Shown: positions 1 through 43,202 of the stretch, in pieces
Numbering within the stretch: the stretch's first letter is position 1
Layout of the letters: each line of letters begins with the position of its first letter
The notes under the pieces: generated by a model
Database searches by the model: none
What the model saw: the letters and a program-made list of their open reading frames with translations, nothing else
Told to the model about the DNA's origin: nothing
From: a virus
Reading direction: 5' to 3' (one strand)
Virus record (IMG/VR): IMGVR_UViG_3300044846_001468
Location: 1-43,202 of that record
DNA length: 43,202 bases
Made by a program: the position numbers and the translations under genes

Positions 1-362
1 GTTCTGTCTCCTTTGTAATCCCTCGCTGTTGGTGTCGGCATCAATCCCTCGTAAGCCATTTGTCTCAATTGATTCAAACTGCTCGGTACTGCTGTTTTGC
101 CTTCTTGCTTCCTCCTCTCTAAAAACTTCGTCTTTTGTTCTTGGCTGAATGGGGTGTTCCAATCCGTTGTTGATGGTGTCGGTAAAAGACCCACAAACAT
201 TGCCATATCCAAAACGCTGTTCGGCCTGTTCTCCCCGGCCTTTCTGCTCATCATTGTCGTCGCCCCCGTTGCTTTGAGTTTCTCCACTCGTTCGGGATGA
301 TCCCTTTGAACACTTGTCACGGTAGGCCACAAACCAAACTCGATCCCTTCGGTGCGGAGCAT
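1..362 (-). other. Alternative-frame reading of the methyltransferase variable region
   Basis: In the +1 frame relative to the methyltransferase, an ATG at 360-362 opens a reading that stays open to the edge. It begins MLRTEGIEFGLWPT and contains LLPTPSTTDW and LMPTPTARDYKG, phrases I associate with the variable region of phage C5 methyltransferases. The main frame over the same bases gives ADTNSEGLQR, also a familiar phrase in such enzymes. Both frames are therefore protein-like. Possible explanations are an indel, a programmed +1 shift or true overprinting. No clear slippery site was found. Confidence 0.45.
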
Positions 363-804
363 TTTTGGCACAAGCTGGAAGTATAAACGGGAGGACTTCG
401 TACCCACAAGCTTCCAAGTCAGCTTGCACCTCGTCGAATACCATTCCCCCGTTCCAATTAACAAGGCCGCGTACATTTTCGCCCACGACCCAACGTGGTT
501 GAATCTCGCGAATTGCTCTAAGCATTTCTGGCCACAGGTGGCGTTCATCATCTTTGCCGAGTCGTTTGCCTGCTGTTGAGTAGGGTTGACAAGGGAATCC
601 TCCGGTGAGAATATCAATTTTGTTTGCATAAATAGTAAAATCTGTTTTTGTTATATCGCCATGACCAGTTGCTTCAGGAAAGTGATGGCGCAATACTTTT
701 TGCCCAAATTCATTCCATTCGCACCAAGCTATCGTTTCCCAACCTGCCCAACGTGCTGCCAATGAGAAACCACCAATGCCTTCGAATAATCCAATATGTT
801 TCAT
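1..804 (-). CDS. DNA (cytosine-5) methyltransferase, cut by window edge
   Basis: Open from an ATG at 802-804 to the window edge (268 codons, no stop), so the C-terminus is missing. C5-methyltransferase motifs are clear: motif I FEGIGGF (residues 7-13), the catalytic PCQ loop in GGFPCQPYS (Cys72), ENV at 109-111 and RRDR at 152-155. It would methylate cytosine in phage DNA, probably against host restriction. The start overlaps the upstream stop as ATGA, implying coupled translation. After about residue 160 this frame becomes hydrophilic and unlike a target-recognition domain, while another frame reads like one (see the alternative-frame feature). A frameshift in the assembly or in the gene is possible. 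Confidence 0.85.
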   Translation of the reverse strand, partial: MKHIGLFEGIGGFSLAARWAGWETIAWCEWNEFGQKVLRHHFPEATGHGDITKTDFTIYANKIDILTGGFPCQPYSTAGKRLGKDDERHLWPEMLRAIREIQPRWVVGENVRGLVNWNGGMVFDEVQADLEACGYEVLPFILPACAKNAPHRRDRVWFVAYRDKCSKGSSRTSGETQSNGGDDNDEQKGRGEQAEQRFGYGNVCGSFTDTINNGLEHPIQPRTKDEVFREEEARRQNSSTEQFESIETNGLRGIDADTNSEGLQRRQN

Positions 805-1376
805 TCTGCATCATCTTGTTTTAATTCGTCCGAAATTTCCATCAATCGTGCGCTCAAATAATCATTCACTGCAAAGAATTCGTGATCATTGTATATCTTC
901 AATTTAATGCCTGCAACGTCCTTCGTTGGTAGTTTATCCCATTCAGATAACAATAGTTGGCCTAAGTCCTGTTTGCGTTCAAATTTGATTGGTTCATTTA
1001 CTTCTTTGATGGATAACTTGTCTGCTATTTCTTTTAACGATTGGTAGACTGCATCCGATTGTACAACTTCATAGATGGAATTATTCTGTTCGGCATCGCG
1101 TTTGCGTGCAATGGCAGTATCGCGTTCAATCATGTATTTTCGCAAGAATCCAAAAATCATTGGTTGATCCAATCGGTTATAAAATTCACCATATCTGCCA
1201 TCCAATGCAAGATTGAAGCACGTTTGAAAATCTTCCAATCGCATCATGTAGAATTCATTTGATTCAACAATTGATTCAGCACAATGAATTAACTGATTGT
1301 TGTTCATGTTACGATCCACATTCAGCAGGTGTGAAAACTTAGTCAACAATGCAAGCATCTTGGATGTAGTCATCAT
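801..1376 (-). CDS. Replication-associated phage protein, function unknown
   Basis: About 191 aa, mostly helical and polar, with no catalytic motif I recognise. It sits where helicase-loader or accessory replication genes sit in Bacteroidetes phages and loosely recalls the DUF6633-like family; that link is weak. The reading is open further upstream to an ATG at 1505, but that would overlap the preceding gene by 167 bases. The ATG at 1374-1376 (MMTTSK) is preferred because AAGGAAG lies just upstream at good spacing, leaving a 38-base overlap. Its TGA overlaps the methyltransferase ATG. No homologue is visible in the phage B part. Confidence 0.6.
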   Translation of the reverse strand: MMTTSKMLALLTKFSHLLNVDRNMNNNQLIHCAESIVESNEFYMMRLEDFQTCFNLALDGRYGEFYNRLDQPMIFGFLRKYMIERDTAIARKRDAEQNNSIYEVVQSDAVYQSLKEIADKLSIKEVNEPIKFERKQDLGQLLLSEWDKLPTKDVAGIKLKIYNDHEFFAVNDYLSARLMEISDELKQDDAE

Positions 1377-2160
1377 TTTGTCTTCCTTGCGTAGTCTGGA
1401 CAAACTCGGTGTGGTTAGACTGATATTTTGCTCTAAACTGCTCAAAGACTTCTGTTGGGTCGGCTTTTGCTCCTTTGGCAAGTTGGCCATTTGTTGGTTT
1501 TCCATTGTTTTGGGTATTAAATTTGTTTTCGTTGTTCATCCAGTTGCGCGATGCGGCCTTCCAATCCTTCATTGGGTTCTTGCCTACTCGCCATCCGTTG
1601 GCCTCGTAATAATTCCAAAATCCTTTGGAAGCTGATGTCACTTTTTCGGTAGGCCAAATGTTGCCAGCGGCCATGTTGCAGGTAGCCATGAACTCATGGA
1701 CTTCTTTCAGCTCAGGTTTTTGAAATTTGCTCGCGCGATTGTCTTTGTCTTTGTCCTTATCTTTATCCTTGTCTTTATCTTTATCTTTATCTTTAGCCCC
1801 TTGTAAGGGGCTTGTAAGGGGCTTGTAAGCCCCTAGCCCGTACTTACTCAAAAGAGCAATCACTGACTGATGAACTCGGTTTGATTCATTCAAATTTCCA
1901 TATTGAAATTCTATAAAGTCCGGGACGAAAAGTTTTGAATCTTGATCAAAAAAAACAAAGTGTTCACCAAAATTTGATTTCATTGATTCGATAGTGATCG
2001 GTGCACCAACACGAATTGATGCCACATCCAAATCAACTTGCCATATTCCAGCATGATCACAATCATCCAAGATATAAAGCCAAAGGAGTTTGTATGGGGC
2101 TTGCAAAGACCTTAATAGGGGCTTCTTCCATTTGTCTGTATCAGTAAATCGTTTTGCCAT
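1339..2160 (-). CDS. Phage replication initiator-like protein with Asp-Lys linker
   Basis: 273 aa in three parts. Residues 1-110 begin MAKRFTDTDKW and resemble the N-terminal winged-helix domain of phage replisome organisers. Residues 123-140 are alternating Asp-Lys. Residues 145-215 carry the motif NYYEANGW, then PMKDWKAASRNW. The phage B counterpart (34276-35004) has the same C-terminal motif but an unrelated N-terminus and an Asp-Ser linker, so the C-terminal part probably contacts a shared partner such as the helicase. The linker DNA contains hexamer repeats and 11-bp iteron-like repeats, and the gene follows a structured leader with a terminator-like hairpin. Initiator role is inferred. 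Confidence 0.7.
   Translation of the reverse strand: MAKRFTDTDKWKKPLLRSLQAPYKLLWLYILDDCDHAGIWQVDLDVASIRVGAPITIESMKSNFGEHFVFFDQDSKLFVPDFIEFQYGNLNESNRVHQSVIALLSKYGLGAYKPLTSPLQGAKDKDKDKDKDKDKDKDKDNRASKFQKPELKEVHEFMATCNMAAGNIWPTEKVTSASKGFWNYYEANGWRVGKNPMKDWKAASRNWMNNENKFNTQNNGKPTNGQLAKGAKADPTEVFEQFRAKYQSNHTEFVQTTQGRQNDDYIQDACIVD
1742..1833. repeat. Hexamer tract plus 11-bp iteron-like repeats, candidate replication origin
   Basis: Nine tandem hexamers (TCTTTG, TCTTTA and variants) run from 1742 to 1795. Three 11-bp units follow without a gap: TTGTAAGGGGC at 1801 and 1812, then TTGTAAGCCCC at 1823. The 11-bp period is not a multiple of three, so the encoded protein (YKPLTSPLQ) is not repeated, which argues for selection on the DNA. 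The units form inverted repeats (AGCCCCTT with AAGGGGCT). Placement inside the linker of a replication protein gene matches the layout of lambda ori in gene O. No origin activity can be read from sequence alone. Confidence 0.5.
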
Positions 2161-2171
2161 TTTTTGTGCAT

Positions 2172-2256
2172 AAAAAAAACCATTCAGCCGTTCGTGGTTG
2201 CAGCACTACTAGGCGAATGGTTTTCAATAACTTCTTTGGCTGACCTGCAACGTCAG
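2172..2256 (-). promoter_or_regulatory. Two-hairpin leader with complementary loops and T-run
   Basis: Read on the minus strand, hairpin 1 is CTGAC-GTTGCAG-GTCAG (2256-2240). Hairpin 2 has outer stem CCATTCGCC with GGC-T-GAATGG, inner stem GTG/CAC and loop CTGCAAC (2203-2197), followed by eight T (2179-2172). Loop 1 and loop 2 are perfect 7-base complements, so a kissing interaction is possible. The T-run ends 11 bases before the ATG of the replication gene, so hairpin 2 also looks like an intrinsic terminator or attenuator. Phage B has the same architecture with different sequences at 35010-35101. Confidence 0.6.
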
Positions 2257-2259
2257 TGC

Positions 2260-2276
2260 TTGCAATAATATTGCAA
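2260..2276. promoter_or_regulatory. Perfect 17-bp palindrome near the leader transcription start
   Basis: TTGCAATAATATTGCAA is a perfect inverted repeat around a central A. It lies 11 bases past the promoter -7 box, at the start of the transcribed leader. It could be an operator for a dimeric regulator, such as the small HTH protein at 2977-3171, or an extra RNA hairpin. There is no exact counterpart in the phage B leader. Confidence 0.4.
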
Positions 2277-2286
2277 AAAATGAATA

Positions 2287-2317
2287 CAAATATAAATGTG
2301 AAAAACATGTTAAGCAA
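2287..2317 (-). promoter_or_regulatory. Bacteroidota-type promoter for the replication gene leader
   Basis: On the minus strand, TTG (2317-2315), 20 bases, then TATATTTG (2294-2287) match the Bacteroidota consensus of a -33 TTG and a -7 TAnnTTTG. Transcription would start near 2282 and run into the two-hairpin leader. The -33 element overlaps the stop codon of the upstream DnaA-like gene. Confidence 0.6.
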
Positions 2318-2888
2318 TTATATCTCTGTTTTGTTTCATCAATTTCTTGCGATTGGCATTCCGGTTCATCAATGCTTCCATTCGTTTCTGAACTAAGTCG
2401 CATCCATTGACCTGCAATGCTGTTGCAATTTGACTTACACAATGCATCACTTCATCATTCATCATTTCAATTTCATTGTCTATGGCCTTGCGTGCATGAA
2501 TAATTGTGGCGTGGTCATAATTGCCAAAAACAAAATTGCTGATCTCAACCAATGTGTAACTGGTGCAGGTACGCAATGCCCAAAAGAATGTTTGCCTTGC
2601 TCGTACATGCTGCCTGTGCCTTCTTCCTGTTGCCCATTGCTGCATTGGTCCGTTGACAAGTTCGCATACATCACGAATGATGTTTAACTTTTTTTCATTG
2701 CCAATTAATTCTGCCAATAATTTGCTTTCAACAGGCTGCAAATGCTTGTCAACTTCACTGGACAAATAGCTGCGATATTGATTGCCGACTTTGAACAAAA
2801 CTTGATCTTGTGTGCCTGTGCCAGATTGCACAGACACGATTCCAATTTTGATCGCAAGATGTTCGCCTAACAAATAGTGCTTGCTCAT
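2310..2888 (-). CDS. DnaA domain IV-like DNA-binding protein
   Basis: 192 aa. Residues about 90-140 resemble the C-terminal HTH of DnaA: RHRQHVRARQ, then NYDHATIIHARK, the counterpart of the DnaA signature that contacts the DnaA box. There is no AAA+ ATPase, so it could bind origin-like DNA but not open it alone. The phage B homologue (35900-36475) keeps the arginine-rich and HYATVIYAK parts. Position beside the leader and the putative initiator suggests a role in replication initiation or its control. Confidence 0.7.
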   Translation of the reverse strand: MSKHYLLGEHLAIKIGIVSVQSGTGTQDQVLFKVGNQYRSYLSSEVDKHLQPVESKLLAELIGNEKKLNIIRDVCELVNGPMQQWATGRRHRQHVRARQTFFWALRTCTSYTLVEISNFVFGNYDHATIIHARKAIDNEIEMMNDEVMHCVSQIATALQVNGCDLVQKRMEALMNRNANRKKLMKQNRDIIA

Positions 2889-2941
2889 TTTTGTTTTTTT
2901 ATTTGGTTAAATAAATCAATCAATGACTGCACAACAAAGTA

Positions 2942-2949
2942 CAAAGGTA
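2942..2949 (-). promoter_or_regulatory. -7 box upstream of the DnaA-like gene
   Basis: TACCTTTG on the minus strand fits TAnnTTTG. It would give a leader of about 50 bases before the ATG at 2886-2888. No TTG is found at the usual spacing, so this is weaker than the other promoter calls. Confidence 0.35.
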
Positions 2950-2976
2950 TTGTGATACAAAGTGCTTCTATTATCA

Positions 2977-3171
2977 TCATTTGTTTGATATTGTAATTTG
3001 TTTGATGTTGATGCCAGCATGCTTGCATATTCGTACCACAATTCCAAATGGCATGACTTCTGGATTCTTGTAGTATTTGCTAGCAGTGTGCCTGTGGATT
3101 TTCATTCTTTTGGCGAACACCTGCATTGTGCCGTAATGCTCGTCAATGATGTCGCTAATGGGATGCTTCAT
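2977..3171 (-). CDS. Small Cro/CI-like helix-turn-helix protein
   Basis: 64 aa, a single compact HTH domain: FAKRMKIHRHTASKYYKNPE places a recognition helix around residues 25-35. The phage B homologue (36468-36695) has FAKRHKISRPTAKKYMDTPE, so the fold and spacing are conserved. It is probably a transcriptional regulator of the early block. The start overlaps the preceding stop as ATGA. Confidence 0.65.
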   Translation of the reverse strand: MKHPISDIIDEHYGTMQVFAKRMKIHRHTASKYYKNPEVMPFGIVVRICKHAGINIKQITISNK

Positions 3172-3470
3172 ATTTCTTTGTATTCACTTACTTGTTTCAT
3201 CACTTTGTAGCCTTGCGATTTCAGCAGTTCAATTGCTTCTTGAATTTTATCAAGATTCACATTTGTATCAATGCGCACATTCAGCTTCTTCCATCTACGT
3301 AGTGATAATTGTATTGCATGTTGTTGCAGGTATTTCACATTATCGTGATTCGCAATCCATCTATTGTCATATTTGTTTTTACGAAGTTTATTGGTAAATT
3401 CATTTGATGTAAATTCATTCGGCATCTGTGCGAATGCTGCTTCAAGAATTTGTTCGTTTGTCATTTCCAT
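3168..3470 (-). CDS. Hypothetical early protein
   Basis: 100 aa, charged and helical, starting MEMTNEQILEAAF. The N-terminal 40 residues suggest a small helical DNA-binding or adaptor fold, but I recognise no family. It lies between the exonuclease gene and the HTH gene, 3 bases after the former, and its TGA overlaps the next ATG, so it is part of the same transcript. Confidence 0.6.
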   Translation of the reverse strand: MEMTNEQILEAAFAQMPNEFTSNEFTNKLRKNKYDNRWIANHDNVKYLQQHAIQLSLRRWKKLNVRIDTNVNLDKIQEAIELLKSQGYKVMKQVSEYKEI

Positions 3471-3473
3471 TTT

Positions 3474-4199
3474 TTAATTGTTTGTTATTGTGTTATATAA
3501 ATTTTCGTTCATCCATTTGCGGCATTCAGCCACACGTTGGTAAATAGCATTGATGGCCTGTTCATCGCGTTCAATTTCGATAATGTGCACACGTTCATTC
3601 ACTGGTATATCATCGTATTTGCCAAGTTTATCAATCTCATTACAGGCTTGTTCAAAGTCTGCATTTTGATCATCAATCAATCCCATCTTCCAATGCAGTT
3701 TGCGTTTTTCATCATTAAGAATTGTATCTGGAGTATCAACAAGGCAGTATGCTAATTTCGCATTCTTTGCACCTGTCAATGCCATGTATCCCATCAGTTG
3801 CCAGTAATACAATTTCTTGATGCCTTTGCCAATCACTGCATGAAATGTGAATATATCCCATGATGATTTGATATCAATAATGGTATCAGCATCATGTATT
3901 GATGTGCCATTAAACAAGTCAGGTGTGCCTGCAATAAATTCATTGCTGATGCGATCTTCATTTTTAGCATGATACAACTTTGTGAATCTGGAATAAAGTG
4001 TGATGGCATCTTCTTCAACCTGCAATCCTTTTTCCATGTACTTTGTCGTAACTACCTTTCGACGTCCATACTTGTGATCAATGTAAACTTCCAATAGGTG
4101 TGCCTTTGCCGTTTCACTAATTGGTTCTGATTTGCTGCGTGCTTCAGTCATGATGCTGCCCAATGATGAGCATCTGAATAATAAATTGTCTGCGTTCAT
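3474..4199 (-). CDS. YqaJ-like PD-(D/E)XK recombination exonuclease
   Basis: 241 aa. Active-site pattern of lambda-exonuclease or YqaJ-type nucleases: a helix with KGLQVEEDAI (Glu), GTPDL (Asp), IDIKSSW (Asp-x-Lys) and the later YYWQLMGYM with its conserved Gln. It should resect double-strand ends to leave ssDNA for the adjacent RecT annealase. The RecT gene ends 4 bases upstream. The start is the ATG at 4197-4199. Phage B lacks this pair at the equivalent position. Confidence 0.8.
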   Translation of the reverse strand: MNADNLLFRCSSLGSIMTEARSKSEPISETAKAHLLEVYIDHKYGRRKVVTTKYMEKGLQVEEDAITLYSRFTKLYHAKNEDRISNEFIAGTPDLFNGTSIHDADTIIDIKSSWDIFTFHAVIGKGIKKLYYWQLMGYMALTGAKNAKLAYCLVDTPDTILNDEKRKLHWKMGLIDDQNADFEQACNEIDKLGKYDDIPVNERVHIIEIERDEQAINAIYQRVAECRKWMNENLYNTITNN

Positions 4200-4203
4200 A
4201 ATT

Positions 4204-5052
4204 TTAGTTTATTTGAAATGAATCTAGTTTGTCGACTGCATCCGCATTGATGCGATCTGCCAGTTCTGGTGATAATGATTTCAAAAGTGCATGCACTTCT
4301 TCTGGTGATGTGCAATCCTTCAGCATCAGTATTGCACGTTCTTCTTCTTTGTCAACGTCCACACCGGGAGCATCAACATATTCAATTTCCATCGTTTCTG
4401 CATCCTTGATCACTGCTTGATCCGCAACGATGGCGGTCTGCATTTCAATTGACAACATACCATAGGTTGACAACATTGCTTTGATGATGGTTTTCAATGC
4501 CATCTTATCAAAGTCAGTTGCCCACGGGCCATTGTTTACTGATTTGCTGAAACGTGTGGCATGTTTGCGGACTTCATCAATGCGCCAATAGGTAAATTTT
4601 TCAAAGCCATTGTTCATCCTAAAAAATGCAGCATATCCAACAATAACACCATTGCCAAAGATGGTCATATCTGCATCTAAATCTTCAGTCAATGCATTCC
4701 ATGACTTAAATTGGTTTTCATGCACCGGCACTGCGTTGATTCGTTGATATTGACCTGTGCGCATAGCAAGTTCAATGAAGCCTTTATAACCGAGTTGAAA
4801 TTGGGCAGCACCTTTGTAAGGCACAATCCATGCCTTGCCTAGTGAATTATTCAGTGGCAGGTCTAAAACGGCTGCAGTCGCTGCTGCATTGTAAATACTG
4901 CCAGCATCTGCATTGGCTAGCAACTTGTTATTGCTGACAATTTGCAAAACTGATGTGATGAATTGTGGTGCGCGTTTGCCAAGCAATTCTTGAAATTTCT
5001 TTTGCACGCTTGGCTGCTGGAAAAAATCCTTTGTTGTAATTTGTGTTGACAT
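4204..5052 (-). CDS. recT: RecT-family single-strand annealing protein
   Basis: 282 aa, the usual length for RecT. Characteristic stretches include the N-terminal LLGKRAPQFITSVLQIV, then LNNSLGKAWIVPYKG, and FQLGYKGFIELAMRTGQY. It binds ssDNA and anneals complementary strands in phage recombination together with the exonuclease encoded just downstream. The last 60 residues are acidic and variable, as is normal for the family. Confidence 0.92.
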   Translation of the reverse strand: MSTQITTKDFFQQPSVQKKFQELLGKRAPQFITSVLQIVSNNKLLANADAGSIYNAAATAAVLDLPLNNSLGKAWIVPYKGAAQFQLGYKGFIELAMRTGQYQRINAVPVHENQFKSWNALTEDLDADMTIFGNGVIVGYAAFFRMNNGFEKFTYWRIDEVRKHATRFSKSVNNGPWATDFDKMALKTIIKAMLSTYGMLSIEMQTAIVADQAVIKDAETMEIEYVDAPGVDVDKEEERAILMLKDCTSPEEVHALLKSLSPELADRINADAVDKLDSFQIN

Positions 5053-5070
5053 TTGATTATTGATTAAGTG

Positions 5071-5460
5071 TTAATACCACACTGATTTGGTTCGCATGGT
5101 AAATTCTTCAGTGAGTTGTGATTCATTGCCTGTGCCGTTTATACGCACGATTGATCCTTTGAATGTAATTTCATACGTACCAAATGGATACTTGCGAACA
5201 ACAGGTCTGAATTTGATTGAATTCAATCCTAAATTGATATAGATAGGTGCAGGATCAGCAATGATGGCTTTGAGATCTTCATTGCCTAGCAAACTCAGAT
5301 ACACAATCATGTGTTCATTGGTGGCAATGACTTCACCACTGGTTGGTCTACGCATAACCAATTTTGGATGGAATTGACTATGTATGTAATTGATCCAATT
5401 ATTGTAGCCAGATTGCGGATGCGCCACAATGGTTGACTGAATTTTGGGATTAGAAGCCAT
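5071..5460 (-). CDS. Conserved early protein of unknown function
   Basis: About 129 aa from the ATG at 5458-5460 (MASNPK). The phage B homologue (38104-38520) starts MATKVC, and both overlap the upstream gene by 11 bases, which decides this start. Shared stretches are AHPQSGYNNW, LVMRRPT and a C-terminal SIVRxxGxxxSQLT. Predicted mixed alpha/beta; no known function. Confidence 0.7.
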   Translation of the reverse strand: MASNPKIQSTIVAHPQSGYNNWINYIHSQFHPKLVMRRPTSGEVIATNEHMIVYLSLLGNEDLKAIIADPAPIYINLGLNSIKFRPVVRKYPFGTYEITFKGSIVRINGTGNESQLTEEFTMRTKSVWY

Positions 5461-5683
5461 AATCGCCTCCTTCATCGCTTGCTTCATTAACCATGTCATG
5501 CATTAGCTGGATGCCTTTAATGGCAAACTTCAATGCGGCAACATCCTTTTCAAATGCGTTTAATGAAAGCGTAGTTGTCCATGAATCTTCGCTTTTGGCA
5601 ATTTTTTCCTTGCAATAATCGATCATGCCAGATGCATTTTTCAGCATAGATTGCAAATGCATTAATTTTTCTTGATTTGTCAT
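5450..5683 (-). CDS. Small conserved early protein
   Basis: 77 aa, helical hairpin-like, with the conserved core DVAALKFAIKGIQLMHDMVNE. The phage B homologue (38510-38731) has DAAALKYALKGIQLMQDLVNE. Function unknown. It is always second in the leftward early operon of both phages. Confidence 0.7.
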   Translation of the reverse strand: MTNQEKLMHLQSMLKNASGMIDYCKEKIAKSEDSWTTTLSLNAFEKDVAALKFAIKGIQLMHDMVNEASDEGGDYGF

Positions 5684-5704
5684 TGTGTATAAGTGTTTGA
5701 TTGT

Positions 5705-5956
5705 TTATTTTTCTTCTGTTGCAATAAAATAGCCACCATCATAGCTGATGCAATCGTCCATTGGTGACATAACCTCACGTCCTTCTTCGTCTTGGATGCT
5801 GCCATCTTCCTGTGGAAAGTAATTGTCATCCATAAACATGCGGTAGAATTTTACAACTGCCTCGTTTGCATCGTCTGCATTAAGATAGTAGCCATTTTGT
5901 AAACGTAATTTGGCCTGTGTGCTGTTGCCATTGTAGGCGATTCTGAAAGTTGTCAT
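5705..5956 (-). CDS. Small early protein, first gene of the leftward block
   Basis: 83 aa, acidic, starting MTTFRIAYNG. The first half looks like a small beta-alpha domain that places the conserved YY and DA residues seen in small phage regulators, but no family can be named. The positional equivalent in phage B (38751-38939) is only weakly similar. The gene is first after the divergent promoter region, so it is probably expressed very early. Confidence 0.6.
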   Translation of the reverse strand: MTTFRIAYNGNSTQAKLRLQNGYYLNADDANEAVVKFYRMFMDDNYFPQEDGSIQDEEGREVMSPMDDCISYDGGYFIATEEK

Positions 5957-6039
5957 TTGATTTGAAATTTAATGTATGTTTGTTTCGTTTGATGGTGCAA
6001 TGATATGTCGAAATATTTGGATGTACAAATATTTGTACA
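5950..6039 (+). promoter_or_regulatory. Rightward promoter with an 18-bp palindromic operator
   Basis: TTG at 5950-5952, 22 bases, then TATGTTTG at 5975-5982 fit the Bacteroidota promoter. Downstream, TGTACAAATATTTGTACA (6022-6039) is a perfect inverted repeat. The segment from TGCAATGATA onward aligns with phage B 38979-39030, so it appears conserved as DNA; B keeps only part of the symmetry. A repressor or activator of the sigma-like gene may bind here. Confidence 0.55.
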
Positions 6040-6530
6040 AAATAATTGAAAATAGTTTGCAACTTATTGAAAATGAAATAGAAAAAAATTACAATAGTTG
6101 GCGAAAAACAATACAAAACGCAACTAAAAACAAGGATCGTGCAGATAGCCTGTTGCATGAATTGTTGTTAGTCATACTGGAAAAGCGTGATAAATTCCAG
6201 CCAATGGTGGATCGTGGTGAATTATCTACGTATGTGGTGTATGTATTGTTGAAACAAAGCAAAGGCAAGGCAGAGCGATTGCAATCAATGGATTTGCTGC
6301 CGGTGCATGAAGCGGACGATGAAGTTGACATGGCACGATTGATCGATTACGAATACGTTGATATGATGACTAGGCGATTAAACCAATTAGATCAGCAGTT
6401 GATTCGTGCGCGTGCAATGGGAATGAGTTACGAAGAAATCGAAAACGTGACAGGCATCAGTAATTTGGCTGCAAGGCTTCGCGTTAGCCGGGCAATAAAA
6501 AAATTGAACAAACAATTGAGTAATAAATGA
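6021..6530 (+). CDS. Sigma-factor-like or HTH regulator
   Basis: About 169 aa. The C-terminal third has a sigma region 4-like HTH: LIRARAMGMSYEEIENVTGI then RVSRAIKKLNKQL. The N-terminal part (KNYNSWRKTIQ) matches the phage B homologue at 39040-39528. The in-frame ATG at 5976 lies inside the -7 box and so cannot be used. ATG 6021 is chosen, but TTG 6057 aligns with the GTG start of the B homologue, and B has a stop in the aligned upstream part, so the true start may be later. It probably switches on rightward genes. Confidence 0.65.
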   Translation: MYKYLYKIIENSLQLIENEIEKNYNSWRKTIQNATKNKDRADSLLHELLLVILEKRDKFQPMVDRGELSTYVVYVLLKQSKGKAERLQSMDLLPVHEADDEVDMARLIDYEYVDMMTRRLNQLDQQLIRARAMGMSYEEIENVTGISNLAARLRVSRAIKKLNKQLSNK

Positions 6531-6988
6531 GCGTTCCAAGTGATGTAAAGAATGAACGAATGGCAATTTGCCGCAAATGCAAATTCTTTGTTGAATCAAC
6601 AGGCAGTTGTGGTACTTTGATTTTGGCAAACTTTAATCGACCAAAAGAAGATTATGACGTGGTGCAAGAGCAAAACGAAGTCCGGTATTACCGAAAAAAA
6701 GTCAAGTTGTGTGGATGCAAGATGGAGTGGAAAACAAAATTCAGTTGGGCATCCTGCCCGGCAGATAAATGGTTTGCCTACGGCATCAGCCACGAAGAAT
6801 TGGTGCGCATCAAAGAATTATTGCAGCAATACCAACACAAATCATCATTGACCTATCTTGAAGCAAAACCATTGTTCATGTATGCCTCAAAGATCGCTGG
6901 CAAAAACATTGATCCAACAAGTTGCAGCGATTGCCTACAACGCATCATCATTGATTTGAAAAATGCCACACAAGACATTCAGATTTGA
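6527..6988 (+). CDS. Cysteine-rich zinc-cluster protein
   Basis: 153 aa with conserved Cys groups: CRKC near residue 15, CGT, then LCGCKM, ASCP and CSDC near the C-terminus. The phage B homologue (39525-39965) keeps every one, which suggests at least one zinc site. The ATG overlaps the stop of the sigma-like gene (ATGA), so the two are translationally coupled and may act together. Function unknown. Confidence 0.7.
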   Translation: MSVPSDVKNERMAICRKCKFFVESTGSCGTLILANFNRPKEDYDVVQEQNEVRYYRKKVKLCGCKMEWKTKFSWASCPADKWFAYGISHEELVRIKELLQQYQHKSSLTYLEAKPLFMYASKIAGKNIDPTSCSDCLQRIIIDLKNATQDIQI

Positions 6989-7008
6989 AACAATTAAAAT
7001 CACATAAA

Positions 7009-7275
7009 ATGAAAACACACATCAAAATTGTTGATTCAGTCAACAGACCATTCAGAAAAGAAGGATCAGCACGTAAGGTCAAAGGCTATCGTGTACAATT
7101 GATTGCTGGCAATGGCGAGATACTGCAACATTCAGAGCAATTAGAATCGGTCAGTGCCGTTAAAAAACACATTGAAGCATTGGGTAAGGTGTTTGCACTA
7201 ACCAACACTGGCATGCTTTATTCAGTGGTGAAAATCAAAGATGCAACTGCTGCCAAAGTTTGGCCAGATTTGTAA
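7009..7275 (+). CDS. DUF1508 (YegP-like) family protein
   Basis: 88 aa from ATG 7009, chosen because the phage B homologue starts the same way (MKPHIKIVD); an upstream ATG at 6985 overlaps the previous gene. The core GYRVQLIAGNGEILQHSEQL, with SVSAVKKHIEAL after it, is the short beta-hairpin and helix unit of DUF1508. This is one of the best conserved proteins between the two phages. Role unknown. Confidence 0.75.
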   Translation: MKTHIKIVDSVNRPFRKEGSARKVKGYRVQLIAGNGEILQHSEQLESVSAVKKHIEALGKVFALTNTGMLYSVVKIKDATAAKVWPDL

Positions 7276-7324
7276 TGAAAAATGCGTTTTGCCCACCGAT
7301 GAAACACCAATGAAATAAGGAAAA

Positions 7325-8629
7325 ATGAAAATCGAACACGTTAAATTATCTGCTATAAAAAGCAATCCAAACAATCCGAGGTTGATTAAGGATGACAAAT
7401 TCAAGAAGTTGGTACAATCCATCAAGGACTTTCCAAAAATGCTGGAATTGCGTCCTATTGTTGTCAATGATGACATGGTTGTATTAGGTGGCAACATGCG
7501 ATTGAAAGCCTGCAAGGAAGTTGGATTAAAAGAAGTTCCAATAATCAAGGCCAGCGAATTGACTGACGATCAGCAGCGCGAGTTCATTGTAAAAGACAAT
7601 GTGGGATTCGGCGAATGGGATTGGGATATGATTGCCAATGAATGGGATACCGAGCAATTGACCGAGTGGGGTTTGGATTTGCCAAAAGACATGGACGTAA
7701 AATTAGATGCTGAAGAAGATGATTTTAATGTTCCCGAAGGTGATATTGAAACCGATATTGTGCTTGGTGATTTGTTTGAAATAGGTGAGCATCGTTTACT
7801 ATGTGGGGATTCTACCGATTCAGATGCAGTATATAAATTGATGAATGGTAAACAATCTGAATTATTATTTACATCACCTCCATATTCAAATATGCGTGAA
7901 TATAATGGTGCAAAAGATTTAAGCATTGATAATTTGATTGAATTCATTCCAACATATTTACCATATACTAAATACCAAATAGTAAATTTAGGAATTCAAA
8001 GAAAAGAAAATGAAATAGTACAATACTGGAATGATTACATTAATAAAGCAAAAGAATGTGGATATAAATTATTAAGTTGGAATATTTGGGATAAAATGTT
8101 AGCAGGTAGTGTAAGCAATCAAAATGCTATGTTTGCAATTGAACACGAATGGATATTTGTTTTTGGAAATAAAGTTAAACAATTGAATAGAATTGTAGAA
8201 AAATCTGATGAATCAGAAAAAAAAATAAAGTCAGTTAAAAAAGATAAGAATGGCAAATTAATAAGACAAGTAAGACAAGCAGATGGATCAATGAAGTATT
8301 CGAGTAAAGGCGAGAATTATTCACATAAAAATATATCTACAATATTGCAAATAGTTCCACAAATGGGAAGAGATGAATTCACAACAAAGCATCCAGCAAC
8401 ATTTCCAATACAATTACCTGAAACATACATTCAATCAATGACAAATCAAAATGATATTATTATTGAACCATTTACTGGCAGCGGAACAACAATGGTGGCT
8501 TCACACCAACTGAATCGCAAATGCTATGGGATGGAACTTGATCCCAAGTATTGCCAAGTCATTGTTGATCGCATGAAAAAACTTGATCCTTCATTAGTAA
8601 TAAAACGAAACGGGCAGCTAATCGACTGA
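7325..8629 (+). CDS. ParB-like nuclease domain fused to a DNA methyltransferase
   Basis: 434 aa. Residues 1-110 are ParB-like (NPNNPRLIKDDKF, then VVLGGNMRLKACKEVG). The remainder is a beta-class amino-methyltransferase: motif IV TSPPY near residue 182 and motif I EPFTGSGTT near 382, specific for N6-adenine or N4-cytosine. A Lys-rich insertion lies near residue 300. The central part (7780-8480) is markedly more A+T-rich than the flanks, which suggests the catalytic domain was acquired separately. Phage B has no equivalent here. Confidence 0.85.
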   Translation: MKIEHVKLSAIKSNPNNPRLIKDDKFKKLVQSIKDFPKMLELRPIVVNDDMVVLGGNMRLKACKEVGLKEVPIIKASELTDDQQREFIVKDNVGFGEWDWDMIANEWDTEQLTEWGLDLPKDMDVKLDAEEDDFNVPEGDIETDIVLGDLFEIGEHRLLCGDSTDSDAVYKLMNGKQSELLFTSPPYSNMREYNGAKDLSIDNLIEFIPTYLPYTKYQIVNLGIQRKENEIVQYWNDYINKAKECGYKLLSWNIWDKMLAGSVSNQNAMFAIEHEWIFVFGNKVKQLNRIVEKSDESEKKIKSVKKDKNGKLIRQVRQADGSMKYSSKGENYSHKNISTILQIVPQMGRDEFTTKHPATFPIQLPETYIQSMTNQNDIIIEPFTGSGTTMVASHQLNRKCYGMELDPKYCQVIVDRMKKLDPSLVIKRNGQLID

Positions 8630-8631
8630 TT

Positions 8632-8973
8632 ATGAAACAACCAAATCCAACACTAAAAAAGGCAATGATCGAGGCATTGGAAAAATCTCTTGGAATTGTT
8701 ACCACTGCTGCAAAAGTTGTTGGTATTGACCGATCTACGCATTATGAATGGCTCAAAACTGATGAGGCATACAAAGCAGAAGTCAACAATTTGCTATCAG
8801 TGAAAAAAGACTTTGTGGAATCACAATTGATGCAGTTGGTAAAAAATGGTGATACAGCAGCCACAATATTCGCATCAAAGGCATTGCTCAAAGATCGCGG
8901 ATATATTGAACGTCAAGAAATCACCGGTGCTGATGGCAATCCATTCCAAATCGTAATCCCAAAAGAAGTATGA
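8632..8973 (+). CDS. Terminase small subunit candidate
   Basis: 113 aa. The N-terminal HTH (TTAAKVVGIDRSTHYEWLKT) resembles the homeodomain-like domain of phage small terminases. The tail ITGADGNPFQIVIP resembles the tail of the phage B counterpart (TGDQGGPVQIIAP), although the N-termini are unrelated. It would bind the packaging site and recruit the large terminase, for which the shared tail is a plausible docking segment. Confidence 0.7.
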   Translation: MKQPNPTLKKAMIEALEKSLGIVTTAAKVVGIDRSTHYEWLKTDEAYKAEVNNLLSVKKDFVESQLMQLVKNGDTAATIFASKALLKDRGYIERQEITGADGNPFQIVIPKEV

Positions 8974-9602
8974 TAAAGTATTTTAGACGTAAACGTGTAC
9001 AAACCAAAACCGATGGCAACTTATCAATACCCATTGATTTCACTGCAATTACACTTGGACAATACATCCGATGGAATACATCAAAGAATCCAGTGGATAA
9101 ATGCGCTGCCGCTCTTGATTGCAGTGAGCAACAGGTGCGCAAACTGAATCCAGAATCCATCCAGCGTATTGTAACTGCATTTGATCAATTAATACAAAAT
9201 GAAACGCAATTGCATTTGAAATTCGTTGATCTGAATGGCACACGATATGGTTTCATTCCAGACATGGACATGATGTCTGCTGATGAATGGATTGACCTTG
9301 ACGAATTTTGCAAAATGGTTTATGATCCTGTTAAACCACAGGTGGAAAAACTAACCTGTATCATGGCAGTCCTATACAGACCAATCAAAACAAAGTTAGG
9401 CAACAGATACACCATTGCAACCTATACAGGTGAGGAACAATATGCCAATGCTGATGACATTAACCAATTATCAATGTCAGTTGTAAATGCTGCACTGCTT
9501 TTTTTTTCGACTTTCGAAGTCGCCTTATTGGAGAATTTCCTAGAATCCATGATGGAGTTGCAGCAGGAGAAGGAGATGATCTTGAAACATTTGCAACAAT
9601 AA
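8970..9602 (+). CDS. Tail assembly chaperone, short form (G-like)
   Basis: 210 aa in the unshifted frame, starting with an ATGA overlap. Homologous to phage B 41014-41634 (shared SIPIDFTAITLGQYIRW-like start and KLGNRYTIATYTG). Near residue 177 the DNA has nine T (9499-9507) in the frame C TTT TTT, a -1 slippery sequence, followed by a TTCGA-CTT-TCGAA stem. Position just before the fibre and tail genes fits a lambda G-type tail chaperone. Confidence 0.75.
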   Translation: MIKYFRRKRVQTKTDGNLSIPIDFTAITLGQYIRWNTSKNPVDKCAAALDCSEQQVRKLNPESIQRIVTAFDQLIQNETQLHLKFVDLNGTRYGFIPDMDMMSADEWIDLDEFCKMVYDPVKPQVEKLTCIMAVLYRPIKTKLGNRYTIATYTGEEQYANADDINQLSMSVVNAALLFFSTFEVALLENFLESMMELQQEKEMILKHLQQ

Positions 9603-9769
9603 ATCTTAACAAATGGGGATGGTTTCATCTGATCGAAATGATGGCAGATTATGACGTGACCAAATTTGATCAAGTCACGATGCAACCGATCAGAAGGATA
9701 TTCACGCACCTTACATACATGCAAGACAAGAAGGAATATGATAAACAACAATTCAGGCAGCAGTTATAA
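9506..9769 (+). CDS. -1 frameshift extension of the tail assembly chaperone (T part)
   Basis: After a -1 shift at the T9 run, the frame stays open for 87 residues, ending at TAA 9767-9769. It has no start of its own. It contains NLNKWGWFHLIE and IFTHLTYM, closely matching the phage B extension (DLNKWGWFHFIE, AFTHMTYM). The fused product would be about 266 aa. Lambda gpGT gives the model: a minor frameshifted form binds the tape measure protein. Confidence 0.8.
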   Translation, partial: FDFRSRLIGEFPRIHDGVAAGEGDDLETFATINLNKWGWFHLIEMMADYDVTKFDQVTMQPIRRIFTHLTYMQDKKEYDKQQFRQQL

Positions 9770-11345
9770 TATCTTGATCGATCGGTTGGAGGCATTTGCC
9801 AATGGCCACAAAATGATCAATCAATTCAGTCATGGATCGATCAGCCTAATTGATATACCAAAAGAAAATAGGTATCCAGTAATGCACGTTGCACCAGGAT
9901 CAATTACACCGATGCCTGGCATGATGGAATATTCTTTTGATGTTTTGTTCTTTGACTGCCCACGTGCAAAAGAGGAAAAGGCAGATTATCAGCGAGAGGT
10001 CATCAGCGACATGACACGTCTTGCATTGGACTTGATTGCTGAAATTATGAATGGCAATGTGCTATTCAATCGTGATGTTGAATTATCTGGCACGTCAACC
10101 ATTGATCCATTTGTTGAAGATTATTCACAAGTTGTAACAGGCGTTACATTATCACTTGTCCTGCAAGTTTCATACGATTGGTCAGCCTGTGATATTCCTG
10201 CAGACTATGCAGTTGGTGGCAACAATACAGGTGGCAATGGCAGCCGCGTTGGTTTGGTTCTGAAAACAAACGGCACATTGAATGCAGTTCAAACTTTGTT
10301 GGACTTAGTTGAAGGCACTAACATCAACATTGAAGATTTAGGCGATGGCCGCGTTCGCATCAGTGCAACAGGTGGTGGTGGTGGTGGTGCAGATTGGGGA
10401 TCAATTGGTGGTAACATCGAAGATCAAGAAGATTTGATTGACCTGCTAGCTACCTATGCAACGCAAACTGAATTAACTGATTCAGTTGATACATTGCAAA
10501 CCAACATTGATGCAGTTGCTGATGATTTAAGCAACCATGAAAGTAACACCAGCAATCCGCATGCAACTACAAAAGATCAAGTCGGTCTTGGAAACGTTGA
10601 TAATACTTCCGATGCCAACAAACCAATATCATCAGCAACGCAAACTGCATTGAATGCAAAAGAGCCAACAATAACTGCTGGCACTACATCGCAATATTAT
10701 AGAGGCGATAAAACATTTCAAACACTTGATAAGTCAGCAGTGGGATTGGGCAATGTTGCCAATGTAGATACATCGACCACTACCAACATAACTGATTCAG
10801 TCAATAAGCGATTCGTGACGGATGCCAATTTAACTACCATAGGCAATCAGTCAGGAGTTAACACAGGCGATGAAACAACGGCTTCTATTCAAGCCAAGCG
10901 GCCACTAAAAACCATCAATGGAAATTCATTAGAAGGCACTGGCAACATAGTAATAGCATCAGCAGGCAATCAAGCCTTTCGTACCTATGGCATAGGATTT
11001 ACATTAGCTGCATCAAGCGGTGATAGATTTTATATTATTCAAAGCGGAACCAACAGCGGAACCGAATCAGCTGTTCAAATTAGCGCTGAGTTTGCCATGA
11101 CCTTCACAGAAATTCGTGTGCGTACAACTACAACACAATCAGCCACAGGCACACTTGTTTTCACGCTTCGTAAGAATGGAGTTGACCAATTTAGTTTGAC
11201 TATCGCAGCAGGTGCAACGGCCAATACTTACACGGCCACGGGTTCGTTCTCAGTTGTTGCAGGTGACTTGATCAACTTCAAAATCAGAAACAATGCCACT
11301 GCAACATCAACAAGTTTTAATCAACTTTCAGCAATATATCAATAA
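9738..11345 (+). CDS. Fibre-like virion protein (A/B hybrid in this contig)
   Basis: 535 aa from ATG 9738 (MINNNSGSSYN); the homologue starts MSNNNGLSY. Residues 1-150 form a conserved N-terminal domain (DRLEAFANGH, CPRAKEEKADYQREVISDM). A Gly-rich hinge follows, then fibre repeats such as VGLGNVDNTSDANKP. The last 110 residues form a beta-rich tip. From 10969 the DNA becomes nearly identical to phage B (43034 onward) and from 11011 exactly identical, so the C-terminal part may belong to B. Likely a tail fibre or receptor-binding component. Confidence 0.75.
   Translation: MINNNSGSSYNILIDRLEAFANGHKMINQFSHGSISLIDIPKENRYPVMHVAPGSITPMPGMMEYSFDVLFFDCPRAKEEKADYQREVISDMTRLALDLIAEIMNGNVLFNRDVELSGTSTIDPFVEDYSQVVTGVTLSLVLQVSYDWSACDIPADYAVGGNNTGGNGSRVGLVLKTNGTLNAVQTLLDLVEGTNINIEDLGDGRVRISATGGGGGGADWGSIGGNIEDQEDLIDLLATYATQTELTDSVDTLQTNIDAVADDLSNHESNTSNPHATTKDQVGLGNVDNTSDANKPISSATQTALNAKEPTITAGTTSQYYRGDKTFQTLDKSAVGLGNVANVDTSTTTNITDSVNKRFVTDANLTTIGNQSGVNTGDETTASIQAKRPLKTINGNSLEGTGNIVIASAGNQAFRTYGIGFTLAASSGDRFYIIQSGTNSGTESAVQISAEFAMTFTEIRVRTTTTQSATGTLVFTLRKNGVDQFSLTIAAGATANTYTATGSFSVVAGDLINFKIRNNATATSTSFNQLSAIYQ
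11011..11137 (+). repeat. 127-bp exact repeat, internal copy
   Basis: Identical base for base to 43076-43202, the window end; offset 32,065. Upstream, 10969-11010 differ from the other copy at only 3 positions. The exact length of 127 equals a common assembler k-mer, and the repeat is not at the left end, so it marks a graph junction rather than a phage terminal repeat. Confidence 0.95.
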
Positions 11346-11848
11346 TGGACGTACTCGAATCAATATGCGATGAAATACTAGAGCTTGCACGCCAAAACGT
11401 CGGGGCATACCGAATGATTAACGGCAAAAAGCGTCGAAGGGTGGCCACGGGTAAACTCAAAGATTCGTTGACCTATTCCATCACCCAGGGCCGAAGCGTT
11501 ACCCGTGTGAAGTTTGGCGCAAGTGGTGAGGCGAATAAGTACGCCAACGTGATTGAGAAGGGAAGGAGAAAGGGAGCGAAGCCACCGCCAACCGATGCCA
11601 TCATGGAATGGATGAAAAAGAAGCCTATTCGCTTGCGTGGTCCGAAAGGTGGGTTCATAAAGTCGAGTGAAGCCGAGATGCGCAAGGTGGCGTATTTGAT
11701 CGCTCGCTCAATTGGAGTAAATGGCATCGAGGGTATTCACTACTTCGAAGATGCAGTAAACGATGTGATGGAGATAAGAGGTCAAGAGTTGACAATGGAA
11801 TTAGTAGAAAGACTTAGAACAAAAATAATGGGCGCAAAATGGCAATAA
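11345..11848 (+). CDS. HK97 gp10-like head-tail protein
   Basis: 167 aa, basic. The sequence KRRRVATGKLKDSLTY, then VIEKGRRKGAKPP, is typical of HK97 gp10-type tail completion proteins, which sit at the neck of siphovirus tails. It starts on the last base of the fibre stop codon and overlaps the next gene by 10 bases. Confidence 0.65.
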   Translation: MDVLESICDEILELARQNVGAYRMINGKKRRRVATGKLKDSLTYSITQGRSVTRVKFGASGEANKYANVIEKGRRKGAKPPPTDAIMEWMKKKPIRLRGPKGGFIKSSEAEMRKVAYLIARSIGVNGIEGIHYFEDAVNDVMEIRGQELTMELVERLRTKIMGAKWQ

Positions 11849-13191
11849 CAATTCACCAACAACCCGATCTACATTCGGCGATTAGCACACCGCTAATTAT
11901 TACCGCTTCATCTAGCAACTCATCTAACACTGGGTTCAAGTACGTCGTGCGCTTAGATATTGCAGGTAATCAGATCAGATACATCGTTTCACCAAACCCA
12001 AACGACTACCTAGTATTCAATATCGTGTCATCGGTCACTCAGTACCTACGCAATATCTCAGGTAATCTAGACCAAGCGGATGCGGACGGAAGCGTTCACT
12101 CAATCACACGAGGCGATGAGATTAACATTCCAGAAACTCAGGCGATTTTTGGTAGTGCAGGCTTTCAACAACTTGGTATAAAAATATGGGAGGCATGGGA
12201 TGTTGACGGTGTATTTGATATAAACGAGGCAAGTCAAACGGACTTAAACCTATATCTATACAACTATCTTGACTTCACTACACGCGATGGATATAAGCCG
12301 TCATTGCTAGCGCGAATAGGCCACGAGGATGGAGATCAATCGCGCTTGATGAGTGATCGCTTGCCATCAACTTACTATTGGCAATATGCGGAAACGGTTG
12401 GTTTGAATTTATCAAACACAATTTACATACCGGTGAGAGAATCCGATTGGGGCGTGTGGGATATTCGTGCACGTTTAGATGATGACGTGGCCAACAATGC
12501 ACGAAAGATAAACTTGTCAATTTTACCAAATAGCGGAGGGCCTGCTCAGGTTCAATATATCGTTTATGATCAAGATGCGTGGTCACACTTACCGCTATAC
12601 CCTGCCAACCTAAACGCTTCAACTCTTAGTGGTATTCTCAAACCCGAAGATTATCCAAATTGGAAAGCGATCTACTTCCAAGTTAGAAGTGCGGACGATG
12701 AGCAAACGTCGATGACCTACGTCATGTTCAACGTGGATAGACCACAAACGGGAATATGTAGCTGCCATGACTACACACCGATCCGTCTTGCATGGGTAGG
12801 CCGTCGTGGCGGATGGGAATACTACAACTTCAATATGCTGAGCGAGCAAGAATACGCCACCGAACAAAAGGTATCGAAGCGGATCGTGGGCAACTATGGC
12901 GAGGTGTCATCTTCGACTGACTTCACATTCAACACCTTCGACGAATCCGATCGAGTGGTGTATAAAAAGATCGACAAGTTCATCACTTGCTCAACTGATA
13001 AATTGCAGCAAGGCGAGTGGGAGTTTTTGAAAGGACTAATTTTGTCCAAACAAGTGCACTGGGTTCACGATGACGGTACACATACGCCCGTTATTGTGCA
13101 AGATAGCAATATCCGTGTGCGCAACATCAACGCTAAGACACTTGAACCGCTGACAATAAGAATCAAAGTAGCACAAGAACAACCAAATTAA
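11839..13191 (+). CDS. Virion-associated tail protein, unknown
   Basis: 450 aa, beta-rich with many Ser, Thr, Asn and Tyr, starting MAITIHQQPD. I recognise no family. It contains a possible Cys pair (GICSCHDYTPIRLAW) in the second half. It overlaps both the gp10-like gene and the large tail gene, so it is in the tail operon and is probably part of the tail or tail tip. Confidence 0.6.
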   Translation: MAITIHQQPDLHSAISTPLIITASSSNSSNTGFKYVVRLDIAGNQIRYIVSPNPNDYLVFNIVSSVTQYLRNISGNLDQADADGSVHSITRGDEINIPETQAIFGSAGFQQLGIKIWEAWDVDGVFDINEASQTDLNLYLYNYLDFTTRDGYKPSLLARIGHEDGDQSRLMSDRLPSTYYWQYAETVGLNLSNTIYIPVRESDWGVWDIRARLDDDVANNARKINLSILPNSGGPAQVQYIVYDQDAWSHLPLYPANLNASTLSGILKPEDYPNWKAIYFQVRSADDEQTSMTYVMFNVDRPQTGICSCHDYTPIRLAWVGRRGGWEYYNFNMLSEQEYATEQKVSKRIVGNYGEVSSSTDFTFNTFDESDRVVYKKIDKFITCSTDKLQQGEWEFLKGLILSKQVHWVHDDGTHTPVIVQDSNIRVRNINAKTLEPLTIRIKVAQEQPN

Positions 13192-16148
13192 TGAACGACG
13201 TACTTCTCACACTTGTTTCGGATAGCGGCCAATCGGTTATACTTGACCTTTACGGGGTTGAGAAGATCGCGCTATCCTATGCGTTCACCAACCCAAGCGA
13301 GTTAGCCGTACAAGGTGGCGGCTCATGGAATTTCAGAGTGCCAGCGACCGAAACGAACCTACAATTTTTCGGGGATATCTCTAACGTCAATTACACGGGG
13401 GAGTTTTCGTTTCACAAAAAGATCAGCGCGACCTTATCAGTGAACACCATCCCCGTTGGCGTGGGCCACGTGCAAGTGTTGAAAGCGTACAAGCTCGACA
13501 ACGTCTATTCAGAGATTGAGATAGTGTTCTTTGCCGAAACACCCGACATCGCAAGGGAGATCGGCACCAAGATGCTCAGTGAATTGGACTACTCATCACT
13601 GAGCCATGCGATGACTTTTGATAACGTAATCGCAGGGTCAACGAATTGGAAGTATGCGCTAATTGATCGCGGCTATAAACTCAGTGAAGGTGGCGAGGTA
13701 AACACTCGGCCCGTCGTTTCAACTATCAATCCGATCTTCCCTGCTGAGATGTCGCTCATGGTTCGGGAATCATGGATATTTGACAAGATAATCCGTGAAG
13801 CAGGGTTTACATACACCACTGACAATATACTGCCCGAAATGGAGGCCGTTTATATTCCTTACGTCAACTCAAAGTGGAATCGGTCAACATCGCAGCCAGC
13901 ACAATTTCTTTTTTCGGCCTACCTAACTTCAAACCTTTCAGCGGCTGCAAATACCGAAACGCAACTAACCACATTCACGGAGGTAAACGACCCAAGCGGA
14001 TCATTCAATGCGGCTACGGGAATTTACACTGCACCATTCACGGGGTGGTTTACGTTTCGTTTATTCGCTACCAATGACCCGACTGCAACGAGTGGGATAG
14101 TTTCAAACGTTCGCACGATGAAGCTCCGTAGAGTATCGGATAATGACGGACAATACACTCAGTTTACGGCGCCTACCAATGGCAATCAAACGCGCAATAT
14201 GCAATCTGAGGATATCACTTTGTTTATGAACGTGGGCGATCAGTTAAAAATGAGTGTGGAAAACCAAGCCGCAGGTACTTTCCTTGCAGGCTCTGACCTC
14301 GCCACGGGTACGGGATGGCTACTGGTCAACACATCGGATGCGCTCGCAGGTTTGACCATCGATGTAGGTGCCAACGCTCCGCAAGTTCAACAAATCGAAC
14401 TATTCAAAGACATTTTGAAAAAGTATAATTTGGTAATGGTACCCGACCGCAACATTCCAAAGCTCATACACTTTGAGCCGTTCGCTGAATACATCGGAGG
14501 TGGTAATACTTTGGACTGGACATCGAAACTCGACTACTCAAAAGATCAAGTTATTTCACCAACAACGGACTACCAAGGCAGGGTGTTGACATTTACCTAC
14601 GCAAAGGGCAACGATGCGGCAAGTGAGCTATTCAACAAAGAGGGCAAAAGGGTGTATGGAGATTATCAAATTGACGGATACACAATCGATCCTAACGACC
14701 ATCCAAACGACTTCGCACAAGGCAACAAGGCGGTGACTTTGCTCGCTCAATCCACGCCATGCAATACCATCAACGGAACATCGAACGTCGTGCCTAAATT
14801 CGTAGATGCAAGCGGCGAATTTGTCAACCCTGGGCTTCGTTACCTATACTTCATTCCATCCGCTTTATACATCGCGCTCTATGACGAGGGCATTACGGAT
14901 GGAGTTTTGACAAGCGTAGGGGCAGCCAATCACTATTCAGAGATCAATGCCAACTTGAATGACGATGACTTGAATTTTGCGCCCGAAACGCCTTTACACC
15001 TAATCACAGCCAATCCATACAACAACCTATTCAACAAATATTGGAGGCCATACCTCAATGAACTCTATTCACCTAGCGCACGACGCTTAGAGTGTTACAT
15101 GAACCTTGATATTACCGACATCGCTACCTTTGGATTTGACGATCGGATATGGATTGTGGACGCATGGTATCGCATCCTCAATATCTCCAACTATGAAGTA
15201 GGTGAGGAGGGCAGTATTCAGTGCGAATTTATGCGCCTTCTCGATTCTCAGCTCGATTGTGAATTTACACCCTACCAAATATCGACGGGTGGCGTGGTTC
15301 AGTTTATCGATGGCGCAGGAGATTTGAGTTTTGGCACTGAAAATTGCTGCAATCGCTATGGCTACAACTGGTCAGGTGACGATGCACGCTGCTTCGCGTT
15401 CGGTATTCCCGACGTGGATAGGCCAAACGGAGTGACTACCGAGATCACGGGTGGAAACTTTGGGCTTTCCATCGATGGCCCACGGGTGAGAAACGCAGGT
15501 ATGATGACAAACGGCTCGCGCATTGCCGTCGATACTCAGTTCAGCTACGTAGCAGGCACGGATATTACCATTGGAGAAAACAACGCAAACCTAGTCGCGG
15601 TAGGTGAACACTTGATCGTAGATGAAAACTTGCGAGGGGTAGCAGCATTTGGAAAAAATGCCAAAGTATTTAGCGGAGGTTTGCACCTGGGCGGTGGATG
15701 GTTTGGCGATGATAGAAACAACGCCGACGGTCAATCTCAATACGGGGTAATTCCGTACATCGGAGAAGGTAATTTTACGGATAACGCAACTCAGATACCT
15801 ATAACCATCGAAGGGATAGCGAATAAGCACCTAGTGATCGATGAAGGGTCAGCATTGAATTGTACGTTGAATATTTCAATAATTGAATGGAACGTTGCAA
15901 CAGGATTAATTGACGACACGCGTTCATCTTCATTTTCTTTTACTGCATACAAAGTGAATAACGAAGCGAAGCAGTCAACGATTCATACCAATTATACCTT
16001 TGGAACTTTGAACGCAATCACCTTGCACATCGATACCACAACGGACGTGCTTCAACATCGCTTTGCATTGTCAATGAGTGGCGGCGGCCATCCACATAAC
16101 AACATCAAGATAGCGGCAAGTTTAACTTATACCCAAATCAAAGAATGA
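13191..16148 (+). CDS. Large tail-tip or baseplate protein with a C1q-like domain
   Basis: 985 aa, the largest protein in the window. Around residues 245-340 a jelly-roll segment of C1q/TNF type is suggested by AATGIYTAPFTGWFTFRLFA. The C-terminal 150 residues (VAVGEHLIVDENLRGVAAFG) resemble head repeats of trimeric surface proteins. These features fit an adhesive tail-tip protein. It shares its start A with the stop of the preceding gene and ends with an ATGA overlap onto the next. Confidence 0.6.
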   Translation: MNDVLLTLVSDSGQSVILDLYGVEKIALSYAFTNPSELAVQGGGSWNFRVPATETNLQFFGDISNVNYTGEFSFHKKISATLSVNTIPVGVGHVQVLKAYKLDNVYSEIEIVFFAETPDIAREIGTKMLSELDYSSLSHAMTFDNVIAGSTNWKYALIDRGYKLSEGGEVNTRPVVSTINPIFPAEMSLMVRESWIFDKIIREAGFTYTTDNILPEMEAVYIPYVNSKWNRSTSQPAQFLFSAYLTSNLSAAANTETQLTTFTEVNDPSGSFNAATGIYTAPFTGWFTFRLFATNDPTATSGIVSNVRTMKLRRVSDNDGQYTQFTAPTNGNQTRNMQSEDITLFMNVGDQLKMSVENQAAGTFLAGSDLATGTGWLLVNTSDALAGLTIDVGANAPQVQQIELFKDILKKYNLVMVPDRNIPKLIHFEPFAEYIGGGNTLDWTSKLDYSKDQVISPTTDYQGRVLTFTYAKGNDAASELFNKEGKRVYGDYQIDGYTIDPNDHPNDFAQGNKAVTLLAQSTPCNTINGTSNVVPKFVDASGEFVNPGLRYLYFIPSALYIALYDEGITDGVLTSVGAANHYSEINANLNDDDLNFAPETPLHLITANPYNNLFNKYWRPYLNELYSPSARRLECYMNLDITDIATFGFDDRIWIVDAWYRILNISNYEVGEEGSIQCEFMRLLDSQLDCEFTPYQISTGGVVQFIDGAGDLSFGTENCCNRYGYNWSGDDARCFAFGIPDVDRPNGVTTEITGGNFGLSIDGPRVRNAGMMTNGSRIAVDTQFSYVAGTDITIGENNANLVAVGEHLIVDENLRGVAAFGKNAKVFSGGLHLGGGWFGDDRNNADGQSQYGVIPYIGEGNFTDNATQIPITIEGIANKHLVIDEGSALNCTLNISIIEWNVATGLIDDTRSSSFSFTAYKVNNEAKQSTIHTNYTFGTLNAITLHIDTTTDVLQHRFALSMSGGGHPHNNIKIAASLTYTQIKE

Positions 16149-16363
16149 CCGAACACAACTATACCGACGATTTAGGCCAAACGACTTTTACTCGCATACG
16201 TGCGATGGTGGAGGCAGGCAACCCAATGCCTGACAAGTTCATCAAAGCCAATAGCCACAAATTGAACAATACTCACAAGTGGCTTTGGAGATTTACCATG
16301 CTCGCAAGTGTTTTACTTTACTCATACCTAATCTATAAACTATTCCAATGGCTGATAATGTAG
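16145..16363 (+). CDS. Small membrane-anchored protein before the tape measure
   Basis: 72 aa with one transmembrane segment near the C-terminus (FTMLASVLLYSYLIYKLFQW). It overlaps the tape measure gene by 16 bases. Small membrane proteins at this position occur in several phages; the function is unknown. Confidence 0.6.
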   Translation: MTEHNYTDDLGQTTFTRIRAMVEAGNPMPDKFIKANSHKLNNTHKWLWRFTMLASVLLYSYLIYKLFQWLIM

Positions 16364-18144
16364 TAATTAATTTAGAAGTCAACGCCGCTGGTGCCGTTCA
16401 AAACATTGATGCGGTAGAATCAGCTATTGTAGAAACATCGGAGGCTACCAAGTCGCTCAAGGCTCAACTTCGTGAGCTTCAACTAGAGATGCAAACTCTT
16501 GACCCCAATAGCGCGAGGTTCGATGAACTTTCACGTAAGGCAGGGGAGTTAAAAGATACGATCAATGATACAGCGGAAGCAGTAAAAGCAAATGCAGGTA
16601 ATGCGTTCGAGGCGTTAGGTAGTAATGCGGCCAACTTGACTAGCCGTCTTATGTCGCTAGACTTTGAGGGTGTAGGTCAATCAGCTACTGCAATGGCTGG
16701 TAATTTGAAGAGGGTCAACTTTGCGGATATCGTGGGCGGTATTAAGTCAATGGGCACTAGCTTAAAGGCACTCGGTTTATCTTTATTGAATAACCCTATT
16801 TTCCTAATCGTTGCAGCAATAGCCGCTATTGGCTTGGCATTGAAAGCAGGCTTAGATCAACAACGTGAAGCCGTTGACAATGCCAACAAGTTAATTGACC
16901 AAAGCAACGAAAGACGTCACCGCGAAGAAAAGAAACGCATAGCATCGGCCCAAGGTGACGAGGCTAAACTTGCTCAGATAAAACAAGAGATTGCGCAAAA
17001 GGACATCCAAGATACTGAGGCGAAGATCAGGAATTTGCAAGCCCAACAGCGCACGTATTACGGATTAAGTGAGGAGCAAGAGAAAACACTCGACGATCTT
17101 CGTAAGCAGTTAGCAGATCAGCGTGTGGATTATGAAGTCCAAGCGATCAATCAATTAAACGCTCTCAATGCGGCTCGTGTTGATCTTCAAACCCGTTATG
17201 AAAATATCGGTTTGAATGCACGTCAGTTGACTGAAAAGGAAATGGATGCGAGTTATAAGAGGGAAACTGAGGCTTTAATTGCCAAAGGTGTGACCACTGA
17301 GGAACTTTATAAACTCGATGCGATTTATGAGGAAAAGAAAAACAATCTTCGTAGACAATATGAGGCCGAGGATGCAGCAAAAAGAGAACAAGCGGAAGCT
17401 AAACGCAAGGCTGCAGCAGAAAAAAGGGCGCAAGATGAAGAACAAAGGCTAAAGGATGAGGCCGAAAAGAAAAGGGACCAACTCAATAGCATAGAAAAAA
17501 TCACCACTTCACATCAGGCCACAATGCTCAAAGGTGCTTATGACACTGGCATTAAGCTTATCGACATTGAGAAGTCGAGGCAAACTTTTGAAACTGCAAT
17601 GTTAAAACAAGCAGAGGAAAATCGTAAGCATATCAGAGAGCGAAATATGCAATTTACTAAGGATAACCTTGTAAATGGATTGGAATTTTTGGCCAACGTC
17701 ACCACTATCTTTGAGGGCAAGTCGAGAAAGGAGCAAGAAAAGGCTTTCAAAATACGTAAATCAATATCCATCGCGCAAACTTTGATAAGCACCTACCAAG
17801 GGGCGATGCAAGCCTACAACTCGCAAATTGTTCCACTCGACCCATCCTCAGTGGTACGTGGCGCGATCGCTGCCGCTTTCGTAGTAGCTACGGGTTTGGC
17901 CAACGTCAAAAAGATAGCCTCGCAGAAGTTCGATGGTGGAACGCAAGGGCCAGGGCCGTCACCTTCTCCCCCATCACTCGGAGGCGGTGGATCGATGGCA
18001 GGTGGCACACCTACATTCAACCCCGTTGATATGTCATTTATCAATAACCGACCAGCGCAAGGCGCACAAACCTATGTACTAGCAGGAAGTGTGAGTAATG
18101 CCCAAGATGCTAACGCTAAAATTCAAGACTTACGTAGATTATAA
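16348..18144 (+). CDS. Tail tape measure protein
   Basis: 598 aa. Long coiled-coil regions (about 20-90 and 180-370, with EEQRLKDEAEKKRD), a hydrophobic stretch near 145-170 (NNPIFLIVAAIAAIGLALKA), another near 505-525, and a Gly/Pro/Ser-rich C-terminus. This is the usual tape measure layout; the length implies a fairly short tail of roughly 90 nm at 1.5 angstrom per residue. It lies downstream of the tail chaperone and fibre genes. Confidence 0.75.
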   Translation: MADNVVINLEVNAAGAVQNIDAVESAIVETSEATKSLKAQLRELQLEMQTLDPNSARFDELSRKAGELKDTINDTAEAVKANAGNAFEALGSNAANLTSRLMSLDFEGVGQSATAMAGNLKRVNFADIVGGIKSMGTSLKALGLSLLNNPIFLIVAAIAAIGLALKAGLDQQREAVDNANKLIDQSNERRHREEKKRIASAQGDEAKLAQIKQEIAQKDIQDTEAKIRNLQAQQRTYYGLSEEQEKTLDDLRKQLADQRVDYEVQAINQLNALNAARVDLQTRYENIGLNARQLTEKEMDASYKRETEALIAKGVTTEELYKLDAIYEEKKNNLRRQYEAEDAAKREQAEAKRKAAAEKRAQDEEQRLKDEAEKKRDQLNSIEKITTSHQATMLKGAYDTGIKLIDIEKSRQTFETAMLKQAEENRKHIRERNMQFTKDNLVNGLEFLANVTTIFEGKSRKEQEKAFKIRKSISIAQTLISTYQGAMQAYNSQIVPLDPSSVVRGAIAAAFVVATGLANVKKIASQKFDGGTQGPGPSPSPPSLGGGGSMAGGTPTFNPVDMSFINNRPAQGAQTYVLAGSVSNAQDANAKIQDLRRL

Positions 18145-18156
18145 TAAATTTGAAAC

Positions 18157-18729
18157 ATGGAAAAGAAAAGAAAGAAAATCGTTTATGGACTATCCGATGA
18201 AGTTGTCGGAGTTTATGCCATCTCAATCGTAGAGATGCCAGCAATGGAGGCTGACTTCATTGCCTTGTCAACTGATCAAAAAGTATTTTTGAAAGTCGAC
18301 AAAGAACGCCGTATGTTATTTGGTGCTGCTATGATCCCCGACAAGGAGATACTACGCATTGACAAAAACACGGGCGAAGAATATTTGATCGAGTTCCCGG
18401 CACAAACCATCGTCAACGCTTCGCAGCAATTTATGAAGGATGGACACCAATCGGACCACACGATTGAACACACGCTAAAACTCAATGGCATGACCGTAGT
18501 TGAATCATGGATAAAGGAAGGTGAATCGGATAAGTCGGTTCACTTTGGCATGGATTATCCCATCGGAACGTGGTTCGTTGGTGTAAAGGTTGACAATGAC
18601 GAAGCATGGGCAAAGGTTCAGACGGGCGAGGTTCGTGGATTCTCGATCGAAGGTGAATTTGCGCAACTGAGCAAAGAGAAACAAATCTTGAATGAAATTG
18701 AGAAGGTGCTATCTTCGCCAAACAATTAA
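18157..18729 (+). CDS. XkdF-like putative prohead serine protease
   Basis: 190 aa. GAAMIPDKEILRIDKNTGEE and the later HQSDHTIEH, WFVGVKV and GEVRGFSIEGEF match the XkdF type (Peptidase_S78_2). This family is thought to mature capsids by cutting scaffold and coat. His within DHTIEH and a Ser in the GFSIEG part are candidate catalytic residues. It is separated from the capsid genes by the terminase and tRNA-like region. Confidence 0.7.
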   Translation: MEKKRKKIVYGLSDEVVGVYAISIVEMPAMEADFIALSTDQKVFLKVDKERRMLFGAAMIPDKEILRIDKNTGEEYLIEFPAQTIVNASQQFMKDGHQSDHTIEHTLKLNGMTVVESWIKEGESDKSVHFGMDYPIGTWFVGVKVDNDEAWAKVQTGEVRGFSIEGEFAQLSKEKQILNEIEKVLSSPNN

Positions 18730-18746
18730 ACCCTTAATTTTTTATA

Positions 18747-19814
18747 ATGAAAACAACAACTGAAAGGATCGGTATTCCCGATCAACTCACGCGGTTCAAT
18801 GGTTGGTTAAGACAAACCGAACAAATGGTACCTGCACTCAAAGAGAACGTGACAATGGCGTATGATCGCGCTACTCGCAAGTGGGTTAAGACTGCCACCT
18901 ATGAGCTGACCAAAACAAACGTGAGCCGAAACGATGCGTGGATGTCTTACAACTACCTTGGACTTTTGGTCAACAATCACGGCTTTGAAGTTTCCGAGGA
19001 TGGAAACCTACTGACCAAAGAAGCGAGCACGTTCGTTGTTCCCGTTGGTCCACAAGCAGGCAAAGAGTTTTGGACGGGCAAGCAGACTATGGAATTTAGC
19101 AATGGTAAATTCAAGCGTATCTACCACAATGCTTTCAGAAATGCAGCCAATGATGGAAGCCCTCACGAAGGTTTGATCGGACTAGTTGTTTTCAATACAA
19201 CGACCTTCCAAACTACAACGCCAAAGGTGGTACGTCATAAATTCAACAAGACGTTCACACGCTCTGAGCTATTGGCCTTTGGAATTACCGCCGAAATGAT
19301 TGCTGAAAATTGCTACCAACTCTTTGAACTCGAAACCCCAAGCGAAAACACTCACTTGTTGAATGTGGCCACTGACTTTGAGCCATTAGAGGAAGGGGTG
19401 TGGATTCCGAACGTTTACTTCAACGGCAAAGATGACAATACGTTCAACTTTGGTGCATTGATTCCACCATACGCGAGCCGTACGCCTGACTTCGTTGTAC
19501 GCTTGCGTGCTTATAACGACTCAACAAATGCTGACTACCCCGAACCGAACTACTCAGGGATGGGCAACTATGGTCAATGCCTAGATATTGCATTTGAAAA
19601 TGAAGCGGTGAAGCCTGTGCGCATAGAATGGGGTAGCACTTTCGGTATTCAACAAACCGAGGACGAAGTTATTTTGACTTTTGACGCCAACGGCCAACGT
19701 GCTGCTATCGGTATGTGTGTGGAATACAAGCCACTAGATGGCAAGAAAACGGACAATGAAATTTACATGGATGTTCGCACGGGCGAAGTTTTCCATGATA
19801 TTTTCAAATTGTAA
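18747..19814 (+). CDS. Virion-module protein of unknown function
   Basis: 355 aa, soluble, no signal peptide, starting MKTTTERIG. Rich in aromatic and Thr residues, with beta-type sequence. No family recognised. It is the last rightward gene before a terminator and follows the XkdF-like gene by 17 bases, so a capsid or accessory virion role is likely but unproven. Confidence 0.55.
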   Translation: MKTTTERIGIPDQLTRFNGWLRQTEQMVPALKENVTMAYDRATRKWVKTATYELTKTNVSRNDAWMSYNYLGLLVNNHGFEVSEDGNLLTKEASTFVVPVGPQAGKEFWTGKQTMEFSNGKFKRIYHNAFRNAANDGSPHEGLIGLVVFNTTTFQTTTPKVVRHKFNKTFTRSELLAFGITAEMIAENCYQLFELETPSENTHLLNVATDFEPLEEGVWIPNVYFNGKDDNTFNFGALIPPYASRTPDFVVRLRAYNDSTNADYPEPNYSGMGNYGQCLDIAFENEAVKPVRIEWGSTFGIQQTEDEVILTFDANGQRAAIGMCVEYKPLDGKKTDNEIYMDVRTGEVFHDIFKL

Positions 19815-19889
19815 CAATGAGCCGTATATTCGCGGCGTATATGTGTTTAAGTTTGTTTTAGTATTATTGTTTGCACAATGATTTGAGAT

Positions 19890-19918
19890 AAAAACCCCTG
19901 AAACGTCGGGGGTTTTTT
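19890..19918 (+). terminator. Intrinsic terminator after the tail/protease operon
   Basis: AAAACCCC pairs with GGGGTTTT around TGAAACGTCG, followed by a T-run of six. The 13-base core GAAACGTCGGGGG is repeated in the second terminator at 20113-20125. Confidence 0.8.
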
Positions 19919-19921
19919 CTT

Positions 19922-19929
19922 TATATTTG
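19922..19929 (+). promoter_or_regulatory. -7 box directly before the tRNA-like gene
   Basis: TATATTTG fits TAnnTTTG and ends 4 bases before the first tRNA-like base, so transcription would start at or near the mature 5' end. No clear TTG at 20-22 bases upstream; that position is inside the terminator. Confidence 0.5.
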
Positions 19930-19933
19930 CATA

Positions 19934-20048
19934 GTCAGGTGGCGGAATTGGTAGACGCAATAGATGGTTATAGCACTATGGGTAAAAAAGCACGTTGCGT
20001 GTGGTCACTATAATGGCATCCCTTGCAGGTTCGAGTCCTGTCCTGACG
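19934..20048 (+). tRNA. tRNA-Leu-like RNA with expanded central domain (noncanonical)
   Basis: A 6-bp acceptor stem (GTCAGG with CCTGAC), a class II D-arm (GCGGAATTGGTAGACGC) and a clear T-arm (CAGG-TTCGAGT-CCTG) are present. Between D- and T-arms there are about 65 bases, roughly twice the length of a normal leucine tRNA. One fold gives an anticodon-like hairpin ATAG-A-TG-GTTATAG-CA-CTAT and a very long variable arm closed by GGG/CCC. Another pairs GATG-TTATAG with CTATAA-CATC. CCA is not encoded. It may be a degenerate tRNA, an intron-containing one, or a tRNA mimic. Confidence 0.55.
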
Positions 20049-20102
20049 CAACTTATACCGCATTTATGTTGCCATGAGCAAAAGCCAACGTAAATCCAAG
20101 CG

Positions 20103-20131
20103 AAAAGCCTTCGAAACGTCGGGGGCTTTTT
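20103..20131. terminator. Bidirectional terminator between tRNA-like gene and terminase
   Basis: AAAAGCC and GGCTTTT flank a loop containing GAAACGTCGGGG, with T-runs on both strands. It can end the rightward tRNA-like transcript and the leftward large-terminase transcript, which stops at 20135. Confidence 0.7.
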
Positions 20132-20134
20132 ATT

Positions 20135-21433
20135 TTAGAATGAATATTTGCCGTAGTTCGGGCGAAGTTCAAAATACATGCGCATCATGAGCGCATCAGC
20201 GTAGTCGGGTGAACGCCCAAGCCTTGCCTTTATCTGATCTTTGCTAGACACTTGTTTTTTCTTATCCTCTTTGCTCGCATCCCGAACCAAATCCAATTCT
20301 TTTATGATGTTGTCGCGCTGCGAATGGTCGCTAAAGTGAATCCGATTCATACCGATGGCCTCCGATAGTTTGAAATAGCACTCGGATTTAAGATTGAAAA
20401 AATGCTCTTTGTCAATTGCGCTCGATCCATTGAGAAACTCACGGCATCCAAGTATTCCTTTTACCCCTATTCCAAGTCCGTCGCTATCCACTAGCACGTT
20501 ATTGAGTTTGATGGAGTGACTAGATGCCAGCTCGCGTAGGATATTGGCAACCTCGTGAGGGTATTTGTGGACGTGCTCAATCACTTTGGTGCAGTGCATG
20601 CCCTTCCATATCATTATAATCGTCCTATCGTTGCCCATTGCCGCAGGATCGCACGTTATAAACCCTTCTCCCGTTGGTTCGGTTGTGTTAAACATTTGCA
20701 GCATGCTATCGTAATCGAATAGCTTGTCGGGCGAATCGTCATAATCCCAATCGCCATCGAGTAGACGTTTACGATCGCGCTCATTGAGCCTCTCCATCTT
20801 CTTTTGATAGGCTTCATTCGGTACAATAGTGTTATCCTTTAGCAAGGCTTGGACGAACGCTCTATGTGGCGGCAATTTGCCTTCTTTGTACGGGGTCCAA
20901 AAGTCATTGTATAGCCATCCCTTGGTCGGGTTGCACGTAATCAATCCCTTTGGCCGTCCGTTCACTAGGTTATAGCGCACACGGGTATCTAGGATCTCGA
21001 CGGCCTTTGCGCTTATCTCCGCTGCCTCGTCCAAAAAATAATCAGTAAGTTCAAGTGATCCGAATCTATGAAAGTCAGGATCGCTCGGAGTGTCGGCCAT
21101 GTCCATGAGTATAGTTTCGGACCCATTAAACCACGTAATCCGATTTAGTTGGCCGTTGTAAGCGTAATCCTTACCTGGGGTTAAATTCATCTTTGTACAC
21201 AACTCCCAAAATGTACTCATCGTGGACAGTTGCAGTTTCTTTAACTCCGCACGGCCAATAAGTCCACGGGTGTTGGGGTACTTCAATCTCCTGAGTATTT
21301 GCCAATAGCACCCTAGCCATGACTTACCACCATACACGCCACCGCCGTAGAGTATTTGCTCCACTTCGCTACTTGGGGATAGGTAGCTTATTGCAATCTC
21401 TTGCCGTTCATTAAATTTAGAAACGTAAGGCAT
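20135..21433 (-). CDS. Terminase large subunit
   Basis: 432 aa. ATPase: Walker A GGGVYGGKS (residues 30-38) and Walker B YFLDEAAE (132-139). RNase H-like nuclease: TCDPAAMGND (Asp262), VDSDGLGIG (Asp316/318) and SPDYADALMM near 415. It is the packaging motor and genome-cutting nuclease. Its orientation is opposite to all neighbouring virion genes. A TAACTTTG box ends 4 bases before the ATG, suggesting a leaderless transcript of its own. Confidence 0.93.
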   Translation of the reverse strand: MPYVSKFNERQEIAISYLSPSSEVEQILYGGGVYGGKSWLGCYWQILRRLKYPNTRGLIGRAELKKLQLSTMSTFWELCTKMNLTPGKDYAYNGQLNRITWFNGSETILMDMADTPSDPDFHRFGSLELTDYFLDEAAEISAKAVEILDTRVRYNLVNGRPKGLITCNPTKGWLYNDFWTPYKEGKLPPHRAFVQALLKDNTIVPNEAYQKKMERLNERDRKRLLDGDWDYDDSPDKLFDYDSMLQMFNTTEPTGEGFITCDPAAMGNDRTIIMIWKGMHCTKVIEHVHKYPHEVANILRELASSHSIKLNNVLVDSDGLGIGVKGILGCREFLNGSSAIDKEHFFNLKSECYFKLSEAIGMNRIHFSDHSQRDNIIKELDLVRDASKEDKKKQVSSKDQIKARLGRSPDYADALMMRMYFELRPNYGKYSF

Positions 21434-21437
21434 AGCA

Positions 21438-21445
21438 CAAAGTTA
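21438..21445 (-). promoter_or_regulatory. -7 box for the large terminase, leaderless spacing
   Basis: TAACTTTG on the minus strand, followed by four bases and then ATG. The start of transcription would fall at or next to the start codon. No -33 TTG at normal spacing. Confidence 0.5.
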
Positions 21446-21519
21446 GGCTAAACAATGCAAAGAAAAATTTACAATAAAACACAATTAAAGCAAGGTCGGA
21501 TATATCAGAAAACAATACA

Positions 21520-22095
21520 ATGTTGAAAGATAAAATCCAAGAAATCCTTAACAAGTTCAACGTAAAGTTGAATGTTGAAGAGCCAGCGAAGGTGACACTC
21601 TCCGCTATGGCTAAAACAATCGAAGGCATCGAAGTAGGTACACCTGCGGACGAGTTTGCCGAAGGTGTAGAAATCTACGTGACGATCGAAGGTGAGGTTA
21701 TCCCTGCACCCGATGGAGATCACACGCTAGAAGATGGCACCGTGGTAAACGTAGCCGATGGCAAGATCGTAAAGATCACAGCTAAGACTGAAGAGATGTC
21801 TAGCGAAGTGACTGAGATCATCAGCCAATTAGCTGAGCGTGTAAATGCTTTGGAAACTGCAAACGCTACACAAGCCACTGAGCTTTCAGCATTGAAGGTT
21901 TCAAACGCTGACTTGACTACCAAACTTGCATCTTCTGAAAAGAAGGTAACTGAGTTGTCAAAGCAAGCCGCTACTACATCAGTAAAAGACAAAACCGAAC
22001 TCGCTAAGGCGAAAAAATCAGATGACCAACCATCAGTAAAGCCGTTTGAAAAAATGACTTACACTGAGCGTGTGTTGGCTCAATTTTCAAACTAA
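21520..22095 (+). CDS. Capsid scaffold candidate
   Basis: 191 aa. A short beta-rich middle (DGTVVNVADGKIVKI) is followed by a coiled coil (about 95-150: VTEIISQLAERVNALETANA) and a charged tail. Position directly upstream of the major capsid gene, acidity and coiled coil fit a scaffolding or head-assembly protein that the XkdF-like protease might cut. Assignment rests mainly on position. Confidence 0.5.
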   Translation: MLKDKIQEILNKFNVKLNVEEPAKVTLSAMAKTIEGIEVGTPADEFAEGVEIYVTIEGEVIPAPDGDHTLEDGTVVNVADGKIVKITAKTEEMSSEVTEIISQLAERVNALETANATQATELSALKVSNADLTTKLASSEKKVTELSKQAATTSVKDKTELAKAKKSDDQPSVKPFEKMTYTERVLAQFSN

Positions 22096-22121
22096 TAAAA
22101 ACAAAGAAATAAAATAGAATA

Positions 22122-23015
22122 ATGCCAACAACTACAAACCTCACTACCACCTACGCAGGCGTTGCCGCAGGTGAGTGGAATCTTAAAGCGTTTCTCGCTG
22201 CAGAAACTACAAAGCACATCACGGTAAAAGAAAACGTACCGGGTAAATTGAAAGTACGTCGTTTGACCGATAGCGCGACAACTTTCGCAGATCAAACTTG
22301 CGACTTTACTCCAACGGGTACAGTTGACATTGACGAGCGCACGTTGACACTTGTTGATCTTGCGATGCAACGTCAGTTGTGTACTTTGACTTTCTTGCAA
22401 GACTGGGAAGCATTGGCCGCACAAAATGGTGAACTAGGATCAGTTGCTGATGCTTTGATCGCTACAATGGCAGGTAACATCGGCGCAATCATGGAAACAA
22501 TGATTTGGCAGGGTACCGCAGGCGCAGGTTCATTCGATGGCTTCCAAGCCTTGTTTACTGCAGACGCAACCGTTCTTGACGTAGCTACTCCCGTAGCCAT
22601 CACCGATGGAAACGTAGTCGCTGAGATCGCAACTGTAATCGCTACATTGCCCGTTCGCGTTCGTCGCGCTCCTGAGAAGCCAAAGTTGTACGTTGCTTCT
22701 AACGTTGCTGAGGCGTGGAGAAACGCTCAAAGCGCACTTGGAAATAACAACTTGTTCCAATCGGGTGATGCTATCCGCATGACTTGGCAGGGTTCATACG
22801 ACATCATCGAGTGCCCAGGTATGAGCGACAATGTGATGGTATTCGCGCAGGCTTCAAACCTTTGGTTTGGTACCAACAAAGAAAGCGACATGAACAACAT
22901 CGTAGTGTTGGATCAGCGCAACGTGACTGGAGCTAAGAACGTAAACTTCTCAGCTGACTTCTTTGCAGCCGTTCAATACGGACGTGGCAACGAGATTGCT
23001 TTCTACAAACCTTAA
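22122..23015 (+). CDS. Major capsid protein
   Basis: 297 aa, typical size. Begins MPTTTNLTTTYAGVAAGEW; later LADALIATMAGN-type helices and the C-terminal ADFFAAVQYGRGNEIAFY resemble HK97-fold coat proteins of Bacteroidetes phages. It follows the scaffold candidate and ends at a strong terminator, as expected for a highly expressed coat gene. A minor possibility is another abundant virion protein. Confidence 0.75.
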   Translation: MPTTTNLTTTYAGVAAGEWNLKAFLAAETTKHITVKENVPGKLKVRRLTDSATTFADQTCDFTPTGTVDIDERTLTLVDLAMQRQLCTLTFLQDWEALAAQNGELGSVADALIATMAGNIGAIMETMIWQGTAGAGSFDGFQALFTADATVLDVATPVAITDGNVVAEIATVIATLPVRVRRAPEKPKLYVASNVAEAWRNAQSALGNNNLFQSGDAIRMTWQGSYDIIECPGMSDNVMVFAQASNLWFGTNKESDMNNIVVLDQRNVTGAKNVNFSADFFAAVQYGRGNEIAFYKP

Positions 23016-23023
23016 TCATAAAG

Positions 23024-23053
23024 ACGGGGAGGGTAAGTACTCCCCGTTTTTTT
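23024..23053 (+). terminator. Intrinsic terminator after the major capsid gene
   Basis: ACGGGGAG pairs with CTCCCCGT around an 8-base loop, followed by seven T. Confidence 0.85.
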
Positions 23054-23070
23054 AATAAAATCACACACAA

Positions 23071-23613
23071 ATGGCATGTGCATTAACTACGGGCAGACTG
23101 CTCGATTGTAAAAATCAAGTCGGAGGTATCAAAGAGGTATTCTTCGCTGATTGGAGAATCCTTCAAGATTCTTTGACCTATGATGGAACGGATCAAGTGA
23201 CTGACTTTGCAGCGGCTACATTGTACCGCTATGAGTTGAAGTCAAACGCTAATGTATTCACTCAGGAAGTGACTGCATCGAGCGACACTCAATCCGTATT
23301 CTTTACTCAGACGTTGACTATTCAACTATCTGACCTTGCGCCAACGTATCGCGTAGAACTTGGTAAAATGGTGCGCAATCGCCGTCTAATTATCTTCGTT
23401 CGTGATATGAATGATCGCATCCACATGATGGGATTGGATCAAGGTGCAGAGGTAAGTGCTGGATCGATCACGGCAGGTGGCGCGAAGGGTGACTTCGTTG
23501 GACACACTTTGACCTTCATGGCTGAATGTGTTGAGCAAGCGGCGTTCGTTGAACCATACACAACCAATCCGTTTGACAATATTGCGAACGCAACAGTAAG
23601 CCCAGCTTATTAA
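23071..23613 (+). CDS. Tail tube-like structural protein
   Basis: 180 aa. It starts MACALTTGRLLDCKNQVGG, with FTQTLTIQLSDL and GDFVGHTLTFMAECVEQA further on, a pattern I know from a widespread Bacteroidetes-phage structural family often assigned as tail tube. It stands alone between two terminators, which suits an abundant product. Tail tube role is inferred from family resemblance. Confidence 0.6.
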   Translation: MACALTTGRLLDCKNQVGGIKEVFFADWRILQDSLTYDGTDQVTDFAAATLYRYELKSNANVFTQEVTASSDTQSVFFTQTLTIQLSDLAPTYRVELGKMVRNRRLIIFVRDMNDRIHMMGLDQGAEVSAGSITAGGAKGDFVGHTLTFMAECVEQAAFVEPYTTNPFDNIANATVSPAY

Positions 23614-23640
23614 TATATTGGGAGTTTAATTGTTTATACA

Positions 23641-23669
23641 AAAGGGTGGGTAAATTGCCCACCTTTTTT
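23641..23669 (+). terminator. Intrinsic terminator after the tail tube-like gene
   Basis: AAAGGGTGGG pairs with CCCACCTTT across a short loop, followed by a T-run of six. The next gene starts 19 bases later. Confidence 0.8.
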
Positions 23670-23687
23670 GTTAAATTTACACCATAA

Positions 23688-24077
23688 ATGATATACTTAC
23701 AATTTAACACCGCGAGCCAAACGGCATACTTTACACTCGATGAGGGAAGGTCGTTTTATTCAACACCATTCACTCACTATTTGCTAGTGATGGTGCTCGA
23801 TGGTGTAGGTGTAGATCGTTCAGGTACAAAGCTCGCTCAGGTGCTATCGGTAGCCAATGAGAATACAAGGGCTACGGAGGTAGTTTTGACCACGGTTGGA
23901 CTAACTAACCATGGCACGTATCAATACTACGTCTATGGGCAAAATTCAAGCAGTAATATCGATCCATTAAACGCCTCGGTAGTGGGCCTTGTGGAAAGAG
24001 GTACGTTGATCATTCAAAACACTACCGATTCGTTTGAGATTATCGAGGGTCAGCAGACAATCAAAATCATTGACTAA
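23688..24077 (+). CDS. Small virion-module protein
   Basis: 129 aa, beta-rich, starting MIYLQFNTAS, with AQVLSVANENTRATEVVLTT in the middle and a C-terminal EIIEGQQTIKIID. The shape resembles small Ig-like or neck proteins. No firm family. Its last base is the first base of the portal gene. Confidence 0.55.
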   Translation: MIYLQFNTASQTAYFTLDEGRSFYSTPFTHYLLVMVLDGVGVDRSGTKLAQVLSVANENTRATEVVLTTVGLTNHGTYQYYVYGQNSSSNIDPLNASVVGLVERGTLIIQNTTDSFEIIEGQQTIKIID

Positions 24078-25792
24078 TGGAAGAGAAAAAAAAAGATATA
24101 AATGTGTCACTCGTTGAGCTATCGCAATACCAAGCCATAGCATCGACGGAGCGATACGATAGAGGTGGATGGCTTCGCTATGGTGAAGATAACCAATACC
24201 CCATGTACCTCAAAGAACTTGCGGATAGTTCACCGATTCATGGTGCACTTGTGAAAGGAATTGCGAAGATGGTCGCTGGCAAAGGCTTCACATCGTCAGT
24301 CGTTGTGGATCAACTCAGATTGAACCGATCGCTTCCATCCATTTCATTGGACCTTGTTTTGTACGGTGGTTTTTACGTTGAGTGCATCAAAACACTAGAC
24401 GGCAGTGCCATCGCAAGGGTGAACCATTTGCCTTTTGAAAATTGCAGACTAGCGGTGACAAGTGATGGTGACGTTACGGGGGTTTATTACTCACGTAATT
24501 GGGCCGAAACTCGCAAGAAAGCCAACACGCCAAAGTTCATACCACTTGAACACAAAGACAATAACCGATTTGTAAAGATTAGCTTCCTTGACGAAACGAC
24601 ATCCGTATATTATCCGCAGCCATCGTACAAGTCATGTATAAACTACATCGAACTTGACCGTCAAATCTCGATCTTTCACGTATCAAACGTGCTCAATCAG
24701 TTTGCGCCTGGTACGATCGTGTCTTTGTTTAACGGAACACCTGACCAAGACACCAAGGAAAACATCAAGCGCGAATTGCAAGGGGCAACGGGCGCGAGTA
24801 GTGCAGGTAAGGTAGTTGTTTTATTCAACGAACCTGACCAACAAAAGCCCGACATCGTTACCTATCAACTCAATGATGCGGATAAGCAGTACGACCTACT
24901 CAATAAGACGGCAACTGAGAAGATCCTAGTGGGTCATTTGGTCACTACTCCGCTACTCTTTGGTGTAAAGTTCGGAGGTGATGGATTCAGCTCAAATGCG
25001 GACGAGATGCGTCAAGGCTTAATGATCTTCAATGATAACGTTATTGAGCCAATGCAGCGCATTATCACTGACACGCTCGAAGAAGTATTGAAGGTTGACT
25101 TGTCTATTGTGGCCAACGATTCGTTATTTGTGGATATTCAGGCACCAACGCCAGCACCTTTGACCTTATCAAAGCAAAAGAACGAAATGACGGAGGCTCA
25201 AGAGGTCGCGTGGCTTAATCATCTCTATGCTTGCGGTGAACAAATCGACATGAATGAGTATGAGCTTGTAAGCGAGGAGGTGTTAAGTGGTATGCCATCG
25301 CCCGACGAGGAGCTATCTAGCGTCAAACTATTCAAACGCTTTGCGAATCCTGATGACAAAAGTCAAAACGACGGCGGTTTGATCAAGGTACGTTACAAGT
25401 ATTCAACTGCCCTATCGGATAACTCACGTATCTTCTGCAAAAATATGGTGCGAGCATCGCAAGCAGGTGTGGTTTATCGCTACGAAGATATAATTCAGAT
25501 GGGCGATGAAGGTATCAATAAAGAGTTCGCGGCCAAAGGTGAAAGCACTTACTCGATATTCCTTTACAAAGGCGGTGCGAACTGCAAGCATTTTTGGTCA
25601 CGTCAGGTATTCATGCGTAAGCGCGAAGGCGGTAAATTCTTACCCAACAAAGGGCTATCCAATGACGAGCGAATTAGCCAACGTGCAGCGGCAAAGAAAG
25701 GATTTGAATTTAAGGACGCTCAGTACTGGGCAGATGCTTCGACTAGACCATACGATATGCCTAACCACGGCTTCAAAAACCCAAAAGAATAA
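24077..25792 (+). CDS. Portal protein with C-terminal Cys/His domain
   Basis: 571 aa. The N-terminal 400 residues resemble Bacteroidetes-phage portals: GGWLRYGEDNQYPMYLKEL, then SPIHGALVKGIAKMVAGKGF. From about residue 430 a separate domain appears: SRIFCKNMV, RYEDI, FAAKGESTYSIFLYKGG and NCKHFWSRQVFMRK, with conserved Cys and His. That domain occurs in other phages as part of head proteins. The portal ring sits at the capsid vertex where DNA enters. Confidence 0.75.
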   Translation: MEEKKKDINVSLVELSQYQAIASTERYDRGGWLRYGEDNQYPMYLKELADSSPIHGALVKGIAKMVAGKGFTSSVVVDQLRLNRSLPSISLDLVLYGGFYVECIKTLDGSAIARVNHLPFENCRLAVTSDGDVTGVYYSRNWAETRKKANTPKFIPLEHKDNNRFVKISFLDETTSVYYPQPSYKSCINYIELDRQISIFHVSNVLNQFAPGTIVSLFNGTPDQDTKENIKRELQGATGASSAGKVVVLFNEPDQQKPDIVTYQLNDADKQYDLLNKTATEKILVGHLVTTPLLFGVKFGGDGFSSNADEMRQGLMIFNDNVIEPMQRIITDTLEEVLKVDLSIVANDSLFVDIQAPTPAPLTLSKQKNEMTEAQEVAWLNHLYACGEQIDMNEYELVSEEVLSGMPSPDEELSSVKLFKRFANPDDKSQNDGGLIKVRYKYSTALSDNSRIFCKNMVRASQAGVVYRYEDIIQMGDEGINKEFAAKGESTYSIFLYKGGANCKHFWSRQVFMRKREGGKFLPNKGLSNDERISQRAAAKKGFEFKDAQYWADASTRPYDMPNHGFKNPKE

Positions 25793-26355
25793 TGGCACAA
25801 ATACTTCTAATATCACCCGACTATATCTACCAAAATACCGACGTAAACACATCGGTAGAAACGGCCAAAATGACCCCATACATTCGCCTTGCGCAAGATA
25901 TGTGGATCGAGCCGCTACTTGGTACTAAGTTGATGAACAAGATCAAAGACGATTCCGATGATGGAACAATCGCTGGCAATTATCTCACATTGCGCAATGA
26001 TTACCTACGTCCTGCCCTTGTTTGGTTCACTTACCAGGAGATGCTTCCATCTTTGAACTACAAAATCGACAACGGATCGATAGCTCAACATAACTCAGAG
26101 AACACATCAGCTGTTGGAATGACTGAGATGAACAGGCGTATTGAGGATGCAAAGAAAAATAGTAGGTTCTACGCTCAAAGATTGCAAGCTTACCTATGCG
26201 ACAACTCCTCATTCTTTCCTGAGTTGAATACGAACACGGGCAGCGAAGTCACGCCAACGTATAACAATCACTTGTCGTTTATGACAACTGACAATAACCA
26301 CGATATGGGTGCGGCACGTCGAATTTATCCACGTTACATGATCGATAGACAATGA
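25792..26355 (+). CDS. Head-tail connector-like protein
   Basis: 187 aa. LISPDYIYQNTDVNTSVETA, then MTPYIRLAQDMWIEPLLG, match a Bacteroidetes-phage family (DUF6712-like, from memory) placed after portal genes. An adaptor or head-completion role is inferred from position. The gene shares its first base with the last base of the portal gene. Confidence 0.6.
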   Translation: MAQILLISPDYIYQNTDVNTSVETAKMTPYIRLAQDMWIEPLLGTKLMNKIKDDSDDGTIAGNYLTLRNDYLRPALVWFTYQEMLPSLNYKIDNGSIAQHNSENTSAVGMTEMNRRIEDAKKNSRFYAQRLQAYLCDNSSFFPELNTNTGSEVTPTYNNHLSFMTTDNNHDMGAARRIYPRYMIDRQ

Positions 26356-26450
26356 AAAAAAACCGAATCCGAGACGAGAAGTTGGCAATCAAATTAAAGA
26401 AGTGCCTAGACTTGAAACAAGCTAAACAAAACAACGACAAAAAGAAATGA
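26352..26450 (+). CDS. Tiny basic protein
   Basis: 32 aa, strongly basic (MKKNRIRDEKLAIKLKKC). Reality is supported by ATGA overlaps at both ends: its ATG overlaps the connector stop and its TGA overlaps the holin start. Function unknown. Confidence 0.6.
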   Translation: MKKNRIRDEKLAIKLKKCLDLKQAKQNNDKKK

Positions 26451-26758
26451 CCGATCTTTTAGACTTCTTTGCCAAAAGCTACGCCTTCATTGCGGCCATT
26501 GCCGTTGGCGTAATCGCTAAGATATCCACTGAGCTACTTATGAAGCGTAGATTGAATATGCTCCAATGGATGGGCATCGTTGGCATCAGTGTATTCTTTG
26601 GCTATCTAACCGCCGTCTATTGCTCCAATAACGACATGGATAACCAGGGCAAGTGGCTCGTTCCATTGGCTACCTTGTTCGGTGAGAAGATCATGATCTA
26701 CCTAACTACTCACTATAAGTCTATCCTTCAGAAAATCATAAACCCTACACAAAAATGA
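26447..26758 (+). CDS. Holin candidate
   Basis: 103 aa. Two clear transmembrane segments (YAFIAAIAVGVIAKIS near 13-28 and MLQWMGIVGISVFFGYLTAV near 38-58), a weaker third, and a Lys-rich tail. It lies two genes before an M15 endolysin in a chain of ATGA overlaps. It would form holes in the inner membrane at lysis. Confidence 0.65.
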   Translation: MTDLLDFFAKSYAFIAAIAVGVIAKISTELLMKRRLNMLQWMGIVGISVFFGYLTAVYCSNNDMDNQGKWLVPLATLFGEKIMIYLTTHYKSILQKIINPTQK

Positions 26759-27297
26759 GCGAAGAAAAAAAGAAAAAAGGCAAGTTTTGGGAATTTGTCC
26801 GTGAAAAGGTGAAGCCAGTGATTGGCGATGTGGTATCCATCGTTGGCGATGTGACGGGAATAGAGGCCATCGAAAAGGTTGGCGATCTACTCAATAAGAA
26901 ACGCGATGAAGATGCGCAAATCGCGGCACTTGCTGAGGAGTTTGAGATGAAAAAATTGGAGTATCAAATGGAACTTCAGCGCATGGAGTTTGAGTACTTC
27001 AAAACTGAGATAGCCGATAAGCAATCAGCACGTTCGCGCGAGGTCGAATACATCAAAGCGACGGGCGGTAAGCGCGATTGGCTTATGGGTGCTACGGTCA
27101 TCATCGCGCTAGTGATGTATGTAGGGGCGTTTGCGTTCCTAGCCTTTGGGCCTATTGTTCCAAACGAAAAAAAGGATTTGTTCAACATGGGCGTAGGTCA
27201 GGTATTCACCTTTGCAGGGATGGCCTTTGCCTACTACCTCGGCACCACTCGCAGCTCGCGCATGAAAGATGAAACCCTTTCAAAAGTCGTGAAATGA
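26755..27297 (+). CDS. Second membrane protein of the lysis cassette
   Basis: 180 aa. A charged coiled-coil N-terminal half (EFEMKKLEYQMELQRMEFEY) is followed by two transmembrane helices (about 108-132 and 145-165) and a basic tail. The layout resembles phage membrane proteins sometimes called 3TM holins. It could be the true holin, a regulator of holin, or a spanin-like helper. Confidence 0.6.
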   Translation: MSEEKKKKGKFWEFVREKVKPVIGDVVSIVGDVTGIEAIEKVGDLLNKKRDEDAQIAALAEEFEMKKLEYQMELQRMEFEYFKTEIADKQSARSREVEYIKATGGKRDWLMGATVIIALVMYVGAFAFLAFGPIVPNEKKDLFNMGVGQVFTFAGMAFAYYLGTTRSSRMKDETLSKVVK

Positions 27298-27734
27298 AAC
27301 GCATCCAAATATCCGATAATTTTTATCTAGATGAGTTTATCGATCCGATCATCTATGGAAAGCTAGGCCAACGCTCGCTTGGATTTATTGACAAGCGAAT
27401 GATTGAAGCAGCCGAGTATATCCGCAATGGATTGAATAGTCCATTAGTGATAAACAACTGGGCAACGGGTGGGCAGTACCGCGAAAGCGGATTAAGAAGA
27501 TACGAAACTCGCACCGGGGCGAGCATGAGCCAACATAAGTTCGGACGTGCGATTGATATAAAGGTCAAAGGATACACCCCAAAGCAGGTGCACGAGTTTA
27601 TACTTAAGAACGAACGCTATTTGATTCAGTCGCAAATAATCACAACACTAGAGAATCACGCCTTCACCCCGACCTGGACCCATCTCGACTGCCGTTTGAC
27701 AATGCTTCAAAAGATTTTGATAGTCAATCCATGA
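27294..27734 (+). CDS. M15-family peptidoglycan endopeptidase (endolysin)
   Basis: 146 aa, single catalytic domain. Zinc ligands are visible as SQHKFGRAIDI (His81, Asp88) and WTHLD (His130, catalytic Asp132), the M15_3 pattern. It cuts peptide crosslinks of peptidoglycan. No signal peptide, so it depends on the holin for release. The start overlaps the preceding gene as ATGA. Confidence 0.85.
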   Translation: MKRIQISDNFYLDEFIDPIIYGKLGQRSLGFIDKRMIEAAEYIRNGLNSPLVINNWATGGQYRESGLRRYETRTGASMSQHKFGRAIDIKVKGYTPKQVHEFILKNERYLIQSQIITTLENHAFTPTWTHLDCRLTMLQKILIVNP

Positions 27735-28066
27735 TCCTATACTGCGATAAAATAATACTCGCAGCCGATGCAGAGGAAGCCTCTGAATATCGGTATCTCA
27801 CGGAAGATTTAGAACTTCCAAACCCACCGCCTCCGCCACTCGAATACATCTACATAGAACCCATCGTCATCAACATGAAGATGGTTTCCATGATTGGCAC
27901 GATGGACTTCACTTATGATGAAAACACACGGGTTAAACTCGCGCTCGTTCACATCGATAATCAACAAATTTTAATAAACGCAAACTATGAACACATCGAA
28001 CAACTCTTCGTCCAAGCCAACAGTGCAGGGCAAGTTGCACGCATTGATGACAAGCCTATTTCTTAG
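27731..28066 (+). CDS. Small acidic protein after the endolysin
   Basis: 111 aa, starting MILYCDKIIL. Acidic with a Pro run (NPPPPP) near residue 35 and beta-type segments. No family recognised. It overlaps the endolysin stop (ATGA) and overlaps the next gene by up to 80 bases. Confidence 0.5.
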   Translation: MILYCDKIILAADAEEASEYRYLTEDLELPNPPPPPLEYIYIEPIVINMKMVSMIGTMDFTYDENTRVKLALVHIDNQQILINANYEHIEQLFVQANSAGQVARIDDKPIS

Positions 28067-29084
28067 GTTTCCAAAAGACCCTAATTTATCAGTTAGGCAG
28101 TACGCAAACCAGCTCTACAAAAATGAGCAGGTGATCGAACTCACTGACGGGGGTAAGTACACCGCCGAAACGATCCGATCGTATTACTACCGAGTAAATG
28201 GACCAGCGAATCCTGAGCGCGATTTGGCCCAATACAAGACCGACAATATCACAACGGATAAAGAGGTCAAAGAAGTAGATTGGAGAACGATATTCAAGGC
28301 CGCAAACGACTACAAACAAGTCCTACAATCGCATACCAAAAGTGCTACCGATGCGATATGGTCCATCAAGACCAACAAACCTATTTGCATCGTCAATATC
28401 TGCGATTCTCACATTGGTTCATGGGGCACTGACCACGACCTAGTTCAAAAGGTGATTGAAGAAATCGTAAACACACCCAACCTCTATGTGATCTTGTCGG
28501 GTGACCTCATCCAAATGGCCATCAAGATGCGATCAGTTGCCGAGGTATCGGATAACCTACTCCCTCCCAAATGGCAGTACAAGGTACTTGAATCCATTAT
28601 GAAGGAGATTAAACACAAAGTAATAGCCGCGACTTGGTGCAATCACGCAGTTGAGCGCGAAGAGAAGCAAATCGGATATTCACCAACGGCCATGATGCTT
28701 GAAGATAATGTAATTTACTTTAATGGTATTGGTCATTTGCAACTGAATGTAGGCCGTCAAACGTATAACGTGGCAGTATCTCACCTATTCAGAGGTAGAT
28801 CGATGTATAACCCCACGCACGGCCAAATGAGATACCTCCGCGATGAAGCACCTTGGGTGGATGTGTGCTTAGCAGGTGATAGTCATGTGCCAGGGTTGCT
28901 AACTTACACAAGCGGAGGCAAGACAAAGGTGGCTATCAACGGGGGTTCTACTCAGACTTCATCGTCCTACGCTCAAAGGTACTTTAGTCTAAAAACACAC
29001 CCCGTTTTTCCATGCTTCACACTTGACCCAAAAGACCATCAAATCAATACGTACTGGTCAGTTAAGCAGTGGCTTAATCGGTGA
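27987..29084 (+). CDS. Calcineurin-like metallophosphoesterase
   Basis: 365 aa. Metal-binding motifs in order: CDSHIG (Asp140, His142), SGDL (Asp173), CNHAV (Asn219-His220), SHLFRG (His near 265) and AGDSHVPG (His near 300). The N-terminal 100 residues resemble an HTH-type domain. It could act on nucleic acid ends or cyclic nucleotides; substrate unknown. The long overlap with the upstream gene makes ATG 28047 (MTSLFLRF) a plausible alternative start. It is the last rightward gene here. Confidence 0.75.
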   Translation: MNTSNNSSSKPTVQGKLHALMTSLFLRFPKDPNLSVRQYANQLYKNEQVIELTDGGKYTAETIRSYYYRVNGPANPERDLAQYKTDNITTDKEVKEVDWRTIFKAANDYKQVLQSHTKSATDAIWSIKTNKPICIVNICDSHIGSWGTDHDLVQKVIEEIVNTPNLYVILSGDLIQMAIKMRSVAEVSDNLLPPKWQYKVLESIMKEIKHKVIAATWCNHAVEREEKQIGYSPTAMMLEDNVIYFNGIGHLQLNVGRQTYNVAVSHLFRGRSMYNPTHGQMRYLRDEAPWVDVCLAGDSHVPGLLTYTSGGKTKVAINGGSTQTSSSYAQRYFSLKTHPVFPCFTLDPKDHQINTYWSVKQWLNR

Positions 29085-29156
29085 GTGGTTTATTTTTTTT
29101 TTTTTCCTCGCGACCTATGGCGTGTTATATTGGTATATCGTTCTGTATTGGGTTGT

Positions 29157-29198
29157 ATTACCGCTATGAGTAGCGTATAGCCCGACGTTAGCGGTAAT
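29157..29198. repeat. Inverted repeat at the convergent gene junction
   Basis: ATTACCGCTA (29157-29166) and TAGCGGTAAT (29189-29198) form a perfect 10-bp stem. An inner hairpin CGCTA-TGAG-TAGCG competes with it. The 118-base gap 29085-29202 also holds a run of 13 T near 29092-29105. It may be a transcription barrier or an integron attC-like recombination site; the latter is only a guess. Confidence 0.5.
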
Positions 29199-29202
29199 GT
29201 AG

Positions 29203-29388
29203 CTAATCAAACTGTTCTGTTTTACCACACTTTACACATTTGCGAACCTTATAGTCTATATCAATCCAATCACAACCGATACACATACCGCTAACACTAA
29301 ATAAACGCAATAGCTCGCTTAGTGCTTGTTGAACGGGCATCGTGCCTTCATCAACTTTTATCAATATATTTTCAATTTGTTTTTCCAT
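29203..29388 (-). CDS. Small CxxC zinc-ribbon-like protein
   Basis: 61 aa. CIGCDW and CVKCGK form two CxxC pairs 14 residues apart, a zinc ribbon. The N-terminal half is helical. It starts the run of leftward accessory genes and has low G+C compared with the virion genes. Function unknown. Confidence 0.5.
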   Translation of the reverse strand: MEKQIENILIKVDEGTMPVQQALSELLRLFSVSGMCIGCDWIDIDYKVRKCVKCGKTEQFD

Positions 29389-29414
29389 ATCGCAACTGCG
29401 TTTATTATTTTACG

Positions 29415-29735
29415 TTATAAGTAATTTTTGACAAAGTCAGACATTTCGAGTACAGAAGCATCTCTCCTTCCTGTATTTGCAAATACTGTACTTAAAACAA
29501 TGTTTTTTTTTGTATATCCTATGTTATTATCTAATCTATCTAAACTTGGTTTTCTTAGCTTGTCTTTTGATGTAAAATCCATAGGTATACTTAGCCAGTA
29601 ACACATACCGTTTTGTTTGTTTTTTAATTCTTCTAAAAAAGCACAATTTATTTTATCTTCAACTTCATGCACTTTTTTATTTCTACCATTAGGCATTTTT
29701 TGATTGTGAGCCCTTCTTGAACTCAAATTTGACAT
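29415..29735 (-). CDS. HNH-like endonuclease candidate
   Basis: 106 aa from ATG 29733-29735. ELKNKQNGMCYWLSIPMDF, then PSLDRLDNNIGYTKKNIVL and VFANTGR, match the small HNH-like family where the Asp-Arg-x-Asp segment aligns with the metal site. A longer reading upstream is open but lies across the next gene in another frame and is not protein-like. The gene starts 4 bases after the preceding stop. Low G+C suggests recent arrival. Confidence 0.6.
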   Translation of the reverse strand: MSNLSSRRAHNQKMPNGRNKKVHEVEDKINCAFLEELKNKQNGMCYWLSIPMDFTSKDKLRKPSLDRLDNNIGYTKKNIVLSTVFANTGRRDASVLEMSDFVKNYL

Positions 29736-29739
29736 TAAC

Positions 29740-30234
29740 CTATACTTCCAATTTGAAGATTTCCTTTTTAGTGCCATCCAAAAAATGAATACGAACATCA
29801 GGAACAGTCCAACCATAAATGTTTGCCATAAATTGACAATACTGCTCAATATTTTCAAAGTAAATTTTACCAGTAAATTCTTTTGAGCTGTATTTTTTTT
29901 GCCACGTAGGTTCTTCAATTCTCGGAAACTCACCATACAATGCAAACCATCTTTGTTCTGCATCCTTGTAGTGGCTATAAACACCAACAGGATAACCTTT
30001 TTCTTTCCATTTAGATAATTCAATTTCGTGAGGGTCATAACTTGACCATCTATCTCCACAACAAGGGCAAGAACCGCTTTGATTTTCAATCATTGGTTCA
30101 AAAATACTTTGTGCGTGGTTTGCATCAGCAGCTTCAATTATTACTCTATGGCAAACATTGTCGTCAACATCAAAACTTCCACCTGAATTGTTTTGGCTGA
30201 ACTCGTAAAATTTTGTTTTTAATTCTCCTTTCAT
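29740..30234 (-). CDS. Phage protein with a CPCCGDRW zinc knuckle
   Basis: 164 aa. KFYEFSQNNSGGSFDVDDN, then CPCCGDRWSS, match a phage family known to me only as a domain of unknown function (possibly DUF7296). It probably binds zinc. The start overlaps the NinG-like stop as ATGA. Role unknown. Confidence 0.6.
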   Translation of the reverse strand: MKGELKTKFYEFSQNNSGGSFDVDDNVCHRVIIEAADANHAQSIFEPMIENQSGSCPCCGDRWSSYDPHEIELSKWKEKGYPVGVYSHYKDAEQRWFALYGEFPRIEEPTWQKKYSSKEFTGKIYFENIEQYCQFMANIYGWTVPDVRIHFLDGTKKEIFKLEV

Positions 30235-30767
30235 TGTAACTCCTTTATTTTGTTTCGATATGTTTTAATCAACTCTTTTACTTCTGGAATGGTGTAGTGC
30301 CTTGGAACTTGTTTTAGTGCCTCTAGCGCCTCGAATCGCTCCATTCCGATCCTCTTTATCAACCCTTCGCGGTAGGCAATTAAGTTGCCGTGCAAATCCC
30401 TGTTATCATGTACTGACTGACCATGCACGTTATCTTCATGGAATCTAAGGTTGGGATATGCGCCCGTACTAAAGTAGTGGCCCGCGTCGTACTTCCCTTT
30501 TAACGGCCTGCCCGAACTGATGCAAGGCTTATCCTTATCCCTCATTCGTATGTAGGTATTAAACACACGCTGGCAGATTTGGATGTAGTCCGATAGCGTC
30601 ATCAACTTCTCTTTGGCCTTGGACTTCCACTCGCGCTGTTCTTTCTTCGCTACCTTTTCCCTTTGCTGCTTTGACCATTCAATAATGCACGACGGAGTTT
30701 CACACGTCTTTTGGAAGGATGAGAAACGGGCGGTGAACTTGGACTTGCAGATGCGACAGGTGGGCAT
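30231..30767 (-). CDS. NinG-like recombination nuclease
   Basis: 178 aa. N-terminal zinc pattern CRIC...TCETPSC, a basic coiled region, then AGHYFSTGAYPNLRFHEDNV and HDNRDLHGN, the signature of the NinG/Rap family. In lambda, Rap resolves recombination intermediates. The first 118 bases overlap the preceding gene. Confidence 0.8.
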   Translation of the reverse strand: MPTCRICKSKFTARFSSFQKTCETPSCIIEWSKQQREKVAKKEQREWKSKAKEKLMTLSDYIQICQRVFNTYIRMRDKDKPCISSGRPLKGKYDAGHYFSTGAYPNLRFHEDNVHGQSVHDNRDLHGNLIAYREGLIKRIGMERFEALEALKQVPRHYTIPEVKELIKTYRNKIKELQ

Positions 30768-30985
30768 GAGTTAGTTGTTGGTGCTTTGTATTTTTTGCAC
30801 TTAGGTGCTTTGTATGTGATCGCATTAGGTGATGTAGGGTGATAGTAAACGACATTTTCATCAGACTTCAAATAGGTTAATCGTAATCTTATCATTCCGC
30901 ATATTTCGCACGTTGCATTTTTATCATTGTAATGATACGGCAAGTCATGTACGTTCATCCATTTGTGCTGCTTAATCTTAGTCAT
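30650..30985 (-). CDS. Small zinc protein overlapping ninG
   Basis: 111 aa. The first 63 residues look real: CEICGMIRLRL and YYHPTSPNAITY, with a matching Cys near 62. The rest is Pro/Ser-rich and overlaps the NinG-like gene in another frame. Either the overlap is genuine or a frameshift extends an originally shorter protein. The start overlaps the upstream stop (ATGA). Confidence 0.55.
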   Translation of the reverse strand: MTKIKQHKWMNVHDLPYHYNDKNATCEICGMIRLRLTYLKSDENVVYYHPTSPNAITYKAPKCKKYKAPTTNSCPPVASASPSSPPVSHPSKRRVKLRRALLNGQSSKGKR

Positions 30986-31107
30986 TTTTTAAAAAATTTT
31001 TTGATATCTTCTATAACCCATTTACACGCTTCCCACCAAATAATTGCCAATATAAAAATTAATGGCATGCAAAAAATATATCCTAAAAGTTCAAATGCTG
31101 TAATCAT
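30982..31107 (-). CDS. Tiny single-span membrane protein
   Basis: 41 aa: MITAFELLGYIFCMPLIFI begins one transmembrane helix, then a Lys-rich tail. ATGA overlaps at both ends (31104-31107 and 30982-30985) support it as a real gene. Function unknown. Confidence 0.6.
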   Translation of the reverse strand: MITAFELLGYIFCMPLIFILAIIWWEACKWVIEDIKKFFKK

Positions 31108-31319
31108 TCTTGACCTCCGTATGTTTCGTTGTAGTATTGTTCGGCATCTTCTTCTGAGCAGGGAAACCTATCTGATTGATATGCATCCTTTATCTGCTCC
31201 TTCTCCATTGCTTTGGCTTCATTGACTGCTTGGAGGAAATCATTTCCAATAAAATATTGAGTTTTACCCATCCAATCAATTAACCACTCAACCGCCGTTT
31301 GTTTCTTATCGTTGCTCAT
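31104..31319 (-). CDS. Small conserved early protein
   Basis: 71 aa. AVEWLIDWMGKTQYFIG, then QAVNEAKAMEKEQI, is a pattern common among small Bacteroidetes-phage proteins. Helical, acidic. Function unknown. It sits in the chain of overlapping small genes. Confidence 0.65.
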   Translation of the reverse strand: MSNDKKQTAVEWLIDWMGKTQYFIGNDFLQAVNEAKAMEKEQIKDAYQSDRFPCSEEDAEQYYNETYGGQE

Positions 31320-31407
31320 TTTGCTTTCTTATTTGTTTGCGTAAATTGATCAGTGCGCCAGCTAACACTAGCACCGTGAAACCTATAAAGATTGATCCTG
31401 CTATCAT
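31306..31407 (-). CDS. Tiny single-span membrane protein
   Basis: 33 aa: an N-terminal transmembrane helix (IFIGFTVLVLAGALINL) and a basic tail. Its ATG overlaps the upstream TGA (31404-31407) and it overlaps the next gene by 14 bases. Function unknown. Confidence 0.5.
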   Translation of the reverse strand: MIAGSIFIGFTVLVLAGALINLRKQIRKQNEQR

Positions 31408-31886
31408 TTGCTGATCTCCTTTAATGTTTCGAGTTCGTTTTTCAATCGTTGTATCTGACTTTCAATCTCAGCAATACGTGGGTTCACTGGTTGGATTTCA
31501 CGGGCGTATGGCCAAGAGGTTACGGTTGTGACTTTCTTTGCATCTTCAAGTGTTTCTGCATCATTCCAAGCTAATATGTCTCCATTTTTTTTCATAAAGG
31601 CAACCCTCTTTACCCATCTTTTTTCACTAGCACTCACCTCCATAACTCTTTCAACGAATGGTTCATCATCCGCGTGGATGACTTTGACGGGGTGTGTGAA
31701 GATGGATGGATTGGGGTCATTCCACAAATACTTTCCATCATACATATAACACCTTTCATTATTTAGAACTATTGGATATTCATTGTCATAGTCATCAATC
31801 GCAATAATTTCGCGCACACTTCCATCTACACAGTAAACCTTGTCACCTACTTTGGCGTTTCTAAAATCTGAATTAAGTTGTTTCAT
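31404..31886 (-). CDS. Early protein with SH3-like start and coiled-coil end
   Basis: 160 aa from ATG 31884-31886 (MKQLNSDF), which lies just after the upstream stop; a longer reading overlaps the repeat protein gene. NAKVGDKVYCVDGSVREI resembles a small SH3-like barrel, and the C-terminus (AEIESQIQRLKNELETL) is a coiled coil. Function unknown. Confidence 0.6.
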   Translation of the reverse strand: MKQLNSDFRNAKVGDKVYCVDGSVREIIAIDDYDNEYPIVLNNERCYMYDGKYLWNDPNPSIFTHPVKVIHADDEPFVERVMEVSASEKRWVKRVAFMKKNGDILAWNDAETLEDAKKVTTVTSWPYAREIQPVNPRIAEIESQIQRLKNELETLKEISK

Positions 31887-31888
31887 TG

Positions 31889-32497
31889 TTATAATAATTT
31901 TGATTTTACAATTTGAATGATTTGATTGCCGATTATTTCTCTGCAAATATCAGCAGTTTGCATTTGGCTGTTTTTACGAGCAGCAGCATAAGCAGCAGCA
32001 TCAGCAGCATAAGCAGCAGCATCAGCAGCATAAGCAGCATCAGCAGCATAAGCAGCAGCATCAGCAGCATAAGCAGCATCAGCAGCATAAGCAGCAGCAT
32101 AAGCAGCAGCATCAGCAGCATAAGCAGCATCAGCAGCATAAGCAGCATAAGCAGCAGCAGCAGCATAAGCAGCAGCATCAGCATAAGCAGCAGCATCAGC
32201 AGCATCAGCAGCAGCTTTTAACTCATCATCGCTTATCAATCCATTGCCATAATCAATAGCCGCTTTTACAGCTGCCTTGCTTCGATCATCATTCATTAAA
32301 CCAATGACAGTTTCCGCGCACTTGCCCTTCGTTAAAGTTAGCGATATTTTATCCACGTTGATTTTATAAGCAAGCCAAAGAAGCCAATCGCCTCTATGAC
32401 ATTGTATAACTACTTCTTCAATGGTTTTTCCTTGTGCCCATTCTCGTGCGATATCGCAAGCGTTTATTTCTTGCAGAAATTGATTAAGTTGTTTCAT
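31889..32497 (-). CDS. Ala/Asp/Tyr-repeat helical protein
   Basis: 202 aa. The first 95 residues (ACDIAREWAQGK, CHRGDWLLWLAYKI) match the start of a family seen in phages and bacteria, some members annotated as immunity-like. Residues about 96-174 are built from AADAA, AYA and similar units. The tail ends QTADICREIIG. The repeat would form a long amphipathic helix array. Function unknown; possibly a structural or inhibitor protein. Confidence 0.65.
   Translation of the reverse strand: MKQLNQFLQEINACDIAREWAQGKTIEEVVIQCHRGDWLLWLAYKINVDKISLTLTKGKCAETVIGLMNDDRSKAAVKAAIDYGNGLISDDELKAAADAADAAAYADAAAYAAAAAYAAYAADAAYAADAAAYAAAYAADAAYAADAAAYAADAAYAADAAAYAADAAAYAAARKNSQMQTADICREIIGNQIIQIVKSKLL
31979..32216. 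repeat. Trinucleotide-based tandem repeat coding Ala/Asp/Tyr
   Basis: Irregular tandem array of CAGCAT, AAGCAG and CAG units, all multiples of three, inside the gene above. All six frames stay open across it, so length changes by slippage would not break the protein. Confidence 0.85.
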
Positions 32498-32619
32498 TTT
32501 GTTTTGTATTTGTTTATCATTATTTGAATTTGCTCAATGATCTCAGCGTATATCGGTACTGGAACACGCCTAAATATTATCTTAGTCGGCTCTTGCTTTG
32601 GCCTGCCTCTTTGTTTCAT
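32494..32619 (-). CDS. Tiny DNA-binding protein candidate
   Basis: 41 aa, starting MKQRGRPKQEPTKIIFRRVP. The GRPK segment followed by a strand and helix resembles short ribbon-helix-helix or AT-hook proteins. The TGA overlaps the next ATG. The start lies 4 bases after a promoter -7 box, so the mRNA may be leaderless. It could regulate the accessory operon. Confidence 0.55.
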   Translation of the reverse strand: MKQRGRPKQEPTKIIFRRVPVPIYAEIIEQIQIMINKYKTK

Positions 32620-32623
32620 TTGA

Positions 32624-32654
32624 CAAAGATAATTATTGCAAGCGATAAACGCAA
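32624..32654 (-). promoter_or_regulatory. Promoter of the accessory early operon, leaderless spacing
   Basis: TTG (32654-32652), 20 bases, then TATCTTTG (32631-32624), followed by four bases and ATG. All elements match the Bacteroidota consensus. Confidence 0.6.
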
Positions 32655-32678
32655 GGGATTGAGTAGTTTGGAATGTGT

Positions 32679-32918
32679 CTAAATAGGCTCGTCGCGGAGT
32701 TCCTCCGATACCTCCACAATCCGCAACTTCATGTATTGCGTTACGTCGACTAGCTGACCATTGTACTCTTTGAGTGATATTCCACGAAGTGCAGACGATT
32801 TGAGCGCATCAAATTCGCGCATGAATAACTGCCAAATGTCAAGCTTGCGTTCTTGGCGTGCAGGAAGTTCGTTCGGCTCGAACTTCATTCTTTGATGTAT
32901 TGGATAAATCTTTCTCAT
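32679..32918 (-). CDS. Small protein downstream of dnaB
   Basis: 79 aa, helical, starting MRKIYPIHQRM. The C-terminus (YMKLRIVEVSEELRDEP) is weakly like the end of the phage A gene at 801-1376 (YLSARLMEISDELKQDD), so a shared replication partner is possible. It starts 2 bases after the DnaB stop. Confidence 0.55.
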   Translation of the reverse strand: MRKIYPIHQRMKFEPNELPARQERKLDIWQLFMREFDALKSSALRGISLKEYNGQLVDVTQYMKLRIVEVSEELRDEPI

Positions 32919-32920
32919 GA

Positions 32921-34279
32921 TTAAAATGGAACTGAATTAGATTGGAATGTTTTGATCTCAGTGTACTGGGCAATGTGTGGAACGAACGTTAATTGACTTG
33001 TTCCCATGCTTCCGTTGCGATTCTTTGCGATTATAAACTCAGCCATCCCTCGCGTGTCGTTTCCGTCCATATCCCTTCCATCGTCGTAGTAGTCCGAGCG
33101 ATAAAGGAAACCTACGATGTCGGCATCTTGCTCTATGGCTCCCGATTCCCTTAAATCTGATAGCATAGGCCGCTTATCCGTTCTCGTTTCCACATTCCTA
33201 GACAGTTGGCTCAATGCCACGATAGGTATCTTTAACTCCTTAGCCACGACTTTGAGCGTTCTACTGATCTCACTGATCTCATTCTCTCTATTCCCACGTT
33301 GGCTGCCTTGGATAAGTTGGATATAATCCACATAAATGATCTGAACTCCGTACAAGTCGCGCATGGTTCGCGCTCGTGTTCTAAATTGCGCGATGTTTAA
33401 CCCTGCTTTATCGCACAAATAGATGGGCAAGTTGTCAATTTTTGACAAGTTTAGGTTTATGAACTCCAACTCACTTGCCAACATACTTTTTTTCATTGTG
33501 TTTTCAAGGCTCAAATTCATGACTTGGGAGAGTATGCGGTATGTCAACTGCTCGTTGCTCATTTCAAGCGAAAATACGGCCACTTTAACGCCATTTTGGG
33601 CCTGCCTAATCGCGGTCGAGAGAATGAAAGCAGTCTTACCCATTCCAGGACGTGCTCCGATGACCATCAAATCAGAGTTGCCAATGAATCCGATATTGGC
33701 ATCTACGCTTCGCAAATACGTCTTAACGCCTTGGGTAATTTGACCGCTTGCCCTCATTCCAATTTCATTGAGTACCGACGGGATCACATCGCGTAGTGAA
33801 GTCATATCGGTTGCCGTGGTCGTTGGGGTCAGTGACTTGCCAAGCTCGTCGACCATTGCAGATACATCGTCGATGGTATTAGATTCATCAAAGCAACTTT
33901 GGTAAATTGCAAGGGCTCGCATGGAAGCGTCGCGCATCATTCGCTTCTCTTTGATGAAGTAGCAATACCCCGAAAGTTGATCCCAGTACACAACCGAGTG
34001 GTTTGTCATCGCTGCCACTTCGCTCACTTCGACGTTCGCCATCTTGCCCAAGGTTCGGATCTTCTTCGCTACCGATAGCAGGTCCACACGTTCGCCTGCC
34101 GCGTGAAGGTCAACAATGACCCCAAAGATTGTAGAGTGCTTGGGATTGTAGAAGTCGTTTGGCTCAAGGATCGATGTTATCTCAGTGAGGTTGCGATTGT
34201 CTTGTAGGCAAGTGCTGAGTATCGCTTGCTCATGTTCAATCGAATGGGGTGGTATCTTGTGAAGTAGTGCTTCGCTCAT
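32921..34279 (-). CDS. dnaB: Replicative DNA helicase, DnaB family
   Basis: 452 aa from ATG 34277-34279. The N-terminal domain (EHEQAILSTCLQD) and the RecA-like C-terminal domain with Walker A GARPGMGKT (about 208-216), YVDYIQLI (Walker B), LSQLSRNVE and DLRESGAIEQDADIV are all present. It unwinds the phage fork as a hexamer. The start overlaps the stop of the upstream DUF6291-type gene (ATGA), so both are made together. The contig shows no DnaB for phage A, probably because that part is missing. Confidence 0.93.
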   Translation of the reverse strand: MSEALLHKIPPHSIEHEQAILSTCLQDNRNLTEITSILEPNDFYNPKHSTIFGVIVDLHAAGERVDLLSVAKKIRTLGKMANVEVSEVAAMTNHSVVYWDQLSGYCYFIKEKRMMRDASMRALAIYQSCFDESNTIDDVSAMVDELGKSLTPTTTATDMTSLRDVIPSVLNEIGMRASGQITQGVKTYLRSVDANIGFIGNSDLMVIGARPGMGKTAFILSTAIRQAQNGVKVAVFSLEMSNEQLTYRILSQVMNLSLENTMKKSMLASELEFINLNLSKIDNLPIYLCDKAGLNIAQFRTRARTMRDLYGVQIIYVDYIQLIQGSQRGNRENEISEISRTLKVVAKELKIPIVALSQLSRNVETRTDKRPMLSDLRESGAIEQDADIVGFLYRSDYYDDGRDMDGNDTRGMAEFIIAKNRNGSMGTSQLTFVPHIAQYTEIKTFQSNSVPF

Positions 34280-35004
34280 GTGTAGATAGTTCTTTTTGTC
34301 GCGGGCCGCTCGGCGCAACTTGTTTGTGGATTGTTTTTAGCATTTTGATTAAGCAACCAATTTCTAGTCGTTGCTTTCCAATCTTTCATCGGAGATTTAC
34401 CAATGGTCCAACCTTTCGATTCGTAGTAGTTGAACATCTTTGACGATTCAAGTTGTAGGAATTGTTTTGCATAAGTTTGATTCTTTGATTGTGTGTACTC
34501 AATCATATAGGCGAAGATATCATCTTGCGCAGGTTTGACAAAGATAGTCCGTGTGGATTTTTTTGGTGGAGAACTTTGTTCGACTATACATTCACTATCA
34601 TTAACACTAACACTATCACTATCACTATCACTAACACTAACACTATCACTATCGGCTTTTTTGGGTTTGTTTGGGTTTTTTAATAACCCAAAATAACCCA
34701 CTGGGTTTTTTGGCTTTTCTTGGGTTTCTTCTTTCTCCGATTGATTATCAGTACTTTGACGTGGCCTACCTCCTTTTGCCCCATTTTTCGCATTGCGTTC
34801 GATGGTAGCCTGCCACTTACCTTCATCGCGCTTAAATTGCTGAACGAATGGCTCAAGTACAATCTGAATGAGAGTATCGTCAGTGGGTTCTATTCCATTT
34901 TGCACGTTCCTAATTGCCTTAAACAACTTACCCGCTTGTTCGTCGGTTAGTCGGTCGAGTATGCAAAGTGAATCTTTGTGAATAACGAATGACTTTTTTT
35001 CCAT
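34276..35004 (-). CDS. DUF6291-type replication protein with Asp-Ser linker
   Basis: 242 aa from ATG 35002-35004. The N-terminal 85 residues (KSFVIHKDSLCILDRLTDEQ) match DUF6291. A linker of Ser, Asp and Val repeats follows. The C-terminus (MFNYYESKGW, then PMKDWKATTRNW) is shared with the phage A initiator-like protein. Coupled to dnaB, so a helicase-loading or initiator role is likely. An in-frame upstream extension runs through the terminator-like leader and is rejected. Confidence 0.7.
   Translation of the reverse strand: MEKKSFVIHKDSLCILDRLTDEQAGKLFKAIRNVQNGIEPTDDTLIQIVLEPFVQQFKRDEGKWQATIERNAKNGAKGGRPRQSTDNQSEKEETQEKPKNPVGYFGLLKNPNKPKKADSDSVSVSDSDSDSVSVNDSECIVEQSSPPKKSTRTIFVKPAQDDIFAYMIEYTQSKNQTYAKQFLQLESSKMFNYYESKGWTIGKSPMKDWKATTRNWLLNQNAKNNPQTSCAERPATKRTIYT
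34591..34728. repeat. Hexamer tract plus 10-bp phased repeats, candidate origin of phage B
   Basis: Hexamers (ATCACT, AACACT) run from 34591 to 34653. Then GGGTT occurs at 34663 and 34673, AACCC at 34685 and 34695, and GGGTT at 34703 and 34722. Spacing within pairs is 10 bp, one helical turn and not a multiple of three. Same order and same place in the gene as in phage A (1742-1833), with different sequence. This suggests an iteron-type origin inside the replication gene. Confidence 0.5.
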
Positions 35005-35009
35005 AGCAT

Positions 35010-35101
35010 AAAAAAAAATCCCACTGGGTTCGGAATGCAGCTCCTCGCCCAATGGGAAATTAATACTTTTTAATGTGTTCAATCGCTGCATGAATGAACA
35101 C
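35010..35101 (-). promoter_or_regulatory. Two-hairpin leader with complementary loops and T-run (phage B)
   Basis: Read on the minus strand, hairpin 1 is GTGTTCA/TGAACAC with ATGCAGC in its 13-base loop (35091-35085). Hairpin 2 has outer stem TCCCATTGGG/CCCAGTGGGA, inner stem GGA/TCC and loop GCTGCAT (35041-35035), then nine T. Loop 2 is the exact complement of ATGCAGC. The ATG follows the T-run by 5 bases. A GAA internal loop is common to both phages. Attenuator, ligand sensor or origin-linked RNA are possible roles. Confidence 0.6.
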
Positions 35102-35103
35102 CA

Positions 35104-35135
35104 CAAATATAATCGAAATCACATTAAAGTGCCAA
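35104..35135 (-). promoter_or_regulatory. Promoter of the DUF6291-dnaB operon
   Basis: TTG (35135-35133), 21 bases, then TATATTTG (35111-35104). Transcription would start near 35099, at the base of leader hairpin 1. The equivalent phage A promoter has the same -7 sequence. Confidence 0.6.
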
Positions 35136-35139
35136 CTTG

Positions 35140-35880
35140 TTAATATCTCAAATTAACTTTCTCGCGGCGGCGGTAGTTGTAAATTTCTTCGATTAGCACT
35201 TTGTAATTGCTGATGTTTGTGCAGTCCTGCAAAGCAGTAGGTTGTACTTTCAACTTCTGCAGAAACTCAGTAAATTCAAAATTTGGATTTCTAAATAAGG
35301 ACATCATTGTATAAATGAACGCTCTTCTTCTTACACCGACATAATAAGGCTCAATCATCATGATTTTTTCAATCATATCTTCCGCATACTTCAATGACTT
35401 GATCTTAAAATCTCCGCTATAAAAAACATCAATATCAATCTTGTTGGGTATTCCTGATAAAAGCGACATTGTTTCATTGTGACCTAAATTATACTTCGCT
35501 TTGAAAGCGGCATATTTCAAATAATCTTCATATCCCATGTTAGAGTACCCAGTCAAATAATCGTCCGCGTTCCAAGTTTTTGAGTTTTGGTTAAGGATGT
35601 GAACCTCATTCAGTCCATAACCTTCGCACATGACGTAGTGCAATGGTAAATTGAGTTCCTGAATAACGTCGAAGCGATGTTGCCCGTCAATGATCTCATA
35701 GTTCTCATTCACCACAATGATCGTGAATAGGTAATTCTCTGCCATCGACTTTTTCAATCGATTGATGTGGAGTAGGTTTTTGTTTCGGTTGCCATCTATC
35801 GACTTGAATAGAAAGTAATCCGTTGTCGTGTGAACTTGGTTACTATGCTTCACCATTGGTTCTACGTTTGATTTGTTCAT
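35140..35880 (-). CDS. ParB-like nuclease-domain protein
   Basis: 246 aa from ATG 35878-35880. The ParB/sulfiredoxin motif IIDGQHRFDVI is preceded by LKKSMAENYLFTIIVVNENY. The C-terminal half is helical and unknown. Many phages encode such proteins near replication genes; some act as transcription modulators or nucleases. An upstream in-frame ATG at 35916 would overlap the previous gene by 17 bases. A+T-rich relative to its neighbours. Confidence 0.65.
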   Translation of the reverse strand: MNKSNVEPMVKHSNQVHTTTDYFLFKSIDGNRNKNLLHINRLKKSMAENYLFTIIVVNENYEIIDGQHRFDVIQELNLPLHYVMCEGYGLNEVHILNQNSKTWNADDYLTGYSNMGYEDYLKYAAFKAKYNLGHNETMSLLSGIPNKIDIDVFYSGDFKIKSLKYAEDMIEKIMMIEPYYVGVRRRAFIYTMMSLFRNPNFEFTEFLQKLKVQPTALQDCTNISNYKVLIEEIYNYRRREKVNLRY

Positions 35881-35899
35881 TTGATTTTTATTGATTAAA

Positions 35900-36475
35900 T
35901 TATTGTAATAACTCACGATTTTCTCGCATTAACCTTTTCGCGTGTGCAATCGAGTTACTGCCCTGAATGAGTTTGATGTGTTTGAGTAGCCGCTTGTCAC
36001 CTACCTGAGCCACTGCCGCCGCAATGACCTCTAGTCGATCCATGACTATTGGGTCGTTCATCTGAATAGCTTGATCGATTTGATTTTTGGCGTAGATGAC
36101 GGTGGCGTAATGGAACTTCACCGGCAGCAACTCACCAATACTCACAATGGTGTGCGTAGTCGAACCTCTCACCGCCCAAAAGAACAAAGACCTAGCGATC
36201 ACTACATCGCGCCTCCGATTATTCACCGCCCAAACGTGAATTGGACCAAATAGATTTTCGAGCGTTCTAATGATGGTTTGAACTTTGATCTCGTTCATCA
36301 CTTTGATGGGATCCGTTCCGCTCAATTTTACACCTTCCTTTTGGTTAATTGGCACGGCTACGTACCTAATCCCGTCGTTGAATAGCTTGAAAGCCTCCGC
36401 GATCTGGCCATTGTAGACCGCTACTTCGCCCAGGGACGTCATCGCGCTTGTGTTAATTTGATTTAGTTCATTCAT
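35900..36475 (-). CDS. DnaA domain IV-like DNA-binding protein (phage B)
   Basis: 191 aa from ATG 36473-36475. NNRRRDVVIARSLFFWAV, then FHYATVIYAKNQ, correspond to DnaA domain IV. The homologue is 2310-2888. It overlaps the HTH gene upstream by 8 bases. Likely binds origin or leader DNA. Confidence 0.65.
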   Translation of the reverse strand: MNELNQINTSAMTSLGEVAVYNGQIAEAFKLFNDGIRYVAVPINQKEGVKLSGTDPIKVMNEIKVQTIIRTLENLFGPIHVWAVNNRRRDVVIARSLFFWAVRGSTTHTIVSIGELLPVKFHYATVIYAKNQIDQAIQMNDPIVMDRLEVIAAAVAQVGDKRLLKHIKLIQGSNSIAHAKRLMRENRELLQ

Positions 36476-36695
36476 TCTCTCCCTCCCCTTTTTTAGTAAC
36501 AAATTTGACGTTCATTTTTGCTGACTTGCACAGCTTCACCACTAGGCGAAACGGCATCGATTCGGGCGTGTCCATGTACTTCTTTGCCGTTGGTCTGCTT
36601 ATCTTGTGCCGCTTTGCGAACTCTACCTGCGTGCCGTACAAATCAATGATAATTTGAGTAAGTGGATGTGTCGGTTGTGGTTTTTGTACGGTCAT
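36468..36695 (-). CDS. Small Cro/CI-like helix-turn-helix protein (phage B)
   Basis: 75 aa from ATG 36693-36695, which overlaps the upstream TGA; an earlier ATG lies inside the upstream gene. HTH at FAKRHKISRPTAKKYMDTPE. Homologue of 2977-3171 with an extended Pro/Gln start and acidic end. Probable regulator of the early block. Confidence 0.65.
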   Translation of the reverse strand: MTVQKPQPTHPLTQIIIDLYGTQVEFAKRHKISRPTAKKYMDTPESMPFRLVVKLCKSAKMNVKFVTKKGEGENE

Positions 36696-37045
36696 AGTAG
36701 CTTGGATTTGTAGTGGGTTATGATTTGCTCCATGAAATGGGAGTAGTAGCGTGCAAACGTTGTGAAGCCTTGGTTGTCCATCTCCCAATTTCGATATAGG
36801 ACGGCCCGAAGCCTTTGTGAATCGGACTTAAACCCATCGTTCGCATCTGCTTTGAGTGATTCGAGCATCTTGCTCTCGTCTAGGTTAAATGATTCACCTT
36901 TGAACGCGAGCCATCCAAACTTCTCGGTATCGGATAAGAGTTGGCCCGCCTGCGACGGGCTCAACTCGTTTGTTCCGAATATTAGTTTCAGCGTGCGATC
37001 CTTTCGCGTAGCCACTGATTCAAGTATTGCTGGTATTGTAATCAT
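36692..37045 (-). CDS. Early protein of the RecT-replacement cassette
   Basis: 117 aa from ATG 37043-37045 (MITIPAIL), overlapping the upstream stop as ATGA. ESVATRKDRTLKLIFGTNEL is followed by SPSQAGQLL and a helical end. I have seen similar starts in Bacteroidetes-phage early regions but know no function. Together with the next two genes it occupies the place taken by recT and the exonuclease in phage A. Confidence 0.6.
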   Translation of the reverse strand: MITIPAILESVATRKDRTLKLIFGTNELSPSQAGQLLSDTEKFGWLAFKGESFNLDESKMLESLKADANDGFKSDSQRLRAVLYRNWEMDNQGFTTFARYYSHFMEQIITHYKSKLL

Positions 37046-37482
37046 TTTGCTAGTGTGATTTTTATACCAGTGGTACTTGTTTTGATGGGTGGGTAGACTT
37101 CGCACACCTCGCCTGTTACAGGATCAATGTATTCAGTTTTGCCCTTAATCGATTTGAGCCAATTCTGAGCTGCTTTCGCCTGCTCTCCGTACTCTTTCAT
37201 CGTCAACTCAATTCGTGCCAATGGTGGGTAGCCGCATGGCGTGAAGTCGTACTTTGTTCCGAGTTCGGCAAGTTCGATACGTGCGCCATTGTGCATAAAT
37301 GATCTTTCGCCTTGCTTCGCGGCTTCGTCCGCTGCCATCCGATCCGCTACCTTCTTAACCTGCTCAATCGCTACCTCCATTTGTTTAAGCGCGATCTTCA
37401 CGTCCAAGGCACTGATCTCGTCATCTTGGAGTTGGCGCACCAACTCGGATGCGCCAACTATACAACCATCAATAACTATCAT
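37042..37482 (-). CDS. Early helical protein with C-terminal beta segment
   Basis: 146 aa. The first half is a long helix (VKIALKQMEVAIEQVKKVAD). The second half has ELGTKYDFTPCGYP, then WLKSIKGKTEYIDPVTGE and a Thr-rich end. The pattern recalls phage proteins placed with ssDNA-binding genes. Function unknown. ATGA overlaps at both ends. Confidence 0.6.
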   Translation of the reverse strand: MIVIDGCIVGASELVRQLQDDEISALDVKIALKQMEVAIEQVKKVADRMAADEAAKQGERSFMHNGARIELAELGTKYDFTPCGYPPLARIELTMKEYGEQAKAAQNWLKSIKGKTEYIDPVTGEVCEVYPPIKTSTTGIKITLAK

Positions 37483-37985
37483 GACTGACCTCCCTTAGCG
37501 AATGGATCGCCGCCATCGAATAACACCTCGATGTTTACGTAGGTATTCATTAAGGCTGCCTCACACTCAGCACTAAACGGTTTCTTAGGCTTGGGATTCA
37601 CTGAATACTTTGTTTCCTTATCTTGGCCCGACTTGTTTACACATAGATCGTACTCGAAAGGACTACCCCAATCGGGATCCTTGGCTAGGATTTGGATGGC
37701 CTGCTGAATACCTGCCTGAGTGATTTCTAAGACCATGATTGACTTGGTATCTTCAGACCATACCACCATCGCCCAAAAGTGCTTCACGGGTTTGAGTGGA
37801 TTGATAGGTGCTGGCTTTGGCTGAGAATGACGGGTGCGGATCGGTTTGTTATTGTCCCAATCGAGCCATCCAAGGATGGGGCGCGATAGGATTCTGAAAC
37901 GGTTGTCACCTTGTTGAAATTTGAGGTAGTTACCTCCGCCACCTTTTGGGGCTTCGTAGTTTTCGGGCAAAAATTCGTTGCTCAT
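37479..37985 (-). CDS. Putative single-stranded DNA-binding protein
   Basis: 168 aa. KGGGGNYLKFQQGDNRFRIL, then FWAMVVWSEDTKSIMVLEI and GSPFEYDLCVNKSG, resemble the OB-fold phage ssDNA-binding proteins related to gp32. Such proteins normally begin with this Gly-Asn-Tyr-Leu-Lys pattern. It would coat ssDNA at the fork and in recombination. No acidic tail is visible. Start overlaps the tiny upstream gene as ATGA. Confidence 0.65.
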   Translation of the reverse strand: MSNEFLPENYEAPKGGGGNYLKFQQGDNRFRILSRPILGWLDWDNNKPIRTRHSQPKPAPINPLKPVKHFWAMVVWSEDTKSIMVLEITQAGIQQAIQILAKDPDWGSPFEYDLCVNKSGQDKETKYSVNPKPKKPFSAECEAALMNTYVNIEVLFDGGDPFAKGGQS

Positions 37986-38107
37986 TTTGTAAATTGATTT
38001 TGATTGTTTATATTAATTGAATTGAAATACTCTTGTTCTTGGATGCTTGCTTCGAATTGCGCTTGCTCTTCGCGCATATTCATAAATAACTCTTTTGACT
38101 TGCTCAT
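37982..38107 (-). CDS. Tiny Gln/Asn-rich protein
   Basis: 41 aa, starting MSKSKELFMNMREEQAQ. ATGA overlaps at both ends support it (38104-38107 and 37982-37985). Function unknown. Confidence 0.55.
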   Translation of the reverse strand: MSKSKELFMNMREEQAQFEASIQEQEYFNSININNQNQFTK

Positions 38108-38520
38108 GTATGTAGTGTGTAAAGTTTGCGATATGTTTGATAAACTAGGTTCGTGAGTTGTGATTCTACGCCGTTACGATCAAGTCGGACGATGGAGGCT
38201 GTGAAGTAAACTCTCCAATGCCTTCGCGTGTCGGTGTCATCGTCGTAGAATGGCTTTAACTCAATCTTCATGTGATTTAACCCCATATTCATGTGATGTA
38301 CCTCGGTTTTGTTTTCTCTGATCAGTTTGATTAAGTCTTGATCGGTGAATAGATGCTTGAAGATATCGAGATGCTCACGTATGTACTCAAACTCTCCCTC
38401 GGTTGCTTTGCGCATGACTAGCTGCGGTTTAAGCTGAGCGCGAAGAAGGTTTTGCCAGTTGTTAAACCCCGATTGTGGGTGTGCATTCACTGAGGATTGC
38501 ACGCATACTTTAGTTGCCAT
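38104..38520 (-). CDS. Conserved early protein of unknown function (phage B)
   Basis: 138 aa from ATG 38518-38520 (MATKVC). Homologue of 5071-5460: AHPQSGFNNW, LVMRKAT and SIVRLDRNGVESQLT align. The 11-base overlap with the upstream gene is identical in both phages. Confidence 0.7.
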   Translation of the reverse strand: MATKVCVQSSVNAHPQSGFNNWQNLLRAQLKPQLVMRKATEGEFEYIREHLDIFKHLFTDQDLIKLIRENKTEVHHMNMGLNHMKIELKPFYDDDTDTRRHWRVYFTASIVRLDRNGVESQLTNLVYQTYRKLYTLHT

Positions 38521-38731
38521 CTTGCCCTCCTTCATTTACTAGGTCTTGCATTAATTGGATGCCTTTTAGCGCATATTTCAACGCTGCTGCATCCTTTCTA
38601 AATTCCTCTAGTGAATACTTCGTTGACCATTCCTCGGTGTTTGTGGCGATCTTATCTTCGCAATAAACTACCATGTCCGCTGCTTCTTTGTAGAGCTTTT
38701 GCAGGCGTTCGATTTTTTCTAAGTTTGTCAT
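38510..38731 (-). CDS. Small conserved early protein (phage B)
   Basis: 73 aa, homologue of 5450-5683 with the core DAAALKYALKGIQLMQDLVN. Two-helix protein, unknown function. Confidence 0.7.
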   Translation of the reverse strand: MTNLEKIERLQKLYKEAADMVVYCEDKIATNTEEWSTKYSLEEFRKDAAALKYALKGIQLMQDLVNEGGQDGN

Positions 38732-38750
38732 AATGTATAAGTGTTTGAGA

Positions 38751-38939
38751 TTAATATTCTAGTGAAATTCTGAAGTCGTGACCAATACCGCCCGAACAAT
38801 CGCCCGTAATTTCGATGTTGTGGTCATAACATAACTCGTAGTAGTACGCGATGGCTTCCTTTTTTGTTTCGAATTGGCGTGACTTAGTTTGAGTGAAGCC
38901 CGTCTGCATTGGCTCGATAATTACTCTTGGATTTGTCAT
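38751..38939 (-). CDS. First small gene of the leftward block (phage B)
   Basis: 62 aa, starting MTNPRVIIEPMQTG, with FETKKEAIAYYYELCYDHN. Same position as 5705-5956 but barely similar. Likely expressed earliest from the divergent region. Function unknown. Confidence 0.6.
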   Translation of the reverse strand: MTNPRVIIEPMQTGFTQTKSRQFETKKEAIAYYYELCYDHNIEITGDCSGGIGHDFRISLEY

Positions 38940-38974
38940 GTGATTTGATGTATATTTGTTTGTTTGTTTGTTTG
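38927..38974 (+). promoter_or_regulatory. Rightward promoter followed by a TTTG tandem repeat
   Basis: TTG (38927-38929), 21 bases, then TATATTTG (38951-38958). Five tandem TTTG units follow from 38955 to 38974, across the expected transcription start. Phage A has only two degenerate units, so the repeat number varies. A conserved segment from 38979 onward parallels the phage A operator region. Confidence 0.55.
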
Positions 38975-39039
38975 ACTCTGCAATGATACGACAATATTTT
39001 GGAATGTCAAATATTTTTTACATATTTCTTTGAAACGAA

Positions 39040-39528
39040 GTGCAATGTGTTGATTTTCAAATACAAAAAAATTACACTCTTTGGCAGAAAACAGCCGAAA
39101 AGTACACCCGAAGCAAAGAACACGGGGAGTATTTGTTGTCGGATATTGTACTTGGGATATTGGAGAAGCGAGAAATAGCCGAAAAGACGTGCGAAGATGG
39201 GTTTTTAGACGCCTACGTTCGTCGGATGCTATGGCAGCGCAAGAATGTACACCGCAAGTCCCAAGGGTTTGTAGAGTTATCCACTCAGATCGCGGATGAG
39301 GAAAGCGACGAGGCCACGATATTCGACACTGAGATCATGATGGGGTGTATTGACCTTGCCACGGGATCCCTTCCAAAGTTTGATAGGGAACTAATACGTG
39401 CCTATCGCATGGGATTGAAGCCGCAGGAGATAGCCGAGATCATTGAAGTGGACCCAAAGGAAGTCCAAGATAAATTAAGGATCGTCAAAGCCAAATTGAA
39501 AAGACGTATAAAAGTGATAGAGCCATGA
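39040..39528 (+). CDS. Sigma-factor-like or HTH regulator (phage B)
   Basis: 162 aa from a GTG start; an in-frame TGA at 39031 excludes anything earlier. IQKNYTLWQKTAEKYTRSKE aligns with phage A. The C-terminal HTH has LIRAYRMGLKPQEIAEIIEV, then KLRIVKAKLKRRI. Likely activates late or middle genes. Confidence 0.65.
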   Translation: MQCVDFQIQKNYTLWQKTAEKYTRSKEHGEYLLSDIVLGILEKREIAEKTCEDGFLDAYVRRMLWQRKNVHRKSQGFVELSTQIADEESDEATIFDTEIMMGCIDLATGSLPKFDRELIRAYRMGLKPQEIAEIIEVDPKEVQDKLRIVKAKLKRRIKVIEP

Positions 39529-39965
39529 TAGTTAAGCCATCCATCCAAGCCGACCGCCTGACCATCTGCAAAGAATGTAAGTGGTTCAAAGCCTCCACGG
39601 GCACTTGTGGTACTTTGCTCCTGGGCGGCAGCGTGGAAGGTGATGATGACAACATCGTGACCCATTACCGCCGAAAGATCAGATTGTGCGGATGCGTGAT
39701 GCGGATTAAGACCAAATACACATGGGCATCTTGCCCGGCAGGCAAGTGGGGCACGGTTGGAATAAGCCACGACGAGCTTGTACAAGTAAGAGAATTGTTG
39801 AACCGGTACGAAGGTCAAACCTCGTTCACAACGGATGAGTTAAAACCATTTTTCACCGCCATCTCCAAGATCAGCGGCAAAAACATTCAAGTGACAACGT
39901 GCGGCCCATGTGTCAAACAGGTCATCGAAGATTTACGCAAGGCCACCCAAGATATTGAGATTTGA
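39525..39965 (+). CDS. Cysteine-rich zinc-cluster protein (phage B)
   Basis: 146 aa. All Cys groups of 6527-6988 are kept: CKECKWF, GTCGT, LCGCVM, ASCP and CGPC. Start overlaps the sigma-like stop as ATGA in both phages, so coupling is conserved. Confidence 0.7.
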   Translation: MIVKPSIQADRLTICKECKWFKASTGTCGTLLLGGSVEGDDDNIVTHYRRKIRLCGCVMRIKTKYTWASCPAGKWGTVGISHDELVQVRELLNRYEGQTSFTTDELKPFFTAISKISGKNIQVTTCGPCVKQVIEDLRKATQDIEI

Positions 39966-39983
39966 AACAATTAAAACCCAAAT

Positions 39984-40250
39984 ATGAAACCACACATCAA
40001 AATCGTTGATTCATTCAACAGACCATTCAGAGGTCAAGGATCCGCACGTAAAGTCAAAGGCTACCGCGTTCAACTCATCGCTGGCAATGGTGAACTACTC
40101 CAACATTCTGAGCAACTTGAATCGGTTAAGGCCGTAAAGAAGCACATCGAGGCACTTGGAAAGGTATTCGCTATCTCTGCAACTTTGAAAGTTTACGACT
40201 ACGTTACAATCAAAGACGAAACCGCCGCGCAGGTGTGGCCCAATTCATAA
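39984..40250 (+). CDS. DUF1508 (YegP-like) family protein (phage B)
   Basis: 88 aa, nearly the same as 7009-7275 (GSARKVKGYRVQLIAGNGE). Same start and length, so this start is secure. Unknown role. Confidence 0.75.
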   Translation: MKPHIKIVDSFNRPFRGQGSARKVKGYRVQLIAGNGELLQHSEQLESVKAVKKHIEALGKVFAISATLKVYDYVTIKDETAAQVWPNS

Positions 40251-40253
40251 ACA

Positions 40254-40550
40254 ATGAAAGCAATTCACACACCAACGGGTCACATCGTCGAAGCCATCCA
40301 ATGGAAGGGAGATAACTTCAAAGAGTTTTGGGATTTTTCCAATGGCAGCGTGAAGCAACTTAAAAACAAAGCGATCGGTATCATTATAAAAGGCTCATTG
40401 TGGCCCGTGTCGATCGGTGAGTATGTGATAAGGACCAGCGACGGGAACACCCATGTACACTCAGCGCGATATTTTGAGGGGCATTATGAGGAGAAATTAG
40501 CAGATAACAAAATTTTACAAAATGGGACTGCACAAGGGACAAACCAATAA
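40254..40550 (+). CDS. Small protein in place of the ParB-methyltransferase
   Basis: 98 aa, starting MKAIHTPTGHIVEAIQWKGD. GIIIKGSLWPVSIGEYVIRT is typical of small beta-rich phage proteins seen near terminase or structural genes. It overlaps the next gene by 29 bases. Function unknown. Confidence 0.6.
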   Translation: MKAIHTPTGHIVEAIQWKGDNFKEFWDFSNGSVKQLKNKAIGIIIKGSLWPVSIGEYVIRTSDGNTHVHSARYFEGHYEEKLADNKILQNGTAQGTNQ

Positions 40551-40812
40551 CCCACACGGGAGAGCAAAGGGGTCAAAAAACGAACGAACCCTTCAATGGG
40601 AAGCATTGGCCGAATCAATAACGGGGATGCATGCAGAACGCTTCAATTCGATTTTGCTGCGAATGATGGAAAGTGAGAATGAAGATCAGCAGGAGAGAGG
40701 TTGTAGGCTTTACATGGAAGCACTCGAATACTTCAAACCAAAGCAGTCGAGGATTCAGCACACAGGCGATCAAGGTGGACCCGTTCAAATAATCGCACCC
40801 GATAACATTTAA
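40522..40812 (+). CDS. Terminase small subunit candidate (phage B)
   Basis: 96 aa. The start (NNPHGRAKGSKNERTLQWEA) resembles GRPKGS-type DNA-binding starts of small terminases. The tail HTGDQGGPVQIIAP parallels the phage A small terminase. Same position upstream of the tail chaperone in both phages. Its partner, the large terminase, lies 20 kb away in the circle. Confidence 0.55.
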   Translation: MGLHKGQTNNPHGRAKGSKNERTLQWEALAESITGMHAERFNSILLRMMESENEDQQERGCRLYMEALEYFKPKQSRIQHTGDQGGPVQIIAPDNI

Positions 40813-40815
40813 CCC

Positions 40816-40980
40816 ATGAACTTACACACATACCGCCAAATGCGCAAAGAGATCGAAGAACTAGAACGTGCCAACAAAAAGTTGAAGCGCGATGGTGACC
40901 AAACGAGCAACCGATTTGCGCTATTTTACTTTTTGCTCGGATCGCTATTCATGTTCACCCTTTTATTGGTGGCTAGATAA
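40816..40980 (+). CDS. Small single-span membrane protein
   Basis: 54 aa, starting MNLHTYRQMRKEIEELERAN: a charged helix followed by one transmembrane segment (FALFYFLLGSLFMFTLLLV). It is 3 bases after the small terminase stop. No equivalent in phage A. Function unknown. Confidence 0.6.
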   Translation: MNLHTYRQMRKEIEELERANKKLKRDGDQTSNRFALFYFLLGSLFMFTLLLVAR

Positions 40981-41013
40981 AACACATTTTCACGTCAAAA
41001 TTGTTATAGAGAT

Positions 41014-41634
41014 ATGCTGAGCTATTTCAGAAAGAAAAAAATACAAACGACTACGGATGGATCGTTCTCGATCCCAAAGGTCTACGCTGCTATCAGTTTA
41101 GGCCAGTACGTTCGTTGGCAATCGGCTACCAACCCCATACAAAAGTGTGCCGCTGCCCTTAATCAAAGCGAAGCAGCCATCCGCAAGTTGGTGCCTGAAT
41201 CGGTGGTGAGAATAAACGCCGCCTTTCAACTGGTCATCGAGGCTGAAACTGCCATGCACGTACCGGCTTGTAAATTGAACGGGCGCGAATACGGATTTAT
41301 CCCAACGATGGACGAAATGCAACTAGGTCAGTATATCGACTTGGACGAGCTGAGCAAGGCCGTGTTCGTCAATAGCGACTATTCCAAGCTAATCGATATG
41401 ATGTGCGTGGTCTATCGTCCAATACTTTCGCGCATGGGCAATAAGTACACCATAGCCGAATATACCGGCAAGGAATCGGAGCAAAACCGAAAGGACATCG
41501 AACAGCTACCCATGTCAGTAGTCAGCGGTGCGCTGCTTTTTTTTTCGACTTTCGAACTAGAACTATTGAGAAGTTCCCTCGACTATTTGACGGCGGTCAG
41601 CAAGGAATTGGAGACGGACTTGCAATCGACTTGA
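41014..41634 (+). CDS. Tail assembly chaperone, short form (phage B)
   Basis: 206 aa, homologue of 8970-9602 (SIPKVYAAISLGQYVRWQ, MGNKYTIAEYTG). The nine-T slippery run is at 41537-41545, in the same frame and with the same downstream TTCGA-CTT-TCGAA stem. Confidence 0.75.
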   Translation: MLSYFRKKKIQTTTDGSFSIPKVYAAISLGQYVRWQSATNPIQKCAAALNQSEAAIRKLVPESVVRINAAFQLVIEAETAMHVPACKLNGREYGFIPTMDEMQLGQYIDLDELSKAVFVNSDYSKLIDMMCVVYRPILSRMGNKYTIAEYTGKESEQNRKDIEQLPMSVVSGALLFFSTFELELLRSSLDYLTAVSKELETDLQST

Positions 41635-41792
41635 ATAAATGGGGATGGTTCCATTTCATAGAAACTTTGAGCGATCGCAACCCGTTGAAGTTCGATGCGG
41701 TCACCAACCTTCAAACGTGGGTAGCTTTTACTCACATGACCTACATGATCGACTTTAACACAAAGAATTTACAAACCGATATCAATGAGTAA
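41544..41792 (+). CDS. -1 frameshift extension of the tail assembly chaperone (phage B)
   Basis: 82 residues in the -1 frame after the T9 run, ending at TAA 41790-41792. DLNKWGWFHFIE and AFTHMTYMID align with phage A. The fused product would be about 259 aa. The stop overlaps the fibre gene start. Confidence 0.8.
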   Translation, partial: FDFRTRTIEKFPRLFDGGQQGIGDGLAIDLNKWGWFHFIETLSDRNPLKFDAVTNLQTWVAFTHMTYMIDFNTKNLQTDINE

Positions 41793-43202
41793 TAACAACG
41801 GACTATCATACACTCAGATCGTGGACCGCATGGAGGCTTTCGCCAATGGTCACTTTATGATCAATGCTTTTCAGCATGGCTTGATTGACCTCATTGACGT
41901 TCCAAAGGATCAGCTCTATCCCGTCATGCACTTTGTGCCGGGAACTATCCAACCAACGCTTGGCGGTTTGGCGTATCAGTTCGAGGTTGTGTTTTACGAT
42001 TTACCACGGGCCAAAGAAGTCGAGAACGAATACCAGCGCGAAGTCATCAGTGATATGGCTCGACTTGCCCTTGACTTAATTTCTGAGATCAAAAATGGCA
42101 ATGTGTTATTTGATCGTTCGGTAGATATGGATGGCGATCCCGTCATCACGGCTTTCGTTGAATCATATTCGCAAGTTGTCACGGGCGTGACCTTGCAAAT
42201 GTCTTTGATCGTTCCGTATAATTGGAACGCTTGCGAAATACCTGCAGACTATGCGGTGGGTGGTAGTGGTTCGGGTGGCTCAGGTTCGGGCGGTGGTGGA
42301 ATAACCTTGAAAGTGAACGGCACGGATAACGCCGTGCAGAATGTTTTGAACCTAGTCCAAGGCAATAACGTAACGATCACCGATCTAGGCAACGGAAGCG
42401 TGCGCATAGCTGCAACGGGCGGCGGTGGAGGTAGTGTTGATTGGGGATCGATCGGAGGTACTTTGTCGGCTCAAACGGATTTACAAACGGCACTCGATGG
42501 ACGTGCGACGGATGCGGAACTCACGAACGAAGTCAACGCAAGGATAGCAGCCGACACGACACTACAAAACAACATCAACACGGTTGCGGGTGCTTTGTCT
42601 ACCGAAACGACGGCAAGGATAGCTGGAGATTCTACCAACGCTGCGGACTTGACGGCGCACACTTCCAATACCAACAACCCACACGCCACGACCAAAGCGC
42701 AGGTAGGACTTGGGAACGCCGACAATACCTCAGATGCCGACAAGCCAATATCCACGGCTACGCAAACGGCACTCAACGCAAAAGAGCCAACAATAACGGC
42801 AGGCACCACATCACAATACTACCGAGGAGATAAGACGTTCCAAACGCTCGATAAGTCAGCCGTAGGGCTTGGAAACGTAGACAATACATCCGATGCTGAC
42901 AAGCCAGTGAGCACCGCACAAGCGACTGCCATCGCATTGAAGCAGGACACGCTCGTGAGTGGTACGAATATCAAAACCATTAACGGCAACTCGATACTCG
43001 GATCGGGCAACCTAGTAATATCGGCAGCGGTGAATCAAGCCTTTCGTACCTATGGCATAGGATTTACGTTAGCGCCATCAAGCGGTGATAGATTTTATAT
43101 TATTCAAAGCGGAACCAACAGCGGAACCGAATCAGCTGTTCAAATTAGCGCTGAGTTTGCCATGACCTTCACAGAAATTCGTGTGCGTACAACTACAACA
43201 CA
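41785..43202 (+). CDS. Fibre-like virion protein of phage B, cut by window edge
   Basis: 472 codons in the window from ATG 41785. N-terminal domain DRMEAFANGHFMINAFQHG; Gly/Ser hinge near residue 160; repeats VGLGNADNTSDADKP and VGLGNVDNTSDADKP; then the tip. It has no stop before the edge. If 43075 is joined to 11011, the frame is kept and the gene ends at 11345, giving 541 aa, close to the 535 aa of the A version. Confidence 0.75.
   Translation, partial: MSNNNGLSYTQIVDRMEAFANGHFMINAFQHGLIDLIDVPKDQLYPVMHFVPGTIQPTLGGLAYQFEVVFYDLPRAKEVENEYQREVISDMARLALDLISEIKNGNVLFDRSVDMDGDPVITAFVESYSQVVTGVTLQMSLIVPYNWNACEIPADYAVGGSGSGGSGSGGGGITLKVNGTDNAVQNVLNLVQGNNVTITDLGNGSVRIAATGGGGGSVDWGSIGGTLSAQTDLQTALDGRATDAELTNEVNARIAADTTLQNNINTVAGALSTETTARIAGDSTNAADLTAHTSNTNNPHATTKAQVGLGNADNTSDADKPISTATQTALNAKEPTITAGTTSQYYRGDKTFQTLDKSAVGLGNVDNTSDADKPVSTAQATAIALKQDTLVSGTNIKTINGNSILGSGNLVISAAVNQAFRTYGIGFTLAPSSGDRFYIIQSGTNSGTESAVQISAEFAMTFTEIRVRTTTT
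43076..43202 (+). repeat. 127-bp exact repeat, terminal copy
   Basis: Exact copy of 11011-11137. It ends the window and marks the point where the phage B circle would close. Confidence 0.95.

Follow-up and report, generated by a model that had tools for sequence, protein, structure and literature searches.

In the kissing complexes of ColE1, neither stem is disrupted when the 7-nt loops pair completely. In the IncK and IncB plasmids, single loop bases decide incompatibility (PMC10724649). Among phages, IsrK and the P4 CI RNA are leaders that terminate and yield a short RNA directed at a transcript of the same element (PMC4825925). The leaders described here carry two hairpins (P1 and P2) with complementary loops at the head of a replication operon, and they make up what appears to be an undescribed and widespread class of RNA with covariation support, present in environmental and cultured phages of Bacteroidota. 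A search of open-licence papers returned analogues, but no description of such a leader, and the Rfam covariance models, run on the window and 18 loci, gave no match above the gathering threshold at the leaders and a single tRNA only.

Two leaders in one virus record

The window (the whole stretch of DNA that was analysed, positions 1-43202 of a 43-kb IMG/VR record) contains more than one genome length, from two related phages, with direct repeats 32-33 kb apart (repeat pairs 10908/42973 and 7006/39981); the layout of related contigs agrees with this, and the window could originate from tandem prophages or from an assembly chimera. Because more than one genome length is present, leaders A and B represent one locus in two relatives. 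Coordinates, loops, stems, T-runs and promoters of both leaders are those given in a first-pass annotation of the letters, and the RNA is on the minus strand. Within the coding sequence of an ORF at 31889-32497, units of 9 and 12 nt are tandemly repeated (31940-32269, 23 registers).

Leader A and its neighbours:
2310-2888, minus strand: upstream gene, DnaA C-terminal HTH protein (PF08299), co-oriented
2314-2317, minus strand: -33 element TTGC, from the sequence, 19 nt before the -7 element
2287-2294, minus strand: -7 element TATATTTG, from the sequence and also by pattern search
2240-2256, minus strand: hairpin P1, stem CTGAC/GTCAG, 7-nt loop GTTGCAG (2245-2251)
2180-2220, minus strand: hairpin P2, terminator-like, 7-nt loop CTGCAAC (2197-2203), complement of the P1 loop
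2172-2179, minus strand: U8 run after P2 (A8 on the plus strand), from the sequence
1339-2160, minus strand: first gene after the leader, replication protein phrog_15768, ATG at 2160

Leader B and its neighbours:
35140-35916, minus strand: ParB-like gene directly upstream, co-oriented, used as search anchor
35132-35135, minus strand: -33 element TTGG, from the sequence, 20 nt before the -7 element
35104-35111, minus strand: -7 element TATATTTG, from the sequence and pattern search
35075-35101, minus strand: hairpin P1, stem GTGTTCA/TGAACAC, with ATGCAGC (35085-35091) within the loop
35019-35057, minus strand: hairpin P2, terminator-like, 7-nt loop GCTGCAT (35035-35041), complement of P1
35010-35018, minus strand: U9 run after P2, from the sequence
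34276-35004, minus strand: first gene after the leader, DUF6291 / phrog_15768 replication protein, ATG at 35004
32921-34318, minus strand: DnaB-like helicase, which follows in the replication operon

The P2 hairpin of leader A is composed of an outer stem CCATTCGCC/GGCuGAATGG and an inner stem GTG/CAC (in minus-strand order, CCATTCGCC...GTG-CTGCAAC-CAC...GGCTGAATGG, then U8), has a predicted energy of about -12 kcal/mol alone and is separated from P1 by a linker of 19-23 nt. Its counterpart in leader B contains an outer stem TCCCATTGGG/CCCAGTGGGA, a CGA/GAA internal loop and an inner stem GGA/TCC, and is predicted at -21 kcal/mol alone. RNA folding recovers P1 and the outer P2 stem of both leaders; the z-score of leader A is only -1.5, that of leader B -4.0.

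Leaders A, B, L083 and L401 all have GAA on the 3' side of the P2 internal loop, and three of them have CGA or GGA on its 5' side, a candidate tandem G.A motif that might bind a protein. The P1 loop of leader B contains an ATG whose frame continues through P2 into rep (window 35091-35004, minus strand), so that Rep could possibly have an extended N terminus or be fused to a leader peptide.

The leader had been described as standing before the replication gene. It does lie near replication genes, but this wording is too narrow, because rep is not always the first gene after it. The first gene of L066 codes for a helicase-like protein (by its sequence) and that of L068 for a 72-aa protein, both with rep later, and the operons of L122 (by its sequence) and phi46:3 (as annotated) begin with an HNH nuclease; the leader therefore belongs to the replication operon and not to a single gene. 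The promoter consensus of Bacteroidota is TTTG/TAnnTTTG, and a promoter lies directly before P1, with the upstream genes co-oriented with the leader. In most cases the first start codon lies only 3-40 nt from the U-run of P2, which leaves no room for a further promoter, so that the operon must be read through P2.

Complementary loops in relatives and cultured phages

Relatives were collected by tblastn-anchored scans of IMG/VR, using rep proteins, upstream proteins and the ParB-like neighbour as queries. They share one layout, formed by a Bacteroidota-type promoter, P1, a linker of 15-28 nt, P2 with its U-run and the start codon, in leaders of unrelated sequence, and both promoter and U-run are kept throughout. 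The apical loop of P2 usually has 7 nt and pairs with the P1 loop over its whole length (loop sizes assigned automatically to the full set of leaders were noisy and were left out of the counts). The exact 7-base match claimed for A and B thus recurs in many relatives of unrelated sequence, and a conservation proposed for two phages extends far beyond them. Two fully complementary 7-nt loops are present in A, B, L083, L068, L202, L134 and L195 and in a family of 80 loci (here the S family); L083 keeps the layout of A and B with wholly different bases.

P1/P2 loops of relatives and of cultured phages:
L083: GTAGGAG/CTCCTAC
L071: GGTGAAG/CTTCACC
L068: GTAGAAG/CTTCTAC
L202: GTAGGAT/ATCCTAC
L195: GTACGAG/CTCGTAC
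L134: GTTGCAG/CTGCAAC
L059: TGGGAAC/GTTCCCA
L053: CTACCACA/TGTGGTAG
L127: AGTCGAGC/GCTCGACT
L122: AGTCCAGC/GCTGGACT
L401: GTCGGAT/ATCCGAC
L318: GTGAGAAC/GTTCTCAC
L319: GTGAAACC/GGTTTCAC
Flavobacterium phage 11b: CGGGCAGG/CCTGCCCG
Cellulophaga phages phi13:2, phi19:3 and phi46:3: CTCTCACAA/TTGTGAGAG
Cellulophaga phage phi18:3: CTTCTGAC/GTCAGAAG, adjoining a nearly identical promoter flank

The rep proteins of L083 (2998-3726) and the window (34276-35004) are almost identical in their C-terminal halves, with unrelated N-terminal halves and leaders, which by sequence is a module swap inside the gene. The leaders of L366-L390 and L303-L310 contain a second, nested complementarity beside the kissing loops that seems to covary by eye (TGACTCC/GGAGTCA and TGGAAGT/ACTTCCA in L388; GTAGTTA/TAACTAC and TTCGCGT/ACGCGAA in L305).

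Among cultured phages, the leader was found in the Flavobacterium phages elemo and 11b and in the four Cellulophaga phages listed above. Elemo isolates with almost identical DNA carry two different loop sequences, or codes (TGAGAGC/GCTCTCA in elemoC and GTGAGATG/CATCTCAC in elemoA 13-1A), and despite this the 28-nt linker and the 3' end of P2 are identical, making these isolates a natural system in which to study RNA-coded replication control or mutual exclusion. The elemo variants L219 and L214 also differ a few hundred bases before the leader, where tRNA-Met stands in one and tRNA-Ala in the other, a second exchanged island. The leader is not universal: it was not found directly before rep in Riemerella phage RAP44, nor in the same position in some relatives, nor directly upstream at any of four prophage loci in host genome contigs. 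In phages 6H and B124-14, scanning the whole genome turned up no matches beyond the kind that shuffles also give. Since this loose scan yields about 0-2 chance matches per genome in shuffles, single weak cases are not secure.

Complementarity was measured in 26 leaders chosen for promoter, terminator hairpin and following gene, blind to complementarity. In 13 of them the two parts match exactly in cis over 7 nt or more, to be compared with a mean of 1.85 and a maximum of 6 when P1 and P2 parts were swapped between leaders (300 permutations). The S family, which was fetched through a 142-aa upstream protein and not through the leader, contains six codes, and the whole 7-nt P2 loop is complementary to P1 in 79 of its 80 loci; the remaining locus, L274, differs by one A.C mismatch and is possibly an intermediate or a chimera. 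An alignment of 26 distinct S-family rows bears out the covariation with pairing kept that had been proposed from A and B. In the kissing helix, 99.5% of the cells are paired and 61 of 182 are changed on both sides, with no one-sided change; covariation is 0.808, against 0.202 in shuffled and 0-0.149 in slid alignments, and partners slid by 1-3 columns pair in only 25-34%. The P1 and P2 stems covary as well. The kissing-hairpin structure and its covariation are, with very little doubt, real.

The codes are diverse even among close relatives. Within the S family, where the six codes occur 18, 18, 17, 12, 11 and 3 times, the mean difference is 0.39 at the kissing sites, 0.30 at four-fold sites of the upstream gene and 0.000 in the invariant 18-nt linker. 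None of the 11 pairs with less than 0.5% divergence in the upstream gene differ in code, and 73% of the 22 pairs with 0.5-2% divergence do. Codes are tied more tightly to the downstream rep, with 18% of 11 pairs differing at 0.5-2% divergence; module exchange therefore contributes to the diversity. Fast, shuffled, evenly represented and strictly self-complementary, the codes are suggestive of a specificity locus. A pairing of 4-5 bp between the S-family linker and the 5' arm of P2 was considered as a general antiterminator and rejected, because it is not seen by eye in A, B and elemo.

A probable attenuator and its alternatives

Three functions had been put forward for the leader: an attenuator sensing a replication protein, an antisense-type copy control and a primer RNA. 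The attenuator fits best, although sensing of one rep protein fits poorly, because one code precedes different reps and the code varies freely. The classical countertranscript form of copy control is unsupported, as antisense promoter-like boxes are not enriched (9 of 71 leaders, against a background of 19%). Attenuation of the replication operon is likely, and the main argument from the sequence is that expression of the operon requires reading through P2, a GC-containing hairpin with a U-run that, together with a promoter, precedes the first start codon. Energies predicted for P2 alone range from -12 to -34 kcal/mol, and the predicted fold leaves most of the loop unpaired, so that the default would probably be termination and release of a short RNA.

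We give somewhat better than an even chance to the reading of the leader as a whole as a cis-kissing terminator/attenuator of the replication operon, with the code as an allelic specificity element and competition in trans. Transcription would start at a sigma-A-type promoter just before P1 (the start sites are predicted), and P1 would fold first and present its loop. P2 would follow, predicted to be strong enough alone as an intrinsic terminator, and its loop would pair completely with that of P1. By default an RNA of roughly 75-110 nt would be released, and the replication operon would be expressed by read-through only. The kiss would alter the behaviour of P2, somewhat more probably as a clamp supporting termination than by opposing it; as the complementarity is confined to the loops, the P2 stem can persist during the kiss, a slight point in favour of the clamp. 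P2 is also predicted to fold without the kiss, so that the kiss may serve a purpose other than termination. The kiss sequence would serve as the allelic code: since both loops would be present on each released RNA, RNAs of one code could vie in trans for the loops of leaders still being transcribed, and expression of the replication genes would then track the dosage of same-code genomes, as copy control or superinfection immunity. Such code-specific action in trans is a tentative proposal, rather less probable than not, and the dosage model is weakened because intramolecular kissing should out-compete pairing in trans; part of the code diversity may be module swapping, since there is partial linkage between a code and the rep module that follows it. 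A bolder version, which we think rather doubtful, is a self-recognition RNA of an altogether new kind, with one code of balanced frequency per lineage, whose released leader would recognise same-code leaders and gate the replication operon; if true, Bacteroidota phages would have RNA-coded incompatibility or immunity groups. Codes that differ between close relatives and still match themselves suggest an undescribed RNA switch governing the timing of phage replication, and perhaps the rivals against which a phage replicates. The leaders also provide kissing terminators for Bacteroidota as a set that is compact and orthogonal.

The chief rival to the clamp is anti-termination in cis, in which P1 would catch the emerging P2 loop and delay closure of P2, letting the polymerase read through, and a same-code leader RNA would block P1 in trans and restore termination, a negative feedback like that of IncI-alpha or P4 immunity. 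It would explain how transcription escapes a hairpin that is predicted to be a strong terminator alone, and allelic codes fit inhibition in trans; it is nevertheless unlikely, because the complementarity is loop-only and the stems of kissed ColE1 loops stay intact, so that the kissed state should still hold the terminator. Control of translation, either by a kissed fold that hides or presents the ribosome site or by a leader peptide that melts P2, would suit a P2 end 3-40 nt from the start codon and the frame open across P2 in 18 of 40 leaders with an upstream ATG. Yet 39% of all frames crossing P2 are open anyway (53 of 135), so that leader ORFs are overall not above chance, and the U-run, kept throughout, would not be needed, all of which makes this explanation improbable. 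A frame of 30-37 codons runs from the linker (often starting ATGAAA) across P2 in L054, L053, L076, L201, L213 and L385, with peptide-like conservation within some subfamilies.

No more probable is an arms race, in which a host or satellite RNA or protein would target the loops and phages would vary the code, keeping the cis match for folding. Loops that equal or exceed four-fold sites in their rate of variation beside a fixed linker, and codes shuffled among close relatives, are what such a conflict would leave; against it, no targeting partner was found, and a generic nuclease or CRISPR would hit the invariant linker too. The leaders are always near replication genes and the kiss would work in single-stranded DNA as well, as expected of an origin structure (a primer RNA or single-strand initiation hairpins, not a regulator), but in every case the Bacteroidota promoter shares its strand with the U-run, the leader stays at the head of the operon where other genes come before rep, no test here points to an origin and nothing seen here speaks for a primer RNA, so that we regard this as very improbable indeed.

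Comparison with described RNA controls

ColE1 RNA I / RNA II share with these leaders fully complementary 7-nt loops, specificity set by the loops and control of the replication of a mobile element; here, in contrast, a single transcript carries both loops, antisense promoter boxes gave no sign of a countertranscript, and one of the hairpins is itself the predicted terminator. The repZ (repA) leaders of IncI-alpha, IncB and IncL/M plasmids also place two distant complementary loops before a replication gene, and their loop changes create new incompatibility groups (PMC10724649). In the IncI-alpha type, an antisense Inc RNA from the opposite strand controls translation, whereas antisense promoters are not enriched here and the U-run is conserved; the loop-loop pseudoknot of repZ has its counterpart here, but its antisense RNA finds no support in the promoter boxes, and ORFs for a translated leader peptide are not above chance overall. 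The attenuator of pT181 resembles the leaders in transcriptional attenuation before a replication gene (predicted here), but it is driven by a countertranscript, which was not seen.

Among phage RNAs, the P4 CI RNA is also a replication-operon leader with internal complementary sequences and premature termination (PMC4825925), termination being predicted in our case. The P4 RNA (considered with the C4 immunity of phage P1) is processed and pairs with flanking single sequences, in different hosts; it has no fixed two-hairpin kissing terminator and no sequence relation to these leaders. IsrK of Gifsy-1 has a similar promoter-terminator leader, giving a short RNA and a read-through mRNA, with the short RNA acting on its own mRNA (PMC4825925), but it targets translation of an anti-repressor and lacks a pair of kissing hairpins with allelic codes. 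The put RNA of HK022 is likewise an early phage leader of about 70 nt with two hairpins that alters termination, although it acts on distant terminators through RNA polymerase (PMC9378689) and has a conserved sequence without a kissing code or a terminator of its own; the leaders described here, wholly different in sequence between families and with the terminator within the element, are not of the put type.

Because the search for a countertranscript gave no support, the leader is not filed under the known kissing-loop replication controls. It works like them, and is best called a variant of the RNA-based replication leaders, although a new class of RNA is a real possibility.
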